A stretch of 64,000 bases of DNA from Catenulispora sp. EB89 (GTDB lineage: Bacteria > Actinomycetota > Actinomycetes > Streptomycetales > Catenulisporaceae), in NCBI RefSeq assembly GCF_041261445.1, contig NZ_JBGCCU010000002.1, positions 620,001 through 684,000 of the forward strand, given 5' to 3'. Made by a program: the position numbers and the translations under genes. Positions 1-64,000 of this stretch are shown piece by piece. Numbering within the stretch: the stretch's first letter is position 1; each line of letters begins with the position of its first letter. The notes beneath the pieces were generated by a model. It did no database searches and was not told the DNA's origin. It was given only the letters and a program-made list of their open reading frames with translations.

Positions 1-894
1 GACGTGCGGGTCTGGCGCGCTCTGGCCGCGGTGTACCTGGAGACCGGCGACGGCGAGAAGGCCCTGCGCGCCGCGGACTGGGTCATCACCTTCGCCCCCG
101 ACGACGAGTGGGGCCACCGCCTGCGCGCCTCAGCGCTGCGACTGCTGGACCGCTTCGGCGAAGCGGTCGCGGCGGCCGAGAAGGCGGTGCGCCTGGGGCC
201 GCAGGTCTGGCAGAGCCGCGCGAGCCTGGCCGCCGCCCTGGAAGCCAGCGGAGACCTGTCCCAGGCTGCGGCCGAGGCACGCCGGGCCACGGAACTGGCG
301 GCGCGCCTCGACCCCGAATCCGCGACCGAGGCGAAGCAGTTCGAGGACGCGGTAACGGCGGCCGAGGAGGTCCCGGAACCGATAGCCCTGGTCGCCGACC
401 TGGAGGCGGTCCTGGCGTCCCGGCCGGGGCCGGACGACGACAGCCTGGCGCACGTCGGCAACCTGGTGCTGCGGTCGATGGAGTTCAGCGCAGCGGCCGG
501 CTGGCTGGTCGCCTTCGGCGGCGTGGCCATCCCCGGCTTCGACATCAGGTTCCTGATCCCCCTCGCGGTCCTGGCGGTCCTGGGCATCTGCCTGATAGGC
601 CCGGCCCGCAAGGCCGACCGCGACCTCTGGCGGTACCTGGTCGAGTACCTGTGGCAGGACACGAAGACGCGCGTGGCGCTGGTGATGACGATCGCCGCGC
701 ACGTGTTCATGATCACCGGGAGCTCGATCGGGCACGTGGAGGGCGGGTCGACGCTGACGGTCGGTCTGATCAGCCACCTGGTCGGGCGGCTGACGCTGCA
801 CCGGAAGGCTCCGGAGCTGAGCCCGGTGCGGCGGGGTGGGGTGGCGGGCGTGGCGGGCGTGAAAACTCAGACCCGGCCCACCACGGGGGACTAG
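1..894 (+). CDS. TPR-repeat membrane protein, 5' end missing
   Basis: The frame is open from the first base, and the first visible residues already lie inside a tetratricopeptide-like helix pair (A-V-Y-L-E-T-G-D then a paired helix). The true start is therefore probably upstream of the window; GTG at 4 is only the first available start codon. Residues 1-110 hold about three TPR-like units rich in Ala, Leu and Glu. From about residue 160 there are two or three hydrophobic segments (about 162-178, 185-202 and 228-245), so the TPR part is attached to a membrane-embedded C-terminus. TPR domains bind protein partners; no enzymatic motif is visible and the function is unknown. It is convergent with the exporter gene that follows. 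The call as TPR plus membrane protein is solid, the role is not. Confidence 0.7.
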   Translation, partial: DVRVWRALAAVYLETGDGEKALRAADWVITFAPDDEWGHRLRASALRLLDRFGEAVAAAEKAVRLGPQVWQSRASLAAALEASGDLSQAAAEARRATELAARLDPESATEAKQFEDAVTAAEEVPEPIALVADLEAVLASRPGPDDDSLAHVGNLVLRSMEFSAAAGWLVAFGGVAIPGFDIRFLIPLAVLAVLGICLIGPARKADRDLWRYLVEYLWQDTKTRVALVMTIAAHVFMITGSSIGHVEGGSTLTVGLISHLVGRLTLHRKAPELSPVRRGGVAGVAGVKTQTRPTTGD

Positions 895-923
895 CCTCAG
901 CGAGGTTCTGGGCCGGCCCGCCC

Positions 924-2171
924 TCAAGCCGCGGCCGGCTCCGCAACCGCCTCAAGCCGAGGCGTCCGTACCAACAGCGCCCGCATCAGAACCGCGGCCG
1001 CGCTCAAGCCGAAGATCACCAACGCCATCGGCATCCCGCTGCTCTTGCTTCCCAGCCCCGTCAGCGGCGCGAAGATCGCGCCGAACAGGAACTGCCCCGT
1101 GCCGATCAGTGCCGAGGCCGCGCCTGCCACCGCGGGTGAGTAGCCGGACAGCGCCAAGGCCGTCACCTGGGGGGTGATCACGCCGACCGATGAGACCATC
1201 AGGAACAGTCCCACCAGTGTCCCCGCGAGGTTGCCGCCGAAGGCCGCCGTCGCCGCCAGCAGGATCGTGCTGCCGCCGAAGGACATCACCAGGCCCGCGC
1301 CCAGCAGGCGCGATGGCGCGACACGTCCCACCAGGCGGCCGCTGGTCCGGCCGCCGATCATGATGCCGAGGGCGTTGGCTCCGAAGGCGAAGCTGAACTC
1401 CTGCTTCGACAGGCCGTGGATGTTCTCCAGGACGAAGGGTGAGCCTGAGATGTAAGCGAACATCGCCGCCAGGGCGAAGCCGCCCGTCAGGATGTAGCCC
1501 GTGAACGCGCGGTCGCGGAGCAGGACCCGGAACGTGCGCAGGGTCGCGGGTAGGCCGCCGCCGGACGCTCCGCGTGAATCTTTCGGGAGCGTCTCCTTGA
1601 GTCCGAGCGTCGCGGCGGCGAACAGCGCTACGCCGATCAGCGTCAGCACCACGAATACGCCGCGCCAGCTCATGAAGCGGATCAGCTGGCCGCCGAGGAC
1701 CGGAGCCAGGATCGGGCCGAGGCCGTTCACCAGGATCAGTGTCGAGAAGAACTTCGTGAGGGCGTCGCCCTCGTACAGGTCGCGCACCATGGCCCGCGAG
1801 ATCACCAGGCCGGCCGCGCCGGCGAAGCCCTGGAGGAGGCGCGCCGCGGTGAGCGAGTAGACGTCGGGGGCGAACGCGCAGAACAGCGATGTGGCCACGT
1901 AGGCGATCAGCCCGATCGCGAGCGGCTTCTTGCGCCCCCACGCGTCCGACATCGGGCCGGCCACCAGTTGGCCGAAGGCCAGGCCGATCATGCACGCCGT
2001 CAGCGTCAGCTGGACGTTCGACTCGGCCGTGTGGAACGAGTGCGCCAGGTCCGGCAGTGCCGGCAGGTACATGTCGAGCGACAAAGGCCCGAACATGGAA
2101 AGCGCTCCCAGTATCAGGAGCAGCTTCACCGGGGCCCGCCCAGAACGCCTCACCACCCGCTCATCTCCCAC
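924..2171 (-). CDS. Bcr/CflA-family multidrug efflux MFS transporter
   Basis: A 415-residue protein with about twelve hydrophobic segments, the usual size for the drug:proton antiporter family Bcr/CflA. The first helix is followed by the family hallmark S-L-D-M-Y-L-P-A-L-P, and the loop between helices 2 and 3 has the MFS motif G-P-M-S-D-A-W-G-R-K-K-P. A later segment carries the antiporter-type L-V-N-G-L-G-P-I-L-A-P sequence. The family exports hydrophobic antibiotics or metabolites such as bicyclomycin or cysteine across the inner membrane using the proton gradient; the substrate here cannot be read. GTG at 2171 is used as start; a second in-frame GTG lies just downstream and could be the true start. 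The gene is divergent from cysS, with 69 bp between the two starts. Confidence 0.85.
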   Translation of the reverse strand: MGDERVVRRSGRAPVKLLLILGALSMFGPLSLDMYLPALPDLAHSFHTAESNVQLTLTACMIGLAFGQLVAGPMSDAWGRKKPLAIGLIAYVATSLFCAFAPDVYSLTAARLLQGFAGAAGLVISRAMVRDLYEGDALTKFFSTLILVNGLGPILAPVLGGQLIRFMSWRGVFVVLTLIGVALFAAATLGLKETLPKDSRGASGGGLPATLRTFRVLLRDRAFTGYILTGGFALAAMFAYISGSPFVLENIHGLSKQEFSFAFGANALGIMIGGRTSGRLVGRVAPSRLLGAGLVMSFGGSTILLAATAAFGGNLAGTLVGLFLMVSSVGVITPQVTALALSGYSPAVAGAASALIGTGQFLFGAIFAPLTGLGSKSSGMPMALVIFGLSAAAVLMRALLVRTPRLEAVAEPAAA

Positions 2172-2228
2172 TCACCGCCCCATGGAACCACAACCCGAAA
2201 GAAGACGTTTTCGCCATCCACCCGCCGG

Positions 2229-2240
2229 TATCCTTGGGGA
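2229..2240 (+). promoter_or_regulatory. Candidate -10 element of a leaderless cysS transcript
   Basis: TATCCT at 2229-2234 ends six bases before the cysS ATG, so transcription from it would begin at or next to the start codon. No good -35 hexamer is visible. The weak purine run TGGGGA could instead act as a ribosome binding site. Confidence 0.4.
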
Positions 2241-3653
2241 ATGACTCTCCGCCTGTATGACACCGCCGCGCGAGCGACGCGCGAGTTCGTACCCGTCACA
2301 CCAGGCAAGGTCTCGATCTACCTCTGTGGCGCGACCGTCCAGGCCCCGCCGCACATCGGTCACATCCGGTCCGGAGTCTCGTTCGACATCGCCCGCCGCT
2401 GGCTGGAGCACCGCGGCTACGCCGTCACCTTCGTGCGCAACGTCACCGACATCGACGACAAGATCATCCGCAAGGCGGCCGAGCAGGGCGTGGAGACCTG
2501 GCGCGTGGCGCAGGCCAACGAGTACGCCTTCCAGCTCGCCTACCGGCTGCTGGGCTGCGAGGACCCGTCCGTCGAGCCGCGTGCCACCGGCCACATCCCC
2601 GAGATGGTCGCGATGATGCAGAAGCTCATCGACGACGGCCACGCCTACGCCGCCGGCGGCGACGTCTACTTCCGGGTGCGCTCCTTCCCCGAATACGGCG
2701 CGCTGGCCCACTTCAGTGTCGACGACCTGGAGGAGCAGCCGGTCGACGACGTGGCGCCGACCACGCACAAGGAAGACCCGCACGACTTCACGCTGTGGAA
2801 GGCCTCCAAGCCCGGCGAGCCCTTCTGGGACACGCCGTGGGGCCCCGGCCGCCCCGGCTGGCACCTGGAGTGCTCCGCGATGGCGCACCGCTACCTGGGC
2901 CCGAACTTCGACATCCACGGCGGCGGCGTCGACCTGATCTTCCCGCACCACGAGAACGAGCAGGCGCAGTCGCACGCCTTCGGCGACAAGTTCACCAACT
3001 ACTGGATGCACAACGGCTGGGTCACCCTCAAGAACGAGAAGATGTCCAAGTCGCTGGGCAACTCGGTGCTGGTCACCGAACTGGCCAAGCAGTACCGGCC
3101 GGTGGTCCTGCGCTACTACCTCGGCACCCCGCACTACCGCTCGATGATCGAGTACACCGAGGACTCGCTGCGCGAGGCCGACGCCGCGTACTCGCGGATC
3201 GAGGGCTTCGTCACCCGGGCGCTGGAGACGGTCGGCCCGACCGAGTCCGCGGCGGACGTGCCCGCGGCCTTCGCGGAGTCGATGGACGACGACTTCGGCG
3301 TCCCGGGCGCGGTGGCCGTGCTGTACAACACCGTCCGCGAGGGCAACACCGCCCTGGCCAACGGTGACAAGGAAGGCGTGGCCTCGCACCTCGCCTCGGT
3401 GCTGAAGATGCTGGACATCCTCGGCCTGAACCCGCTGGCCGAGCCGTGGAGCGGCGCGGCCGGCACCGCCGGGTCCGGCAGCGATCTGCGGCCGGTCGTC
3501 GACACCCTGGTCAAGGTGGCCCTGGAGCAGCGGCAGGCGGCGCGCGAGCGCAAGGACTACGCCGCCTCCGACGCCATCCGCGACCAGCTGGCCCGGGCCG
3601 GCGTCAACGTCGAGGACACTCCGAGCGGTCCGCGCTGGACCGTCAACCAATAA
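2241..3653 (+). CDS. cysS: Cysteinyl-tRNA synthetase
   Basis: Charges tRNA-Cys with cysteine in the cytoplasm (class I aminoacyl-tRNA synthetase). The protein is 470 residues, a normal length. The zinc-site cysteine is at C29 in Y-L-C-G-A-T-V, followed by the HIGH signature at residues 38-41. Further zinc ligands are visible in L-E-C-S-A-M and in the H-H-E-N-E block. The KMSKS loop is intact at about residues 267-271. The C-terminal anticodon-binding region is present. ATG 2241 is chosen because the HIGH motif then sits at its normal distance from the N-terminus; the frame is open further upstream, but that part overlaps the divergent transporter gene. Because rlmB and an agmatinase-family gene follow on the same strand, cysS-rlmB adjacency supports the housekeeping CysS rather than the mycothiol ligase MshC. 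Confidence 0.95.
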
Positions 3654-3684
3654 GAGGGCCAGTCGCCTAGGCGGCCGACTCCCA

Positions 3685-3728
3685 CCGTGCCCCCGCCACG
3701 CTGACGGTAGCGTGGAGCGGGGGCACGG
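3685..3728 (+). terminator. Stem-loop between cysS and rlmB
   Basis: Long imperfect inverted repeat. Bases 3685-3702 pair with 3709-3728, with a six-base loop (GACGGT) and a two-base bulge (GA at 3715-3716). It starts about 30 bp after the cysS stop. No U-run follows, so it may be an actinobacterial I-shaped terminator or an attenuator ahead of rlmB. Confidence 0.6.
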
Positions 3729-3764
3729 CCTGAAGTGCTGGAACTTGAAGAAAGTAAGGACATC

Positions 3765-4784
3765 ATGGCGAGCAAAGGCGGCGGCACCGGCGGCCGGGCG
3801 AACAAGCCGGGCGCGTCGAGCTCCCGAAAGGGCGCGCAGAAGGGCTCCGGCGGCCAGCGCCGCCAGGGTCTGGAGGGCCGCGGCCCGACGCCGAAGGCCG
3901 AGGAGCGCACCGGGCATCCGGCGGCCCGCCGGGCGAAGTCGGCGGCCAAGCGCGCCGCCGCCCCGAACACCGGCCGCTCGGCGGCCGGCACGCGCAGCAC
4001 GGCCCGGCCGGTCCGGCGCACCCCCGGCAAGGGCGAGGCCGAGCAGGTCGCCGGCCGCAACTCGGTGGTCGAGGCGCTGCGCGCGCAGGTGCCGGCCAAG
4101 GCCCTGTACGTCGCGCAGTACATCGACAGCGACGACCGGGTCCGCGAGAGCATGAAGCTCGCCATGGAGCAGGGCGTCCCGCTGCTGGAGGCCCCGCGCC
4201 ACGAGCTGGACCGGATGACCAACGGGACCCTGCACCAGGGCGTGATGCTGGTGATGCCGCCCTACGAGTACGCGCACCCGGACGACCTGCTGGAGGAGGT
4301 GTTCGCGGCCGGCGACACCCCGCTGTTCGCGGCGCTGGACGGCGTCACGGACCCGCGCAACCTCGGCGCCGTGATGCGCTCCGTGGCGGCCTTCGGCGGG
4401 CACGGCGTGATCGTGCCGGAGCGGCGCGCGGCGGGCATGACGGCCGGCGCGTTCAAGGCCGCGGCCGGCGCCGGGGCCCGGCTGCCGGTGGCGCGCGCCG
4501 GGAACCTGACGCGCGCGCTGGAGGCGTACAAGAAGCAGGGCGTGATGGTCGCCGGGCTGGCCGCCGACGGCGCCGTGCCGCTGCACGAGCTGGAGATCGC
4601 CACCGAGCCGCTGTGCCTGGTCGTCGGGTCCGAGGGCAAGGGCATGTCGCGGCTGGTGTCCGAGCTCTGCGACGTCACGGTCTCGATCCCGATCGCGTCC
4701 TCGTCCGAGTCGCTGAACGCCGGCGTCGCGGCCGGGATCGCGTTGTACGAAGTCAACCGGCGGCGCGCCGAGGCCCGCGGCTGA
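3765..4784 (+). CDS. rlmB: 23S rRNA (guanosine-2'-O)-methyltransferase RlmB
   Basis: SpoU/TrmH-family (SPOUT) enzyme expected to methylate the ribose of G2251 in 23S rRNA with S-adenosylmethionine. The 339-residue protein has a basic, Gly/Ala/Arg-rich N-terminal tail of about 85 residues, common in actinobacterial RlmB. This is followed by the substrate-binding domain beginning around G-R-N-S-V-V-E-A-L. The catalytic SPOUT domain then shows all three motifs: [11 protein letters not shown] (motif 1), V-V-G-S-E-G-K-G-M (motif 2) and S-E-S-L-N-A-G-V-A (motif 3, knot). ATG 3765 is selected because GTAAGGA lies five bases upstream; an in-frame GTG at 3735 would add ten residues without a visible ribosome site. 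Confidence 0.93.
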
Positions 4785-4834
4785 TCCACAGTTTCACAGC
4801 ACCACAGCACCACCTAGCTAGGAGAGACAGCTCA

Positions 4835-5830
4835 ATGGCGAGCACTGAGGCGAACACCGAAGGCGGCAGCACCGGACGTCCGGCCCCGATAGGCCCGGTC
4901 GACTCCTCGAAGACCCCGCGCTACGCGGGCTTCGCGACGTTCGCGCGGCTGCCGCGCCTGGACCAGCTCCCGGCGGGCGAGAAGGCGGACGTGGCGGTCC
5001 TGGGCGCCCCCTTCGACTCCGGCGTCTCCTACCGCCCCGGGGCCCGCTTCGCCCCGGCGGCGGTGCGCGAGGCCTCCCGGCTGCTGCGGCCGTACCACCC
5101 GGGCCTGGACTTCTCGCCGTTCCAGGCGGTGCAGGTCGCCGACGCCGGCGACATCGCCATCAACCCCTTCCTGCTGGACGAGGCGCTGGAGCAGATCGAG
5201 GCGCACTCCGGGGAGCTGGTCGGCGCCGGCTCCAAGCTGGTGACGATCGGCGGCGACCACACCATCGCGCTGCCGCTGCTGCGCACCATGGCCCGCCGGC
5301 ACGGCCCGGTGGCGCTGCTGCACTTCGACGCGCACCTGGACACCTGGGACACGTACTTCGGCGCGCCGTACACGCACGGCACGCCGTTCCGCCGCGCCTT
5401 CGAGGAGGGCATCCTCGACTCCTCGGCGGTGGCGCACGTCGGCACCCGCGGCCCGCTGTACAGCAAGCAGGACCTCAGCGACGACAAGCGCATGGGCTTC
5501 GGCATCGTGACCTCGGCGGACGTGATGCGCCAGGGCGTGGACGCCGTGGTGCAGGCGCTGCGCGAGCGGATCGGCACCCGGCCGCTGTACGTCTCCATCG
5601 ACATCGACGTCCTGGACCCCGCGCACGCCCCCGGCACCGGCACCCCCGAGGCCGGCGGCATGACCAGCCGCGAGCTGCTGGAGATCCTGCGCGGCCTGGA
5701 CGGCCTGAACCTGATCGGCGCCGACGTGGTCGAGGTGGCCCCGCCCTACGACCACGCCGAGATCACTTCGGTCGCCGCCGCGCACGTGGCCTACGATCTT
5801 GTGACATTGCTGGCGATGCAGGGACGGTGA
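4835..5830 (+). CDS. speB: Agmatinase-family ureohydrolase
   Basis: Mn2+-dependent ureohydrolase of 331 residues; it hydrolyses a guanidino compound to an amine and urea. Agmatine to putrescine is the commonest reaction, but guanidinobutyrate or guanidinopropionate are alternatives that sequence alone cannot exclude. All metal ligands are visible: G-G-D-H at about residues 139-142, D-A-H-L-D at 165-169, and D-I-D-V-L-D-P near residue 257. The family signature G-T-G-T-P-E-A-G-G is also present. ATG 4835 has GGAGAG nine bases upstream. The first 25 residues are low-complexity. The gene lies 50 bp after rlmB and 29 bp before a PHP phosphatase gene, so the three may be co-transcribed. The later DavAB-like genes also process amino-acid-derived amines, which fits a local polyamine/lysine theme. 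Confidence 0.85.
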
Positions 5831-5843
5831 GGCGCCGTCCCTG
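5819..5843 (+). other. Hairpin straddling the speB stop codon
   Basis: CAGGGACGG (5819-5827) and CCGTCCCTG (5835-5843) form a perfect nine-base stem whose seven-base loop contains the TGA stop of the ureohydrolase. AAAAGGGGGA, the ribosome site of the next gene, follows at once. This suggests termination or coupling between the two genes. Confidence 0.55.
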
Positions 5844-5859
5844 AAAAGGGGGACTTCCG

Positions 5860-6702
5860 GTGCTGCCACCCGACAACCACGTCCACAGCGAGTACTCGTG
5901 GGACGCGCTCGCCGGCTCCATGGAGCGGACCTGCGAGCGCGCCGTCGAGCTCGGGCTGCCCTCGATCGCCTTCACCGAGCACGCGGATTTCAGCATCTCG
6001 GAACTGACCGCCGAGGACTGGTTCCCGGCCGAGTGGCAGCGCTACGTCGAGGTCGTGGACGATCGCAACATCCTGACTCCCCCGGCCGTCGACCTGACCG
6101 GCTACCTGGAGACGCTGGAGCGCTGCCGCGACCGCTTCCCGGAGCTGCGCATCCTGTCCGGCGTGGAGCTCAGTGAGGCGCACTGGTTCCCGGACCAGAC
6201 CGCGGATCTGCTGAAGCGCGGCGGGTTCCAGCGGATCCTGGCCTCACTGCACACCGCGTCGCGGCGCGACGAGCCCTACGCCGACATCTCCGCGAGCATC
6301 AAGCGCGGCGACGCGGCCACGGAGTACAGCCGCTACCTCGCCGAGGCGGTGCGGCTGATCGAGGAGTACGACGGGTTCGAAGTGCTCACCCACATCGACT
6401 ACCCGGTCCGGTACTGGCCCGCCGACGAGCCCTTCGACCTCACCCGGTTCGAGGACGAGATCCGCCTGGTGCTGCGGACGCTGGCGCGCGCCGACAAGGT
6501 CATGGAGTTCAACACCCGGATCCCGCTGGATCCGCGGGTGGTCGCGTGGTGGCGCCAGGAGGGCGGGAAGGGCGTGTCGTTCGCGTCCGACGCGCACCGG
6601 CCCGACGCGGTCGGCAACGGCTTCAGGGAGGCCGTGGCGGTGGCGCGGGCCGCCGGGTTCAGACCGGGCGCCGACCTGTTCGATTTCTGGGTGCGGGACT
6701 GA
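5860..6702 (+). CDS. PHP-domain phosphatase, histidinol-phosphatase-like
   Basis: A 280-residue PHP-domain hydrolase using a multinuclear metal centre. The sequence shows N-H-V-H-S-E-Y at residues 6-12 (first two metal His), F-T-E-H-A-D near 37-42, G-V-E-L-S-E near 104, L-A-S-L-H-T-A near 128, T-H-I-D-Y-P-V-R-Y near 175 and S-D-A-H-R-P-D-A near 244. This is the order found in HisK/HisJ-type histidinol phosphatases, which dephosphorylate L-histidinol phosphate in histidine biosynthesis. No his genes are nearby, so a different phosphoester is possible. GTG 5860 is preferred because AAAAGGGGGA ends seven bases upstream. The last codons (V-R-D-stop) are the first unit of an 18-bp tandem repeat that continues downstream. 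Confidence 0.8.
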   Translation: MLPPDNHVHSEYSWDALAGSMERTCERAVELGLPSIAFTEHADFSISELTAEDWFPAEWQRYVEVVDDRNILTPPAVDLTGYLETLERCRDRFPELRILSGVELSEAHWFPDQTADLLKRGGFQRILASLHTASRRDEPYADISASIKRGDAATEYSRYLAEAVRLIEEYDGFEVLTHIDYPVRYWPADEPFDLTRFEDEIRLVLRTLARADKVMEFNTRIPLDPRVVAWWRQEGGKGVSFASDAHRPDAVGNGFREAVAVARAAGFRPGADLFDFWVRD

Positions 6703-6797
6703 CGCCAGGCGCGGGACTGGCCCTGGGTGCGGGACTGGCCCCAGGCGCGGGACTGGCCCTGGGTGCGGGACTGACGCGACGCCAGGCGCGGGACTGG
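6691..6797 (+). repeat. 18-bp tandem repeat containing the gene's own stop codon
   Basis: Copies of the core GYGCGGGACTGR start at 6691, 6709, 6727, 6745 and 6763 with an exact 18-bp period, and a sixth starts at 6786. The copies alternate GTG/GCG, giving a 36-bp higher-order unit. The first copy is the coding end of the PHP gene (GTG CGG GAC TGA). Because 18 is a multiple of three, the repeat stays in frame: the middle copies read TGG where the first and fifth read TGA. Confidence 0.85.
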
Positions 6798-7007
6798 CCC
6801 CGGACGCCGGACCAGCCAACTCAGGTCGATGCCGCCGCGTAGCGTGAACGCGCTGCCCAGGCAGCAAGCGGCTGGTTGTCTGTCAGTGCAGGCGATCACA
6901 CTGGCAAAAGGGGTGAATCCCTCATAACAGAATGCCGCCCGACCCGATGTCGAACCGACCCCGCCACCCTGTCCACCACGGCGAGATGCGAACCGCCGCC
7001 CCGCACC
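6798..7007. other. Intergenic remainder, no gene seen
   Basis: Between the tandem repeat and the next promoter I see no convincing coding frame, RNA gene or strong hairpin. Composition is slightly less GC-rich around 6860-6930. Confidence 0.5.
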
Positions 7008-7020
7008 TAGGCTGGAGACC
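7008..7020 (+). promoter_or_regulatory. Candidate -10 element at the davA start
   Basis: TAGGCT at 7008-7013 ends seven bases before ATG 7021, the geometry of a leaderless actinobacterial transcript. GGAG at 7014-7017 could alternatively serve as a very close ribosome site. Confidence 0.35.
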
Positions 7021-7848
7021 ATGACCCTCCGCCTGGCCTGCCTCCAAGCACCGGCAACCGACCACCCGAACGGCGCCCCGGACCCCGCCGCCGACCGCCG
7101 CGCCAACCTGGCCGCGCTGGCCGACGCCGCCGCCGGGGCCGCGGAGAGCGGCGCGCGCCTGCTCATCACCCCGGAGATGTACCTCACCGGCTACAACCTG
7201 GGCGCCGAGGTGATCGCCGGACTGGCCGAGGAGCGCCACGGGCCCTCGCAGCAGGAGGTGTCCGCGATCGCGGCCCGGCACGGGATCGCGATCCTGTACG
7301 GCTACCCCGAGCGCGACGGCGACGGCGTCGTGTACAACGCCGTGCAGCTGATCGGCGGCGACGGCGCCCCGGTGGCCAACTACCGCAAGACGCACCTGTT
7401 CGGCGACGTGGACCGGGCCGCGTTCGCCCCGGGCGAGGAGCTGGTGGTGCAGGCCGAGCTGGACGGCATCCGGGTCGGCTTCCTGATCTGTTACGACGTG
7501 GAGTTCCCCGAGACCGTGCGGGCGCACGCCGACGCCGGGACCGAGCTGCTGCTGGTGCCGACCGCCCTGATGCGGCCGTACGAGTTCGTGCCGCGGCAGA
7601 TCGTGCCGGCGCGGGCGATCGAGTCGCAGCTGTTCGTGGCGTACGTGAACCGGGTTGGGGTGGAGCGGGACTTCGTCTACGCCGGCGAGACCCGGGTGGT
7701 GGCCCCGGACGGCCGGGAACTGGCGGTCGGCGACGACCGCGAGGAGCTGCTGCTGGCCGACGTGGACCTGGCGGACCTGACCGCCTCGCGCGATCTGAAC
7801 ACGTATCTGCAGGACCGCCGAACCGATCTGTACGGAGCCCAGAAGTGA
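7021..7848 (+). CDS. davA: Nitrilase-family amidase, probable 5-aminovaleramidase (DavA-like)
   Basis: Carbon-nitrogen hydrolase of 275 residues. The catalytic triad is complete: E52 in T-P-E-M-Y-L-T-G-Y, K123 in Y-R-K-T-H-L-F-G, and nucleophile C157 in L-I-C-Y-D-V-E-F-P-E. This family cleaves amides or nitriles through a thioimidate/thioester intermediate. The assignment to 5-aminovaleramide hydrolysis rests on context. The gene overlaps by four bases (GTGA) the start of an FAD oxidase closely resembling lysine 2-monooxygenase, and DavA/DavB are the paired enzymes of the lysine to 5-aminovalerate route known from Pseudomonas putida. If the partner acts on another amino acid, this amidase would hydrolyse the corresponding amide. 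Confidence 0.78.
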   Translation: MTLRLACLQAPATDHPNGAPDPAADRRANLAALADAAAGAAESGARLLITPEMYLTGYNLGAEVIAGLAEERHGPSQQEVSAIAARHGIAILYGYPERDGDGVVYNAVQLIGGDGAPVANYRKTHLFGDVDRAAFAPGEELVVQAELDGIRVGFLICYDVEFPETVRAHADAGTELLLVPTALMRPYEFVPRQIVPARAIESQLFVAYVNRVGVERDFVYAGETRVVAPDGRELAVGDDREELLLADVDLADLTASRDLNTYLQDRRTDLYGAQK

Positions 7849-9563
7849 CGTCCGCTGTCCCGGCCACTGTCCACGAGGTCACCGACCACGTGCAGTGCGA
7901 CTCGCACAAGCCGATCACCATGTTCGGCCCCGACTTCCCGTTCGCCTACGACGACTACGCCGCGCACCCGGCCGGCCTGGGCTCGGTGCCCGAGGCGGCG
8001 CACGGCACCGAGGTCGCGGTGATCGGCGGCGGCCTGTCCGGCCTGGTGGCCGCGCACGAGCTGCTGAAGCTCGGCCTGAAGCCGGTCGTGTACGAGGCCG
8101 ACGAGCTGGGCGGCCGGATGCGCTCGACGCCGTTCCCCGGCGTGCCGGGCGCGATGGCCGAGATGGGCGCGATGCGGTTCCCGCCGTCGTCGACCACGCT
8201 GTTCGACTACCTCGAGCGCGCGGGGCTGCGGACCGAGCCGTTCCCGAACCCGCTGGACGCCGCGACGCCGTCCACGGTCATCGACCTCAAGGGCGACAGC
8301 CACTACGCGACCACCCTGGACGACCTGCCGGCGATCTACCACGAGGTCGCCGACGCCTGGGCCGACGCGCTGGACGACCCGGCGCACGGCGCCGAGTTCT
8401 CCGCGATGCAGCAGGCGATCCGCGAGCGGGACACCGCGACGGTGCGCGAGATCTGGAGCCGTCTGGTGCACCGGCTCGACGACACCTCGTTCTACGGCTT
8501 CCTGGCCGCGAACCCGGCCTTCAAGTCCTTCCGGCACCGGGAGGTGTTCGGCCAGGTCGGCTTCGGCACCGGCGGCTGGGACACGGACTTCCCGAACTCC
8601 ATGCTGGAGATCCTGCGCGTCGTCTACACCGGCGCCGACGACCACCACCGGCGCGTGGTCGGCGGCTGCCAGCAGCTGCCGCTGGCGCTGTGGTCACAGA
8701 CCCCTGACACCCTCGCGCACTGGCCGGCCGGCACCTCGGTGCGCTCGCTGCACGACGACGGCCACCCGCGGCCCGCCGTGACCCGGATGTACCGCACCAG
8801 GCGCGGCATCACCATCGCCGACGCCGCGAACGAGATCCGCACGTATCAGGCCGCCGTGTTCACCGCCCAGAGCTGGATGATGCTCTCGAAGATCAAGGTG
8901 CACGAGGCCCTCCTGCCCACCGACGTGTGGACCGCCGTCGAGCGCACGCACTACATGGGCGCCTCGAAGCTCTTCGTGGTGGTGGACCGGCCGTTCTGGC
9001 GCGACCCCTCCCCCCTGGACCCGAACCGCGACACGATGTCGATGACCCTGACCGACCGCATGCCCCGCGGCGTGTACCTGCTGGACGACGGCCCGGACAA
9101 GCCCGGCGTGATGTGCCTGTCGTACACCTGGGTCGACGACTCGATGAAGTTCGTCCCCCTGTCGCGCGAGGAGCGGCTGGAAGTCGTGCTCGCCTCGCTG
9201 GCGGAGATCTACCCGGACGTCGACATCCGGTCGCACATCATCGGCACGCCGCTGACCGTCTCGTGGGAGACGGAGCCGTACTTCATGGGCGCGTTCAAGG
9301 CGAACCTGCCGGGCCAGTACCGCTACCAGCGCAGGCTCTACACGCACTTCATGCAGGACGCACTCCCCGAGCACCAGCGCGGCCTGTTCCTGGCCGGGGA
9401 CGACATCTCCTGGACCGCCGGCTGGGCCGAGGGCGCGGTGACCACGGCGCTGAACGCGGTGTGGGGCGTGATGAAGCACTTCGGCGGATCGACGAGCCCG
9501 GAGAATCCCGGGCCCGGAGACGTGTTCGACGAGATCGCGCCGCCGATGCTGGACGAGGAGTAG
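7845..9563 (+). CDS. davB: FAD-dependent L-lysine 2-monooxygenase (DavB-like)
   Basis: Flavin amine-oxidase-fold protein of 572 residues that should oxidatively decarboxylate an L-amino acid to its amide; for DavB, lysine to 5-aminovaleramide plus CO2. From about residue 25 the sequence follows the DavB pattern: K-P-I-T-M-F-G-P-D-F-P-F-A, then the FAD dinucleotide fold V-A-V-I-G-G-G-L-S-G-L (about 58-68) and the E-L-G-G-R-M-R-S block. Later come F-G-Q-V-G-F-G-T-G-G-W-D and the C-terminal flavin motif A-G-D-D-I-S-W-T-A-G-W-A-E-G-A. I recognise these from the P. putida enzyme rather than from a search. Indole-type tryptophan monooxygenases share the fold, so substrate identity is inferred. Its GTG start overlaps the amidase stop, indicating coupled translation. 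Confidence 0.83.
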   Translation: MTSAVPATVHEVTDHVQCDSHKPITMFGPDFPFAYDDYAAHPAGLGSVPEAAHGTEVAVIGGGLSGLVAAHELLKLGLKPVVYEADELGGRMRSTPFPGVPGAMAEMGAMRFPPSSTTLFDYLERAGLRTEPFPNPLDAATPSTVIDLKGDSHYATTLDDLPAIYHEVADAWADALDDPAHGAEFSAMQQAIRERDTATVREIWSRLVHRLDDTSFYGFLAANPAFKSFRHREVFGQVGFGTGGWDTDFPNSMLEILRVVYTGADDHHRRVVGGCQQLPLALWSQTPDTLAHWPAGTSVRSLHDDGHPRPAVTRMYRTRRGITIADAANEIRTYQAAVFTAQSWMMLSKIKVHEALLPTDVWTAVERTHYMGASKLFVVVDRPFWRDPSPLDPNRDTMSMTLTDRMPRGVYLLDDGPDKPGVMCLSYTWVDDSMKFVPLSREERLEVVLASLAEIYPDVDIRSHIIGTPLTVSWETEPYFMGAFKANLPGQYRYQRRLYTHFMQDALPEHQRGLFLAGDDISWTAGWAEGAVTTALNAVWGVMKHFGGSTSPENPGPGDVFDEIAPPMLDEE

Positions 9564-9593
9564 GCGCGGAACCCGATCACCGCGGAGTGCTCG

Positions 9594-9614
9594 ATCAGTC
9601 GAGAATCAGTCGAG
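9594..9614 (-). repeat. Direct repeat spanning the IclR gene stop codon
   Basis: ATCAGTCGAG occurs at 9594-9603 and again at 9605-9614 (CTCGACTGAT on the coding strand). The second copy contains the TGA stop of the minus-strand IclR gene, so a second stop-containing copy sits 11 bp further downstream. Confidence 0.6.
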
Positions 9615-10502
9615 CAGCCCGCTCACCCGGAGATCCGGGTGCCGCCCCCGCACAGCAAAGGTGATCTCCCGCGTGGTCGCCGTCAAACGCGACGCCAACA
9701 CGTCGATGTCCGCCCCGCTCAGCTGCTTCTGGAACCCGTACAGCGTCAGCACCATCGCGACCCGCTCGTCCGGTCCGAACACCGGCGCGGCCAGGTGTCC
9801 GATCCGGTGCGTGCTGCCGCCGAAGTCGTCCATCAGGTACGAGGTGTGCGAGAGCTCCGCGAGCAGCGGCGGCACCGCTTCGTGGTCGTCCAGCGACTGC
9901 CCGAGGCGTACGCCCAGGACGTCCGGCTCCAGCCCCACCGAGTAGCCGCGCCGCCGGACCGCGCGCACTCCGTTGCGGAAGCGCTCCAGTTCCGGCTCGG
10001 CCAGCGGCTTGCCGGACGTGCTGCGGTTCAGCCAGGTGTCCACGTCGTCCGGCAGCGACCAGGCCATGAACACCGTGCCGATCGGCGGGGCCAGCGGGAT
10101 GCGCTGGCCGACGCGGACGTGCGGGCCGAAGGGCACCACCTCGCCGGCCACCGCCAGGAAGACGATCTCCTCCCCCATGGCCGAGGACACCACGCACTGC
10201 AGGCCGGTGGCCGAGGCCAGGGCCTGCATCGGCGCGCGGGCGAACTCCACCAGCTCCAGGCGGCGCGCGGCCGCCGCCGAGCCCAGGGCGATCAGCGCGG
10301 GCCCCAGCGTGTACGACTTGTCCCGCGGGTTGCGCAGCAGGAAGCCGGAGTCGGCGAGCGCCGTGAGCATCGCGTGCGCGGTGGCCTTGTTGATGTCCAG
10401 CCGGCGGCACAGCTCCGACAGCGAGAACGCCGTGTCGGGGTGTGCGGCGAGCAGGTTCAGCACCGCCACCGTGCGGTCCACCGCCGGGGCCGGACGTGCC
10501 AT
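9606..10502 (-). CDS. IclR-family transcriptional regulator
   Basis: A 298-residue regulator. Residues about 5-75 form the winged helix-turn-helix of the IclR family (V-D-R-T-V-A-V-L-N-L-L, S-L-S-E-L-C-R-R-L-D-I-N-K-A-T-A). The rest is the GAF-like effector-binding domain ending in the I-T-F-A-V-R-G segment. IclR proteins usually control a neighbouring catabolic operon in response to a small aromatic or carboxylic ligand. Here the gene is the last of four tightly spaced minus-strand genes (25 bp after the SGNH hydrolase gene), so it probably senses the substrate or product of that operon. A palindrome in front of the operon's first gene is a candidate binding site. ATG 10502 is preceded by AGAGGGAC. 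Confidence 0.9.
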   Translation of the reverse strand: MARPAPAVDRTVAVLNLLAAHPDTAFSLSELCRRLDINKATAHAMLTALADSGFLLRNPRDKSYTLGPALIALGSAAAARRLELVEFARAPMQALASATGLQCVVSSAMGEEIVFLAVAGEVVPFGPHVRVGQRIPLAPPIGTVFMAWSLPDDVDTWLNRSTSGKPLAEPELERFRNGVRAVRRRGYSVGLEPDVLGVRLGQSLDDHEAVPPLLAELSHTSYLMDDFGGSTHRIGHLAAPVFGPDERVAMVLTLYGFQKQLSGADIDVLASRLTATTREITFAVRGRHPDLRVSGLLD

Positions 10503-10527
10503 GGGCCTGTCCCTCTTACTCTCTCGT

Positions 10528-11604
10528 CTACGGTCTCGCGGCCCGCTCGGCGATGGGATCCCCGAACGCGCGCGCCATGATCCGGTGTCCTTCGTCGCCG
10601 GGGTGGATGCCGTCGGCGAGGTGCTCGGCCTTCAGGACGCCGCCGCCGCGCACCAGGTGCAGGTCGCGGTCGCCGCGCTCGCGCCGGCTGACCACCACGT
10701 CCTCGATGGCCTCGCGCAGGTCCTCCAGCGTCGCGCCGAGCTTGTTCGGCGTCTCCTCGGCGTCCGGCCGCACCACCGGCGAGCAGACCACGATCGGCAC
10801 CCCCGGATGCCCGTCGCGCACCACCCGCAGGAACGCGTCCATCCCCGCCATCATCATGGTGGCGCTGTGCGGGATCCGGGTCCAGCAGTTCGTGCCGTGG
10901 TTGACGGAGATGACGGCCGGCGAGTCCAGGGCGGCGATCTGCTCGGCCGAGACGATCTCGCCGCGGGCGGCCCCGGCGTACCCGAGGTTGACCACGTCCA
11001 GGCCGTGCACGCGGCCGGCGACGGCCGGCCACGACAGCGCCGGTTCGGAGGCGGACCAACCCTCGGCGATGGAGTCGCCGTAGCAGATCCAGCGCGGCTG
11101 CTTCGGGGCCGGCAGCAGCTCGCCCTGCGTGGCCCGCAGCGACACCACCTCCGGCTTCATCCCCTCCGGCAGGTACACCGTGACCGGCAGCGACTCGTCG
11201 GCCTCGGCCAGGTCCAGCACCGCCATCCCGTCGCCGAGCATGGCGTCGGCGTAGGCGATGAACTTCTCGCCCTGGTACGCGGCGAAGAACGTGCCCGCGC
11301 CGTCGCCCCGGTATCCGAGGTCCGCGGTCTTGGTGCGGTAGGCGATCTGCACGGCGCGCGCCGCGCCCGCGAACTCCAGCCGCACGCCGACCGGCACCGT
11401 GGCGGTGCCCCAGGTGTCGATCGGCAGCCGCGAGAAGTCCCGCGGATCGGCGCGCGGGTAGACCGCGCCCTGGCCCGGCGGCCAGGCGCAGCCCGTCAGG
11501 TACGGCTCCACGGACGCGTGCCGGGAGGTGCCCCCGCGCTGGCTCCGGTCGGCGTTGGACGTTTCGGTGCGTGTGCTGTCACCCACGCCGTTGTGAGCCG
11601 TCAT
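10528..11604 (-). CDS. SGNH/GDSL-family hydrolase
   Basis: A 358-residue two-part protein. The first about 165 residues look like an all-beta accessory region. The second part is an SGNH esterase fold with nucleophile block W-I-C-Y-G-D-S-I-A-E-G-W, a block II glycine in G-Y-A-G-A-A-R-G and the C-terminal D-G-I-H-P-G-D-E-G-H catalytic Asp/His. The third block reads N-H-G-T-N-C-W where most family members have G-x-N-D, so the Asn is kept but the Asp is not. There is no signal peptide, implying cytoplasmic ester hydrolysis, for example deacylation of a lactone or ester. It lies nine bases after an SDR gene in the same operon. The exact substrate is unknown. Confidence 0.82.
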   Translation of the reverse strand: MTAHNGVGDSTRTETSNADRSQRGGTSRHASVEPYLTGCAWPPGQGAVYPRADPRDFSRLPIDTWGTATVPVGVRLEFAGAARAVQIAYRTKTADLGYRGDGAGTFFAAYQGEKFIAYADAMLGDGMAVLDLAEADESLPVTVYLPEGMKPEVVSLRATQGELLPAPKQPRWICYGDSIAEGWSASEPALSWPAVAGRVHGLDVVNLGYAGAARGEIVSAEQIAALDSPAVISVNHGTNCWTRIPHSATMMMAGMDAFLRVVRDGHPGVPIVVCSPVVRPDAEETPNKLGATLEDLREAIEDVVVSRRERGDRDLHLVRGGGVLKAEHLADGIHPGDEGHRIMARAFGDPIAERAARP

Positions 11605-11613
11605 CGATCCGTA

Positions 11614-12417
11614 TCAGTCCTCTCCAGGCAACGAGTACCCGAACTTGGCCGAGACTCCGCCGTCAACGACGATCGTTTGCCCAGTGATATACGACGACAA
11701 GCCTGTGCACAAGAACAAGATGACTTCCGCGATGTCCGCCGGAAACGCAGATCGGCGCAGCGGAGCGTTGCGCGCACCCCGTTCCTTCTCGGCCTCGGAA
11801 AGGTATCCGGCCACCCTCGGCGTCATGACCAGGCCCGGGGCCACGGCGTTCACCCGCAACCCCTTGGGCCCCAGCTCGACGGCGGCCGTTCGCACCAGCG
11901 ACATCAGCGCCGCCTTGTACGCGCCGTAGGCGCCGTGTGAGGGCGCGGACTGCATGCCGGAAACGGAGGCGACGACGGTGAGGACGCCGCCGCCGGAGGC
12001 GATCATGCGCGGCGTGCCGAAGCGGATCGCGTTCACCGCGTGCTGGAGCACGATGCCGTGGTGCCACGCCCAGCTGTCGTGGTCGGTCTCCAGCAGCCCG
12101 GCGTACTTCGCCATGCCGATGATGTCCACGATGCCGTCGATGCGGCCCAGGGCCGTCTCCGCGTCCTGATACAGCCGCTCGGAGGAGTCCTGCTCGATGG
12201 CGTCGCCGGCCCAGGGGACGCCGCCGACCTCCTTGGCGATGTCGTCGGCCAGGCCGGCGTCCAGATCGACGCAGAACACCCGGGCGCCGACCGCGGCCAG
12301 CGCGTGGGCGGCCTGCCGGCCGATGCCCTGCCCGGCACCGAGGACGACGAAGTTCTTGCCGTCCAGGCTCAGCAGTGACCGGTAGTCGGGGACTTCGCTG
12401 TCATCGGTGCGGGTCAT
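11614..12417 (-). CDS. Short-chain dehydrogenase/reductase
   Basis: Classical SDR of 267 residues. The NAD(P)-binding motif G-A-G-Q-G-I-G-R is at about residues 27-34. An acidic D-L-D follows the second beta strand, favouring NAD over NADP. The catalytic Ser sits in V-A-S-V-S-G, Tyr-x-x-x-Lys in A-Y-G-A-Y-K-A-A, and the structural N-A-V-A-P-G is present. The C-terminus holds the usual T-G-Q-T-I-V-V-D-G-G. These enzymes interconvert an alcohol and a ketone. It is the second gene of the operon, between the luciferase-like oxygenase (26 bp gap) and the SGNH hydrolase (9 bp gap). Oxidation, ketone/alcohol conversion and ester cleavage together would suit stepwise breakdown of an alicyclic or ketone substrate; that pathway is inference. 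Confidence 0.88.
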   Translation of the reverse strand: MTRTDDSEVPDYRSLLSLDGKNFVVLGAGQGIGRQAAHALAAVGARVFCVDLDAGLADDIAKEVGGVPWAGDAIEQDSSERLYQDAETALGRIDGIVDIIGMAKYAGLLETDHDSWAWHHGIVLQHAVNAIRFGTPRMIASGGGVLTVVASVSGMQSAPSHGAYGAYKAALMSLVRTAAVELGPKGLRVNAVAPGLVMTPRVAGYLSEAEKERGARNAPLRRSAFPADIAEVILFLCTGLSSYITGQTIVVDGGVSAKFGYSLPGED

Positions 12418-12443
12418 GGGGAGTCAGCCCTCTCGCCGGCGCG

Positions 12444-13604
12444 TCAGGAGGCCGGGGCCGGGGCCGGCGCGGGGGCCGGCTTGATGGTGGCGTCGACGCC
12501 CTCCTTGGCCAGCGCCGGCAGCACCTCCTTGCCGAGCAGCTCGATGGTCTTCATGACCGACTCGTGCGGCAGGTATCCGAACTGCACGTAGCAGATCAGC
12601 TGGTCCACGCCCAGCTCGGCGTACTTGAGCATCTTGGTGTAGCACTGCTCGGGGTCGCCGACGACGATCATGTCGTGGTCGCTGAAGGACTTGGGGTCGA
12701 AGTTCCCGTCGGCCTGCTGCATCAGGTACGGGAACACCTTGTCCCGCTCCTCCTGGGACAGGTGCGGCAGCTCCCACTCGGCGGTGAACTCGGCGATGTT
12801 CTTGTACCACCACCAGACCGAGTCCCAGATCCCCGATTCCTCGCACTTGGCCATCGTCTCCTCGCAGTGCACGAGGGTGTAGGCGGCGACCCGGTTGGTG
12901 GTGACGCGGGTGATCGGCTTGGGCGCGGCGGCCGCGGCCCGGTAGAGCCGGATGTGCTCGGCCATCTTGTGGATCGGCTGCAGGATCGAGAAGGACAGCA
13001 GCCCCAGGCCCTTCTCGCCGGCCACCGCCGAGGACCCCTCGGAGGTCGCGGCCATCCAGCACGGCGGGTGCGGGTCCTGCACCGGCTTGGGCGTCACCAT
13101 GCGGCGCGGGAAGTCCAGGTACTTGCCGTGGAACTCGAAGTACTCGTCCTCCCACATCCCGACGACGGCCTGGATGGCCTCCTCCCACTGCGCGCGGGAG
13201 GCGTCGCGGTCCACGCCGAACGCGGTCTGCTCCATCGGCGTGGAGCGGCCGGTGCCCCACTCGACGCGGCCGCCGGACAGGATGTCGGCGGTGGCGACCT
13301 TCTCGGCCACGCGCATCGGCGGGGTGAAGGCGTGCGGCATCAGGGCCACGCCGAAGCCCAGCCGGATCTGCTCCGTGCACTGCGACAGCGCGCCGATGAT
13401 CACCTCGGGCGCCGGGGAGTGCGAGCGGCCCTCGCGGAAGTGGTGCTCGACGTGCCAGGTGGTGTGGAAGCCGAGCTTGTCGCCGAGCTTGATCTGCTCG
13501 ATCGCCTCACGGTACGCGCGCTGCTCGGCCTCGCGCTGGCCGTAGGGGTGGGGCTTGGCCCAGGGCTTGGGCACGTCGATCTCGTAGAGCAGGTCGAGCT
13601 TCAT
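12444..13604 (-). CDS. Luciferase-like (LLM class) flavin or F420-dependent oxygenase
   Basis: A 386-residue member of the bacterial luciferase superfamily. Visible family features are M-K-L-D-L-L-Y-E-I-D at the N-terminus, W-H-V-E-H-H-F-R-E-G near residue 50 (alkanal-monooxygenase-type His-Glu-His-His), A-D-I-L-S-G-G-R-V-E-W-G-T-G-R-S near 110 and P-P-C-W-M-A-A-T-S near 175. The C-terminus ends in an Ala-Pro repeat tail. Such proteins use reduced FMN or F420 to oxygenate or reduce organic substrates. ATG 13604 is chosen over an upstream ATG at 13703 because GGAGGCGTGAGG precedes it directly and the conserved fold begins there; the longer form would add 33 unsupported residues over the candidate operator. 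It is the first gene of the four-gene operon. Confidence 0.86.
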   Translation of the reverse strand: MKLDLLYEIDVPKPWAKPHPYGQREAEQRAYREAIEQIKLGDKLGFHTTWHVEHHFREGRSHSPAPEVIIGALSQCTEQIRLGFGVALMPHAFTPPMRVAEKVATADILSGGRVEWGTGRSTPMEQTAFGVDRDASRAQWEEAIQAVVGMWEDEYFEFHGKYLDFPRRMVTPKPVQDPHPPCWMAATSEGSSAVAGEKGLGLLSFSILQPIHKMAEHIRLYRAAAAAPKPITRVTTNRVAAYTLVHCEETMAKCEESGIWDSVWWWYKNIAEFTAEWELPHLSQEERDKVFPYLMQQADGNFDPKSFSDHDMIVVGDPEQCYTKMLKYAELGVDQLICYVQFGYLPHESVMKTIELLGKEVLPALAKEGVDATIKPAPAPAPAPAS

Positions 13605-13646
13605 CCTCACGCCTCCACGTTCGGCAGCGTTTGCCGGAACAAACGC

Positions 13647-13672
13647 ACGGTCCGCTGGTCCGAACGGACCGT
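13647..13672 (-). promoter_or_regulatory. Palindromic candidate operator of the oxygenase operon
   Basis: Two nested inverted repeats: ACGGTCCG (13647-13654) pairs with CGGACCGT (13665-13672), and GGTCCG (13657-13662) with CGGACC (13665-13670) across two bases. A further GGACCG lies at about 13686-13691. They sit 43 bp or more upstream of the first operon gene, a natural place for IclR-type binding. Confidence 0.5.
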
Positions 13673-13735
13673 ATGCCGAATCTGATGGACCGTCAATAGT
13701 CATCTGCGGCCCTGTTCAGGACAGGTATGCGCAGG

Positions 13736-16147
13736 TCAGGGCGGGGAGAGGAAGGACGCGACGGTGTTTGCGACGGCGAACGGGTCGCCGCTGGGCCCGG
13801 TCGGGTACGCGCCCGCGCCGCGCGCCCAGGCGTCGTCGAGCGCGAACCAGTCGATCTCCGTCTTCTGCTTCGCGGCGCCGGCCTCGGTGTCGGTGTCGGT
13901 GTCGGCCTCGGTGCCGTTGTCGGCCCCGGTGAGCATCAGCTCCAAGGCCGCGAACTGCTTGCGCCAGCGCGGCAGGTAGACGTCCGCGACCAGGCCGGAC
14001 AGTTCGCGGGCGCCGTAGTTGCGCAGCTGGGCGGCCGGACCGCGGTCGCCCCAGGTGGTTATCAGGGAGCGGGCCTCGTAGCCGCCGGCGCCGAGCCAGG
14101 TGCCGAGCAGGAAGCGCTTGTCGGTGGCCAGCAGGGAGTCCAGGAGCGTCATCGCTTTCAGCCAGCGGGCGGTGAGGGTGTGCCAGGCGGCCGGGTCGCG
14201 GTCGTCGTACGCCGCCTTGATCTTCGGCAGCAGCACGCGGGCGTGGTTGGACAGCGCCTGCCGGGTGAAGTCGATGACGTCGTAGCGGTAGGCGTCGACA
14301 GTGCGCAGCGACGGATCTGCTTGCAGGAGCGCCAGGACGGCCTGCTCGAAGGCCGCGGCGTCGTAGCGCAGGTCCGGGCCGCCGGGCGCCGCCGAGACCG
14401 CGGACAGGTCCGGCCAGGCGCTGAAAAGGCTGTCCTGGGCCTGGCTGTAGGCGCCGGGCGGGAGCGAGTAGGCGGTCTGTGCGAAAGCCTGCCAGGCCTT
14501 CGTCGCGGCGGCGTCGACCTTGCCGTAGCGGCGGCCGGCGTACTGGCCGAACCACTCGGTGAGGTCGAAGGCGTCGGGCCGCCAGGCGAGTTCGGCGAAG
14601 AGCTCGAAGGCCGCCGGATCGTGGCCGGAGGCCTCGGGCATCCAGGCGATGCCGGACAGCGCCGATCCCTGTGCCGCCAAGGCTTTCGCGAAGCGGTGGG
14701 TCCAGGTCGCGGCGTTGGCGCCGAGCAGCGAGCGGCCGCCGAAGTTGGTGATGGCGCCGAAGGCGTAGGCGGTGCCGCCCCAGTCGTCCTCGCGGTCGAA
14801 GGCCGGGTACTTGTCGGAGCAGCCGTCGACGATCAGGACCTTGCCGCGCGCGCAGACGGCGGAGCCGCAGGCGCGCAGGGCGTCGAGGACGTCGCGCCGC
14901 GGGTTGCCCTCCCAGCCGAGCATGACCCACGTCGCGCCGGGGCGGGCGGTCTGGAGCGCGGTCATCACCGCCACCGCGGCGTCGCCCATGGGGACGCCGG
15001 CGCTGCTGCCGCCTTCGTGCAGGAGGTCCATCTTGTAGGCGGTGGTCGCACCGTAGAGGTCGGCCTGGTGGCGGTAGAAGGACTCGGCGATCCGGGCGAA
15101 GTGCGGGTCGCGGGGGTCGAGCCAGTCAGGGCGCTGATAGCCGTCCCAGATGCCCTGTGGGAGGACGCGGGGTGGAGCTCCTGCTCCGGGGTCGCGCTCG
15201 GCGAAGCCCGGCGGGACCTGGCCGAGGTAGCCGGGCAGCACGGGCGTCATCCCGAGCTCGCGCAGGCGGGCGACGACCCGCTGGATCACCGCGACCCCGG
15301 CCTGGCGGACCCCGGGGGCCTCGGGGGCGTCGACGGCCTGCAGGTTGCCGAGCAGCCACCACGGCTGGTGGGAGGCGGCCGGGATCCAGGCGTCGATGTC
15401 GGCGGGGGTGTATCCGAACTCTGTGAAGACCCGGCGGTAGACCTCGTCCTGGCCGGCGGCGACGAGGACTTCGGTGAAGCCGTGGAGGGCCAGGACGTCG
15501 AGGGTGCGCTCCCACTCGGGCCAGGTGCGGTAGGCGCCGGCGTAGCCGTTTTCGGTGTCGTTCAGGGCGAAGCGGTGAGCGACGGCGGCGGTGCCGGAGA
15601 GCTCGCCGTGCGGGGTCGGGAGGAGTGGGGCGAGCTGCGAAAGGCTGTCGCCGGGCAGGGAGATGGTGACGTTGGCGATGTATTTGAGGTAGTGGGCGGT
15701 TCCGGCCAAGAGGGCGGAGGTGGTGGTGCCCTCGATGGTGACCGCGGTGGGCGCGGAGGCTTCGGGTGCGGGGCCGGAGAGCGCGGCGGACAGGGCCGAA
15801 GCGCGGATGCGGTAGCGGTCTGCGGTGTCAGCGGCGCTGGCAGCGTTGGCAGTTTTGGCAGTGTTGCCGCCGCTGCCGGCACCGGCGGCCGGGGACACGG
15901 CGTGCAGCTCGATCTGGCCCGCGAGGCCGGCGGGCAGCAACCGCTCGAGGACCCCGCGCGCCGGCGCCGTGTCGAAAGCCTGCACCGGAGCGTCGCCCGC
16001 GACGTGAGTGAGAGAACCGTCCACCGCACCAGTATCCGGACGCGTCCCGTGCGCCACCGACCGCGACCCGACGGCCTCACCGATCCCGACGGCCGCGAGC
16101 GCCCCCGCCGCGATGCCGTAGCCCATGACCTGACGACGTCCGACCAT
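13736..16147 (-). CDS. Secreted GH89 alpha-N-acetylglucosaminidase (NAGLU-like)
   Basis: An 803-residue glycoside hydrolase expected to release alpha-linked N-acetylglucosamine from glycans. The N-terminus G-R-R-Q-V-M-G-Y-G-I-A-A-G-A-L-A is a twin-arginine-type signal, so export of the folded enzyme is likely. Residues about 60-170 match the N-terminal NAGLU domain. The catalytic barrel follows with L-N-D-T-E-N-G-Y, W-P-E-W-E-R-T-L-D, the long G-Y-T-P-A-D-I-D-A-W-I-P stretch, M-D-L-L-H-E-G-G and M-P-E-A-S-G-H-D-P; the last two contain the best candidates for the catalytic glutamates. The alpha-helical C-terminal domain completes the protein. A short Asp-Thr repeat (T-D-T-D-T) lies near the C-terminus. 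It is monocistronic, 132 bp upstream of the oxygenase operon's first start. Confidence 0.85.
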   Translation of the reverse strand: MVGRRQVMGYGIAAGALAAVGIGEAVGSRSVAHGTRPDTGAVDGSLTHVAGDAPVQAFDTAPARGVLERLLPAGLAGQIELHAVSPAAGAGSGGNTAKTANAASAADTADRYRIRASALSAALSGPAPEASAPTAVTIEGTTTSALLAGTAHYLKYIANVTISLPGDSLSQLAPLLPTPHGELSGTAAVAHRFALNDTENGYAGAYRTWPEWERTLDVLALHGFTEVLVAAGQDEVYRRVFTEFGYTPADIDAWIPAASHQPWWLLGNLQAVDAPEAPGVRQAGVAVIQRVVARLRELGMTPVLPGYLGQVPPGFAERDPGAGAPPRVLPQGIWDGYQRPDWLDPRDPHFARIAESFYRHQADLYGATTAYKMDLLHEGGSSAGVPMGDAAVAVMTALQTARPGATWVMLGWEGNPRRDVLDALRACGSAVCARGKVLIVDGCSDKYPAFDREDDWGGTAYAFGAITNFGGRSLLGANAATWTHRFAKALAAQGSALSGIAWMPEASGHDPAAFELFAELAWRPDAFDLTEWFGQYAGRRYGKVDAAATKAWQAFAQTAYSLPPGAYSQAQDSLFSAWPDLSAVSAAPGGPDLRYDAAAFEQAVLALLQADPSLRTVDAYRYDVIDFTRQALSNHARVLLPKIKAAYDDRDPAAWHTLTARWLKAMTLLDSLLATDKRFLLGTWLGAGGYEARSLITTWGDRGPAAQLRNYGARELSGLVADVYLPRWRKQFAALELMLTGADNGTEADTDTDTEAGAAKQKTEIDWFALDDAWARGAGAYPTGPSGDPFAVANTVASFLSPP

Positions 16148-16240
16148 CTCCCGGCCCCATGTCTCCCGTGAGCCCCGTCGCCGGGACGCTGGCGCAACGC
16201 GCTGTCATAGACAGAAGGATCGGGAGGGCGGATCGCGTTG

Positions 16241-16252
16241 CCATCGAGATGG
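16241..16252 (-). promoter_or_regulatory. Small palindrome upstream of the GH89 gene
   Basis: CCATC-GA-GATGG is a perfect short inverted repeat about 95 bp upstream of the GH89 start. It could be a repressor site controlling the glycosidase, but it is short enough to arise by chance. Confidence 0.25.
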
Positions 16253-16282
16253 TTTTGAGACCTAAGTCGGGGCGGACAAAGG

Positions 16283-16320
16283 CCGCGGGCCCGCCGCGCC
16301 GAAGCGCAGCGGGCCCGCGG
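16283..16320 (-). terminator. Strong hairpin terminator after the 647-residue membrane protein gene
   Basis: CCGCGGGCCCGC (16283-16294) and GCGGGCCCGCGG (16309-16320) form a perfect 12-base stem with a 14-base loop, 12 bp after the minus-strand stop. On the minus strand it is followed by TTTGTCC. Confidence 0.75.
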
Positions 16321-16332
16321 GGGTAGATCAGA

Positions 16333-18276
16333 TCAGGAAGCGTCCCACACCAGCGCGGTCACCTCGCCGGGGGCGTTCGCCTCCCACGTCGGGTACAGGG
16401 TCGTGGCCGTGCCCTGGTGCAGCACGCCGGACTTGTCCTTCACCGTGAACACCACGTCCTCGCCGTACTCACTGACCTGGCGGCTCAGGATCTTGATGGT
16501 GGTCTTGTCCACCGTACGGTTCAGGGTCACGGCGTTGCCGAACGCTATGGCCGAGGGCTGGTCCATGCCGACCGAGTTGATCTGGAAGACCGTGGTGCCG
16601 TCCTTGTCGCGGGTGCTCCAGCCCGGGTCGTTCGAGGTCAGGGGGCGGTAGCGGGTGGCGTGGACCCAGTCCCAGGACCCGTCGGGGAGGCCGTGGCCGT
16701 TGGCGACGTCGGTGGCCTGGTTGAAGGCCCAGAACAGGGTGGTCTCGGCCGGCGGTTTGGCCAGCGGGGTCATCGCGTACTGCGTACCGCCCTGCGCCGC
16801 CAGGTACGAGGGCGACGGCGGGGCCGCCGGGGTGCTGGGCCAGGAGCCGGGGATCGAGACCGCGGCGACCACGACCACCGCCACGGCGCTGAACAGCACC
16901 TGCGGCTTCCAACGGTCGATGCGCGGCTGGTCCAGGCCGAGGAAGCGGCCGGCGGCGGTGTTCGCCAGGCCGAGGCCCAGCGCGCCACGGCGGGGCGCAC
17001 GGCGGCGGGGCAGCGGCGGGACCGGCTCCTCGGCCGACTCCTCGTCGGCTTCCGACGCCGCTACGGCAGCCTTCGCCGGAACCGGGGCCGGGGCCGGCAG
17101 GAACTGGCCGAGCATCAGCTGCACCAGCGATCCGGCCCCGACGGCCGCCGCCGGGAACATGATCATCTCGTAGCGCATCAGGGTCGAGAAGCCGACGCTC
17201 GCGGTGATCACGTAGGTCGAGGCCGCGGCTCCCAGGAAGACCGCGGAGGCGTCGGACTTGAAGCGCACCACCATGCCGATGCCGGCCGCGACCAGCAGGG
17301 CGAACAGGATGTGCTCCTGGTGCCACATGTAGGTGACGGCTTCCTGCGTCACGAGCTTCAGGTTGTGGACGAACAGCCTGAGGAACCCGAACGTGGTGGT
17401 CGTGCCGTGGCTCACGGTGCCGGACGGGCTCGACTTGGTGAAGGCGAGCACGAACAGTTCCTGGCCGACCGTCACCACGCTGGTCACCACCAGCGAGCTC
17501 AGCCACCGGTTGCGCCACTGCCGGGTCCGGATCAGCTCCCACAGCCAGCCCGCGCCGGCCATCGCCGGGGCCAGCACGCCGACCTGCCGGTCCAGCGCGA
17601 TGAACAATGTCGCCGAGCCCAACCACGCCAGATGGGCCTTGCCGATCGTGCGGTCGATGGGCAGCAGCGCCACGATCACCGCGGCCAGTCCCATGCCCAG
17701 GGTGTCGGTGCCGGCCCAGGCGAAGCCAAAGATCGGGCCCACCGTGCTGAACGCGCCGACCACGATCACCGCGACGGCCGGCCCGTACAGGCGCTGCACG
17801 ACGGCCGCGGTGGCCCACAGGAACAGGATGTCGCCGAGCACCGGGATCGCCATCGAGCCGCCGGACAGGCCCCACAGCCACACGAACGGGATCGACAGCA
17901 CCGGGTAGAGCACCCGGGAGCGGACCAGCTGCCAGGTCGGGTCGTTGTCGGCGAAGAAGTACGGCGCGACGTGCCAGGAGGAGACCGAGCGGTCCTGCTT
18001 GACCGAACCGAGCCAGCTGTGGCCCATGTCCTTGGCCATCATCGTCAGGTAGTAGCGGCTGTCCGGCGGGTGGTTCCAGCCCTGGCGGCTGACCAGCTGC
18101 ATCGCCATCGACAGGATGAACACCGGCAGCACGAGGAGCAGGACTCCGGCTGAGACCCCGAATACCTGGCGGGTCAGGATCCAGGTACCCAGCCCCTGGA
18201 ACCGGTCGAGGCCGGGGCTGCGACGCCGACGCGGCTCCGCCTCCTGCTTCTGCGCGACGACGGTGTCCGCACTCAT
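16333..18276 (-). CDS. Polytopic membrane protein, GT-C-like
   Basis: A 647-residue protein with roughly ten to twelve membrane helices between residues 40 and 390. A charged Pro/Ala-rich cytoplasmic linker (about 395-440) and one more helix near 460-480 follow. The C-terminal part, about 160 residues, is probably extracellular and ends in a beta-rich domain. After the first helix the loop N-H-P-P-D-S-R-Y-Y resembles the acidic first loop of GT-C glycosyltransferases, but no firm catalytic motif is seen. It may transfer a sugar from a polyprenyl phosphate outside the membrane; that is inference from topology. It is flanked upstream by the MsiK gene and a large hairpin, downstream by a strong terminator, so it is probably transcribed alone. 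Not recognised as a named family. Confidence 0.65.
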   Translation of the reverse strand: MSADTVVAQKQEAEPRRRRSPGLDRFQGLGTWILTRQVFGVSAGVLLLVLPVFILSMAMQLVSRQGWNHPPDSRYYLTMMAKDMGHSWLGSVKQDRSVSSWHVAPYFFADNDPTWQLVRSRVLYPVLSIPFVWLWGLSGGSMAIPVLGDILFLWATAAVVQRLYGPAVAVIVVGAFSTVGPIFGFAWAGTDTLGMGLAAVIVALLPIDRTIGKAHLAWLGSATLFIALDRQVGVLAPAMAGAGWLWELIRTRQWRNRWLSSLVVTSVVTVGQELFVLAFTKSSPSGTVSHGTTTTFGFLRLFVHNLKLVTQEAVTYMWHQEHILFALLVAAGIGMVVRFKSDASAVFLGAAASTYVITASVGFSTLMRYEMIMFPAAAVGAGSLVQLMLGQFLPAPAPVPAKAAVAASEADEESAEEPVPPLPRRRAPRRGALGLGLANTAAGRFLGLDQPRIDRWKPQVLFSAVAVVVVAAVSIPGSWPSTPAAPPSPSYLAAQGGTQYAMTPLAKPPAETTLFWAFNQATDVANGHGLPDGSWDWVHATRYRPLTSNDPGWSTRDKDGTTVFQINSVGMDQPSAIAFGNAVTLNRTVDKTTIKILSRQVSEYGEDVVFTVKDKSGVLHQGTATTLYPTWEANAPGEVTALVWDAS

Positions 18277-18344
18277 CCCAGAAAACTCCTGACGGTCACG
18301 GGCGGTTCTTCAGGCGCGAGCGCCACCGCCCCATTCACAGTGAT

Positions 18345-18386
18345 GCGCGGATACCTCGCCTTGGTTGCAAGGCATGGTATCCGCGC
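18345..18386. other. Perfect double-stem hairpin between the MsiK and membrane-protein genes
   Basis: GCGCGGATACC (18345-18355) pairs exactly with GGTATCCGCGC (18376-18386). Inside it GCCTTG (18358-18363) pairs with CAAGGC (18368-18373) around a GTTG loop. It could terminate msiK transcription or be an operator for the next gene. Confidence 0.65.
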
Positions 18387-18425
18387 AACGTGAGCCCCGG
18401 GTACGACCCCGGAATTCTCAGCTGA

Positions 18426-19520
<1,095 letters not shown>

Positions 19521-19881
19521 TGTTGTACTCCCTTTCAACCGGCAGGAACGTGCCGGACGATCCGAGTTGGAAAGGCGGCCGGGGCGGATCCGCTCGGCCG
19601 TAGATGCGACCGTACCCCGGCGGGGCGGGATTGTCACCGGTGGGGCCCGGTTTCCGGCGATACGACCCGGGCCGCGGAGCCGGTTCGGCAGCCCGCACAA
19701 CCGTTTCAGCCCGGTTGTCGTCTAACAGACAGGGACCCGCCCGACGGTTCCCGGGCAGCATCGCACGATCATACGAAGCAATACACGCCGTCTGTACGAT
19801 GTAGCGATCGCCTGACCATGGAAAGCTGGCGCCGCGCGTTCGCCGTCGTGTCCGTGGTCCCCTTTCGCAGGAGAGTCCCGA
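19521..19881. other. Divergent intergenic region between msiK and a membrane-protein gene
   Basis: About 360 bp with no supported gene. It must hold the promoters of both divergent genes. TACGAT at 19795-19800 is a possible -10 for the plus-strand gene; no clear -35 or operator stands out. Confidence 0.5.
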
Positions 19882-22032
19882 ATGAGCGTTGAAGTCGAAC
19901 GCCCGCCTGCCCCGGCGCGCAGCGCCGCCGCAGACGGCGTGCTCCGGCTCCTCCGACAGGCCGCCTCCGACCCGGACGCGAGACCCACCGTGGTCCACCG
20001 GGTCTTGCTGGTCCTGGCCGCCTTCTCCATGTTCTCCACGCTGATGGGGGTCTTCGGGCCGACCGTCCGGTGGCCGGCCGTGGGGCTGCTCCTCGCCGTG
20101 TCGATGTGCGCGCTGGTCGCGGTGGCCGTCATGGGCTTCACCGCACAGACCATGCGCTGGTTCGGACGCGCGGAGCTCGTGTTGGCGGTACTGGCGGTGA
20201 TCGGGCTGTCACTGTGGATGCTGTCGATGATCATCTCCTTCTCCGGTTACCGCAGTGACGAAGAAATATTCGTCCAGTACTCGGCGGACTTGCTCAGGCA
20301 CGGACACAACCCGTACGCCGCGGACCTGACGCCGGCCTACGCGCAGTACCCCTCGCCGTTCCCGACCAAGCTCCTGGACGGCAGCATCACGCACCACCTG
20401 GACTACCCGGCGCTGCCCACGCTGCTGACCGCGGCGCTGACCATGATGTTCGGGACCTTCCACACCGTCGGCCTGCTGTGCACGCTGGCCCTGGCGCTCA
20501 CCGTCTTCGTGATGTACTTCCTGCTGCCGCGCGGCATGCGCTCGCTGGCCGCGCTGCTCGTCGGCGGGGTGCCGGTGCTGGCCCAGGGCGCCCTCGGCGG
20601 CCTGTTGTTCGCCCTGGTGGTACCGACGCTGGCCTTCGCGGCGTACCGCTGGAAGCACACCGGCGAGGGCGGCCGGCTGTCCCGGCTGGACCTGGCCAAG
20701 GCCGTCGCGGTCGGCGCCGCGATCTCCACCACGCAGGTCGCGTGGTTCCCGATCCCGTTCCTGTTCCTCGGGATCTTCCTGGCCCGCCGGTCCGAGCTCG
20801 GGCGGCGCGGCGCGGCGATCGTCGCCGCGAAGTACATCGGCGTGGCGGCCGCCACGTTCCTGGCGATCAACGCGTTCTTCATCGTCTGGGGCCCCGGGGC
20901 CTGGCTGCGCGGCGCGTTCGCCCCGCTCACCCAGCACGCCGTGCCCGAGGGCGAGGGCCTGATCAACCTGGTGCAGTCGCTGTCCACCGGTTCGGGCAAC
21001 CTGAGCCTGTACACCTACGCCGGCGCCCTGGTGATGCTGGCGCTGCTGGTGGCCTACTGGCGGCACTTCGACCGCCTGGCCTCGGCGTGCTTCGCGCTGC
21101 CGATGATCGGGCTGCTGTTCCCGACCCGCTCGTACTGGACGTACTTCATCGCCTACGCCGCGGCCTGGATCATCGGCCTGCTGAGCAACGACCCCGAGCC
21201 GGAGGCCGACCCCGCGGCCGAGGAGGCCGAGGCGCCCAAGCCGGTGCCGCTCACCGCGCGAATACCGTGGCTGAGCCGGTACGCGGCGATCACCGTCGCG
21301 GCGTTCCTGCCGGCGACCGTCGTGTTCGCCGCCGCGGTGGCCGAGCCGGCGCCGATGACCCTGAAGATTGACAGCTACCTGACCTCCGCGCAGCTCAACT
21401 CGGTGCAGACGGTCACGATCACCGCGACCAACCACTCCGACCACGCACTCGCCCCGCACTTCATGGCGGTCCACGGCAACGGCATGGTCAGCGCGAGCTG
21501 GAACGTCATCTCCGGGCCGAAGACCGTGGCGGCGCACTCCTGGGCGCAGTACGTGGTGACCGCGCCGAGCGTCACCGCGATGCCGCTGATCACCGACTCC
21601 CTGAAGCTGCAGGCGGTCACCGACTCCCCCGCGACGGTCAGCTACTCCAAGGCCCTCTCGGCGCAGCCCTACGCCACCATCCTGGTCAGCGACTCGCCGG
21701 TGACGCCGCTGCTGCCGCCGGGCGGCTCCCTGGTCCTGACCGCGCGCATAGAGTCCCAGTTCGGCGCCGAGCTGCACCGGTCCGGGGTCCGCATCTGCCT
21801 GGACCAGACCAAGTTCACCAACGCCAGCACGGCTTTCGACACCGCCTCGGTCACCCCCTCCCCGGCCGGCGACACCCCCGGCTGCGGCTTCACCGACAGC
21901 CAGGGCCAGGTCCGGTTCACGGTGGTCAGCCACGGCACCGACAGCCGCCAGCTGTACTTCCAGAGCTACGGCATGCAGGGCAGCCTCGGCCGGTTCGGGT
22001 ATTCGACCTTCTTGTCGGCGGCCTGGCGGTGA
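19882..22032 (+). CDS. Large polytopic membrane protein with extracellular C-terminal domain, GT-C-like
   Basis: A 716-residue protein. About eleven membrane helices span residues 40-440. After the helix near residue 115 comes F-S-G-Y-R-S-D-E-E-I-F, an acidic loop motif of the kind that binds the polyprenyl-phosphate donor in GT-C glycosyltransferases (GT39/GT87-like). A cytoplasmic Pro/Glu-rich linker (E-P-E-A-D-P-A-A-E-E-A) precedes a final helix near 480. The C-terminal about 220 residues are beta-rich and extracellular. A mannosyl- or glucosyltransferase role in wall glycan assembly is plausible but unproven. ATG 19882 follows CAGGAGAG. It is followed 91 bp later by a second membrane-protein gene on the same strand. 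Confidence 0.68.
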   Translation: MSVEVERPPAPARSAAADGVLRLLRQAASDPDARPTVVHRVLLVLAAFSMFSTLMGVFGPTVRWPAVGLLLAVSMCALVAVAVMGFTAQTMRWFGRAELVLAVLAVIGLSLWMLSMIISFSGYRSDEEIFVQYSADLLRHGHNPYAADLTPAYAQYPSPFPTKLLDGSITHHLDYPALPTLLTAALTMMFGTFHTVGLLCTLALALTVFVMYFLLPRGMRSLAALLVGGVPVLAQGALGGLLFALVVPTLAFAAYRWKHTGEGGRLSRLDLAKAVAVGAAISTTQVAWFPIPFLFLGIFLARRSELGRRGAAIVAAKYIGVAAATFLAINAFFIVWGPGAWLRGAFAPLTQHAVPEGEGLINLVQSLSTGSGNLSLYTYAGALVMLALLVAYWRHFDRLASACFALPMIGLLFPTRSYWTYFIAYAAAWIIGLLSNDPEPEADPAAEEAEAPKPVPLTARIPWLSRYAAITVAAFLPATVVFAAAVAEPAPMTLKIDSYLTSAQLNSVQTVTITATNHSDHALAPHFMAVHGNGMVSASWNVISGPKTVAAHSWAQYVVTAPSVTAMPLITDSLKLQAVTDSPATVSYSKALSAQPYATILVSDSPVTPLLPPGGSLVLTARIESQFGAELHRSGVRICLDQTKFTNASTAFDTASVTPSPAGDTPGCGFTDSQGQVRFTVVSHGTDSRQLYFQSYGMQGSLGRFGYSTFLSAAWR

Positions 22033-22123
22033 CCGGCGAGGCACGGACTCCGACCGGACGGACCACCATCCACACCACTGTCCACACCGCCGTCGGCGGC
22101 GGGGCGTCCGCGGAGACGGCCCG

Positions 22124-24205
22124 ATGAGCGCCCCCGCCGACCTCCCGACCGCGCCGACGGACTCGGATCCGGACCGTCCGTCCGCCCCCGGGGGCGGACG
22201 GACGGTGCGCCCGGCTCACGTGCTGGCCGTCGCCGTCGCCGCCTCCTGGCTGGTACCGGTCGCGACCCACCTGCTGCACGCGGACATCGTGCTGCCGGTG
22301 CTCATCGTGCTGGCGACCGCGGCCCAACTGACCATCGGCTCCACGGTGCTGGACCGGCTGATCCCGGCCGTGGGTCTGGTGTCCGGCGTCGCCATCGCCG
22401 GCGGCCTGCTGTTCTCCGTGTGGCCTTGGGGACTCGATCCGGTGCCGGTCGCAGGACTGTGGCTGACGCTGCTGTCCACCACCGCCTACCTGATCCACGC
22501 CCGCACCGGCCGGCGGCCCGCGCTGCCCCGCCGGATGACCGGCTCGGATCTGCCGCTGCTGGCCGCCGCCGGATACGCGGGCTGGGTGGCCTTGGCGCCG
22601 AGCCTGCGCGGCACCCCGACCCAGGGACTGGCCTACACGACGCTGACCGGCGACCGGATGCGGCAGTTCGGCCTGTTCGACACCATCCACCGCGTCGGCG
22701 GATACCCGTTCCTGCACTGGCACGCGGCGGCGCCGGTGGTGGACCCGAAGATCGGCCGGATCTACCCGTCCGGCATGCACTACCTGTACGCGCTGCTCGA
22801 CATCTTCGTCACCTCCCGCACCGACCCGGGGAACCCGGTGGCGGAGCTGGACCGCTACCGCTACTACGTCGCGCTCGGCTTCGCGTTCCTGGTGCTGTGC
22901 ATCGCCTGGGGAGCCCGCCGGGTGCTCGGCGCTGGCACCGCCGGCTGGCAGCGCGCGCTGGTGGTCTCGGCCGTCGGCGCCTGGGCCGCGACCGGCGTGC
23001 TGACCACCATGCTGTGGTGCACCTGGGACGCCGAGGTGCTCGCGCTGGCCTTCCTGGCGCTGGCCGGGGCGATCGCGGTCCGGCCGATCGGGCGCCCCGC
23101 CGAACAGCTGGTGCTGGTCGGCGCGCTGGTGGCGGCCACCGGCTACACCTACAGCCTGTACGTGCCCTTCGCCTGGGCGCTGGCCGCGGTGTTCGGGTTC
23201 GTGAACCGCCGGCGGCTGCGCCCGCACCTGCGGCTGGTACTGGTCGTCGGGTCTATCAGTCTCCTGATATCGGTGCTCAGCTACCTGCTGGAGCTGCGGT
23301 ACGACACCGTCAGCACCTCCGACGCGCTGCTGACGCCGGGCTTCGCGATCGCCGTCCCGCACTCCACGCTGCTGATCCTGGCGCTGCTGTGTGTCGTCGG
23401 CACGCTGTCCGCGGCAGGCCGCCGCCGGCCGACGACCGCGACGCTGGCGCTGCTGATCGGCACCGCGGCCGTCATCGTCACCGCGTTCGGCCTCTACCAG
23501 AAGGCCGAGATCGGCTTCACGACCTACTACTTCCACAAGGCGATGCACCCGGCCCTGGTGTTCGGCCTGATGGGCGCGGGCACCGCGGTCACCGCGCTCA
23601 AGCCGGGACGGCTGAGCCGGGACGCGGGGCCCTGGCGGCACCGCGCGGCCGGCACCGCCGGGGCGCTGGCCGGCGTGATCGCGGTCGGCGCGGCCCTGCC
23701 CGGACCGCTGCAGTTCCGCTACCAGGACATGTATCCGGGGCCGGACACCACCTGGGCCCGGGTCTGGACCGACGGCAAGCAGATCTTCGGTGTTCATGGC
23801 GCGGCCCTGGCCTACCTGGCGGACCGGCACCTGCTGGGCGACGGCCGGCCGACGGTCGCGCTGTGGGATCCGGCCGGGACCGAGAACCGCGACCTGACGC
23901 TGATCATGGCCTCGCTCAACCACGACTCCGGCACCATGGGGCCGATCGTCTACGGACTCACCGACATCGACGGGCTCGTGAAGATCGCGCCGCCGTCGAC
24001 GCCGGACGGGCCGCTGGCCCCGGCCGCCGACCAGGCCCTGGGCTCGGTCACGAAGCTGCTCCGGACCTCGCGGGTCCCGCTGCGCGTGATCACGCCGGAC
24101 CCGGTGGCTGCGGCGCGTCTGCGCGCCTTCGCCGCCGACCACCCGACGCTCAAGCTCACGGTGCTGTTCCTGCCCGACCTGCCCGGCGAACGCTCGCCGG
24201 CGTGA
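22124..24205 (+). CDS. Polytopic membrane protein, paralog of the convergent gene
   Basis: A 693-residue protein with about twelve membrane helices and a C-terminal extracytoplasmic domain of roughly 130 residues. It clearly resembles the protein encoded convergently at 24409-26463: both share L-L-F-S-V-W-P-W in the third helix, then an I-H-R-x-G-G-Y-x-F motif, Y-P-S-G-x-H-x-L-Y-x-x-L-D-x-F, and N-P-G-x-x-V-x-E before R-Y. These shared motifs probably mark the catalytic or donor-binding region of an undescribed GT-C-like family. No known name can be given. The N-terminal 30 residues are cytoplasmic and include a stretch encoded by a perfect DNA palindrome, so translation could start further down, at a GTG after 22203. 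Likely co-transcribed with the gene upstream. Confidence 0.66.
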   Translation: MSAPADLPTAPTDSDPDRPSAPGGGRTVRPAHVLAVAVAASWLVPVATHLLHADIVLPVLIVLATAAQLTIGSTVLDRLIPAVGLVSGVAIAGGLLFSVWPWGLDPVPVAGLWLTLLSTTAYLIHARTGRRPALPRRMTGSDLPLLAAAGYAGWVALAPSLRGTPTQGLAYTTLTGDRMRQFGLFDTIHRVGGYPFLHWHAAAPVVDPKIGRIYPSGMHYLYALLDIFVTSRTDPGNPVAELDRYRYYVALGFAFLVLCIAWGARRVLGAGTAGWQRALVVSAVGAWAATGVLTTMLWCTWDAEVLALAFLALAGAIAVRPIGRPAEQLVLVGALVAATGYTYSLYVPFAWALAAVFGFVNRRRLRPHLRLVLVVGSISLLISVLSYLLELRYDTVSTSDALLTPGFAIAVPHSTLLILALLCVVGTLSAAGRRRPTTATLALLIGTAAVIVTAFGLYQKAEIGFTTYYFHKAMHPALVFGLMGAGTAVTALKPGRLSRDAGPWRHRAAGTAGALAGVIAVGAALPGPLQFRYQDMYPGPDTTWARVWTDGKQIFGVHGAALAYLADRHLLGDGRPTVALWDPAGTENRDLTLIMASLNHDSGTMGPIVYGLTDIDGLVKIAPPSTPDGPLAPAADQALGSVTKLLRTSRVPLRVITPDPVAAARLRAFAADHPTLKLTVLFLPDLPGERSPA
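22174..22205. repeat. Perfect 32-bp palindrome near the start of the membrane-protein gene
   Basis: Bases 22174-22189 are the exact reverse complement of 22190-22205. It lies 50 bp inside the annotated frame and 142 bp after the upstream gene. It could be a terminator with the gene starting downstream, or an mRNA hairpin over the early codons. Confidence 0.75.
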
Positions 24206-24292
24206 GGCGATCCGAATAACCGCCGCGAGTGGCCGCTCCGAGGATTCCCGACGGACACCACTTCGTCGCGCACCACTTCGTCGCGCTCGGCC

Positions 24293-24329
24293 TTCCGGCT
24301 CGGACCCGTCACCCGGGTCCGAGCCGGAA
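24293..24329. terminator. Bidirectional terminator between convergent paralogs
   Basis: Bases 24293-24308 pair perfectly with 24314-24329: a 16-base stem with a TCACC loop. It sits midway between two convergent genes. A CACTTCGTCGCG direct repeat lies just upstream. Confidence 0.85.
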
Positions 24330-24408
24330 CCAGTCCAGAACCGATTCGGAGGCGGTCGTCAGAGCCGCGGTCAGGGCCGCGGCTCGCGCCCGTCGCCGGC
24401 CTCCCGCG

Positions 24409-26463
24409 TTATGACAGCCCTCTGATGATATCGATCCGCATCCGCATGTCGGGGTTCTGCGCCGACCACTCGGTGAGGAGCCGGGCCAGGTAGTTGTCGC
24501 CGACCACGACCCGGAAGCCGGGGTCGTGGGCGCGAAGCCAGAGTTCGAGCCGCTGCAGCGCGTACTTGGCCGCGTCCGACAGGTCCTGCCCCTTCGCCGG
24601 CGGCTGGAGGGACACCAGGTTGTCCGATCCGTCCATCCCCAGGAATCCCATCGTCCCCAGATCATGGTTGAGGATGGAGAGGAACATCGTGGCGTGCATG
24701 TTGTCCGCGGCGCTGTCCGTATACAGCAGTGCCGTCGCCTGGCCGTCTCCGAATTGGTAGTGCTGCCCGTACATGGCCAGGGCATGGGCGTACGGCGCCG
24801 TGATGGATCCGCCGGCCCACAGCGCGGCCCAGCTCACGTCCTGGATCGGGCGCGGTCCCTGCGACCATTCCGGGCCCTTGGTGAGCGGGAAGCCGCTCGA
24901 CACGGTGACGCCGAGAACGAAGGCCGCCACGGACGCCGGGATCTCGGTCGTCAGCCAGTGCCGTCGCCGGCTCACGCCGAGGCGGGACGCTCCCGCCGGT
25001 GCGGCAAGCGCGCTTTTCAGGAACAGCCCGACCGCGCCGAAAGCCACCAGCGACATCGTCCAGGTGCCTTCGACCATCTTCTCGTAGTAGTACCGGGTCA
25101 TCCCCGTCGCCTGGTACCCGACGTACCCCTCGTAGGTGGAGATCGCGGTGCTGATCAAGATCACCGGAGCCACCACCCGCCACCTCGGCAGCCGGCGTCC
25201 GGCCCGCGTGGCCAGCGGTGCGACGGCCACGACTCCGAAGAACAGCGACAGCGCACGGGAGAATCGCAGCGTCGTGCCGCCCTGCGTGAACAGGCCCTGC
25301 GTGCCGTACGAGTGGATCTGGGCCATGACATACGGAACGGCCGCGATGGGGATCGCGACGACCGCGGTGACCAGGGCGAAGCGCCAGTAGCGCAGCAGTC
25401 GCTTCCGATAGACGACAGCGGCACAGACCACGATGACGCCTATGAAGATGAAATAGAGGCTGTAGGAATAGACCACGCCCACGATGAGGGCCGCCGCCAG
25501 CAGGATCTGTTCCCGGACCCGCGCCGGCGGCTGGACCACCAGGGCGAACAGCATGGCGAGGAAGGCAAGGCCGATGACTTCGCCGTCGTAGCCCTGCCAG
25601 AACAGCGCCGACATCTGGCCCAGCACCGCCATGCCGCCGACCACGGAACAGACCAGCGCCCGCCGCCAACCCGTCAGCGCGGGGCCGGCCACCCACCGGG
25701 CGGACCAGATGACCGCCATCGCGAGGAGGCCGACGCCGAGCGCCTCGTACTGGTAGTAGCGGACGAACTCGTCAACGGAGTCGCCCGGGTTGGACGAGGA
25801 GGTCCGGAACACATCGAGAATCACGTAAAGGAAGTGCGCGCCTGAAGGATAGGCGTACTCGTTCGGCGTGGTGACGTAGTGGCGCGCCGCCGCGGGGTGC
25901 GTGAACGCGTAGCCGCCGATCCGGTGGATGGCGTCGTACAGCGCGTAGTGGTTGAAGAAGTCCTGGCGTGCCGACGTGTACGGCAGCATGTTGCTGAAGC
26001 TCTGCCCCTGAACCGGCTTGCGGATCAGCACCCAGGACACCACGGGCGCCGCCAGGATGAGCAGGTCGGTCCCGAGGACCCGGCGCGGCAGCTGGGGCCG
26101 CCGGCGCAGCACCAGGCCCACGACCACCAACACGGTCAGACCGAACCAGCCGATGGCCATCGGACTCAGATGCCACGGCCAGACCGAGAAGAGCAGACCG
26201 GAGCCGATCACCGCACCGCCGAGCAGACCCGCGGCGATCATGAGCCGGTCGAGCAGGACGGTGCCGACCCGGAGCAGGCTCGCGGTGCCGAGCAGGAGCA
26301 GCGGCGGCAGCAGCCAGTCCGCGTCCACCAGCTGGAGGGCGGCGGGGATCAACCAGGCCGCTGCCAGCAGGCCTACCGCGAGCGCGGGGAACCGCGGGAA
26401 ACGGCCACCCGGTCCATCGCCGCGGCGCACAGGCGCGTCAGCCTGTTCGGTCAACGCCACCAT
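24409..26463 (-). CDS. Polytopic membrane protein, paralog of the convergent gene
   Basis: A 684-residue protein with about twelve membrane helices and an extracytoplasmic C-terminal region, colinear with the 693-residue protein at 22124-24205. Shared blocks include L-L-F-S-V-W-P-W, I-H-R-I-G-G-Y-A-F-T-H, Y-P-S-G-A-H-F-L-Y-V-I-L-D and Y-Y-Q-Y-E-A-L-G. Its sequence is otherwise well diverged, so the duplication is old or one copy was acquired. Third codon positions look less uniformly G/C than in the housekeeping genes, which weakly suggests a different origin. It may be a polyprenyl-phosphate-sugar-dependent transferase or a polymerase for surface glycan. ATG 26463 fits; there is no strong ribosome site and a leaderless or weak start is possible. 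Confidence 0.65.
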   Translation of the reverse strand: MVALTEQADAPVRRGDGPGGRFPRFPALAVGLLAAAWLIPAALQLVDADWLLPPLLLLGTASLLRVGTVLLDRLMIAAGLLGGAVIGSGLLFSVWPWHLSPMAIGWFGLTVLVVVGLVLRRRPQLPRRVLGTDLLILAAPVVSWVLIRKPVQGQSFSNMLPYTSARQDFFNHYALYDAIHRIGGYAFTHPAAARHYVTTPNEYAYPSGAHFLYVILDVFRTSSSNPGDSVDEFVRYYQYEALGVGLLAMAVIWSARWVAGPALTGWRRALVCSVVGGMAVLGQMSALFWQGYDGEVIGLAFLAMLFALVVQPPARVREQILLAAALIVGVVYSYSLYFIFIGVIVVCAAVVYRKRLLRYWRFALVTAVVAIPIAAVPYVMAQIHSYGTQGLFTQGGTTLRFSRALSLFFGVVAVAPLATRAGRRLPRWRVVAPVILISTAISTYEGYVGYQATGMTRYYYEKMVEGTWTMSLVAFGAVGLFLKSALAAPAGASRLGVSRRRHWLTTEIPASVAAFVLGVTVSSGFPLTKGPEWSQGPRPIQDVSWAALWAGGSITAPYAHALAMYGQHYQFGDGQATALLYTDSAADNMHATMFLSILNHDLGTMGFLGMDGSDNLVSLQPPAKGQDLSDAAKYALQRLELWLRAHDPGFRVVVGDNYLARLLTEWSAQNPDMRMRIDIIRGLS

Positions 26464-27109
26464 GGTGAGTGCCTTTCATCGAATCGGTCCTTGATCATGA
26501 GGGCGATCGCTCGCCGGGGAGGTTCAGAAGACCCGCGGGTATCGCGGCCGCGAGGAGGAGACACGACGCGATGATGATCTGGGTCGCACAAGCCGGCCGC
26601 CCCCGCTGCGGAGTGTCGACCGGCCTGACTCGGCCACCGCTGGTCACGCCACGGTCCGTATCTGTGACAGCGGGGTCGATACCGGGATCGTCACGGACGG
26701 CCCGTCGACGGGCTCCTCAGTCCGCGCGTCACCGTAAGAGCCCATCCACCCCACCTCAGCTCTCGGACCCGCCCCCCTGTTCGAGCCGAAATGCTACTAG
26801 AGGTCAGCGGCGATGCAGTTGTACTTGCCAGAGCCCACTTCTCATCGTTACCGGGTTGACGGCTCAGCACCATGTCACCAGGTCGGGGCCGGGGCGTACC
26901 ATGGCGATGGCCGTCTTACCGGCGCTGAGACCGTAAGCCGGCTCGACGCCGACGGACGCCGGGCGGCGCCCGACCGTCCCCCGCCGGGGCTCACTCCTCC
27001 GGTTGCGGGCTGGTCACGGCATGGCGCCCAACCGGCCCGGCATCCGGACCGATGTCATATTGTGGGCCGACTGACTTCTCGACCCAACGCCACCGCAACA
27101 GGGGATTCC
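26464..27109. other. 646-bp intergenic region, divergent promoters, no gene seen
   Basis: No frame here has convincing protein features. A 14-bp palindrome GCCCGTCGACGGGC is at 26700-26713. TATTGT near 27057 may be a -10 for the sugar dehydrogenase gene. Composition between about 26790 and 26880 is less GC-rich, as expected for promoters. No tRNA fold found. Confidence 0.5.
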
Positions 27110-28321
27110 ATGCCCGAAACCGCACAAAACGACTTCGTTCACGACGTCGTGGTCATCGGCGGGGGCGGGCACGTCGGCCTGCCGCTGGCGATCGCGCTCG
27201 CCGACCGCGGGGCCTCGGTGGTGGTCTACGACGTCAGCGCGGAGGCCGTGGACGCGGTCAACGCCGCGCGGCTGCCGTTCGACGAGCCCGGGGCCGCGCC
27301 GGTCATCGAGCGCGTGGTGGCCGCCGGACGGCTGTCGGCCTCGACGGATCCGGCGGTGGTGGCCGGCTGCGAGCACGTGGTCGTGGTCATCGGCACGCCG
27401 GTGGACGAGCACCTGAACCCGGACCAGACCGCGATCCCGCGGGCGCTGGAGACCTGCGCGCCGTTCTTGCGCGACGGGCAGATACTCGTCCTGCGCTCGA
27501 CGGTGTACCCCGGGGTCACCGAGCTCGTGGAGCGGATGATCGCGCGGCTCGGCGTGGACGTGGACGTCGCCTTCTGCCCCGAGCGCATCGCCGAGGGCAA
27601 GGCCATGACCGAGCTGTTCGAGCTGCCGCAGATCGTCTCCGGCCGCACGGAGCGGGCGCAGCAGCGGGCGGAGGCACTGTTCCGCCGGCTCACCGAGAAG
27701 ATCGTGCACCTGAGCCCGGAAGAGGCCGAGCTGGCCAAGCTGTTCACCAACACCTGGCGCTACATCAAGTTCGCCGCGGTGAACCAGTTCTACATGATGG
27801 CCAACGACCGCGGCCTGGACTTCGAGCGCATCCGGCAGGGCCTGTCGCAGGACTACCCGCGCGCCGCGGACATGCCCGGCGCCGGCTTCGCCGCCGGGCC
27901 GTGCCTGTTCAAGGACGCCATGCAGCTCGCGGCGTTCCACAACAACAACTTCACGCTCGGCTACGCGGCGATGACCACGAACGAGGGTCTGCCGCTGTAC
28001 GTGGTGGACCGGCTGGACTCGCAGTACGACCTCAAGAACATGACGGTCGGGATCCTCGGCATGGCCTTCAAGGGCGGCTCGGACGACACCCGCTCCTCGC
28101 TGTCCTACAAGCTCAAGCGGATCCTGAAGTTCAAGGCCGCCGAGGTGCTGTGCACCGACCCGCTCGTCACCAGCGACGCCTCGCTGGTCGGCCTGGACGA
28201 GGTGCTGGAGAAGGCCGATCTGCTCATCGTCGGCGCGCCGCATCCGGAGTACCGGGGGTTGAAGGCGACGGTGCCGGTGGCGGACATCTGGAACGTCCTG
28301 GGTGACGGGGTGCGGGTATGA
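27110..28321 (+). CDS. UDP-sugar 6-dehydrogenase (UDP-glucose/UDP-ManNAc dehydrogenase family)
   Basis: NAD-dependent four-electron dehydrogenase of 403 residues that oxidises the C6 hydroxyl of a nucleotide sugar to a uronate. The N-terminal Rossmann motif is V-V-I-G-G-G-G-H-V-G-L-P. V-I-G-T-P-V, R-S-T-V-Y-P-G-V-T and F-C-P-E-R-I-A-E-G follow; the last is typical of the UDP-ManNAc dehydrogenase (WecC) branch. The catalytic cysteine is in A-G-P-C-L-F-K-D. G-M-A-F-K-G-G-S-D-D-T-R marks the C-terminal domain. ATG 27110 is used because the conserved fold begins about 12 residues later; GGGG precedes it. It overlaps the next gene by four bases (ATGA), forming a dehydrogenase-glycosyltransferase-epimerase set for a surface glycan. 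Exact sugar unknown. Confidence 0.87.
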   Translation: MPETAQNDFVHDVVVIGGGGHVGLPLAIALADRGASVVVYDVSAEAVDAVNAARLPFDEPGAAPVIERVVAAGRLSASTDPAVVAGCEHVVVVIGTPVDEHLNPDQTAIPRALETCAPFLRDGQILVLRSTVYPGVTELVERMIARLGVDVDVAFCPERIAEGKAMTELFELPQIVSGRTERAQQRAEALFRRLTEKIVHLSPEEAELAKLFTNTWRYIKFAAVNQFYMMANDRGLDFERIRQGLSQDYPRAADMPGAGFAAGPCLFKDAMQLAAFHNNNFTLGYAAMTTNEGLPLYVVDRLDSQYDLKNMTVGILGMAFKGGSDDTRSSLSYKLKRILKFKAAEVLCTDPLVTSDASLVGLDEVLEKADLLIVGAPHPEYRGLKATVPVADIWNVLGDGVRV

Positions 28322-29091
28322 GCACGCCGACCGGTGCGGACAAGCCGACCGACCCGACCCGGCCGAAGGTCTCGGTCATCATCCCGGCCTACAACGAGGG
28401 CGAGGGCGTGGTCCCGGTCCTGGACCGGCTCTTCGAGTCCGTCCAGCTGCCGTGCGAGGTGCTGGTCGTGGTGGACACCGCCGAGGACACCACCATGCCG
28501 GTGATAGAGAAGTACTCGGTGACCGAGCCCAGGCTCAAGCCGTTGCTCAACACGTACGGCCGCGGCCCGGCCAACGCCATCCGGTTCGGCATCGACCACG
28601 CGCTGAGCCCGGCCGTGGTGGTCACCATGGCCGACGGCTGCGACGACCCGCGGCAGATCGACGACCTGGCCCGGCTGGTGGAGCGCGGCGTGGCGGTGGC
28701 CGCGGCCTCCCGCTACATGGCCGGCGGCCAGCAGGTCGGCGGCCCGCTTCTCAAGGGCCTGATGTCGCAGACGGCCGGCCGCTCGCTGGCCTGGTTCGCC
28801 CGGGTCGGCACGCGCGACGCGACCAACTCCTTCAAGGCCTACTCCACCGACTTCGTCCGGGAGGTCGGCATCGACTCCCGCGACGGCTTCGAGATCGGGA
28901 TCGAGCTGGCCGCCAAGGCCCGCCGGCTGCGCCGCCCGGTCGCCGAGATCCCGACCATCTGGCTGGACCGCACCCAGGGCGACTCCCACTTCCATCTGCG
29001 CAAGTGGCTGCCGAAGTACCTGCGCTGGTACCGGTTCGCCTTCGGGCCGCCGCTGAGCCTCGAACAGCTCCGTTCCAGGACCAAGAGCTGA
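28318..29091 (+). CDS. GT2 glycosyltransferase, dolichyl-phosphate-sugar-synthase-like
   Basis: A 257-residue family 2 glycosyltransferase. The nucleotide-sugar-binding core S-V-I-I-P-A-Y-N-E-G-E-G begins near residue 19. The acidic metal-binding motif reads T-M-A-D-G-C-D-D-P (DxD-like), and S-R-Y-M-A-G-G follows. The overall layout resembles DPM1-type enzymes that load a sugar on polyprenyl phosphate at the cytoplasmic face, but there is no membrane helix. It overlaps the dehydrogenase gene by ATGA, so the two are translationally coupled, and the sugar made there is a good donor candidate. Its C-terminal codons (R-T-K-S-stop) are the first copy of a 17-bp tandem repeat that continues in the downstream gap. 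Confidence 0.86.
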   Translation: MSTPTGADKPTDPTRPKVSVIIPAYNEGEGVVPVLDRLFESVQLPCEVLVVVDTAEDTTMPVIEKYSVTEPRLKPLLNTYGRGPANAIRFGIDHALSPAVVVTMADGCDDPRQIDDLARLVERGVAVAAASRYMAGGQQVGGPLLKGLMSQTAGRSLAWFARVGTRDATNSFKAYSTDFVREVGIDSRDGFEIGIELAAKARRLRRPVAEIPTIWLDRTQGDSHFHLRKWLPKYLRWYRFAFGPPLSLEQLRSRTKS

Positions 29092-29185
29092 CACAGCCCA
29101 AGACCTGACACAGACCAAGAGCTAATACAGACCAAGAGCTGATACAGCAGACCAAGAGCTGACACAGCCCAAGACCTGAACCGCC
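29080..29185 (+). repeat. 17-bp tandem repeat starting at the GT2 stop codon
   Basis: Units of the form MCCAAGASCTGAYACAG begin at 29080, 29097, 29114, 29131 and 29151, with a degenerate unit after 29168. The first copy carries the TGA stop of the glycosyltransferase, and every copy contains a TGA or TAA. The fourth unit has a three-base CAG insertion. Confidence 0.8.
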
Positions 29186-29224
29186 GGGCCCAGGCCTGAA
29201 CCGGCAGAAGCAGAAAGCGAAACC

Positions 29225-30259
29225 ATGTCTGAGAAAGTCCTCGTCTCCGGCTCCGCCGGCTTCATCGGCGGCTACGTCGTCGAGGAGCTGCTCTCGCGCG
29301 GCTACAAGGTCGTCGGGATCGACAACTACTCCAAGTACGGCAAGATCACCAAGTCCTACGACGGGCACCCGGACTACGAGTTCCACGAGGGCGACGTCCG
29401 CGACACCGACCTGATGGTCAAGCTGCTCTCGGACTGCGACCAGTTCATCGCCGGCGCGGCGCTGATCGGCGGCATCTCGTACTTCCACACCTACGCGTAC
29501 GACCTGCTGGCCACCAACGAGCGCATCATGGCCTCGTCCTGCGACGCCGCGATCAAGGCGCACGACGGCGGCAAGGGCCGGCTGAAGAAGGTCACCTACA
29601 TGTCGTCCTCGATGGTCTTCGAGTCGGCGCAGGAGTGGCCGTCGGTCGAGGGCTCTGAGCGCCGCGTGCCGCCGCCGCTGTCCTCGTACGGCTTCCAGAA
29701 GCTGGCCGTGGAGTACTTCGCGCGCGCCTCCTGGGACCAGTACAAGCTGCCCTACACGATCGTCCGGCCGTTCAACTGCGTCGGCATCGGCGAGTCCCGC
29801 GCACTGGGCGACGAGGAGATCCTGTCCGGCAACGTGAAGCTGGCGATGAGCCACGTGGTGCCGGACCTGGTGCAGAAGATCGTCAAGGGCCAGGACCCGC
29901 TGCACATCCTGGGCACCGGCGAGCAGGTGCGCCACTACACCTACGGCGGCGACCTGGCGCGCGGCATCGTGACCGCGATGTCGCACCCGGACGCGCTGAA
30001 CGACGACTTCAACCTGTCCACCCCGGCCGGGCACTCGGTGACGCAGCTGGCCGAGGCGATCTGGACCAAGATCAAGGGCCCCGGCGTCCCGCTGACCCTG
30101 GTCTCGGACGACCCGTTCGAGTACGACGTGCAGCGCCGCGTGCCCTCGACGGAGAAGGCGAAGGACATCCTCGGCTTCGAGGCGACCACCTCGCTGGAGG
30201 AGATGCTCGACGAGGTGATCCCGTGGATCGTGGCCGCAGTCGAGAACGGCACGATCTGA
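29225..30259 (+). CDS. NAD-dependent nucleotide-sugar epimerase/dehydratase
   Basis: Extended SDR of 344 residues. The Rossmann motif G-S-A-G-F-I-G-G is at residues 9-16. The catalytic Ser lies in M-S-S-S-M-V-F-E and Tyr-x-x-x-Lys in S-S-Y-G-F-Q-K-L. The substrate-side motif R-P-F-N-C-V-G-I-G is present, and C-terminal Y-D-V-Q-R-R-V-P-S-T-E-K-A resembles UDP-glucose/UDP-glucuronate 4-epimerases. It could epimerise the uronic acid made by the dehydrogenase two genes upstream; that link is inferred from order. The loop between strands 4 and 5 (A-L-I-G-G-I-S-Y-F-H-T-Y) is not the usual GalE sequence, so a specialised branch is likely. The start ATG follows AAAGCGAAACC without a strong ribosome site. 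Confidence 0.83.
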   Translation: MSEKVLVSGSAGFIGGYVVEELLSRGYKVVGIDNYSKYGKITKSYDGHPDYEFHEGDVRDTDLMVKLLSDCDQFIAGAALIGGISYFHTYAYDLLATNERIMASSCDAAIKAHDGGKGRLKKVTYMSSSMVFESAQEWPSVEGSERRVPPPLSSYGFQKLAVEYFARASWDQYKLPYTIVRPFNCVGIGESRALGDEEILSGNVKLAMSHVVPDLVQKIVKGQDPLHILGTGEQVRHYTYGGDLARGIVTAMSHPDALNDDFNLSTPAGHSVTQLAEAIWTKIKGPGVPLTLVSDDPFEYDVQRRVPSTEKAKDILGFEATTSLEEMLDEVIPWIVAAVENGTI

Positions 30260-30287
30260 CGGCCGCGATGTGACGTCGGCGCCGGGC

Positions 30288-30316
30288 CGGTGGTGCGCAC
30301 CCGTTGCGCACCACCG
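30288..30316 (+). terminator. Terminator after the epimerase gene
   Basis: CGGTGGTGCGCA (30288-30299) and TGCGCACCACCG (30305-30316) form a perfect 12-base stem with a CCCGT loop, 29 bp after the stop codon. Confidence 0.8.
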
Positions 30317-30348
30317 ATCCCGAAGCGTCACGGACCGGTGGCGATCGG

Positions 30349-30381
30349 TCACCGCAGTACGGTGATTGGTGCACGACCAAT
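30349..30381 (+). promoter_or_regulatory. Overlapping inverted repeats upstream of the fusion glycosyltransferase gene
   Basis: TCACCG (30349-30354) pairs with CGGTGA (30360-30365) around five bases. Adjoining it, ATTGGT (30365-30370) pairs with ACCAAT (30376-30381) around GCACG. The pair of sites is a candidate regulator-binding region. Confidence 0.4.
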
Positions 30382-30518
30382 ACAGACCGTGGGATGATCC
30401 TCCACGCCAACCCGGTAAGGTCTGGTCTCGCGCACTCCTGCCCCTCGACGACCGTGCGCCGCCCCACCACAAGATCCAGCTCGCTAAAGCGATCAGCGCA
30501 GGCCACGAAGAGGTTCCC

Positions 30519-32978
30519 TTGTCCACTACGAGCCAGGAGGCCGGCGGCCGGGCGACCGGGCAGGCCTTGCCGCCCGCCGTGCCACGACGAATATCGGCCG
30601 TGATCTCCCGCCGGTTCCTGGAACCGGTGGCGGTGGCCTTCACGTCGGCCACTTTGCTGTTCCTCCGTCTGATGTTCCCGACGCCGGTCGGCGTGGCGGA
30701 CAACTACGACGGCAGCCGTCTGCTGTGCCATCTGAGCCTGTACAGCACAGGCAGCTCCTCCGAGATGCGCATGTGGGTCAACTTCACCTACGTGATAAAG
30801 CAGCGGTCGCTCTGGAACTGTTCGAAGACCCCTTACGGCGGCGCGATCACGAACATCGACCTGCCGCAGCCGGCGTACAACTCCAGCCAGCTCATCCTGA
30901 TGAACATCGGGCGGTACCTGACCCAGCTGCTCGGGCTGAAGAACTCGGTCGGCTACACCGCTCTGGACCTGCGGGTCCTGGGCGCCGTGGCGTGCGTGTT
31001 CATCGGCGCCGCGCTGGGGCTGTTGTTCGCGGTGCTGCGCTCCCGCCGCCGGTTCCGCTACCTGCTGATCGCGGCGCTGCTGGTGGTCATCGCGGACGCC
31101 AGCTTCATCGACTTCGCCGCCTCGCCGCTGAGTGAGATCTCGGCGGTCATCGGGTTGCTGTTCGTGCTGCCGGCCCTGGTGCTGCTGTTCCGCGGCGGCC
31201 GGGCCCGATGGGCCGGGGCGATCCTGGCCCTGGGCGCCGGGATGTTCCTGATCACCTCCAAGGCCCAGATGATCGTCCTGGTGGTGCCGATGGTGGTGCT
31301 GCTGGTGGCGTTCCCGCTGCCGGTACGGCGGCTCACCGGCCGGATCGGGTCGCGGGTGATCCCGGTCGGGCTGGCCCTGGTGCTGGCCGGGTCCTCGGTG
31401 GCGCTCACGCCCAAGCAGGACCCCCATTTCACCTTGCAAACCAAGGCCGACTTCGTCTTCAACGAGCTGCTGTACGTGAGCCCGAACCCGAAGGCCGACA
31501 TGAAGGCCCTGGGTATCCCGGACTACTACAGCACCCAGGTCGGGCACACCGCGTGGTGCCCGCCGTACCAGCTCAGCGTGCAGGACACCGGCGTCTTCTC
31601 GCCCAGCGCCGGCGGCGACAAGTACGTGGCCCGGGCCAAGGCCGCGGACCCCGGTCTGGACAAGGCGCTGAACACCGGCAACTGGGTCAAGTTCCTGCTG
31701 CTGCACCCCGACCGCGCGGTCCGGGTCGCCAACGACGCCGCGAACTCGTTCTTCTACACGCGGCCGACCTACACCGGCAGCTGCTGGATAAAGCACTCCA
31801 AGCAGGCCATCCCGCTGGGTAACTACGACACCAATCACAGCGCGAACGCGGTGGACAAGCGCTGGACGCCGGTCACCAGCACCCTGCGGCTGTTCAGCCA
31901 CGCCGGGCTGATCCCGCTGCTGCTGCTGTGGCTGCTGCCGGCCGCGGTGGCCGTCCGGCTCCTGACCCGGCGCCGGAACCGCGCCTCCGGGGAGCGCAAG
32001 ACCTTCGCTTGGATGACGCTGTTCCTGTTCTCCGTGGGCCTGCTGCAATTCGGTGTCGCCGCCTACGGCGACGGCATCGACACCTCGAAGCACATGAACC
32101 TCGCGATCTTCGCCTCCGTGCTCGCCGTGGTCACCGCCGTCGCGACGGCCCGGCTGCGTCCGGTGCCGGCCGGTGCGGCCGTCGCGGCAGCCGTCCCCGA
32201 CCAGAGCAGAAAGACCGAATCCGACGTGGAGAACGCCGCCAAGGACCTGAGCGTCCTGGTGATCATCCCTACTTACAACGAGGCCGAGAACCTCGAGAAG
32301 ATCGTCACGCGGGTGCACGCGGCGAACACCGACGTGCACGTACTGGTGGCCGACGACAACTCCCCCGACGGCACCGGCAAACTCGCCGACGGGCTGGCCG
32401 AGAAGGACGAGCGGGTCAAGGTCCTGCACCGGGCCGGCAAGGAGGGCCTGGGCAAGGCCTACCTGGCCGGGTTCGCCTGGGGCATCGAGCACGAGTACGA
32501 CGTCATCTGCGAGATGGACGCCGACGGCTCGCACCGCCCCGAGGACTTCCCGGCACTGCTGGCCGCGCTGGTCGAGCAGAACGCCGACCTGGTCCTGGGA
32601 TCGCGCTACGTCCCCGGCGGCAAGACCGTGGGCTGGCCGGTACGCCGCGAGATCCTGTCGAAGGGCGGCAACGCCTGGGTCCGTCTGGTCACCGGCATGA
32701 AGCTGGCCGACGCCACCGGCGGCTACCGGCTCTTCCGCCGCGAGACGCTGGAGAAGATCGATCTGGACACCGTCGTCAGCGCCGGGTACACGTTCCAGGT
32801 GGACCTGGCCTGGCGCACCGTGCGGGCCGGGCTGAAGGTCGTCGAGGTCCCGATCACCTTCGTCGAACGCGAACTCGGCGCCTCGAAGATGAGCAGTGCC
32901 ATAGTCGCCGAGGCCTTGTGGCGCACCGCTTTCTGGGGCACCTCCTACCGGCTGGGGCGCCTGGTCGGCAAGAAGTGA
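30519..32978 (+). CDS. Fusion of a polytopic membrane protein with a polyprenyl-phosphate mannose synthase
   Basis: A single 819-residue frame with two parts. Residues about 1-560 form a membrane domain: a helix near 35-50, a long external loop with several Cys, about eight helices, a second external region and two last helices. From about residue 575 a complete GT2 domain follows with all hallmarks of dolichyl/polyprenyl-phosphate mannose synthase: [46 protein letters not shown] and R-E-L-G-A-S-K-M-S. It should make the lipid-linked mannose used by the GT-C-like proteins nearby. Mycobacterial Ppm1 is fused to an acyltransferase instead; this membrane partner is different. TTG 30519 is chosen for its AAGAGG site; an in-frame GTG at 30366 would overlap the operator-like repeats. 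Confidence 0.82.
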
Positions 32979-32981
32979 CCC

Positions 32982-33019
32982 CCGGAGCCGGAGCCGACGG
33001 CCGTCGGCTCCGGCTCCGG
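32982..33019. terminator. 38-bp perfect palindrome after the fusion gene
   Basis: Bases 32982-33000 are the exact reverse complement of 33001-33019, beginning four bases after the TGA stop. It is probably an intrinsic terminator of the I-shaped type, without a U-run. Confidence 0.8.
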
Positions 33020-33165
33020 TCCGCACGATACGAACCGAACACCCGTCGGAGTCGGTTAGTCTCTGTGGCGGACGCCGTCAGAGCCGACGCTCAGGTGTCA
33101 CGCCGTCCCGGCCCGTCCGACCCGACCACCCTCCCCCCGGGGGTGCGAAGTAATGGAGCGAGTGC

Positions 33166-34521
33166 ATGTCCTCCGGTATCGGCGCACGACTGGCCGCCAT
33201 GGTCCCGCCAGGGGTGCTCCGCCTCGGCCTCGGGACCGCGGTGCTGGGCCTGGCCTCCTACATCCACCTGGCGCTCGCCGGACACGTCCTGTCCCCGAAC
33301 GCCAAGTCCGCGGTCTCCGTGCTGTGGACGCTGGCCTTCTCCGTCGGTTACAGCATCTCGATGCCGATCGAGCAGGAGATGGGCCGCATCATCGCCTCAG
33401 AGGTCGAACACGGCCGGGGCACCACCGCGGTCCTCAAGCGCGGCGCGGTGCTCGGCGCGGGCCTGCTCGGCGTGGTCTGCCTGCTGCTGATGGTGCTGTC
33501 CCCGCTGCTGGCGCACAAGCTGTTCAACGGCAGCTACGGCATGGTGGCCGCGCTGGCCGGTGCGTTCGCCGGGCTGGTGGTCACCGCGGTGTGGCGCGGC
33601 GTGCTGGCCGGGCACGGGCAGTTCGCCGACTACGGCCGGCTGATGTGGATGGACGGCGCGCTGCGCATCGTGCTGGCCGCGGTCTTCGCCGCCGCCGGGG
33701 TGAAGTCGGCGATCTGGTTCAGCCTGATCCTCACCATCGCGCCGCTGACCGCGCTGGCCGCGATGACCCCGCGGGTCCGCAGGGCCCTGACACCTGGCGG
33801 CAACCTGCCCTGGTCGGCCATCACCAAGGGCATGGGCCTGCTGATCGGCTCGATGCTGCTGTCCCAGGTGGTCCTGAACATCGCGGTGATCAACGTCAAG
33901 CTGCTGGCCCCGGCCCAGGTCACGCTGGTCAGCGCGCTGCTGGCGGCGCTGGTGCTGGCCCGGGTGCCGCTGTTCGTCTTCGGCGCGCTGCAGTCCGCGC
34001 TGCTGCCGGGCCTGGCCACCGCGCACGCGGCCGGCGACACCGCCGGGTTCAGGGCGCTGGTGCGCCGCAGCACCGGCATCGTTGTGGTGCTGGGGCTGGG
34101 CAGCGCGCTGGGCTGCGTGGTGATCGGCCCCTGGTCGGTGCGCACGCTGTTCGGCATGGCCAACGAGATCGGCGTGACCGACTTCGCCTGGCTGTCCGTC
34201 GGCTCGCTGTTCTACATGCAGGCCATGGTGCTCGGACAGGCGCTGACCGCCGAGAACCGGCACCGCGAGCAGTTGTACGCCTGGATCATCGGCACGGCGG
34301 CGCTGGCCGCCGTCACCTTCGGTCCCGGCGGGGTCACCACCCGGGTGGAGCTGGCCTACGCGGTGGGCTCGATCGTCACCGCCGGCGCCATGGCGCTGAT
34401 TCTGCGAAGCAGGCGGCCTGTGCGCGCCGACCTGGCGGTCTCTACCGAGGCGGAGGGCCAGGCGCACGGTATGCTGGCCGCCCATACTGGCGCGAGTGGG
34501 TGGGAACATGGAAAGTCTTGA
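33166..34521 (+). CDS. Polysaccharide-export flippase (MATE/Wzx-like)
   Basis: A 451-residue integral membrane protein with about twelve helices and little soluble sequence, the architecture of oligosaccharide-lipid flippases of the MOP superfamily. Supporting sequence includes the helix-1/2 region with E-Q-E-M-G-R-I-I and the later S-A-L-L-P-G-L-A-T-A block, where flippases carry a conserved Leu-Pro. It would move lipid-linked glycan intermediates across the membrane. It starts a plus-strand operon: flippase, GT2, DUF2304, GalE, GT2. The next gene starts within its last 14 bases. A paralogous flippase (52247-53761) sits in a similar gene set on the opposite strand; the two share the E-Q-E-M motif in an equivalent position. 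ATG 33166 follows GGAGCG. Confidence 0.8.
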   Translation: MSSGIGARLAAMVPPGVLRLGLGTAVLGLASYIHLALAGHVLSPNAKSAVSVLWTLAFSVGYSISMPIEQEMGRIIASEVEHGRGTTAVLKRGAVLGAGLLGVVCLLLMVLSPLLAHKLFNGSYGMVAALAGAFAGLVVTAVWRGVLAGHGQFADYGRLMWMDGALRIVLAAVFAAAGVKSAIWFSLILTIAPLTALAAMTPRVRRALTPGGNLPWSAITKGMGLLIGSMLLSQVVLNIAVINVKLLAPAQVTLVSALLAALVLARVPLFVFGALQSALLPGLATAHAAGDTAGFRALVRRSTGIVVVLGLGSALGCVVIGPWSVRTLFGMANEIGVTDFAWLSVGSLFYMQAMVLGQALTAENRHREQLYAWIIGTAALAAVTFGPGGVTTRVELAYAVGSIVTAGAMALILRSRRPVRADLAVSTEAEGQAHGMLAAHTGASGWEHGKS

Positions 34522-35191
34522 CGACGCTTGGATCGTCATCCCGGTCTATAACGAGGGCACCGTCATAGGCGGCGTGGTCGAGGAGACCCGGAAGACGTTC
34601 CCGAACATAGTCTGCGTCGACGACGGGAGTCGCGACGAATCCGCCGAACAGGCCCTGGCCGCCGGAGCGCACCTGGTGCGGCACCCGGTGAACCTGGGCC
34701 AGGGCGCGGCGCTGCAGACCGGTATCCGCTACGCGCTCAGCCAGGGTGCGGAGTACGTGGTGACCTTCGACGCCGACGGCCAGCACCGGGTCGAGGACGC
34801 GCTGACGATGGTGCGGGTCGCCAAGTCCGGCGAGGCCGACGTGGTGCTCGGCTCCCGGTTCCTGACCGGCACCGAAGAAGTCCCGATGATCAAGCGCGTG
34901 GTGCTGCGCACCGTGGTCACCCTCAGCCGCACCTCCCGCAAGCTGCAGCTGACCGACGCGCACAACGGCCTGCGCGTGCTGAACCGCAAGGCCGCCGCCC
35001 AGCTGCGCATCACCATGAACGGCATGGCCCACGCCTCGGAGATCGTCGCCTTCCTGGCGGCCTCCGGCTTGCGGGTCAAGGAGGTTCCGGTGATCGTCGT
35101 CTACACGGACTACTCCAAGTCCAAGGGACAGTCGCTGATCAACGGCGTCAACATCCTGTTCGACCTGTCCGTGCGGCAGCGAGGGGCCTGA
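34508..35191 (+). CDS. GT2 glycosyltransferase (polyprenyl-phosphate-sugar type)
   Basis: A 227-residue GT2 enzyme. Core motifs are W-I-V-I-P-V-Y-N-E-G-T-V (about 8-19), V-D-D-G-S-R-D-E-S, N-L-G-Q-G-A-A-L-Q-T-G, F-D-A-D-G-Q-H (the DxD metal site), G-S-R-F-L-T-G and the D-A-H-N-G-L-R acceptor block. It resembles enzymes that make polyprenyl-phosphate-linked hexoses. The following gene encodes a DUF2304 membrane protein. GT2 and DUF2304 often occur together, and the membrane protein is probably its anchor or partner. ATG 34508 overlaps the flippase stop by 14 bases; an upstream GTG at 34496 would add four residues. A paralog with its own DUF2304 neighbour lies at 50913-51614. Confidence 0.87.
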   Translation: MESLDDAWIVIPVYNEGTVIGGVVEETRKTFPNIVCVDDGSRDESAEQALAAGAHLVRHPVNLGQGAALQTGIRYALSQGAEYVVTFDADGQHRVEDALTMVRVAKSGEADVVLGSRFLTGTEEVPMIKRVVLRTVVTLSRTSRKLQLTDAHNGLRVLNRKAAAQLRITMNGMAHASEIVAFLAASGLRVKEVPVIVVYTDYSKSKGQSLINGVNILFDLSVRQRGA

Positions 35192-35195
35192 GACC

Positions 35196-35684
35196 ATGCT
35201 CGCCATCCAAATCGTCCTCGTGATCATGGCGCTCGCGCTGTTCGCCCTGTTCACGCAGCGTGCCCACACCGTGCGGACCCAGGCGGTCAAGCGCATAGGG
35301 TTCGTGCTGTTCATCTTCGGCGGGATCTACGCGATCCTGCGGCCGCAGGATGTCAACTGGATCGCGCACAAGCTCGGCGTCGGCCGTGGCGCGGACCTGG
35401 TCCTGTACCTGCTCGTGGTGGTCGTGGCGTTCTTCGCCGCCAACACCTTCCTGCGCTTCCGCACCCTGGAGCGCCGGTTCACCGACCTGGCGCGCTCGGT
35501 GGCGCTGAGCAACGCCGTGGTGCCCGCGCCGCGCCGGGAGTCGGACGCCCTCGCGGCCTCCGAGGCCGTCTCCGAGACCTCCGAGACCTCCGAGACCTCC
35601 GAGACCTCCACGGTCTCCGCGGCCCCCGAGGCCGGCACCGAGGCCGCGCAGCCGGTTCCGGCCGGTTCCGGGCGGCAGTCGTGA
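35196..35684 (+). CDS. DUF2304-family membrane protein
   Basis: A 162-residue small membrane protein. It has three helices (about residues 3-19, 33-50 and 65-85) and then a coiled, charged segment (R-F-R-T-L-E-R-R-F-T-D-L-A-R). A low-complexity Ser/Glu/Thr tail ends it, with four in-frame copies of Glu-Thr-Ser. Helix arrangement and length match DUF2304, a family linked to GT2 glycosyltransferases but without assigned chemistry. It sits four bases after the GT2 gene and its stop overlaps the GTG of galE (GTGA), so it is firmly embedded in the operon. It probably tethers or assists the GT2 partner at the membrane (inference). Confidence 0.82.
   Translation: MLAIQIVLVIMALALFALFTQRAHTVRTQAVKRIGFVLFIFGGIYAILRPQDVNWIAHKLGVGRGADLVLYLLVVVVAFFAANTFLRFRTLERRFTDLARSVALSNAVVPAPRRESDALAASEAVSETSETSETSETSTVSAAPEAGTEAAQPVPAGSGRQS
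35574..35609 (+). repeat. Four 9-bp tandem repeats in the DUF2304 tail
   Basis: GAGACCTCC occurs four times in tandem and encodes Glu-Thr-Ser repeats. A 9-bp unit keeps the reading frame, so copy number can change without breaking the gene. Confidence 0.85.
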
Positions 35685-36709
35685 CCTGGCTCGTCACCGG
35701 CGGCGCCGGCTACATCGGCGCGCACGTGGTGCGCGCGCTGCGTGCCGAGGGCCTGCCGGTGGTGGTGTTCGACGACCTGTCGACCGGCGCCAAGGAGCGG
35801 GTCCCGGACGACGTGCCGCTGATCGCCGGCAGCGTGCTGGACGGCGACCTGCTCACCGCGGTCCTGCGCGAGCACGACGTCGCCGGCGTGGTGCACATGG
35901 CCGGCAAGAAGCGCGTCGACGAGTCGGTGGCCGAGCCCACGTTCTACTACCGCGAGAACGTCGAGGGTGTCAGGTCCCTGCTGGACGCGATGGCCGCTGC
36001 CGACGTGCGGCGCCTGGTCTTCTCCTCCTCGGCCGCCGTCTACGGCATGCCGGAGCAGGAGGGGCTGGTCCGCGAGGACGCCGACTGCCGGCCGCTGAGC
36101 CCCTACGGCCAGACCAAGCTGGTCGGCGAGTGGATGGTGCGGGCCCAGGCGAAGGCGCGCGGGCTGGCCTTCGCGAACCTGCGCTACTTCAACGTGGCCG
36201 GCGCCGCCGAGCCCGCGCTGGGCGACCAGGGCGCGTTCAACCTGATCCCGATGGTGTTCGCCCGCCTGGACGCCGGCCGCCCGCCGCTGGTCTTCGGCAC
36301 CGACTACCCGACCCCGGACGGCACCTGCGTCCGGGACTACATCCACGTCGCCGACCTGGCCACCGCGCACGCCGCGGCGGCCCGGCGGCTGGCCGGCGAC
36401 CCGCGGGCGGCGCTGACGCTGAACGTCGGCCGCGGCGCCGGCGTCTCAGTGCTCGAAGTCCTGACCGCGGTGGCCGCGGCCACCGGCCTGGACACCACCC
36501 CCGAGGCCGCCGACCGCCGGGCCGGCGACGCCCCGAGCGTGGTGGCCGCCGCCGACCGGATCGGCGCGGAGCTGGGCTGGCACGCCGAGCACGACCTGGC
36601 CGCCATGGTGGACTCGGCCTGGGCCGCCTGGCAGGCGCGCCGCGCGTCGGGCCCGTCCGGCACGCCGGGGTCGTCGAGCTCGCCGAAGGCGGGGACCGAC
36701 CGTTCGTGA
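35681..36709 (+). CDS. galE: UDP-glucose 4-epimerase
   Basis: Extended SDR of 342 residues interconverting UDP-glucose and UDP-galactose (or the N-acetyl forms) with bound NAD. T-G-G-A-G-Y-I-G-A-H at residues 6-15 is the GalE-type Rossmann start. Next come H-M-A-G-K-K-R-V-D-E-S, the catalytic F-S-S-S-A-A-V-Y-G, P-Y-G-Q-T-K (Tyr/Lys), L-R-Y-F-N-V-A-G-A and G-T-D-Y-P-T-P-D-G-T-C-V-R-D-Y-I-H-V, all diagnostic for GalE. The C-terminal 25 residues are low complexity. GTG 35681 overlaps the DUF2304 stop. It would supply galactose for the surrounding glycosyltransferases. Confidence 0.93.
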   Translation: MTWLVTGGAGYIGAHVVRALRAEGLPVVVFDDLSTGAKERVPDDVPLIAGSVLDGDLLTAVLREHDVAGVVHMAGKKRVDESVAEPTFYYRENVEGVRSLLDAMAAADVRRLVFSSSAAVYGMPEQEGLVREDADCRPLSPYGQTKLVGEWMVRAQAKARGLAFANLRYFNVAGAAEPALGDQGAFNLIPMVFARLDAGRPPLVFGTDYPTPDGTCVRDYIHVADLATAHAAAARRLAGDPRAALTLNVGRGAGVSVLEVLTAVAAATGLDTTPEAADRRAGDAPSVVAAADRIGAELGWHAEHDLAAMVDSAWAAWQARRASGPSGTPGSSSSPKAGTDRS

Positions 36710-36723
36710 GCAGTGAGGAATCC

Positions 36724-37686
36724 ATGACCGAGTACGACGGCCCGCCGCCCCTGCTCGACATCGTCATGCCGTACTACGGCGACGTGCCGATGATGCAGGG
36801 GGCGGTGCGCAGCGTGCTGGCGCAGACCGACGCGCGCTGGCGGCTGACCGTGGTGGACGACGGCAAGGAGCCCGGCGTCCCGGAGTGGTTCGCCGAACTC
36901 GGGGCCCGGGACCCGCGGGTGCGCTACGAGCGCAACGAGCACAACCTCGGCATCACCGTGAACTTCCAGAAGTGCCTGGACGCCGCCGACGCCGACCTGG
37001 TGACGATGATCGGCTGCGACGACGAGATGCGGCCGGACTACGTCGCCACCGTGCTCGCGCTGTACGAGGCGCACCCCGAGGTGGCCATGGTGCAGCCCGG
37101 CGTCGAGGTGATCGACGAGCACGGCGCGGTCGTGGACCCGCTGGCCGACCGGATGAAGCGCAGCGTGTTCGCGCCCAAGGTCGGCGGCGTGCAGATCATG
37201 GGCGGCGAGGACCTCGCGGCCTCGCTCCTGCGCGCCAACTGGATGTACTTCCCGTCGATCTGCTGGCGCACCGAGGCGATCAAGAAGGTCGGCTTCGACC
37301 CGGCGTTCACCATCGTGCAGGACCTGAACGTGACGCTGAGCCTGGTCAAGGCCGGCGAGAAGCTCGCGGTCTCCGACCACGTGTGCTTCCGGTACCGGCG
37401 GCACCTGGCCAGCGAGTCCTCGGCACAGGCCGTGGACGGCAAGCGGTTCCGCGAGGAGCGCCGCTTCTTCCTGGCCGAGGCGGGCCGGATGGAGGAGCTG
37501 GGCTGGCACCGCGCGGCCCGCGCCGGGCGGCGGCACCTGGCCTCGCGGCTGCACGCCGCCACGCTGGTGCCCTCGGCGGCCAAGCGCGGGGACGTGGCGA
37601 GCCTGCGGCGGCTGGCGGGCTTCGCGCTGCTGCCCGCCAAGGACACCGCTGCCAAGGACGCCGCCAGGAACGCGGACAAGGGCTGA
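36724..37686 (+). CDS. GT2 glycosyltransferase
   Basis: A 320-residue family 2 glycosyltransferase. Motifs: D-I-V-M-P-Y-Y-G-D-V near residue 11, L-T-V-V-D-D-G-K-E-P-G-V-P-E-W, N-L-G-I-T-V-N-F, and G-C-D-D-E-M as the metal site. A receptor-type F-P-S-I-C-W-R and a C-terminal Arg-rich helical tail complete it. It is strikingly similar along its length to the protein encoded at 49928-50860: both have P-Y-Y-G-D-V, V-V-D-D-G-K-E-P-G-V-P-E-W-F-A, M-G-G-E-x-L-A-A-S-L-L-R and S-R-L-H-A-x-T-L. ATG 36724 is supported by GTGAGGAA just upstream. It is the last gene before a terminator. Confidence 0.87.
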   Translation: MTEYDGPPPLLDIVMPYYGDVPMMQGAVRSVLAQTDARWRLTVVDDGKEPGVPEWFAELGARDPRVRYERNEHNLGITVNFQKCLDAADADLVTMIGCDDEMRPDYVATVLALYEAHPEVAMVQPGVEVIDEHGAVVDPLADRMKRSVFAPKVGGVQIMGGEDLAASLLRANWMYFPSICWRTEAIKKVGFDPAFTIVQDLNVTLSLVKAGEKLAVSDHVCFRYRRHLASESSAQAVDGKRFREERRFFLAEAGRMEELGWHRAARAGRRHLASRLHAATLVPSAAKRGDVASLRRLAGFALLPAKDTAAKDAARNADKG

Positions 37687-37690
37687 GCGG

Positions 37691-37722
37691 GCGCTGATCG
37701 CCGCCTCGGCGACGATCAGCGC
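37691..37722 (+). terminator. Terminator closing the flippase-galE-GT2 operon
   Basis: GCGCTGATCG (37691-37700) pairs with CGATCAGCGC (37713-37722), with an internal CCG/CGG pair, starting five bases after the stop. Confidence 0.78.
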
Positions 37723-37814
37723 AGCGTAACGGTTTGGCAACGATGCGCCCGGCGGTATGGTGACCACTCCGGCATCACCACGCACAAGCGGTCGATCCGT
37801 ACGATGAACGGCCC

Positions 37815-37826
37815 TAAACTGGCGGG
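37815..37826 (+). promoter_or_regulatory. Candidate -10 of a leaderless DUF2142 transcript
   Basis: TAAACT at 37815-37820 ends six bases before ATG 37827. There is no ribosome binding site. No convincing -35 is seen. Confidence 0.45.
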
Positions 37827-39428
37827 ATGCCGTCCGCCCCGTCCCGCGCCGTCCTGCGCCTGAAACCGCGTACGACCGGGGCGAAGGCTTTCCTGCTGGC
37901 GTTCGTCGGCTTCTTCCTACTGGGGGCCGCGTGGTCCCTGGCGATGCCGTACGACGGATCCGCGGATGAGTTCCGTCACGTCGTGCGCGCCTACGGCGTG
38001 CTCGACGGACAGGTCGCCGCGCGGGTCGACGCGCAGATCACGGTGCCCAAGAGCCTGGTGCCGAACGGCATCGCGGATCAGGACCCGCAGGCGTGCATGC
38101 GCTGGAAGCTCAACGTCACCGCGGCCTGCGTGTCCGCTCCCGCGCCCGGCGACGAGCACCGCATGGTGGTCACCACCAGCGGCGCGGCGAACTACAACCC
38201 CATCTACTACGCGGTCACCGGCTGGCCGATCAAGCTCTTCCCGAACTACCAGGGGGTCATCGCCGCCCGGCTGCTGACCTGCCTGCTGACCAGCGCGCTG
38301 CTCGGCGGCGCGGTGGCGGCCGCGGCTCGGCTGGCCCGCGGTCGCGGACCGCTGGTGCTCGGCGGGGTGCTGCTGGCGGTGACGCCGGTCGCGGTGAACC
38401 TCACCGGGGCGGTGAACCCGGCCGGTCCGGAGATCGCCGCCGCGGTCGCGGTGTGGACCTCGCTGATCGCGATCTTCCTGGCCCGCGATGACTCCAGGTG
38501 GACGCTCGCGCTGTTCGGCGTCTCCGCCGGCACCCTGGCGGTGCTGCGGGAACTGGGCATCGGCTGGCTGCTGGGCGCCCTGGTGGTGGTCGCGTTCGGG
38601 GCCTCCCGGGACCGGCTGCGCGAGCTGGCCCGGCGGCGCTCGGTGCTGCTGTGGTCGGCCGTCGTGGTGGCCGCGGTCGTCGTCGGCGCGGGCTGGATAC
38701 TGCTGTCCACCCAGCGCGGCCTGCCCGGCTCCGGACAGGCCAGCTCGGGGGTCCCGCACGGCGTCAAGCTGCTGGTGAAGGAACTGACACACCGGGTCCC
38801 GATGTACACCAACGGCCTGGTCGGGCTGACCTCCTTCGGAGACGTCGCGATCCCGCTGCCGCTGGTCCTGGCCTGGTTCGCGGCGGTCGGCGCACTGCTG
38901 GTCACGGCCGCGCGGCGGGCCGGCGTGCGGGTGCTGCTCCAGCTGACCGCGATCGTGGCCGGCGCCTACCTGTTCCTGATCGCCGCGGACCTGCAGGCCG
39001 CGGCCACCGGCTGGTGGTTCTCGCAGGGCCGCTACGCGCTGCCGATGCTGGTCGGGGCGCCGATCCTGGCCGGGTTCGTGCTGGCCGACCGGGGTCTGGT
39101 GGCCGTCGGCCGGCAGGCGGCGCTGATGCGCTGGGCCGCGTGGATCCTGATCCCGACCCAGGCCGTGGCGCTGTGGATCACCATGGTCCGGTTCCAGCAC
39201 GGCTTCCACAGCCTGCACCCGAACCTGGTGTTCCTGTTCGACCAGACCTCGTCGGTGAACCCGTTCTCCGGGGCGTGGACGCCGCCAGGCTCCGGGGTCC
39301 CGGCGGTACTGCTCGGGATCGCCGGCGTGGTGGCGTTGCTCACCCTCGTCCTCCGGGCGGCGCGCTCCAGACCGATATCGGACATCGAAACGGTCACAAT
39401 CCGTGAACGGTATATAAGGATTTCCTAA
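37827..39428 (+). CDS. DUF2142-family polytopic membrane protein
   Basis: A 533-residue membrane protein. A first helix at about residues 22-40 is followed by the acidic loop P-Y-D-G-S-A-D-E-F-R-H-V, an extracellular loop of about 100 residues with two Cys, and then about ten helices. The D-E-F-R-H / D-E-P-W-H loop, N-P-x-Y-Y near residue 127 and G-A-V-N-P-x-G/S in the middle are the shared marks of DUF2142, a GT-C-like family in surface-polysaccharide clusters. A polyprenyl-phosphate-sugar-dependent transfer outside the membrane is the likely reaction but is not proven. The next gene, on the same strand, encodes a second DUF2142 protein. Confidence 0.78.
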   Translation: MPSAPSRAVLRLKPRTTGAKAFLLAFVGFFLLGAAWSLAMPYDGSADEFRHVVRAYGVLDGQVAARVDAQITVPKSLVPNGIADQDPQACMRWKLNVTAACVSAPAPGDEHRMVVTTSGAANYNPIYYAVTGWPIKLFPNYQGVIAARLLTCLLTSALLGGAVAAAARLARGRGPLVLGGVLLAVTPVAVNLTGAVNPAGPEIAAAVAVWTSLIAIFLARDDSRWTLALFGVSAGTLAVLRELGIGWLLGALVVVAFGASRDRLRELARRRSVLLWSAVVVAAVVVGAGWILLSTQRGLPGSGQASSGVPHGVKLLVKELTHRVPMYTNGLVGLTSFGDVAIPLPLVLAWFAAVGALLVTAARRAGVRVLLQLTAIVAGAYLFLIAADLQAAATGWWFSQGRYALPMLVGAPILAGFVLADRGLVAVGRQAALMRWAAWILIPTQAVALWITMVRFQHGFHSLHPNLVFLFDQTSSVNPFSGAWTPPGSGVPAVLLGIAGVVALLTLVLRAARSRPISDIETVTIRERYIRIS

Positions 39429-39540
39429 GCTCAGAGGTCCGATCCGTGGACGGGTCGGTAGCATGGACGCCACGCCCATGGCCAGCGGGGGAGCGGCCGG
39501 TTTCGTTGCGGGGCGGAACACGGATGAAGGAGTAAGACCG

Positions 39541-41283
39541 ATGCGGTATCGGCTGGCCGCGGGCATCGCGCCCGGCACCTGGACCGCGCGTCGCGTCTGG
39601 CTCACCGCCTTCCTGGCGTTCTTCGCCCTCGCCGCGGCCTGGGCCCTGGCCTCCCCGCTGACCTCGGTCCCGGACGAGCCCTGGCACATGGTGAAGGCCG
39701 CGGCCACGGTCCGCGGCCAGTTCCACGGCACGCCGATCACCGTCACCCAGCACGGCCACGGGGGCACGACCGAGCTCCCGATGACCGGCTACCGGCTGCC
39801 GACCGCGTACTCGTTCCTGACCAACCTGCACGAGTGCTACTACGCCGACCCGCACGTGCCGGCCTCCTGCGCGCAGGTCCTGACCGCACAGTCGGGCACG
39901 GCGCTGGCCGGCACCACCGCCGGGTCCAACAACCCCCTGTACTACCTCGCGGTGGGCTGGCCGAGCCTGCTGTCCGGCGGCCCGGTGGGCATGTACGGCA
40001 TGCGCCTGGTCTCGGCCGCGCTGAGCTCGGCGATGCTGGCCAGCGCGGTGGTCACGGCCTTCCAGTGGAGCCGCCGGCGGCGCTACCTGATGACCGCGGT
40101 GCTGGCCGCCGCGACCCCGATGGTGCTGTTCCTCAACGGCGCGGTGAACCCGAACTCGCTGGAGGCCACCTCGGCCATCCTGCTGTGGATGGCGGTCCTC
40201 AGCCTGCTGACGGACCCCCGCCCGGAGCTGGTCCCCCGGCTGCTCACCCGGGTCGGCGTGGCCGCGCTGGCGCTGGTGTCGGTGCGGCAGCTGGGCCCGG
40301 CCTGGGCCCTGGTGATCATCGTCTGCGCGGCCCTGGCCGGACAGCGCGGCACGCTGCGCGACACGCTGCGGCGGCGCACGGTGTGGCTGTGGACCGCGAT
40401 CGTCGGCGTGGTGGGCCTGGGCTCGATCGCCTGGACCGCGCGGTTCAGCGTCCTGGGCAGCACCGCGGCCAACCACCCGAACCTGACCTTCTCCGTGGCG
40501 GCCCGCCAGACCTTCGCCGATACCACCGCCTACCTGCGGCAGATGATCGGCTACTTCGGCTGGCTGGACGTCCAGCCGCCGTACCACCTCGCATCGCTGT
40601 GGTACATCCCGGTCCTGGCGCTGCTGATCGGCGCCTGCCTGGTCGGCGGCCCGCGCGAGGTCACGGCGCTGGTGCTGCTCGCCGTCTCGGTGGTGGCGAT
40701 CCCGGTCGTGGCGCAGGGCCGGCAGGCACAGACCCTCGGCTACATCTGGCAGGGCCGGTACCTGCTCGCCGTGGCCGCCGGGCTGCCGCTGCTGGCCGCC
40801 GCGATCCTGGCGAAACGCGAACCGCGGTGGGGGTGGCTGGACCGCGTGGTGAACCGGCTGCCGATGCCGGTGACGGTCTCGACGCTGGTGCTCGGGTTCC
40901 TGATGTTCGCCACCACGCTGCGGCGCTACGCGGTCGGCACGCGCGGGCCGTGGCTGACGCTGCATCCCTCGTGGTCGCCGCCGGGGAGCGTGCTGGGCGT
41001 GGTGCTGCTGTACCTGGTCGGGGCGGGTTTGGCCGGCTTGGTGGTGCTCGCCGCGGGTCGGGAGACGTCGCCGGCGCCGGTCGGGGCCGCGGACGGCGAC
41101 GGCATGTCGGCCGACGCGGACTCCGCGGTGGAGGTGCCGGCGCTGGCCGGGGCGGCTGCCGGGACGGCGAACGGCACGGCCAACGGTGCGACGCAGCACC
41201 TCAACGGCTCCACCCCAGCCGCAGCCACAGCCCCGGACAGCGACACCGGGGACCGGGACACCGCGGTCGCGTCGGCTTCCTGA
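39541..41283 (+). CDS. DUF2142-family polytopic membrane protein, second copy
   Basis: A 580-residue paralog of the preceding protein. After helix 1 comes S-V-P-D-E-P-W-H-M-V-K-A-A, the same acidic-loop motif. Then N-N-P-L-Y-Y and G-A-V-N-P-N-S-L-E follow at corresponding positions, and about ten helices. The last 60 residues are a cytoplasmic-looking Ala/Thr/Asn/Gly tail. ATG 39541 is chosen because AAGGAG lies nine bases before it; an in-frame ATG at 39463 would add 26 residues lacking a hydrophobic or conserved character. It probably shares the substrate class of its neighbour. The 3' end (CGGCTTCCTGA) is repeated downstream. Confidence 0.78.
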   Translation: MRYRLAAGIAPGTWTARRVWLTAFLAFFALAAAWALASPLTSVPDEPWHMVKAAATVRGQFHGTPITVTQHGHGGTTELPMTGYRLPTAYSFLTNLHECYYADPHVPASCAQVLTAQSGTALAGTTAGSNNPLYYLAVGWPSLLSGGPVGMYGMRLVSAALSSAMLASAVVTAFQWSRRRRYLMTAVLAAATPMVLFLNGAVNPNSLEATSAILLWMAVLSLLTDPRPELVPRLLTRVGVAALALVSVRQLGPAWALVIIVCAALAGQRGTLRDTLRRRTVWLWTAIVGVVGLGSIAWTARFSVLGSTAANHPNLTFSVAARQTFADTTAYLRQMIGYFGWLDVQPPYHLASLWYIPVLALLIGACLVGGPREVTALVLLAVSVVAIPVVAQGRQAQTLGYIWQGRYLLAVAAGLPLLAAAILAKREPRWGWLDRVVNRLPMPVTVSTLVLGFLMFATTLRRYAVGTRGPWLTLHPSWSPPGSVLGVVLLYLVGAGLAGLVVLAAGRETSPAPVGAADGDGMSADADSAVEVPALAGAAAGTANGTANGATQHLNGSTPAAATAPDSDTGDRDTAVASAS

Positions 41284-41316
41284 GCTGAGCTTGTCCGAGC
41301 TCTGGCTCGGTCCGGC

Positions 41317-41375
41317 TGGCTTCCTGACTTCCCGGGCTTCCCGGGCTTCCCGGCTTTCCTGGGCTTCCTGGCCGA
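41317..41375 (+). repeat. GGCTTCC-rich repeat after the DUF2142 gene
   Basis: TGGCTTCCTGA at 41317-41327 repeats the stop-containing end of the preceding gene (41273-41283). It runs into about four imperfect 10-bp units of the form GGGCTTCCCG/CTGG. The region lies between convergent genes. Confidence 0.55.
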
Positions 41376-41452
41376 ACTCTGACAGCGCTCGGCCGGAGCT
41401 CTGAGGGGTCTCTGGCGGGTTCGGACCGGGTTGCGGGGCCCCGGGCGCCGAA

Positions 41453-42910
41453 CTAGCGCGCCAGCGCCTCAGTCCCGCTCTGCGCCTGTCCCCCGCCCAG
41501 CAGCACGTTCCTCCGAGCCTCCGCCACCGCGTCCGCGTTCAGCGCCGCCAGACCCTTCGCGTCCAGATCGGGCAGCGGGCTGCCGAGCTCCGCGCGGGTG
41601 CGGATGTACAGGCCGACGGTCAGCGTCGGCGCGTCGGCGGGGTCGATGACGGCGTTCGGGTCCAGCCGGGGGTCGTCCCGGTCGTACCAGACCGTCTGCA
41701 GCATCGCCTTCTGGCGGACGAACTGCCGGTCGCGGCGGTCGATCGCGGTGCTCAGCGACAGCATCCCGGCGCCGCACGCGACCACCGCGACCCCGGCCGC
41801 GACCGCCCGCCACCGCGCCTGCCACGGCACGTCGTGCAGCGCCTCGGCCACGATCGGCAGCAGGAACACCGCCGCGATGTAGACGTACCGCGAGGTGCCC
41901 GCGAGCTGCGTGCCGAACTGCGCGCGCACCAGGCCGGTCATGCTGTACTGCGCGATCGCGCCGACCCCGAGCGCGATCGCCAGCGCCGCGGGGCGGCCGC
42001 GCCGGCAGGCCACGGCGAACAAGAGCACGAACACCGCGAACCCGAGCCACCACTGCCGCCAGTCGGCCCCGACCAGTCCCGCCATGCCGGAGCCGAGGCC
42101 GGTCGGCACGAACGACAGCAGCCCGGAGGCGGCTTTCAGCGACAGCGGCGAGCGGGCGATGTCGGCGTGGCGGGCGCCGTACAGCGGGTACCAGATGCCG
42201 TATGCGACCACCGGCGCGGCGAGGGCTGCCGCGGCTGTGCGGAAGCGTGCAGGGCGCCACCACGGCGCTTCTGTGTCTTCCTCGCTGCCGCTGCCGCTGT
42301 CGGCGCTGGTGCTAGTGCCGGTGCCGGCGCGCACGACCAGCAGCACGGCCGCCGCCCCGGTGAAGAACAACCCCTCGCCGGAGGACGCCAGCGACAGCAC
42401 CAACGCCGCCGAGCCGCCCGCGAGGGCGCGCCGCGTGGGGCGCTCGGCGTCCAGCAGCAGCACCGCGATCAGCCCGAAGAAGACCGAGCACGAGAAGCCG
42501 ATCTGGAACGCCCAGATGAAGTCGTCCGAGCCGCGCCCCAGCACCAGCAGGATCGCCGCCGCCGCGATGCCCAGGGCGTCGCCGCTGCGCCGCCGGATGA
42601 TCGAGAACAGCAGGAAGGCGTTCGCGCAGTGCAGCACCAGCAGGGTCGCGCTGAACGGCAGATAACTGTGCATCCCATTCAGTCCGAGCAGCACCCGGTA
42701 GATCACCATGGGCACCGTCGACCAGTGCTCCTGGTGCGGGACGAAATAGTCGCTGAAGCGCCAGCCTTCGGCCTTGTCGACGAAATCCCACTCATCGTAG
42801 AAGAAGTCCAGTCCGCGTACTGAATACAGCAGTACGCCGAAGGCGACCACGCACATGCCGATCACTACGTGAGCAGCGTACTTATAGCGCACACGCGCAA
42901 AGGTCATCAC
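41453..42910 (-). CDS. Polytopic membrane protein, GT-C-like
   Basis: A 485-residue protein with about eleven helices. The first external loop carries F-F-Y-D-E-W-D-F, the acidic motif positioned as in GT-C glycosyltransferases (GT39/GT83-like), followed by P-H-Q-E-H-W-S. After the last helix a 90-residue soluble C-terminal part is probably periplasmic. The cytoplasmic linker has a Ser/Gly/Glu run. It overlaps the upstream gene by four bases (ATGA), so the two minus-strand genes are an operon. It likely adds a sugar to a surface glycan or glycoprotein; donor unknown. Confidence 0.7.
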   Translation of the reverse strand: MMTFARVRYKYAAHVVIGMCVVAFGVLLYSVRGLDFFYDEWDFVDKAEGWRFSDYFVPHQEHWSTVPMVIYRVLLGLNGMHSYLPFSATLLVLHCANAFLLFSIIRRRSGDALGIAAAAILLVLGRGSDDFIWAFQIGFSCSVFFGLIAVLLLDAERPTRRALAGGSAALVLSLASSGEGLFFTGAAAVLLVVRAGTGTSTSADSGSGSEEDTEAPWWRPARFRTAAAALAAPVVAYGIWYPLYGARHADIARSPLSLKAASGLLSFVPTGLGSGMAGLVGADWRQWWLGFAVFVLLFAVACRRGRPAALAIALGVGAIAQYSMTGLVRAQFGTQLAGTSRYVYIAAVFLLPIVAEALHDVPWQARWRAVAAGVAVVACGAGMLSLSTAIDRRDRQFVRQKAMLQTVWYDRDDPRLDPNAVIDPADAPTLTVGLYIRTRAELGSPLPDLDAKGLAALNADAVAEARRNVLLGGGQAQSGTEALAR

Positions 42911-44295
42911 GGACTCAGCTGGAAAAACGCATCCCGATGTCGCACAAGGTCACAGGGTACCGTCATAGCCCACGGCCTGAAGAGCGGGGCCACGGTGATG
43001 ACCGCGCTATGGGCATCCGCGCTGCTACACGTCTGGGAAGCCTTGGAGAGCTGCGCAGAGAAGGAAGGCCCGGACGCTCGCCAGTGGCTGGACCGGCCGT
43101 AGCCGCCGTATATGCACAGGGCGACCAGTCCGAGAATGGCGAACGCGGGGACGGCCCTCGCTATCACTATCGCCATCGCTATACGCGGCGGCGCTATAGC
43201 CGCGTCTCTGCGTGGTACGACAAGTCCGGCCACCGCGACCAGGAACAAGCAGATCGCCGGAAGCTCATAGCGGGGTGCGGCGCTTCCGCCCTGCATGGCC
43301 AGTCCGCAGAACAGCAGAAGGCTGTGGACGAGCGCCGTGAGGACCAGCGGCCAGTTCGGCGCCGTGATCCGCAGCAGCGCCAGCAGGAGTGCGACGCCGG
43401 CGATGGCCCAGGCGACGTATTGCGTGTCCAGGGCGTTTACCGGGAGTCCTAGACGCTGGTTCACATCGCCCGTGTAGAGCCCCTGCCCCGCCACCGTCTG
43501 GAAGAACTGCTCGACCGCCCAGACGGGGTCGTAGTGCGGCTTCATGGGCCGGTTGTCCAGAGCGTGGCGGAAAACGATGCCGATCCCCTGGAACAGCATC
43601 CCGGTGCCCATGCCGATCACGGGGAGCGCACCACGGCGACCGCGCACCGTCCACCAGCGCAGGAGCGCCAGGGGGAGGAACACGCCGTCCACCGGGTCGC
43701 TGCCGATGGTGGCGAACAACACGAACGCGGCGAGGATCTGGTTGCGCTTGTGCTCCGGGTTCCAGATGACCATCCAGAACGACACGTAGAGCAGCAGGAA
43801 GTGCAGACAGGCGAAGTTGTTGGCCAGTTCCAGCTGCCCCACGTACGGCAGCGCCACCGGGGCCGCCACGGCGACGCGCAGCGCGGTCGAGGGCAGATGC
43901 CGGCTGCTGGCGCGGTAGACGAGCAGCGCGCAGGCGCTCGCCACCAGGGCGCCCATGGTCGCGATGACGGCGGCGGCCCAGGACAGGGGGAAGAACCTGA
44001 CGATCTCTATGAGGGTGCGGGGGACGAAGTGCAGGTAGCCGTTGTAGGGCGTGAAGAGGAGGTCGATGTAGTTGTGCTGGAGCGTTCCCGCGTAGAACTG
44101 GCGGCCGTCCTCGGCCCATATGGTGTCGGTCGACCCGAACCCCTGCGTGCGCTTCAGCGACAACAGGACCATGGCCGCCAGGACGAGGACCGCCGCTATG
44201 GGTTTCCACCACGGCTTCCACAGGGCGGCGCGCTGCTTCAGCGCCGCCAGGGAGGACGCTGGGGAGGCCACCGCTACACGGTCGGCTACGTACAC
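42907..44295 (-). CDS. Polytopic membrane protein, GT-C-like
   Basis: A 462-residue protein with about eleven helices. The first external loop reads T-D-T-I-W-A-E-D-G-R-Q-F-Y, again with an acidic pair after helix 1, and T-P-Y-N-G-Y-L-H-F-V-P-R follows. These are reminiscent of GT-C family members but not of a single named family. The soluble tail is short. GTG 44295 has GGGGGGA eight bases before it. TATGTG on the minus strand, about 30 bp upstream, is a possible -10. It is translated together with the next gene and divergent from the glycosyltransferase at 44424. Confidence 0.68.
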   Translation of the reverse strand: MYVADRVAVASPASSLAALKQRAALWKPWWKPIAAVLVLAAMVLLSLKRTQGFGSTDTIWAEDGRQFYAGTLQHNYIDLLFTPYNGYLHFVPRTLIEIVRFFPLSWAAAVIATMGALVASACALLVYRASSRHLPSTALRVAVAAPVALPYVGQLELANNFACLHFLLLYVSFWMVIWNPEHKRNQILAAFVLFATIGSDPVDGVFLPLALLRWWTVRGRRGALPVIGMGTGMLFQGIGIVFRHALDNRPMKPHYDPVWAVEQFFQTVAGQGLYTGDVNQRLGLPVNALDTQYVAWAIAGVALLLALLRITAPNWPLVLTALVHSLLLFCGLAMQGGSAAPRYELPAICLFLVAVAGLVVPRRDAAIAPPRIAMAIVIARAVPAFAILGLVALCIYGGYGRSSHWRASGPSFSAQLSKASQTCSSADAHSAVITVAPLFRPWAMTVPCDLVRHRDAFFQLSP

Positions 44296-44389
44296 GTGTG
44301 GGTCCCCCCTGTGCGGAACACATAGAGTGCCGCGTCGCCAAGTGCCGGAAGTCTTGTAGTACTAAGCTGCGAGGCTACCTCAGCGGCTG

Positions 44390-44423
44390 CTGAACGGTGT
44401 CACGTCTCGTCTACGATTGGCGG
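44390..44423 (+). promoter_or_regulatory. Candidate promoter of a leaderless glycosyltransferase transcript
   Basis: CTGAAC (44390-44395), a 16-bp spacer and TACGAT (44412-44417) give the best -35/-10 pair in the window. The -10 ends six bases before ATG 44424, so the mRNA would start at the initiation codon. Confidence 0.5.
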
Positions 44424-45320
44424 ATGCCGACCATCGCCGCGGTCACCACCGCGTTCCATCCCGACGAACGCCTGACCGCGGTCGTGGAGGCGGCGCTGAA
44501 GAGCTGCTCGCGGGTGGTCGTGGTGGACAACACGCCGGGTGACGGGCCGTTCCTGAGCGACACGCTGCGTGATCGCGACGGCGTCACCGTGCTGCGCGAC
44601 GGGCGCAACCGAGGACTCGCGGGCGCACTGAACGCGGGCCTGGACGAGCTGAAGAGCATCGCGGCCCCGTCATCGGAGGCCCCGGACCTGGTGCTGTTCC
44701 TCGACCAGGACTCCGTCCTCACCGAAGACCTGGTCACCGGCCTCGCCGAGCACCTGACCGACCCGACCGTCGGCATCGCGGCACCGGCGCCCTGGGACGA
44801 GGAGCAGGGACGCTACTACGAACCGGGCACCGCGAACGGCCCGGACATCGCCGAACGCGAGGCGGTCATCACCTCCGGCATGCTGGTCCGCCGCACCGTC
44901 CTCACCGAAGTAGGACCATTCCGCGCCGAGTTCTTCGTCGACCACGTCGACAACGACTTCTGCCTCCGCGTCCGCACCGCCGGCTACCGCATCCTCCGCG
45001 ACAAGCGCTACAAACTGGCCCACAGCCTCGGCCAACGAAACCAGCACAAGCTCGCCGGCGTCTCGGTGGCGTCGTCGCGGCACCCGACATGGCGGCTGTA
45101 CTGGATCGCCCGCAACGGCACGGTGCTGATCAAGGAGCACCGCAAGGACGCCCCGGTCTGGAGCCGGAACACCGCGCTGTACCTGGTGTGGTGGTTCGCA
45201 CTGCGGACCGCGATCGAGGCACCGCGCGGCCCGCGAGCGATGGCGATGCTGCGCGGGTTCCGGGACGGGGCGCGGGGGCGGACGAGTCGGCGGTATTTGC
45301 CGCCGGGGGCTGAGATTTAG
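44424..45320 (+). CDS. GT2 glycosyltransferase, rhamnosyltransferase-like
   Basis: A 298-residue GT2 enzyme of the type annotated as rhamnosyltransferase (RfbN-like). It begins I-A-A-V-T-T-A-F-H-P-D-E-R-L. V-V-V-D-N-T-P then precedes the metal motif L-F-L-D-Q-D-S-V-L, and T-S-G-M-L-V-R-R and the F-V-D-H-V-D-N-D-F-C-L-R-V acceptor-side motif come after. dTDP-L-rhamnose is made by the rfb genes in this same region, which supports rhamnose as donor. A clear paralog lies on the other side of the palindrome region (46571-47485), facing it. ATG 44424 is preferred over GTG 44397 because the conserved start and the promoter both point to it. Confidence 0.87.
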   Translation: MPTIAAVTTAFHPDERLTAVVEAALKSCSRVVVVDNTPGDGPFLSDTLRDRDGVTVLRDGRNRGLAGALNAGLDELKSIAAPSSEAPDLVLFLDQDSVLTEDLVTGLAEHLTDPTVGIAAPAPWDEEQGRYYEPGTANGPDIAEREAVITSGMLVRRTVLTEVGPFRAEFFVDHVDNDFCLRVRTAGYRILRDKRYKLAHSLGQRNQHKLAGVSVASSRHPTWRLYWIARNGTVLIKEHRKDAPVWSRNTALYLVWWFALRTAIEAPRGPRAMAMLRGFRDGARGRTSRRYLPPGAEI

Positions 45321-45707
45321 GCCAGCGTGCGGCTGGGCTGGGGGGTGCTGGCGATTTTTGGGCGCTCCTGCTTGGTGTGTGGGTGTGGGTGGCTGGGGTG
45401 CGGTGGGTGCGTCAGGTGCGGTTTGTTGGTGGGGTTTTAAGGGCCTTTTACGGCTTCGCCTAAGGTTTGGTGACCTCGCTGGGGGACGCAGTTCGGTGGT
45501 GCCCCGCAGGTTGCGCTGGCGGCCGGCGGTGTTGCTGGGCACGACCGCGCACAGGTCCGAGTCACTGCGCACACGTCGGGTGGGCGGCTGGCGGCCGCGT
45601 GTGGTGGGCACCTGAAGTCAAAAGCAGGCGCCTCCGGCGGGGGCACTCGAGACTCTGAGGGATCCCCAACCCCCCGCCTCGGCGGCGGTCCGAGTGTTGG
45701 TCGCGAA

Positions 45708-45869
45708 GTCCCGGATCCCTCGTCGCTGACGTCGCCCTAAAGGGAACCATCCCGGCCTGGCGGGGTAAAGCCGCATCACACGCTGCTGTGGTCCAGCCTC
45801 GTCCGGCTTGACCCCGCCAGTCCGGGCTGGTTGTGCAAGCACCGCCGACAGCGACGAGGGATCCGGGAC
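45708..45869. repeat. Left nested hairpin (H1) of the large palindrome
   Basis: Bases 45708-45728 are the exact reverse complement of 45849-45869. Further in, 45751-45773 pairs nearly perfectly with about 45804-45826. The unpaired top contains GCTGCTGTGG. Confidence 0.8.
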
Positions 45870-45975
45870 AACCCCACTGTGGTGTGGACGGGGTCCACTC
45901 GGGTGCGTGCACGTGCGGGTGGTGACGTGGCGTGCCCAAGACGAGGGAATCCTTCCCACAGGCGGGGTTGTCCCG
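45864..45975. repeat. Central hairpin (H2) of the large palindrome
   Basis: CGGGACAACCCC (45864-45875) pairs with GGGGTTGTCCCG (45964-45975). The arms overlap those of H1 and H3, so H2 and H1/H3 folding would compete. GCACGTGC lies near the centre. Confidence 0.75.
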
Positions 45976-46125
45976 GGTTCCCCGTCGCGTCGGCGGGCGT
46001 AGCCAAGCTGACCGGGCCGGTGGTGTCAAGTCGCACGAAACCACACCACAGCAGCAGGGGTCCGACTTGATACCACCGGACCGGTCTGCTTCCGTGAGGC
46101 GACGATGCGACGGGGAACCCGGGAC
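45970..46125. repeat. Right nested hairpin (H3) of the large palindrome
   Basis: Bases 45970-45988 are the exact reverse complement of 46107-46125. An inner stem pairs about 46009-46033 with 46063-46087. H3 is a reverse-complement-related copy of H1. Confidence 0.8.
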
Positions 46126-46463
46126 ACAGGCGACCACAAGCAGTGTCCGGCAGCAGACAGCGCGACCCCCCCCCTCCCCGGAGCGAGTGCCGCTCGCCGC
46201 GCAGGCGCCGCCGGAGGCCCTGTCTTTGACTTTCAGGCACCCACCAAACGCGGCCGCCAGCCGCCCACCTGACGTGTGCGCAGTGACTCGAACCCGCGCG
46301 CGGTCGTGCACACGAACAACCGCCAGCCGCCAGCGCAACCAGCGCGGCACCACCGAACTGCGCCACCCAGCGGATCCTTCTTAAAGCCCTGCGAAGCCGT
46401 AAAAAGCTCCTAAAACCCACCAACAAACCGCACCCGACGCACCCACCACACCAGCAGCGCCGA

Positions 46464-46502
46464 TTTCTACGACTCCGCCTAAGCCTGGTGACCTCGCGGG
46501 GA
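46464..46502 (+). repeat. Extra direct copy of part of the palindrome arm
   Basis: The stretch TTTCTACGACTCCGCCTAAG and the next 19 bases match 45446-45484 in direct orientation with a few substitutions, including GGTGACCTCGC. It lies just outside the right arm. Confidence 0.65.
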
Positions 46503-46570
46503 ATGAGCCCGAGTCCCTGCGCGCACTTTTGCTCTCGCGCGTCGCGGCAGCCGATCCGGCCGCCCCGCCC

Positions 46571-47485
46571 CTACCGCCGCCGCCGCTTCCCGCCGTCGGC
46601 GGTAGGTGCGGTCGTCAGCTCCGCGCCCTGCGGCAGGTACCGCATGCTGTACTTGCGCGTCATCGCATCGCGGGCGCCGCGCAGTACAGCGCCGGCGTGG
46701 GCTCGGCGGTCGTCTTCGAATGCCACCGCCTGGACGGCGGCGCGGCCTAGGTAGAGGGCTGCGGTGACGGCCCAGGCCGGGGAGAAGCGGCCTTGTTCGC
46801 GGATGGTGATCAAGCCGTTGCGGAGCTGCCAGTAGTCGCGCCAGGGGGCTTTGTGCGTGACGGCTACGTGCATGCCCAGGAAGGCGTGGGTGCGGCGTTC
46901 GCCGATGGAGTGCGGGAGCTTCAGGCGCTTGTCCTGGATGATGCGGGCTCCGGTGCGGCGGACGCGGAGGGAATACTCCAGGTCGGCGTAGTCGACGAAG
47001 AAGTCTTCGCGGAATTCGCCGACGCGCTCCAGGAGGGTGCGGCGGATCAGCATGCCGGAGGTGATGGAGATGGCGCGTTCTGACACGTCTTCGTGGCGGC
47101 CGGAGAAGGTCTCGTAGAAGCGCCCATGGACGACGTCCCAGGGTGCCGGGGTCGCGATGCCGATGGTGGGGTCCGTGAGGTGCTCGGCCAGGCGGGGGAT
47201 CACGTCGGGGGCCAGGACCGAGTCCTGGTCCAGGAAGATCACCGCCTCGGTGGTGCGGGACAGGCGGGAGACGCCGAGGTTCAGGGCGTGGGCCAGGCCG
47301 CGGTTCACGCCGGGGCGCAGGACCGTGAGGGTGCCGGCGGCGGCGATCTTGTCCGCGGTGGACGGCGCTCCGTCGGGCGTGTTGTCCACGACCACGATCT
47401 CGGCGCAGGACTCCTGCACGGAGTCGACCACGGCGAGCAGGCGCTCGTCCGGGTGGTAGGCCGTCACGACGGCGGCGATTCTCAC
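46571..47485 (-). CDS. GT2 glycosyltransferase, rhamnosyltransferase-like
   Basis: A 304-residue paralog of the glycosyltransferase at 44424-45320, in the opposite orientation. The two align from I-A-A-V-V-T-A-Y-H-P-D-E-R-L through V-V-V-D-N-T-P, L-D-Q-D-S-V-L, A-E-H-L-T-D-P-T-I-G-I-A, T-S-G-M-L-I-R-R and the final R-Y-L-P-Q-G-A-E. The L-D-Q-D motif is the expected nucleotide-sugar/metal site. A basic Lys/Arg tail ends the protein. GTG 47485 is chosen because GAGAGG precedes it and the conserved domain starts at once. It lies 11 bp after the acyltransferase gene and is the last gene of a minus-strand operon beginning with the flippase at 53761. Confidence 0.87.
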   Translation of the reverse strand: MRIAAVVTAYHPDERLLAVVDSVQESCAEIVVVDNTPDGAPSTADKIAAAGTLTVLRPGVNRGLAHALNLGVSRLSRTTEAVIFLDQDSVLAPDVIPRLAEHLTDPTIGIATPAPWDVVHGRFYETFSGRHEDVSERAISITSGMLIRRTLLERVGEFREDFFVDYADLEYSLRVRRTGARIIQDKRLKLPHSIGERRTHAFLGMHVAVTHKAPWRDYWQLRNGLITIREQGRFSPAWAVTAALYLGRAAVQAVAFEDDRRAHAGAVLRGARDAMTRKYSMRYLPQGAELTTAPTADGGKRRRR

Positions 47486-47496
47486 GACGTGTCCTC

Positions 47497-48960
47497 TCAG
47501 GCGACGGGCGTCGGGGTCGGTGCGCCGACGGCGCCGGGGTTGTCCGCACCGGGGCGGTTGTCGGCACCGGGGCGGGCGGCGATGCCGGGCCGGGCGGCGG
47601 TGCCACCGCCGGTCCCGCTGCCCGATGCGGAGCGGGCAGCCGGCACCGGCACATAGCGCCGTCGCAGCGTCCGCAGCCAGCGGGCCGGATACTGCGGGGT
47701 CCAGTTCTTCAGCTTGAGGAAGTGCTTCTCGACCAGGTGCCAGGACAGGAATGCCGCGGTCCAGGCCGCCGCCATGGCCATGGCCAGATAGGGCCAGTAG
47801 CCCCAGCGATTCCATCCCAGACTCGCCAGAACCTGTTGCCCCACCAGGCCGTATATGTAGATGCCATAGGAGTAGTCGTTCTTGCGGCCGACCCAGTGCG
47901 TCCAGCGCGGCAGCCGGCAAGCGGCCCACACCATCAGGTACACGAAGGCCGGATACCCGATCACGAACCAGCCGCCGACAAACAGCGACCCCAGGCTGAG
48001 CGCCAGAGACGCCAAGCCGAGCCCGTCATGAATCGGTACGCGGTCCCGGTACAGCTCCAGCGACCCGGCGGCGAAGAACAGGAAGCCCAGGTACACGACC
48101 CAGTGCAGGTCGATGGTGCCGAACCAGTTGGCGTCGAACCGGTCGTACTGGGCCACCTCGCCGCCGGTCCAGCCGGAGGCCAGGCGGAAGTCCATGACGA
48201 TGCGGACGTACAGCACTGCCGCCATGATCGGCATCAGCCGGCGGGCGTTCCGCAGGACTCCGCTGACCAGCAAGGCCCCGACGATCAGATAGCAGAGCAT
48301 CTCGTAGACCAGGGACCACAGGGCCCCGTCGAAGACGCTGGTCTTGGTCACCCGGCCCCACGGCGTGGTGCTGACGAGCAGATTGTGGATGCCGCCCTGG
48401 CGGATACCGGTCCACATGTTGAGGTGGACATAGCCGAACGGACCGCCGGCGCCGCCGCTCTCCGTCCAGAACCCGGTCAGCGAGCCCCGCTCATGCAGCG
48501 CGATCAAAGGCGCCACCACGAACGCGGTCACGATCAGGCACACCCACAGCGCCGGGAAGATGCGCAGGGCACGATGCCAGCAGTACCGCAGGAAGCCGGT
48601 ACGGCGCGCACTGCGCGTGATGAGCATCCCGGACAGCACGAAGAACCCTGCGACCGCCAGGCCGCCGACCGCCTGCTGGTTGCGGAACACGCCGCCGAAC
48701 AGGTCGCCGCGGTTGAATCCGAGTATCCCGCTGTGCGTGATGACGACCGACATGGCCAGGGAGAAACGGAGAAAGCCGACGCCATTCTCACGGCCGGAGA
48801 ACACCTCGGAGAGAGTCCCGCGGTACCCCTTGCGGGTCCAGGACGGAAGACGCGTGCCGTAAGGGACCGCGGCCTCGGCGCCGTGCCCGTCGCCGTCGCC
48901 GCCGTCCCCGTCGTCGCTCCCCCGCGCAGCGCCCGGCACCGCGCTCGTCTGCTCCCCCAC
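47497..48960 (-). CDS. Acyltransferase 3 family membrane protein (O-acetyltransferase)
   Basis: A 487-residue membrane acyltransferase. After an about 50-residue cytoplasmic N-terminus come about ten helices. The catalytic-type His is in S-V-V-I-T-H-S-G-I-L-G-F, followed by F-F-V-L-S-G-M-L-I-T-R-S and F-P-A-L-W-V-C-L, the standard order for OafA/NodX-like enzymes. These transfer acetyl or other acyl groups to surface sugars. The C-terminus is a Gly/Ala/Pro/Asp repeat tail (G-A-D-N-R-P-G-A-D-N-P-G). GTG 48960 starts two bases after the SDR stop and gives the expected fold; longer forms overlap that gene completely. It probably O-acylates the glycan built by neighbouring transferases. Confidence 0.87.
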   Translation of the reverse strand: MGEQTSAVPGAARGSDDGDGGDGDGHGAEAAVPYGTRLPSWTRKGYRGTLSEVFSGRENGVGFLRFSLAMSVVITHSGILGFNRGDLFGGVFRNQQAVGGLAVAGFFVLSGMLITRSARRTGFLRYCWHRALRIFPALWVCLIVTAFVVAPLIALHERGSLTGFWTESGGAGGPFGYVHLNMWTGIRQGGIHNLLVSTTPWGRVTKTSVFDGALWSLVYEMLCYLIVGALLVSGVLRNARRLMPIMAAVLYVRIVMDFRLASGWTGGEVAQYDRFDANWFGTIDLHWVVYLGFLFFAAGSLELYRDRVPIHDGLGLASLALSLGSLFVGGWFVIGYPAFVYLMVWAACRLPRWTHWVGRKNDYSYGIYIYGLVGQQVLASLGWNRWGYWPYLAMAMAAAWTAAFLSWHLVEKHFLKLKNWTPQYPARWLRTLRRRYVPVPAARSASGSGTGGGTAARPGIAARPGADNRPGADNPGAVGAPTPTPVA

Positions 48961-48962
48961 GC

Positions 48963-49931
48963 CTATCGACCCGTGTCCACTTCCGTCTCGGCGAGCGCCC
49001 CGTCCGATTCGGCGACCGTCGCCGCCCACAGTTCCGCGATCGCGTCGGCCAGGGACCGCCGCGGCGTCCACCCGAGCAGCGCGGCCGCCTTCTCGATCCC
49101 CATCTGCTGCCAGTCGGTCTCCGGCCCCGGCGCCGGGGCCTCGGTCAGCGTGGTCGGCACGCCGCTGGCGTCGATCAGCATGTTGACGAGCTGCCGCGCG
49201 TTGTGCGCGTGCCCGGTGCCGATGTTGACGACCTCGCCGACCGCGCCCGGGGCGGTCACCGCCGTCGCCACCGCCTCGGCCGCGTCGGTCAGCGACAGGA
49301 AGTCGCGCAGCGAGACCAGCGCGCCCAGGGTGAGTTCGGCCTGTCCGTGGCTGCGCGCCTCCAGCAGCTTCGCGGCCACCACGCCGAGCAGGCTGTGCCC
49401 CGGCTGCCCCGCGCCCACGACGTTCCCGACCCGCAGCACCACGCCGTCGGCGCCGCCCCGGGCCGCCGCGTCGAGCACCAGGTTCGAGCACTCCAGCTTG
49501 AGTTTCCCGTACGCCGTCACGGGTTCGGGCACATACGCCTCGGTCATCGACGTGCCGAGCGGCGCCAGGCCGTACTCGTGCACGCTGCCCAGCTGCACCA
49601 CCCGCACCCGCGTCGGCAGCGTCTCGACCGCCGCCAGCAGGTGCGCGACCAGCGTGACGTTGGCGTCGACCATCTGCTCCTCGGTCAGACCCCACATCCC
49701 GCCGGCGGCGTTCACCACGGCGCCGACGCCCTGCGCGCCCAGCGTCGCGGCGAGCTGGTCGCGGTCGGCGGCCGCCAGGTCCAGCGGGACGAACGACGCG
49801 CCCTCGGCGACCGGCCGCGGCGTGCGCGCGATCGCGACCACCTCGTGGCCGCGCTCCAGCAGGGCGCCGCTCACCGCCTTGCCGACGAACCCGGTCCCGC
49901 CCAGGACCGCGACCTTCTCAGGCTTCGTCAT
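48963..49931 (-). CDS. NAD-dependent epimerase/dehydratase
   Basis: Extended SDR of 322 residues. The Rossmann motif V-A-V-L-G-G-T-G-F-V-G-K lies at residues 7-18, the catalytic region L-G-S-V-H-E-Y-G with a downstream T-A-Y-G-K-L-K-L, and R-V-G-N-V-V-G-A-G as the substrate-side motif. S-L-R-D-F-L-S-L-T-D-A resembles GDP- or dTDP-sugar reductases/epimerases. It should modify a nucleotide sugar for the adjacent transferases; which one is unknown. Its ATG overlaps the GT2 stop (ATGA) and its stop lies two bases before the acyltransferase start, so it is embedded in the operon. It corresponds in position to galE of the mirrored plus-strand block but is not closely related to it. Confidence 0.84.
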   Translation of the reverse strand: MTKPEKVAVLGGTGFVGKAVSGALLERGHEVVAIARTPRPVAEGASFVPLDLAAADRDQLAATLGAQGVGAVVNAAGGMWGLTEEQMVDANVTLVAHLLAAVETLPTRVRVVQLGSVHEYGLAPLGTSMTEAYVPEPVTAYGKLKLECSNLVLDAAARGGADGVVLRVGNVVGAGQPGHSLLGVVAAKLLEARSHGQAELTLGALVSLRDFLSLTDAAEAVATAVTAPGAVGEVVNIGTGHAHNARQLVNMLIDASGVPTTLTEAPAPGPETDWQQMGIEKAAALLGWTPRRSLADAIAELWAATVAESDGALAETEVDTGR

Positions 49932-50860
49932 CGCTTCTGCTCCGCTCGCACCCGCGTCTGCTCGGGCCTGGGCGCCGGCAGGAAAGCGTGCCGGGCCAGG
50001 TTCTTCACGCCCGGGACCGACCGCGCCTTGAGCGCCGACGGCAGCAGCGTGACGGCGTGCAGCCGCGAGGCCGTGTACCGGCGCGCCGCCTTCGCGGCCT
50101 TCGGCCAGCCCAGCGTGTTCATCTGCACGGAGGCGCCGACGAAGTAGCGCCGCGCCTCGGCGAAGCGCTTGCCGGCCATCGCCTCGGCGGCGCTGTAGCT
50201 GGCCGCGTGCCGCCGGTACTGGAAGACCAGCTCGTCGGACAGCGCCATCGTCTCGCCGGCCTCGATCAGGTCGATGACCAGCGCCAGGTCCTGGATGATG
50301 TCGAGGTCGTCGCGGAAGCTGGCGCCCTTGATCGCCGCCGAGCGCCAGCACAGCGACGGGAAGTAGAACCAGCAGCCGCGCAGCAGGCTCGCCGCCAGCT
50401 CCTCGCCGCCCATCAGCGTCGTGCCGGTGAAGCGCGGCAGGTAGATGCGGGCCTTGGCCTGGTCGGCGATGGTGTTCACGACCTGCCCGGCGCCGTCGAT
50501 GATCTGCACGCCGGGCTGGATGATGCCGACCCCGGGGTGCTCCTTGACGATCCGGCGGATCGCCGCGACGTAGCCGGGCAGCATCACGTCGTCGGTGCCC
50601 ATCATCACCATGTACTCGGCCTCGACCAGGCCCAGGCACTTCGTGTAGTTGCCGGTGGCGCCCAGGTTCCGCTCGTTGCGCTGGTAGGACACGCGCGGGT
50701 CGTCGAGCGCCGCGAACCACTCCGGGACGCCCGGTTCCTTGCCGTCGTCGACGACCGTCAGCCGCCAGTCCGGGTCGGACTGCGCGATGACGCTGCGCAC
50801 CGCGGTCTGCATCAGGGCCACGTCGCCGTAGTACGGGAGCATGATGTCGATGGTGGTCAT
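49928..50860 (-). CDS. GT2 glycosyltransferase
   Basis: A 310-residue GT2 enzyme and close paralog of the one at 36724-37686. Shared features are I-M-L-P-Y-Y-G-D-V, V-V-D-D-G-K-E-P-G-V-P-E-W-F-A, the N-L-G-A-T-G-N-Y block, G-T-D-D as metal site, M-G-G-E-E-L-A-A-S-L-L-R, F-P-S-L-C-W-R and the Arg-rich T-A-S-R-L-H-A-V-T-L-L-P-S tail. Where the plus-strand copy has G-C-D-D-E, this has G-T-D-D-V. It probably transfers a different sugar or acts at another linkage. ATG 50860 is followed directly by the conserved core; the stop overlaps the SDR gene start. Confidence 0.87.
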   Translation of the reverse strand: MTTIDIMLPYYGDVALMQTAVRSVIAQSDPDWRLTVVDDGKEPGVPEWFAALDDPRVSYQRNERNLGATGNYTKCLGLVEAEYMVMMGTDDVMLPGYVAAIRRIVKEHPGVGIIQPGVQIIDGAGQVVNTIADQAKARIYLPRFTGTTLMGGEELAASLLRGCWFYFPSLCWRSAAIKGASFRDDLDIIQDLALVIDLIEAGETMALSDELVFQYRRHAASYSAAEAMAGKRFAEARRYFVGASVQMNTLGWPKAAKAARRYTASRLHAVTLLPSALKARSVPGVKNLARHAFLPAPRPEQTRVRAEQKR

Positions 50861-50912
50861 GGGGACTTCTGATGCCTCACGGTTCGGGATCGGGTGCGTC
50901 GGGCGGACTCGG

Positions 50913-51614
50913 TCATCGGCGGTTTATCGCCAGCAGCAAGGTGATCATGGCCCGCCCGAGGTAGACCGCGGCCTTGATCGGGGACTTGCTGGGCGTCCCG
51001 GCGGCGCGCGGCCGCATCGCCACCGGCACCTGGCCGACCGGGTGGCCCAGGCGGATGACCCGGACCAGGGTCTCGACGGTGTCGCCGAGGTACTCCACCG
51101 GGTACCACTGCGCGAACATCTTGATGATCTCGCGGTCGCAGGCGCGGAAGCCGGAGGTGGTGTCGTCCAGCCGGGTCTTCGCCATCCGGGACAGGACCCC
51201 GGACAGCAGGTTCATGGCCCAGCGCCGCGGTCCGCGCACCTGGTAGTCGCCCTCGCCGGCGAAGCGCGCGCCGAGCACCAGCTGGGCCTCGCCGAGGCCG
51301 TCGATGAGCTTGGGGACGTAGCGAGGGTCGTGCTGGCCGTCGGCGTCGAGCTGGATCGCCACGTCGTAGTCGTTCTCGTCGGCGTAGCGGTAGCCCAGGC
51401 GCATGGCGCCGCCGACGCCGAGGTTGTAGGGCAGCGAGACCACGCGGGCGCCGGCGTTCAGGGCCATGCGCTCGGTCTCGTCGGTGGAGCCGTCGTTGAC
51501 CACCAGCACGTCGTAGGCCGGGAGTTCGTCGCGGACCTCGGCGATGACGTCGGCTATCGACGCGGCCTCGTTCCACGCCGGGATGATGATGAGGACGCGT
51601 TGGTCAGCGTTCAC
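50913..51614 (-). CDS. GT2 glycosyltransferase (polyprenyl-phosphate-sugar type)
   Basis: A 233-residue GT2 protein. Motifs: V-L-I-I-I-P-A-W-N-E-A-A-S-I near residue 7, V-V-N-D-G-S-T-D-E-T, N-L-G-V-G-G-A-M-R-L-G, the metal motif Q-L-D-A-D-G-Q-H-D-P, and D-D-T-T-S-G-F-R-A as the acceptor block. This pattern belongs to enzymes charging polyprenyl phosphate with a hexose. GTG 51614 overlaps the DUF2304 gene by 11 bases and places the core at the N-terminus; upstream in-frame ATG codons would lie inside DUF2304. The paired DUF2304 is its probable membrane partner, as in the plus-strand pair 34508/35196. Confidence 0.87.
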   Translation of the reverse strand: MNADQRVLIIIPAWNEAASIADVIAEVRDELPAYDVLVVNDGSTDETERMALNAGARVVSLPYNLGVGGAMRLGYRYADENDYDVAIQLDADGQHDPRYVPKLIDGLGEAQLVLGARFAGEGDYQVRGPRRWAMNLLSGVLSRMAKTRLDDTTSGFRACDREIIKMFAQWYPVEYLGDTVETLVRVIRLGHPVGQVPVAMRPRAAGTPSKSPIKAAVYLGRAMITLLLAINRR

Positions 51615-52083
51615 CGAGGACCGCCTTCCCGTCCCGTTGGGTGACGATCCCGACGGTGTGCCCGTTGGCACCGTTCGCGCCGGTCGCGCCGCCGGCCCGG
51701 GCCGCCCGGGCCTGTTCGAGCTCGGCCTCCAGATCGGCCTGCTTGTCCTTCATGTCGCGCAGGTCGGCCCGGATCAGCGCGACCTCCTCGGCCAGCGACC
51801 GGGTCTCGTCCTCCAGCCGGGAAGCCTCCCAGCTCAGGTGGATGCACACGATCAGCAGGAAGACCACGGCCAGGAACAGCACGAGGCTGGCGCCGCTGGC
51901 CACGCCCAGCCAGCTGGAGACGTTGTCCAGGGAGGAGGGGATGAAGCCCAGGGGCAGCGTGACGAGTCCGACGACCAGCCACAGCACCGCGTACTTCTCA
52001 CGCAGCTGGCGGCGCCGGAGCAGCTCGAAGATCAGTGCCAGCAGCAGGAGCGCCACGACACCGGTCATTATGGCCAGCTTCAT
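51604..52083 (-). CDS. DUF2304-family membrane protein
   Basis: A 159-residue membrane protein with three helices (about residues 4-20, 33-48 and 65-84). A long charged coiled-coil follows (E-A-S-R-L-E-D-E-T-R-S-L-A-E-E-V through E-A-E-L-E-Q-A-R-A-A-R). Topology and the Y-A-V-L-W-L-V-V-G segment match DUF2304. Compared with the plus-strand copy at 35196-35684, the membrane part is equivalent but the tail is a coiled coil instead of a Ser/Glu/Thr repeat. The gene overlaps the GT2 start. Function unassigned; a scaffold for the GT2 enzyme is plausible. Confidence 0.8.
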   Translation of the reverse strand: MKLAIMTGVVALLLLALIFELLRRRQLREKYAVLWLVVGLVTLPLGFIPSSLDNVSSWLGVASGASLVLFLAVVFLLIVCIHLSWEASRLEDETRSLAEEVALIRADLRDMKDKQADLEAELEQARAARAGGATGANGANGHTVGIVTQRDGKAVLGER

Positions 52084-52246
52084 GCGGATCCACTCCCGGA
52101 GTGATGGCGCTTTCCGGAGTGATGGCGCGCAGAGCCGCGCCCCGGCGCGTCGGTAGTCGGCTGATCCCGATGGGTGAACCCGGGCAGTCTACCTGGTTCC
52201 ATTCCGGGATCGCCGCGCCGCCGGCCACCCTGCCAGGGCATAGCGC

Positions 52247-53761
52247 TCATCCGCGCACTCCTTCGGCGACCGGCTCGGCCTGGCCGGCGTCCGGCGCGGG
52301 GGCCGGCCGCAGCGCCTCGACTGATGCCTCGACAGGCGCCTCGACCGGGGCCGGCACGGCCGCCGCCGGCTCGGCGTCGGGCCCGGTCACCGTGGGCAGC
52401 GAGCGGGTCACGAACATCACATCGGCGGCCGCGATCACGGTCACCGCGAGCGGGCCCAGGATCCCGGCCCATCCGGCGGCGGCCAGCGGCGAGAGCGGGA
52501 GCACGAAGACCAGCGCCATCGTGGCCAGACCGGCCAGCCAGGCGGCGAACACCACGCGGTGCCGGTTCAGCGCGACCTGCGCGGACTGCAGGACGAACGC
52601 GGTCATCAGGAACGCCGTGCTCAGCGCCAGGGCGGACAGGAAAAGGTGGGACAGCGGGTCGGTGGCCGCGAAATAGTGCCGGAGCAGCCACGGCCCGGCG
52701 GCGGCCACCACGACCACGCCGGCCGCGCCGGTGCCGAGGCAAGCCGCGACCAGGAAGCCGGTCTTGCGCCGCACCTCGCGGAAGTCGCCGCGCACGGCGG
52801 CGGCCGCGAGCATCGGCAGCAGCGGCGCCTGGAGCGGGAAGAGGCACAGCAGCGCCAGCCGGGACATGCCCATCGCCGAGTCGAGGGACTTGGCGTGGCC
52901 CGCGTCCAGTCGGGAGCTGATGATCAGCGGGACCGCGTTGATCAGGAGCTGGCTCAGCAGGGTGGCCAGCGTGAGCAGGATCAGCTTCTCGCGGGCGCTG
53001 CCGCCGGGCTCTTCGGCGTCGTCCGGAACGGAGGGCACCGCGGCCGACTCGGCGTCGCCGGCAGCCGCAGCCCCGACGGCGCCGGCCGCACGGACAGAAC
53101 GAACGGAACCGACGGAACCGACGGCCCGCCAGGACCGGCGCAGCGCCGGCGAGGCCAGCCCGCTCACGGCGGCGACCAGCGGCGCGAGCGCGAAGACGAA
53201 CGCGTACCCGAGCAGGTGCCCGCGCCCGGACGAGGTCAGGATCACGCTCGGCACAATCGTGGCGACGCCCTGCACGATCAGCGTCAGGCTGTAGTAGCGG
53301 AAGTCCTGGCAGCCCGCGAGCACCCCGCGCACCAGGAACGAGGCCCAGGTCGCGGCCAGTCCGGCGGCCAGCGCCAGCTCCAGCGTCCAGCTGTGGCCGA
53401 GCCAGCGCGAGAGCAGCAGCGGCGAGGCCGCGAGCAGCACCACGCCGGTCACCGCGACCAGGCCGGCGGCCTGCCGCAGCTGGCCGCGCACGGCGGCTCC
53501 GACCGGCCGGTTCGCCGCGTGCGTGCGCGCGACGGTCCGGGTCATCTCCTGTTCCAGGCCCGCGAGGACACCGGTGCCGATCGTGCCGACCAGGAAATAG
53601 AAGGAAAGAAGAGTCGTCGCCGAATGGGCGTCCAGCGAGCGGTTCGCTATCGCGATCCACAGGGAACCCCCCACCGTGGCCGCACCGAGCCCGATCGCCA
53701 ACAGCGGGCCGGGCGTGGTCAGGCGGCTCAGCACGGAGCGAGCGACGCGGGGAAGGGGCAC
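52247..53761 (-). CDS. Polysaccharide-export flippase (MATE/Wzx-like)
   Basis: A 504-residue protein with about twelve helices and a disordered Pro/Ala/Val/Glu C-terminal tail. It shares the MOP-type flippase layout and the E-Q-E-M-T-R-T-V motif after the second helix with the flippase at 33166-34521. Ala/Gly/Ser-rich insertions lie between helices 6 and 7. The frame is open to a GTG at 53818, but that start lies inside an inverted repeat and is followed by a promoter-like TATATC. GTG 53761 is therefore preferred, starting M-P-L-P-R-V-A-R-S; TACCAT eight bases upstream would suit a leaderless mRNA. It heads the minus-strand operon flippase-DUF2304-GT2-GT2-SDR-acyltransferase-GT2. Confidence 0.78.
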   Translation of the reverse strand: MPLPRVARSVLSRLTTPGPLLAIGLGAATVGGSLWIAIANRSLDAHSATTLLSFYFLVGTIGTGVLAGLEQEMTRTVARTHAANRPVGAAVRGQLRQAAGLVAVTGVVLLAASPLLLSRWLGHSWTLELALAAGLAATWASFLVRGVLAGCQDFRYYSLTLIVQGVATIVPSVILTSSGRGHLLGYAFVFALAPLVAAVSGLASPALRRSWRAVGSVGSVRSVRAAGAVGAAAAGDAESAAVPSVPDDAEEPGGSAREKLILLTLATLLSQLLINAVPLIISSRLDAGHAKSLDSAMGMSRLALLCLFPLQAPLLPMLAAAAVRGDFREVRRKTGFLVAACLGTGAAGVVVVAAAGPWLLRHYFAATDPLSHLFLSALALSTAFLMTAFVLQSAQVALNRHRVVFAAWLAGLATMALVFVLPLSPLAAAGWAGILGPLAVTVIAAADVMFVTRSLPTVTGPDAEPAAAVPAPVEAPVEASVEALRPAPAPDAGQAEPVAEGVRG

Positions 53762-53804
53762 GAGATTCGATGGTAGTCGATGCCAATCGGCACGATATAT
53801 GTTT

Positions 53805-53837
53805 GTAGGCGCCGCCACTGGTTCGTGGGGCGCCTAC
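53805..53837 (-). promoter_or_regulatory. Inverted repeat upstream of the minus-strand flippase
   Basis: GTAGGCGCC (53805-53813) and GGCGCCTAC (53829-53837) are exact reverse complements 15 bases apart. They lie upstream of TATATC (about 53794-53799, minus strand), a place suited to an operator. Confidence 0.45.
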
Positions 53838-53851
53838 GCCGGATCGGCGAA

Positions 53852-53906
53852 AAGTCCTGGACCGTGGGTGAACAGAAGTCCCGGACCGCCGCGAAGTCCT
53901 AGACCG
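53852..53906 (-). repeat. Stop-spanning repeats after the HdeD-like gene
   Basis: AAGTCCYRGACCG occurs at 53852-53864, 53876-53888 and 53894-53906. On the coding (minus) strand the first copy reached, CGGTCTAGGACTT, contains the TAG stop; the two further copies read CGGTCCGGGACTT and CGGTCCAGGACTT. Confidence 0.75.
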
Positions 53907-54630
53907 TCGCGTGTTTTCCCGATCCGGTTCCCGTCACCTTGCGCACTGTGCCCCGCAGCGTGAACGCGTGGACCACCTCGACCAGCCCGATGGCGATCAG
54001 CCAGATCCCGGTGAACACCGCCAGGGTGAAGATGGAGCCGATGGGCCAGGAGATGATGATGATCCCGCCGAGCATGGTCATGAAGCCGGCGAACAGGCCC
54101 CAGCCCCGGCCCAGCACTCCGGCCGGAGCCGAGGCGCTGGTCGCGATGGTGGCGATGCCCCACATCAGGAAGCCGATGCCGATCCACAGGCTGAGCAGCA
54201 GCACCGAGTTGTGCAGCGAGTTCCGGAAGCAGAACAGGCCCAGCAGGATCGACACCGCCCCGACGATCACGTTCAGCACCCGCATGCCGGCGCTGATGTG
54301 GTCGCCGAACGCCGCGATGATCTCCATGACCCCGCTGATCAGCAGGTAGATCCCGAACAGCACGCCGAGGACCAGCAGCGTGCGGCCGGGCCAGACCACC
54401 GCGCACACACCGATCGCGATCGCCGCCAGGCCCAGCACCATCAGCGCCTGCCACGCGGCCTGCCCGAGCATCCGGAGCGGGTTCTCGGCGTCGAAGCGCT
54501 CGGCGCGCTCGGCGCGGCCGGCGCCGTCGAACCCGCGGTCGCCGAACCCCTCGCCGCGGCCGGGGCCGCGGTCGCGCAGTTCCTCGGCCCTGCCGGGTCC
54601 GCGCTCGTCACCGTCATACATGTCGGTCAT
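53899..54630 (-). CDS. HdeD/DUF308-family membrane protein
   Basis: A 243-residue protein. The first 50 residues are a charged Gly/Arg/Asp/Glu-rich cytoplasmic segment. Six hydrophobic helices follow in three pairs (about 57-95, 110-150 and 165-215), with the family-typical L-L-G-L-F-C-F and G-I-W-L-I-A-I-G segments. HdeD-like proteins are associated with acid or envelope stress in enterobacteria; in actinobacteria they are of unknown role. It is not obviously part of the polysaccharide operon: it ends 138 bp before the flippase start. Its last codons are part of a stop-spanning repeat. Confidence 0.82.
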   Translation of the reverse strand: MTDMYDGDERGPGRAEELRDRGPGRGEGFGDRGFDGAGRAERAERFDAENPLRMLGQAAWQALMVLGLAAIAIGVCAVVWPGRTLLVLGVLFGIYLLISGVMEIIAAFGDHISAGMRVLNVIVGAVSILLGLFCFRNSLHNSVLLLSLWIGIGFLMWGIATIATSASAPAGVLGRGWGLFAGFMTMLGGIIIISWPIGSIFTLAVFTGIWLIAIGLVEVVHAFTLRGTVRKVTGTGSGKHATV

Positions 54631-54748
54631 GGGGTCGTTATGTCCGACTATCCGACCGATGATGCCTGTTGCCCGGTTCCGGGTCGGCCGAATGGTCCAG
54701 CCGGACCCGGGCCGACGCGGGCTGGAGCCGGGCCGAATCCGAGCCGGT

Positions 54749-54772
54749 GCGGCCCGGCACCTGCCGGGCCGC
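54749..54772 (-). terminator. Terminator of the rfbB-rfbD operon
   Basis: GCGGCCCGGCA (54749-54759) and TGCCGGGCCGC (54762-54772) form a perfect 11-base stem, 17 bp after the rfbD stop on the minus strand. Confidence 0.7.
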
Positions 54773-54789
54773 GGAATCCCAGGACCTGC

Positions 54790-55695
54790 TCAGACCGCCC
54801 GCGACGGCGCCGCGACGCCGCTGGACGCCAGCATCTCGCGCCAGTCCCCCAGCGGCGGGAGCCCGGCCTCGGCCCAGCGCGCGTGCCCGAGCACGCTGTA
54901 CTTCGGGCGCTCGGCGGGCCGGACGAACTTGTCCGAGGTGGTCGGCCGCACCCGCTCCGGGTCCAGCCCCGCCTCCTCGAAGGCCGCGCGGGCCAGGCCG
55001 AACCAGCTCGTCTGACCGGAGGCCGTGCCGTGGTAGATCCCGGCCGGGGCCTGGTCCGCCTGCCCCAGCGCGATCAGCTGCCCGGCCAGGGCGCCGGTCC
55101 AGGTCGGCTGGCCGACCTGGTCGTCGACCACGTCCAGGGTCTCGCGCTCGCCGGCCAGCCGGAGCATGGTGCGCACGAAGTTGGCGCCGTGCGCGCCGTA
55201 GAGCCAGGCCGTGCGGACGACGTAGCCGGTCTCCGGCAGCACCGCGAGCACGGCCTGCTCGCCGACCAGCTTCGAGCGGCCGTAGGCGTTGATCGGGTCG
55301 GTCGCGGCGTACTCGTCGTAGGGCTCCTCGCCCTTGCCGTCGAAGACGTAGTCGGTCGACACCGTGACGAACCGGGCTCCGGTGGCCGCGCAGGCCGTGG
55401 CCAGGGTGCTGACCGCGCCGCCGTTGACCGCGGTGGCCTGGGCCTCGTGGGTCTCGGCGCCGTCGACGTTCGTCCAGGCCGCGGTGTTCACCACCACGTC
55501 GTGGCCGGCCACCGCGGCGGCGACCGCCGCGGCGTCGGTGACGTCGAGCTCGGCCCGGGTCAGCGCGGTGACGGTGGCGGCCGGGTCGGCCCTGAGCAGG
55601 GCCGCCAGGTCCGTACCGAGCATCCCGGCGGCGCCGGTCACCAGCCACCGCCGCGGCGCCTGGCGCCCGGGCACGATCACCACCGGGCGGCTCAT
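54790..55695 (-). CDS. rfbD: dTDP-4-dehydrorhamnose reductase
   Basis: A 301-residue extended SDR that carries out the last step of dTDP-L-rhamnose synthesis, NADPH-dependent reduction of the 4-keto sugar. The Rossmann motif V-T-G-A-A-G-M-L-G-T lies at about residues 19-28. N-T-A-A-W-T-N-V-D-G-A-E, V-S-T-D-Y-V-F-D-G, Y-G-R-S-K-L-V-G-E (Tyr/Lys), R-T-A-W-L-Y-G and V-D-D-Q-V-G-Q-P-T-W follow, all diagnostic for RmlD. The N-terminal 15 residues are an extension. ATG 55695 overlaps the rfbB stop (ATGA), so rfbB and rfbD are co-translated. Confidence 0.95.
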   Translation of the reverse strand: MSRPVVIVPGRQAPRRWLVTGAAGMLGTDLAALLRADPAATVTALTRAELDVTDAAAVAAAVAGHDVVVNTAAWTNVDGAETHEAQATAVNGGAVSTLATACAATGARFVTVSTDYVFDGKGEEPYDEYAATDPINAYGRSKLVGEQAVLAVLPETGYVVRTAWLYGAHGANFVRTMLRLAGERETLDVVDDQVGQPTWTGALAGQLIALGQADQAPAGIYHGTASGQTSWFGLARAAFEEAGLDPERVRPTTSDKFVRPAERPKYSVLGHARWAEAGLPPLGDWREMLASSGVAAPSRAV

Positions 55696-56690
55696 TTCGC
55701 CGCGCCCCCGGAGGTCTCCAGACCGGCCTTCGCCTTCAGCGGCTCCCACCACGCGCGGTTGTTCTTGTACCAGTCGATGGTCTGCGCGATGCCGTCGTCG
55801 AACCGCACCTGCGGCTCGTAGCCGAGCTCCTGCCGGATCTTCTCGATCGACAGCGAGTAGCGGCGGTCGTGGCCCTTGCGGTCCTCGACGGTGCGGACCG
55901 AGGACCAGTCGGTGCCGGTGGCGTCCAGCATCAGCTGCACGAGGTCCTTGTTGGTCAGCTCGGTGCCGCCGCCGATGTTGTAGACCTCGCCCGCCCGGCC
56001 CTGGCGCAGCGCCAGGTCGATGCCGCGGCAGTGGTCGGAGACGTGCAGCCAGTCGCGGATGTTGGCGCCGTCGCCGTAGAGCGCGACGCTGCCGCCGTCG
56101 ATCAGGTTGGTCACCGACAGCGGGATCATCTTCTCCGGGAACTGGTAGTGCCCGTAGTTGTTGGAGCAGCGCGTGACCACCACGTCCATCTTGTGCGTGC
56201 GGTGGTAGGCCAGCACCAGCAGGTCCGAGCCGGCCTTGGAGGCCGAGTACGCCGAGTTCGGCGCCAGCGGCCACTCCTCGGTCCAGGAGCCCTCGTCGAT
56301 GGAGCCGTAGACCTCGTCGGTGGAGACGTGCACGAAGCGGCCGACGCCGTGCTTGCGCGCGGCGTCCAGCAGCACCTGCGTGCCGACCACGTTCGTGGTC
56401 ACGAACGGCCCGGCGCCCAGGATCGAGCGGTCCACGTGCGACTCGGCGGCGAAGTGCACCACGGCGTCGTGTCCGGCCATCACCTCGTCGACGACGTCGG
56501 CGTCACGGATGTCGCCGTGCCGGAAGCTGAAGCCCGGATTGTCGCGCACCGGCTCGAGATTCGCCTCGACCCCCGAATAGGTCAGTGCGTCCAGCACCGT
56601 GACCGAATCCGGCGAACCGGGACGGGATAGGAGCTGACGGACATACTCTGAGCCGATGAACCCGGCACCGCCGGTCACAAGAATCCTCAC
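55692..56690 (-). CDS. rfbB: dTDP-glucose 4,6-dehydratase
   Basis: A 332-residue NAD-dependent enzyme converting dTDP-glucose to dTDP-4-keto-6-deoxyglucose, the second step to rhamnose. It begins M-R-I-L-V-T-G-G-A-G-F-I-G-S. H-F-A-A-E-S-H-V-D-R-S, V-S-T-D-E-V-Y-G-S with the catalytic Asp/Glu, Y-S-A-S-K-A-G-S-D (Tyr/Lys), R-C-S-N-N-Y-G-H-Y-Q-F-P-E-K and the C-terminal G-H-D-R-R-Y-S-L follow, all RmlB marks. It is divergent from rfbA across 89 bp and followed by rfbD in the same operon. Confidence 0.96.
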   Translation of the reverse strand: MRILVTGGAGFIGSEYVRQLLSRPGSPDSVTVLDALTYSGVEANLEPVRDNPGFSFRHGDIRDADVVDEVMAGHDAVVHFAAESHVDRSILGAGPFVTTNVVGTQVLLDAARKHGVGRFVHVSTDEVYGSIDEGSWTEEWPLAPNSAYSASKAGSDLLVLAYHRTHKMDVVVTRCSNNYGHYQFPEKMIPLSVTNLIDGGSVALYGDGANIRDWLHVSDHCRGIDLALRQGRAGEVYNIGGGTELTNKDLVQLMLDATGTDWSSVRTVEDRKGHDRRYSLSIEKIRQELGYEPQVRFDDGIAQTIDWYKNNRAWWEPLKAKAGLETSGGAAK

Positions 56691-56766
56691 CTGCGCGATG
56701 CTACCGGGCCGCTGGGAATACTTCCCCCCGGTGGCGGATCTGAAGTGATGCTTCCGTGTACCCGGT

Positions 56767-56779
56767 TAGACTGCCCGGC
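56767..56779 (+). promoter_or_regulatory. Candidate -10 of a leaderless rfbA transcript
   Basis: TAGACT at 56767-56772 ends seven bases before ATG 56780. No ribosome site is present and no clear -35 could be chosen. Confidence 0.45.
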
Positions 56780-57649
56780 ATGCGAGGCATCATCCTAGCC
56801 GGCGGGACCGGTTCACGACTGTGGCCGATCACCAAGGGCGTCTCCAAGCAGCTCATGCCCGTCTTCGACAAGCCCATGGTGTACTACCCGTTGTCCACGC
56901 TGGTGATGGGCGGTATCTACGAGATCCTCGTCATCACCACGCCCGAGGACCAGGCGCAGTTCCAGCGGCTGCTCGGCGACGGCTCCCAGTGGGGCCTGGA
57001 CCTCAAGTACATCGCGCAGGAACGGCCGGACGGCCTGGCGCAGGCCTTCATCCTCGGCGAGGACTTCATCGGCGAGGAGTCCGTCGCCCTGGTGCTCGGC
57101 GACAACATCTTCCACGGCGCGGGCCTGGGCCGGCAGCTGCGCACCCTCACCCAGCCGGCCGGCGGCGTGGTCTTCGCCTACCAGGTGGCCAACCCGCAGG
57201 AGTACGGCGTGGTCGAGTTCGACGACGCCGGCCGCGCGGTCTCCATCGAGGAGAAGCCGGAGAAGCCCAAGTCCCGCTTCGCCATTCCCGGTCTGTACTT
57301 CTACGACAACCAGGTCGTGGAGATCGCCAAGAACCTCAAGCCCAGCGCCCGCGGCGAGCTGGAGATCACCGGCGTCAACGTCGAGTACCTGAACCGCGAC
57401 CAGCTGCAGGTGCAGGTCCTGGAGCGGGGCACCGCGTGGCTCGACACCGGCACCTTCGACTCCCTGGTGCAGGCCGCCGAATACGTCCGCGTCATAGAAC
57501 AGCGCCAGGGCTACAAGGTCGGCTGCATAGAGGAAGTGGCGTGGCGCTCCGGCTTCATCAGCGACGCGCAACTGGCCGCCCTGGCCGAACCGCTGCGCAA
57601 GAGCGGCTACGGCGAATACCTGGTGCACCTGCTCGACCCCGCGCTCTAG
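56780..57649 (+). CDS. rfbA: Glucose-1-phosphate thymidylyltransferase
   Basis: A 289-residue nucleotidyltransferase making dTDP-glucose from dTTP and glucose-1-phosphate, the first step to dTDP-rhamnose. [14 protein letters not shown] at the N-terminus is the nucleotide-binding signature. [35 protein letters not shown] and W-L-D-T-G-T-F follow. Length equals classical RmlA. ATG 56780 is chosen over an upstream in-frame GTG at 56756 because the signature starts there and the upstream residues overlap the -10 element. rfbC follows 41 bp later. Confidence 0.96.
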
Positions 57650-57690
57650 AACCGACCAGTCCCCCACCGAAAACGAAGGACCGTCCCCGC

Positions 57691-58284
57691 ATGGACATCG
57701 CGCCCCTGTCGATCGAAGGCGCCTGGGAGATCACCCCCCGCCTGCACGGCGACCCCCGAGGCCTGTTCACCGAGTGGTACCGCTTCGACCACCTCGCCGA
57801 AGCCGTGGGCCACCCCCTGGACCTGAGGCAGGGCAACCTCTCCGTCTCCGCGGCGGGCGTGGTCCGCGGCATCCACTTCGCGGACGTGCCCCCCGGGCAG
57901 GCGAAGTACATCATGTGCACCCGCGGCGCGGTCCTGGACGTGATCGTCGACATCCGCGTCGGCTCCCCGACCTTCGGCCAGTGGCAGGGCGTCCGCCTCG
58001 GCGAGGACAACCGCAAGGCGGTGTACGTCTCCGAAGGCCTCGGCCACGGCTTCTGCGCCCTCACCGACGACGCGACGCTGACCTACCTCTGCTCGGCCAC
58101 CTACAACCCGGGCCACGAGCACGGCATCCACCCGCTGGACGCCGAACTCGGCATCGACTGGCCGGCCGAGGTGCCGCAGCTGTCGGAGCGGGACCTGAAG
58201 TCGCCGTCGCTGGCGGAGGCGAAGGACAGCGGCCTGCTGCCGGACTACGCGGCTTGTGTGGGGTACACGAAGAGCCTGGGGTAG
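57691..58284 (+). CDS. rfbC: dTDP-4-dehydrorhamnose 3,5-epimerase
   Basis: A 197-residue cupin-fold epimerase acting on dTDP-4-keto-6-deoxyglucose, the third step of rhamnose synthesis. It shows H-G-D-P-R-G-L-F-T-E-W-Y near residue 19, V-V-R-G-I-H-F with the catalytic His (about 62), G-A-V-L-D-V-I-V-D-I-R-V-G-S-P-T-F-G, G-L-G-H-G-F and the catalytic Tyr region L-C-S-A-T-Y-N-P-G-H-E-H. ATG 57691 has GAAGGA ten bases upstream. With rfbA it forms one arm of a divergent pair; rfbB-rfbD are the other. All four genes for the pathway are present. Confidence 0.95.
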   Translation: MDIAPLSIEGAWEITPRLHGDPRGLFTEWYRFDHLAEAVGHPLDLRQGNLSVSAAGVVRGIHFADVPPGQAKYIMCTRGAVLDVIVDIRVGSPTFGQWQGVRLGEDNRKAVYVSEGLGHGFCALTDDATLTYLCSATYNPGHEHGIHPLDAELGIDWPAEVPQLSERDLKSPSLAEAKDSGLLPDYAACVGYTKSLG

Positions 58285-58289
58285 CGGCA

Positions 58290-58310
58290 CCGGCTCCCCA
58301 CCGGAGCCGG
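58290..58310 (+). other. Small hairpin after rfbC
   Basis: CCGGCTCC (58290-58297) and GGAGCCGG (58303-58310) form an eight-base stem, six bases after the stop; probably part of the same termination region as the larger hairpin downstream. Confidence 0.55.
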
Positions 58311-58342
58311 CAGAACGCCAACCGGGACAACAGAAAACACTT

Positions 58343-58379
58343 CGGCCCGGGACGTGGTTTTCGCCGCGGTCCCGGGCCG
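58343..58379 (+). terminator. Terminator of rfbA-rfbC
   Basis: CGGCCCGGGAC (58343-58353) pairs with GTCCCGGGCCG (58369-58379), followed by TTTCGTT: a classical terminator, facing also the convergent gene at 58425. Confidence 0.82.
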
Positions 58380-58390
58380 TTTCGTTGCGA

Positions 58391-58424
58391 CTACAGCTGA
58401 TTACAGTTGACTACAGCTGACTGC
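58391..58424. repeat. 10-bp tandem repeat between convergent genes
   Basis: About three copies of TACAGYTGAY (TACAGCTGAT, TACAGTTGAC, TACAGCTGAC) abut the stop of the minus-strand gene. The cores include CAGCTG palindromes. Confidence 0.7.
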
Positions 58425-58871
58425 CTAGCGCACCGCGGCGAAGATCACGCCGCCGATGACAATGAGCAGGAACACCCCGCCGAGGATCAGCCACAGCGAC
58501 TTGTTCGACATGGGCTCCTGGCCCGGCCGGTAGCCGCCGTAGATGTTGCGGTACGGACCCGACTCCGCCTTGCCCTGGCCCACCAGGTAGGCGTGCGCCG
58601 TCATGCGGGCACCGAACTTCTTGCCGATCTTCTCGGCCGCCGCGACGTCGCCGTCGTCGTGCGTGTAGTTCGCGCGGTTCAGGATGATGGCGAGCAGGGC
58701 GTCCACCTCGTCGGCCTGGGCGTCACCGCGCGCGGCCCACTCGTCGAGCTTGGCGATCGGGTAGCCCCAGTCCTCGAGCCGGTCGCGCTTGGTCCCGCCG
58801 AGGTTCGCCAGCCGCTGCCTGACCTCGGCGGTGGCGGCCGTCGGCCGGGTCGGGTTCAACTCCCTGCTCAT
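58425..58871 (-). CDS. Small tail-anchored protein of the ESX island, unknown function
   Basis: A 148-residue protein not recognised as a named family. Residues 1-115 are soluble and helical with many charged residues. The last 28 residues contain one strong membrane helix (W-L-I-L-G-G-V-F-L-L-I-V-I-G-G-V-I) followed only by F-A-A-V-R, so it is C-terminally anchored. ATG 58871 starts 28 bp after the large substrate-like gene, so it is probably co-transcribed with it. A chaperone, immunity protein or accessory factor of that gene is possible but there is no direct evidence. Confidence 0.65.
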   Translation of the reverse strand: MSRELNPTRPTAATAEVRQRLANLGGTKRDRLEDWGYPIAKLDEWAARGDAQADEVDALLAIILNRANYTHDDGDVAAAEKIGKKFGARMTAHAYLVGQGKAESGPYRNIYGGYRPGQEPMSNKSLWLILGGVFLLIVIGGVIFAAVR

Positions 58872-58899
58872 GCACTCATTCCTAACGAGACGGTCGATA

Positions 58900-60351
58900 T
58901 CAGCCGGAAGACACCCAGGAGAAGTTACCCCCGGGCACGCCGTTGGCACCCAGCGGGGTGTTGGACTTCAGCCAGGCCAGCCCGTCGTCGTTGCCCAGGT
59001 TGGTGATCGGGCTCTTGTCGTTCCACCCGGGCTGGGTGGTCAGATTGGTCATGTTTGCCCAGCCCATGGCCAATGGCACAGTACCCCACGCGATGTAGCG
59101 GGCCTTGGCGCCGGTGGACATCATCGTGGTCGGGTACTTCGCGACGCCGTCCTTGACCGCGCCCCAGGCTCCCAGGTCCTTGATGTTGGCGGCGCCGTCC
59201 TTCATGCCCTGCACGTACAGCTTCGGGTTCACCGCGGCCTTGGCCATCTCGGTGTAGCGGCCCAGCCCGCTCTCCGGCAGCTCCGCCATCAGCCCCTTGG
59301 CGGCCTTCGCCATCTTCGTGGCCTTCATCCCGGTGATGCCGACGGCCTCGCCCGCCTTGGCGGCGCGCAGGGCCTTGGTCATGCCGCTGGCCCCCTTGAG
59401 ACCGTTGTAGATCTCGAAGAACTTCGAGCCCTTCGCGACGTCCCCGAGCAGCCGCCCCGCACCGCCGGACAGCACGCCCAGCACGTCGATCCCGACGTCC
59501 AGCCACGTGCCCCGGCCGTCCAGCGCATTGATCACATCACAGCCCAGCGCCACCACCGAGGCGATCATCGCCGCCGCGCCCAGCAGTTCGCCGACGACCG
59601 GCACCCAGCTCAGCGCCAGGGCCAGCACGCCCAGGATGCCGGCGATCGCGCCGGCCCAGTGGCCGACGATCTGCGCGAAGTCCTCGATGCCGTGCAGGGC
59701 GTCGCTGGCGATGTCGCCGACCTTGTCCCAGAACCCGTCCTTGAGGCCGTCGTGGTTGTAGGCGTTCACGATGGCGTCGGCGAACTTGTTCGCCTGGCTG
59801 TCGCGGAAGTCGCGGGCCGCCTGCAGGTCCTTCTCGGCCTGTGCCAGGTCGCCGTCGAAGCCGGCCTTCTGGCCGTTCAGCTTCGTCAGCACCGGGTCCG
59901 GGCCGGTCGGCGGCGGGGTCCCGGGCGGCGGCGGGGGCTGCTTGGCCTGCGCCTGGTTGTGCGCGTCGATCTGGCCCTGCGCGCTGCGGCTGTTGGCCTG
60001 GGCCTCGCGGCCCTTGTTGATCGCCGCCTTGGCCATGTCCTGCGCGTGCGCCAGCGAGCCGGCCCAGTTGCCCAGCGAGCCCTGGTCCGTGCCCAGCGCG
60101 CCGGCCGCCGCGTCGTAGCGGCTGAAGGCCTTGTCCAGCTTGTCCGCGGTGTCGCCGACCATGCTCTGGAACTCGCGGCCGGAGTCGGAGTCCCAGCCCT
60201 GGCCGTTCACCAGGTTGCGCAGGTTCGCGGCCTGCTGCCGGATCGCGTCGGCGGTGTCGCGGTAGTTCTTGCCCAGCGCCGTGACCTGGCCGGGATCACC
60301 GGGGATGTTGTCGCCGGAGTTGTAGACCTCGTGGTCCCAGTCGATCGCCAC
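58900..60351 (-). CDS. Large type VII secretion substrate-like protein
   Basis: A 483-residue protein. The N-terminal about 130 residues form a helical hairpin like ESX/PPE-type or LXG-like substrate domains: G-D-P-G-Q-V-T-A-L-G, then N-G-Q-G-W-D-S-D-S-G-R-E-F at the turn, and helical repeats after. A Pro-rich break (K-Q-P-P-P-P-P-G-T-P-P) separates a second helical segment. A strongly hydrophobic Ala/Gly/Leu stretch (about 225-270) and a soluble C-terminal part without known toxin motif follow. It lies four bases after a small ESX-like gene and 28 bp before a tail-anchored protein gene. Secretion through an ESX system encoded elsewhere is likely; function of the C-terminal part unknown. Confidence 0.68.
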   Translation of the reverse strand: MAIDWDHEVYNSGDNIPGDPGQVTALGKNYRDTADAIRQQAANLRNLVNGQGWDSDSGREFQSMVGDTADKLDKAFSRYDAAAGALGTDQGSLGNWAGSLAHAQDMAKAAINKGREAQANSRSAQGQIDAHNQAQAKQPPPPPGTPPPTGPDPVLTKLNGQKAGFDGDLAQAEKDLQAARDFRDSQANKFADAIVNAYNHDGLKDGFWDKVGDIASDALHGIEDFAQIVGHWAGAIAGILGVLALALSWVPVVGELLGAAAMIASVVALGCDVINALDGRGTWLDVGIDVLGVLSGGAGRLLGDVAKGSKFFEIYNGLKGASGMTKALRAAKAGEAVGITGMKATKMAKAAKGLMAELPESGLGRYTEMAKAAVNPKLYVQGMKDGAANIKDLGAWGAVKDGVAKYPTTMMSTGAKARYIAWGTVPLAMGWANMTNLTTQPGWNDKSPITNLGNDDGLAWLKSNTPLGANGVPGGNFSWVSSG

Positions 60352-60355
60352 GCGC

Positions 60356-60655
60356 TCAGCCCTTCTTCGGTGGGTCGGTCAGCGCCTTGGCCAGGTCCGA
60401 GTCCAGCCCGTCCCAGCTCTTCGCGCCCTCCGACGCGGCACTCTGCAGGTGCTGCAGGTTGGACAGCAGGCTCTTCTTGTGCACGTCCCAGTTGGTCGCG
60501 AACTGGTCCAGCGTGTCGGCCATGCGGCCCGAACCCATGTCGCCCGCAAAGTGGTGGACGATGTTTCCCGAGTTCTGGAACTGATCGACCAGCCGGCCCA
60601 GCGCGTCGCCGATGTTCGCGAGCTCCCCGGTGTTGATCTTGATGTGGTCGGCCAT
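60356..60655 (-). CDS. WXG100-like small ESX protein
   Basis: A 99-residue helical protein of the size of WXG100 (ESAT-6/CFP-10) substrates of type VII secretion. It has two long amphipathic helices around a turn, which reads N-W-D-V-H rather than W-x-G. The C-terminus D-L-A-K-A-L-T-D-P-P-K-K-G has no clear Y-x-x-x-D/E signal. ATG 60655 has GGGGGAGG just upstream. Its stop lies four bases before the large substrate gene, and the pair is a likely heterodimer or co-secreted unit. Divergent from canonical WXG100, so confidence is in the fold class only. Confidence 0.72.
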   Translation of the reverse strand: MADHIKINTGELANIGDALGRLVDQFQNSGNIVHHFAGDMGSGRMADTLDQFATNWDVHKKSLLSNLQHLQSAASEGAKSWDGLDSDLAKALTDPPKKG

Positions 60656-60741
60656 CAGACCTCCCCCTTCCCGTTGCCTGTGCGGCTTTGTGTGCGGCGC
60701 TCCCCGTGCGGGTTCGCGTGCGGCTCCGACGAGAATCCGCC

Positions 60742-61344
60742 TCAGCGAGCCGGGAGCACCTGCAGCGTCTGCGCCAGAGCGTCGGACAGCTCCAGCAGTT
60801 CCTCGCCGAGCAGGACGGCCGACCAGGTCACCGAGAGCACGACCGCGAAGTCCGTCCGCGGCGGCCGCACGGCGTAGACCACGCTGTGCAGCAGCTTGCC
60901 GTCCCCGAACTCGTCGACGTCCCCGATCACCTGCCGGATCACCCGGACCGCGGGCCCGGCCGGCAGCACGCCGCGCCAGACGGCCACCGGCGCCGTCAGC
61001 TCCAGTCCGGGATCGCTGTAGATCCGCTCCAGCCACTCCAGGGTGACCTCGGGGATCTCCTCGTCCGGATTGACGTCCACAAGCTCGATCCGCGCCATCT
61101 CCACCGGCAGGACGTCGTCCGGCAGCAGATAGGCCATGGCCACGTCGCGCGAGGCGGAATCCGCCGCGGCGGCCAGGATCTCCGCCGCGAACCGCGCGAC
61201 GTCCTCTTCCTCGGCGTCAAAGCCCTGACGCGCGCGCGAGGTGCTCTCCGCCCACCCCGTCAGGTCGCCGTCCTCGTTGACCGGCAGCCGGATCGCGATC
61301 TCCGGACGGTCCATCGTGATCGTGAAGTCACCGCGTGCCGCCAC
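60742..61344 (-). CDS. Unassigned ESX-island protein (200 aa)
   Basis: A 200-residue protein without membrane helix or signal peptide, acidic in composition. No named family recognised. It has alternating hydrophobic beta-like segments (F-T-I-T-M-D-R-P-E-I-A-I-R-L-P and V-V-L-S-V-T-W-S-A-V-L-L). It begins three bases after the 219-residue gene, and both have the look of related alpha/beta proteins found next to WXG100-type genes. Cytoplasmic chaperone for ESX substrates, as EspG is for PE/PPE proteins, is a reasonable hypothesis without direct evidence. Confidence 0.6.
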   Translation of the reverse strand: MAARGDFTITMDRPEIAIRLPVNEDGDLTGWAESTSRARQGFDAEEEDVARFAAEILAAAADSASRDVAMAYLLPDDVLPVEMARIELVDVNPDEEIPEVTLEWLERIYSDPGLELTAPVAVWRGVLPAGPAVRVIRQVIGDVDEFGDGKLLHSVVYAVRPPRTDFAVVLSVTWSAVLLGEELLELSDALAQTLQVLPAR

Positions 61345-61347
61345 GTC

Positions 61348-62007
61348 TCAGCCCTTCCACACGAACGACAGCGCCATCGACTCGAAGAGCTCGACCATCG
61401 CCTCGGCCAGCGGCTCCACCGGGGTGCTGAACGACAGCAACAGCTGCGAGCTGGTGCGCGGCACGTCGAAGAGCACGTCGAAGTGCGTGTTCGGGAACGT
61501 GCTGCCGTCACCGGGCCGCGGCGGGGTCTTGTACGTCCGCACCAGCGCCTTGCCCGCCGGCAGCTCGGTGACCCGGGCGTCGCGCCCCTCGGCCGCCAGC
61601 CCCAGCGCCATCTGCTCCAGCGTCGCGCGCGGCTGACCGGCCGGCCGCGGGATCAGCGTCACCAGCAGGCTGGCGGAGACCGGCACGCCGGCGACGTCCA
61701 TCAAGCCCAGATACAGCTCGATCCCGCCCTTCTCCCAGGCCTCCTGGCAGCGGCCCTCCAGATCGCCCCGCATCTCCGCCTTCAGGTGCGGCGCGTTGTC
61801 GATCCCGCGGAACTGCTTGTCGACCATGACCTGGATCCGGCGCGGCCACACCTCGGGGTCCAGCGCGATACGGGTCCAGCCCTGCGAGGGGATCATCATG
61901 CGGTAGTCGCGGGGCGGCGCCTGGCCCGGGGCCTGCGCCCCGGTGTCCCCGGTGTCCCCGGCGGCGGTGTCGGGACCCGCGCTCGGGGGTTCGGTCGGTG
62001 ATGTCAC
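61348..62007 (-). CDS. Unassigned ESX-island protein (219 aa)
   Basis: A 219-residue soluble protein. The first 30 residues are a Pro/Thr/Gly/Asp-rich disordered stretch. The remainder alternates beta strands and helices (Y-R-M-M-I-P-S-Q-G-W-T-R-I, L-Y-L-G-L-M-D-V-A-G-V-P-V-S-A-S-L-L-V-T-L, and H-F-D-V-L-F-D-V-P-R-T-S-S-Q-L-L-L-S-F-S-T-P at the end). No catalytic motif seen; I do not recognise the family. GTG 62007 follows CAGGAAG. It is the first gene of a five-gene minus-strand set, separated by a terminator from the small ESX gene upstream. Confidence 0.6.
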   Translation of the reverse strand: MTSPTEPPSAGPDTAAGDTGDTGAQAPGQAPPRDYRMMIPSQGWTRIALDPEVWPRRIQVMVDKQFRGIDNAPHLKAEMRGDLEGRCQEAWEKGGIELYLGLMDVAGVPVSASLLVTLIPRPAGQPRATLEQMALGLAAEGRDARVTELPAGKALVRTYKTPPRPGDGSTFPNTHFDVLFDVPRTSSQLLLSFSTPVEPLAEAMVELFESMALSFVWKG

Positions 62008-62035
62008 GGATACGGCTTCCTGATCTCAGGCGGCA

Positions 62036-62069
62036 AAGGGGCCCCTCCCACACCAGGGAGAGGCCCCTT
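62036..62069 (-). terminator. Hairpin after the upstream ESX-like gene
   Basis: Bases 62036-62049 (AAGGGGCCCCTCCC) pair with 62056-62069 (GGGAGAGGCCCCTT) with one mismatch and a six-base loop. It lies 40 bp after the stop of the minus-strand gene and separates it from the next operon. Confidence 0.75.
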
Positions 62070-62109
62070 CGGGGTTCGCGGCCCGCGGTGCGGGCCCGGC
62101 GGTGGTCCC

Positions 62110-62409
62110 TTACTTGCCCTTGATGGCGTTGGCCAGCGAGGTGTCCATGTGCTGCATCTGGTCGGCAGCCTGGTTCAGGTACTGGCACATGCCGTTCATG
62201 CCGCCGATCATCTGCGTGGCGCCCTTGGTGAAGTTGCCGTAGGCCTCGTCGAAGGCCTTGGAGGCCTGGTCGGTGACGAAGCCGCCGTTCACCAGGTTCG
62301 TGATCATGGCCTGCGCCTGCTTCAGCACGTCCTCGATCTGGTTCTCGAAGTTGGTCAGCTGCCCGGCGGCCTGCTGCATCTCGCCGTAAGTAACATTGAT
62401 GTTCGCCAT
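62110..62409 (-). CDS. WXG100-like small ESX protein
   Basis: A 99-residue ESAT-6-like protein: two amphipathic helices (about 5-40 and 48-85) with a turn reading L-V-N-G-G-F-V-T-D, where WXG100 members have a tryptophan. Met/Gln-rich second helix ends K-G-K. Start M-A-N-I-N-V-T-Y-G-E-M-Q-Q-A is typical of the family (helix 1). ATG 62409 follows AGGGGAG. Followed by a strong terminator, so likely expressed in excess of the genes behind it, as is usual for major ESX substrates. The missing Trp is odd and noted in the findings. Confidence 0.8.
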   Translation of the reverse strand: MANINVTYGEMQQAAGQLTNFENQIEDVLKQAQAMITNLVNGGFVTDQASKAFDEAYGNFTKGATQMIGGMNGMCQYLNQAADQMQHMDTSLANAIKGK

Positions 62410-62578
62410 GTCGGCACTCCCCTAAGTCTTGCGCGCCCGGCGTCGAACGCGGCGCTCAGCCGGTCAGCTTCTGCTTCCCCAGCCCCGTGCGGAACACCCC
62501 GAAGACTGCCACCGCCACGCCGCGATTGGCAACCGGCCGTAAGGCCCTCACCAGCGGTTTCCTCGTGATTCTGCCCGG

Positions 62579-63928
62579 TTATGCCGGGATTGCGACTCCG
62601 CTTGTAACCGGTTCCGGGGACCCGTCCCCACCCCCGTTGAGCTGCGCAGACAGCCTTTCCCGGTCCAGGGCGTCCTCCCAGCCCGCGATGACGATGGTGC
62701 CGACGGCCGTTCCGCACAGGTTTGTCAGGGCTCTGCACTCGCTCATGAACTTGTCGATCCCGAAGATCAGCATGATGCCGGCCACCGGGATGGTCCCGAC
62801 CGTGGACAGCGTCGCGGCGAGCACGATGAACCCGCTGCCGGTGACGCCGGCCGCGCCCTTGGAGGTCAGCAGCAGGACGCCGAGGATCGTCACCTGCTGC
62901 GCCAGCGACAGGTGCACGTCCAGCGCCTGCGCGATGTAGAGCGCGCCGAGCGTCAGGTAGATGCAGGTGCCGTCCAGGTTGAACGAGTACCCGGCGGGCA
63001 CGGTCAGCCCGACCACGTCCCGCCGCACCCCGGCCTGCTCCATCTTGTCGATGATCCGCGGCAGCACCGTCTCGCTGGAGGACGTGCCGAGCACCACCAG
63101 CAGCTCCGGCGCGATGTACCGGACCAGCTTGAAGATGTTGACCTGCTGGGTCGCCGCGACCGCGCCGAGCACCACGAAGACGAACAGCGCCGACGTGCCG
63201 TAGAAGACCGCGATCAGCTTGCCCAGGCTGGTCAGCGTGTGCAGGCCGTACTTGCCGACGGTGAACGACATCGCGCCGAACGCGCCGACCGGGGCGGCGT
63301 ACATGACGATCCCCAGCACCTTGAACAGGACCTTGCCGATCACCTCGATGCCGCGCGCCACCGGCTCGGCCGGCTCGCCGACCAGCTTGATGGCCACCGC
63401 CACCAGCACCGCGATCACCAGCACCTGCAGCACGCTGCCGGTGCTGAACGCGCCGACGATGCTGTTCGGCACCATGTCGGTCAGGTAGTGCCAGGCGGTC
63501 TGGGTCTGGCCGGTCTTGATGTAGTCCGCGGCCGCCCCGGTGGCCTTGGGCACTTTGGCGTGCACCCCGGCGCCGGGCCGCAGCACGTCCATCACCAGCA
63601 GCCCGATCGCCAGCGCGACCGTGGACAGCACCTCGAAGTAGATCAGGGACCTGATGCCGACCCGCCCCACCTCGCGCAGCTTGCCCACGCCGGCGATCCC
63701 GGTCACCACGGTCACGAACACCACCGGGGTGATGACCATCCGGATCAGGTTCACGAAGCTGTCGCCGAGCGGCTGCAGCTGGGTGGCCACGCCGGGCGCG
63801 GCGGCTCCGAGGGCGATGCCGGCGGCTATGCCGACCAGGACCCAGACGTAGAGCTGGCGGTACCAGCGGCGACGCGCCGGCGCCGGCAAGGTCGTCGAGG
63901 TCGTCGGCGGCGAAGACGTTTCGGACAT
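62579..63928 (-). CDS. dctA: DctA-family dicarboxylate/glutamate symporter
   Basis: A 449-residue sodium/proton-coupled symporter of the DAACS (SLC1-like) family. It shows N-L-I-R-M-V-I-T-P-V-V-F in TM3 and the re-entrant loop HP1 Ser-rich motif G-T-S-S-S-E-T-V-L-P. TM7 reads S-F-N-L-D-G-T-C-I-Y (family N-M-D-G-T), and HP2 G-V-T-G-S-G-F-I-V-L. This combination is closest to C4-dicarboxylate carriers (DctA), taking up succinate, fumarate or malate; glutamate is an alternative. The last 30 residues are a soluble Gly/Asp-rich tail. It is upstream of and oriented like the ESX island but not evidently linked. From the stop (62579) to the ESX gene lies 169 bp without features. Confidence 0.85.
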   Translation of the reverse strand: MSETSSPPTTSTTLPAPARRRWYRQLYVWVLVGIAAGIALGAAAPGVATQLQPLGDSFVNLIRMVITPVVFVTVVTGIAGVGKLREVGRVGIRSLIYFEVLSTVALAIGLLVMDVLRPGAGVHAKVPKATGAAADYIKTGQTQTAWHYLTDMVPNSIVGAFSTGSVLQVLVIAVLVAVAIKLVGEPAEPVARGIEVIGKVLFKVLGIVMYAAPVGAFGAMSFTVGKYGLHTLTSLGKLIAVFYGTSALFVFVVLGAVAATQQVNIFKLVRYIAPELLVVLGTSSSETVLPRIIDKMEQAGVRRDVVGLTVPAGYSFNLDGTCIYLTLGALYIAQALDVHLSLAQQVTILGVLLLTSKGAAGVTGSGFIVLAATLSTVGTIPVAGIMLIFGIDKFMSECRALTNLCGTAVGTIVIAGWEDALDRERLSAQLNGGGDGSPEPVTSGVAIPA

Positions 63929-64000
63929 TGGTCGCTCCCCAGGGACGGCCGGGTTAACGGCCCTTACGGCTGACGGACGCCGTTCACTGTGGGGCAGGTC

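Follow-up and report, generated by a model that had tools for sequence, protein, structure and literature searches.

The question raised by this locus is what a nested palindrome of kilobase size represents, and how it came to lie between two convergent glycosyltransferase genes. Long palindromes are usually thought to be unstable in bacteria. The window, i.e., the whole stretch of 64,000 nucleotides that was analysed, belongs to Catenulispora sp. EB89 (genome G000 below); G004 is a relative with a single-contig genome. An earlier, sequence-only reading had offered several interpretations, among them a structural switch, a mobile or multicopy element and the scar of an inverted duplication. 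Sequence comparisons make it very probable that the palindrome is one copy of a non-autonomous DNA transposon of about 1.1 kb, protein-free, folding back on itself, with ISL3-like ends, and a giant relative of the MITEs.

The palindrome is real and far exceeds chance. Both pairs of 17-bp anchors which the sequence-only reading had placed in the outer arms are exact reverse complements on recomputation. The self-complementarity score of 45321-46570 is 468; when 58 other stretches of 1250 bp from the window were scored, the mean was 121 and the highest value 178. The DNA fold of 45708-46126 has a z of -11.8 (0 of 100 shuffles were equally good). The arm search returned three outer arm pairs, 45397-45437/46412-46452 (93%), 45477-45530/46319-46372 (91%) and 45530-45640/46208-46318 (84%). 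Inside these arms, the end pairs of hairpins H1 (45708-45734/45843-45869) and H3 (45969-45995/46100-46126) match at 93% each, and the H2 pair (45851-45875/45964-45988) at 88%. In the single-strand fold the outer arms form one long stem that bears three hairpins, H1, a central hairpin and H3 (Table 1). H1 and H3 look like an old inverted duplication within the element. The palindrome does occupy 45402..46449, where it had been located; the element proper is slightly longer, from about 45361 to 46461.

Table 1. Features of the palindromic element and its flanks (positions within the window).
Feature	Position	Strand	Basis or remark
GT2 rhamnosyltransferase-like glycosyltransferase, convergent flank gene	44424..45320	+	PF00535 37 bits; TIGR01556 under cut-off
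Left target duplication copy, presumed, 8 bp, GATTTTTG	45353..45360	.	abuts left terminal repeat
Left terminal inverted repeat, GGCGCTCCTGCTTGGTGTGTGGGTG	45361..45385	+	family pattern with 1 mismatch (G000:C2:665361-665385)
Left outer arm, 5' strand of long stem	45397..45640	+	pairs with 46208-46452
Hairpin H1, side hairpins at conserved internal junction	45708..45869	+	fold and covariation
Central hairpin, loop segment inverted in some copies	45870..45969	+	fold, copy comparison
Hairpin H3, diverged reverse-complement relative of H1	45970..46126	+	fold and covariation
Right outer arm, 3' strand of long stem	46208..46452	+	arm search, fold
Right terminal repeat, decayed, CACACCAGCAGCGCC, shortened, GCGCC at end	46447..46461	-	comparison with intact right ends
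Right target duplication copy, presumed, GATTTCTA	46462..46469	.	6/8 identical to 45353-45360
Arm remnant of older copy, probable	46465..46501	+	31/38 columns equal to the element's own left arm
GT2 glycosyltransferase paralogue, convergent flank gene	46571..47485	-	50% identical to left gene

The junction had been described as the meeting point of two converging glycan operons. This holds for the right side, which is operon-like. On the left a single plus-strand glycosyltransferase gene converges on the element; our own gene caller assigned the two genes before it to the opposite strand. Since the convergent flank genes are 50% identical paralogues, the junction itself may have originated long ago by inverted duplication of a gene, with the element settling there later.

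The suggestion of a mobile or multicopy palindromic element proved right: copies are numerous in the genus and are accompanied by terminal repeats, target duplications and an empty site. The genome-wide search for further copies, which the sequence-only reading had proposed, found many in G000 and its relatives. G000 has at least 11 near-full copies (84-100% identity) plus many partial ones, a lower bound as 40 of 203 candidates were scored; G004 has at least about 40 element clusters (hand-grouped, 40 of 163 candidates scored). Matches were found in each of the other nine Catenulispora genomes. Of 31 genomes from outside the genus, 13 gave no match, and those in the remaining 18 were short and weak, the best having an E of 4e-5. 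In the named GTDB collection the core pattern was present on eight contigs of Catenulispora rubra DSM 44948 and on three further, unrelated contigs, by appearance chance matches. The plasmid collection yielded no match to the element, the phage collection a 32-bp match in two phage records and nothing more, and the viral contigs no instance of the exact terminal-repeat pattern. In Rfam no match exceeded the gathering score; two microRNA-precursor models alone appeared, far under their cut-offs.

Miniature derivatives which keep both ends are also present, e.g., 61 bp at L184 4302-4362 in G004 and 260 bp at L175 3359-3618 in G000. The inner modules (n = 26) measure 410-434 nt and their lengths fall in all three residues modulo 3; as judged on these modules the element has no conserved coding capacity, and open reading frames across it are mechanical. 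When 26 copies including that of the window were compared, the centre had the same orientation in 17 and was inverted in 8, one being not assignable; relative to the window it is inverted in 7 of 11 G000 copies. The inverted central loops suggest that the palindrome flips or recombines at its tip.

Some copies contain foreign sequence. L178 and L182, at the ends of G000 contigs C34 and C18, carry the same sequence, AGCTTGCCGTTTAACC..., at the same arm site, possibly a further site-specific insertion. In G004, L101 (4682-5881) and L105 (3343-4713) have genes within or between palindrome pieces; the end of the L101 protein presumably resembles an IS110-type transposase. These genes suggest that other insertion sequences may target the palindrome.

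When the 11 full copies are aligned most sides end in a terminal inverted repeat of about 25 bp, GGCGCYNNTGNYTNATGTGTGGGTG, with an element end of the form GGCGC...GTGTGGGTG; L129 lacks one of its ends. A search that tolerated up to 2 mismatches found this pattern at 42 places in G000 and at 15 in G004, and the reversed pattern, searched in both genomes at the same tolerance, gave 0 matches. Directly outside the repeats are AT-rich octamers. An exact 8-bp target duplication is present in 5 of 20 copies with both ends (tabulated in 21 rows, L126 being entered twice, the first time probably with a chance left end): ACAAAATG twice, CATTTTGT twice and ACATATCG once. CATTTTGT and ACAAAATG are one octamer in two orientations, which accounts for four of the five. 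Over the whole set the similarity of left and right flanks has a summed score of 75, compared with a mean of -41 and a maximum of 25 in 2000 permutations. The window copy is not part of this set, as its right end fails a 3-mismatch search. Its left repeat deviates at 1 position, the right repeat is decayed, and the flanking octamers GATTTTTG and GATTTCTA agree at 6 of 8 positions; by its decayed right end and target duplication it would be an older copy.

An empty site was identified for L131. In G000 CATTTTGT stands on either side of the element; the orthologous site in G001, with flanks 96% identical, reads ...GGCATTTTGTTAGG... and has the octamer once, uninterrupted. At this junction the element is absent in 6 of 6 relatives with both flanks aligned; in two more one flank was matched. 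A second junction, L136, has a half copy in G000 and a form of about 380 bp in G004; by reading, an arm remnant is left in G001 and none in G002, G006 and G008, while G005 and G009 were matched by one flank alone and G003 and G007 are outside the tally. The family thus has the terminal inverted repeats and the target-site duplication with empty site that mark a transposon.

The ends and the 8-bp AT-rich duplications suggested the ISL3 family, and five genomes of the genus were therefore searched with PF01610. G004 holds an insertion sequence of 1403 bp, L186, with the ends GGCGCCCCTGACTTATCCGTGGGTTGT and GGCGCCTCTGACTCATCCGTGGGTTGT and with CATTTTTC on either side. Its 435-aa protein scores 266.7 bits with NF033550 (cut-off 180) and 239 bits with PF01610, and is by Pfam and NCBIfam assignment an ISL3 transposase. 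L186 deviates from the end pattern of the palindromic element at 1 position and is flanked by a duplication of the same type. Of seven palindrome copies compared with L186, three (L114, L108, L133) match its end at 79-88% over 24 bp; in the other four, which include the window copy, the match is shorter or missing. The interior of L186 gave nothing better than E 0.03 against these seven copies. Because the likeness of the ends is partial and no interior is shared, the element cannot have arisen from L186 by simple deletion. G009 has a transposase fragment, 88% identical to the L186 protein, at a distance of 18 nt from an end that fits the element pattern with 0 mismatches. Close relatives of this transposase are full-length in G004 alone, with fragments in G002 and G009; G001 and G009 also contain full-length relatives at 54-55%, whose ends differ from those of the element. 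In G000 nothing related to the L186 transposase was found at E <= 1e-10. The three ISL3 matches that G000 does have are more distant, and near them no end of the element was found (best 3 mismatches). Thus, the G000 copies are without a visible partner in the assembly. L187 and L188, other ISL3 elements of the genus, have the ends GGCTCTTCGC beside T- or A-rich flanks. Since L186 combines similar ends with the same kind of duplication, we infer that an ISL3-type transposase acting in trans is the likely mobiliser. The palindromic element itself is not a member of the ISL3 family, being non-coding and without an ISL3 transposase gene; L186 alone qualifies.

Where the element lands is far from uniform. 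According to our own gene caller the 71 element-bearing gene pairs in G000 and G004 comprise 45 convergent, 24 codirectional and 2 divergent pairs, compared with 19, 133 and 58 in 210 neighbouring control pairs. These controls are biased against convergence because the neighbour of a convergent pair cannot be convergent; the convergent share to be expected is more safely judged from the divergent share, 58/210, which is itself not unbiased. Of the codirectional copies 21 of 24 are closer to the 3' end of the upstream gene. An adjacent hairpin of -10 kcal/mol or better was found at 37 of 54 T-rich ends versus 18 of 36 A-rich ends (Mann-Whitney p = 0.003; from the 111 ends, 21 that were rich in neither T nor A had been set aside). 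The shuffled control, 9 of 54, is a weak one, its flanks being padded with A. That T-rich ends tend to follow a hairpin is therefore suggestive only. The clearest insertions into terminator-like T-tracts are L133, L144, L160, L211 and the insertion sequence L186 itself.

T-tracts of this kind are also found in the element's arms. Ends were located inside the arm of an older copy in 7 of 109 cases, compared with 2 of 109 when positions 100 nt further out served as the control. The window copy is, to judge from the arm-like sequence at its right flank, probably such a nested insertion into the T-tract of an older copy. Several G000 copies sit in a second repeated motif, GGCATTTTGTTAGGG...TCGCCCCTTATA. 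The second dispersed motif GGCATTTTGTTAGGGnnnnnTCGCCCCTTATA (L228, L230 and L232-L238 in G000; L226, L229 and L231 in G004; L227 in G009) resembles a promoter or else marks the terminus of a different repeat, and the palindromic element has landed in it repeatedly.

The fold is conserved between species. H1 and H3 are each a long hairpin broken by a junction with two small side hairpins, and at these internal junctions many bases are invariant or nearly so. In an alignment of 26 inner modules from G000, G009, G007 and G001 (modules matched over less than about 380 nt were dropped, hence G004 is absent) the local three-hairpin consensus has 98.9% of cells paired, and 24 of 118 pairs show changes on both sides versus 7.7 in shuffled alignments, with 0 of 500 shuffles as high; here and below the counts tally sequences, not events. 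With G004 added, and matches below 88% of the H1 or H3 length dropped, H1 (44 distinct sequences, five genomes) is 98.8% paired with 13 both-side pairs versus 7.7, and H3 (36 distinct sequences, five genomes) 98.9% paired with 20 versus 8.1. Within G000 the picture is different. Among its 11 copies the outer stem is without covariation (90.6% paired versus 90.9% shuffled) and covariation in H1 (98.2 versus 97.1 shuffled) and H3 (97.7 versus 97.3) is slight; arms of the same copy pair at 0.873 and arms of different copies at 0.881. In G009 (8 copies) own arms pair better, 0.910 versus 0.885. Covariation across species with little within G000 indicates that the structure is kept at the level of the spreading lineage and not visibly in each resident copy.

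These data bear directly on the structural switch proposed initially, H1 and H3 against H2, and on a variant with an extended H1:H3 duplex as the competitor. The predicted RNA energies are compatible with such a competition, -274.0 for the three-hairpin form versus -259.9 for the extended form, only about 14 kcal/mol apart, and the extended fold as a whole exceeds the shuffles with 49 cells changed on both sides versus 31.1, much of it in the central helices. Yet the extended fold is 88.9% paired with 24 of 158 pairs changed on both sides versus 18.1 shuffled, behind the local fold, although this comparison leans to the local fold, which is the consensus of the same alignment, the extended one being derived from the window sequence. 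Further, in the H1:H3 cross-helices 1-8 both-side changes affect 9 of 125 pairs, and in the longest helix 0 of 34. H1 and H3 thus vary as separate hairpins and far less as partners, which argues against the switch; we regard it as very improbable. A role in the service of the host is somewhat less remote, yet unlikely. As a mobile 3'-end module the element would serve, by way of giant hairpins in the transcripts, to insulate convergent genes, to halt read-through or to shield the 3' ends of mRNAs. The strong preference for convergent junctions and for the 3' ends of genes would agree with this, as would the compensatory changes that H1 and H3 show in five genomes. Safe-site insertion accounts for the positions without selection on the copies, however, and the weak covariation and indifferent arm pairing within G000, just as the relatives devoid of the element at L131 (6 of 6) and, by reading, at L136 (at least 3), do not speak for a host function. 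The base of the stem is also the wrong way round: T-runs are at its 5' side and A-runs at its 3' side, the reverse of the order in an intrinsic terminator. The terminator scan reported 2 terminator-like sites versus 1.0 expected, and one of these falls on the target site, external to the element, where a weak stem (45337-45352) precedes the T-tract 45353..45360. An insulator or 3'-end protector role is possible but unsupported.

An assembly artefact, or a local scar of an inverted duplication, has practically no probability left for the element as a whole. In G000 (70 contigs) 19 contig ends lie within 500 bp of an element copy or terminal repeat; the repeat thus probably breaks assemblies, and copy numbers in drafts are probably underestimates. 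Complete copies are, nonetheless, found inside contigs at dozens of separate loci, many in the single-contig G004, with site-specific flanks, and one site is empty with its target octamer unduplicated. Equally improbable are REPIN-type palindromes moved by a Y1 (RAYT/IS200-IS605) transposase. BIME/REP and REPIN palindromes are extragenic, form hairpins and are often located at gene 3' ends, and the palindromes described here are dispersed and extragenic, too. The element is, however, far longer and has terminal inverted repeats with 8-bp target duplications, and PF01797 had 0 matches in G000, the same profile being positive in 5 of 14 control genomes. For want of a Y1 transposase in G000, REPIN/RAYT membership was ruled out. 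What accommodates these observations is the non-autonomous transposon with ISL3-like ends.

Among known systems the MITEs are closest. Like them the element encodes no protein, has terminal inverted repeats, a target duplication and IS-like ends, is multicopy, intergenic and hairpin-forming, and has short derivatives. Unlike them it has a nested three-hairpin plan with compensatory changes and no interior in common with an insertion sequence. With about 1.1 kb and 68.5% G+C it is not a strict MITE by the size and composition given in a review, typically under 500 bp and AT-rich (PMC10969869). With the ISL3 family (the IS204/IS1001/IS1096/IS1165 group) the element shares terminal repeats similar to those of L186 and the 8-bp AT-rich target duplications; it differs in having no transposase gene and an interior of unrelated palindromic DNA. 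Eukaryotic fold-back DNA transposons, e.g., Galileo and Tetris of Drosophila, have very long inverted arms and are often protein-free; unlike these the present element is bacterial, has ISL3-like ends and contains inner hairpins which fold independently. A kilobase-sized fold-back element with three hairpins and ISL3-like ends is apparently undescribed; the matches listed in our literature search, as far as their text was accessible, include no paper on a palindromic mobile element of Catenulispora, which does not prove absence from print.

The MITE-like working of the element is well supported, and a selfish, non-autonomous element is the best reading. An ISL3 transposase, supplied in trans, would bind the ends of about 25 bp. 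The targets of insertion would be T-rich octamers, in many cases within T-tracts that follow a terminator-like hairpin, and little damage would be done there; as such targeting is nearly harmless, copies would pile up between convergent genes. The hairpins would be kept in the spreading lineage, either for transposition, for replication of the palindrome or via exchange between arms. In the window the site would probably have been the T-tract of a still older copy behind the glycosyltransferase gene. Among the observations that count against this explanation is that the conserved internal junctions of H1 and H3 exceed what a passenger needs. We tentatively consider, as a possibility with rather less in its favour than against it, that the H1/H3 core is a functional nucleic-acid structure, used in transposition or in transcripts, of a fold-back class homing to terminator T-tracts.

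Evidently, the genomes of this genus carry dozens of long palindromes despite the supposed instability of such structures. The copies with exact duplications, the empty site and the candidate transposase of G004 provide material for finding out how a long fold-back element is copied and moved. The element probably explains some of the breaks in draft assemblies. The family further opens the questions why its ends land in terminator-like T-tracts and whether giant hairpins affect the transcription of convergent genes. Should the H1/H3 core be functional, the element would be a mobile structured element and not a passive passenger.
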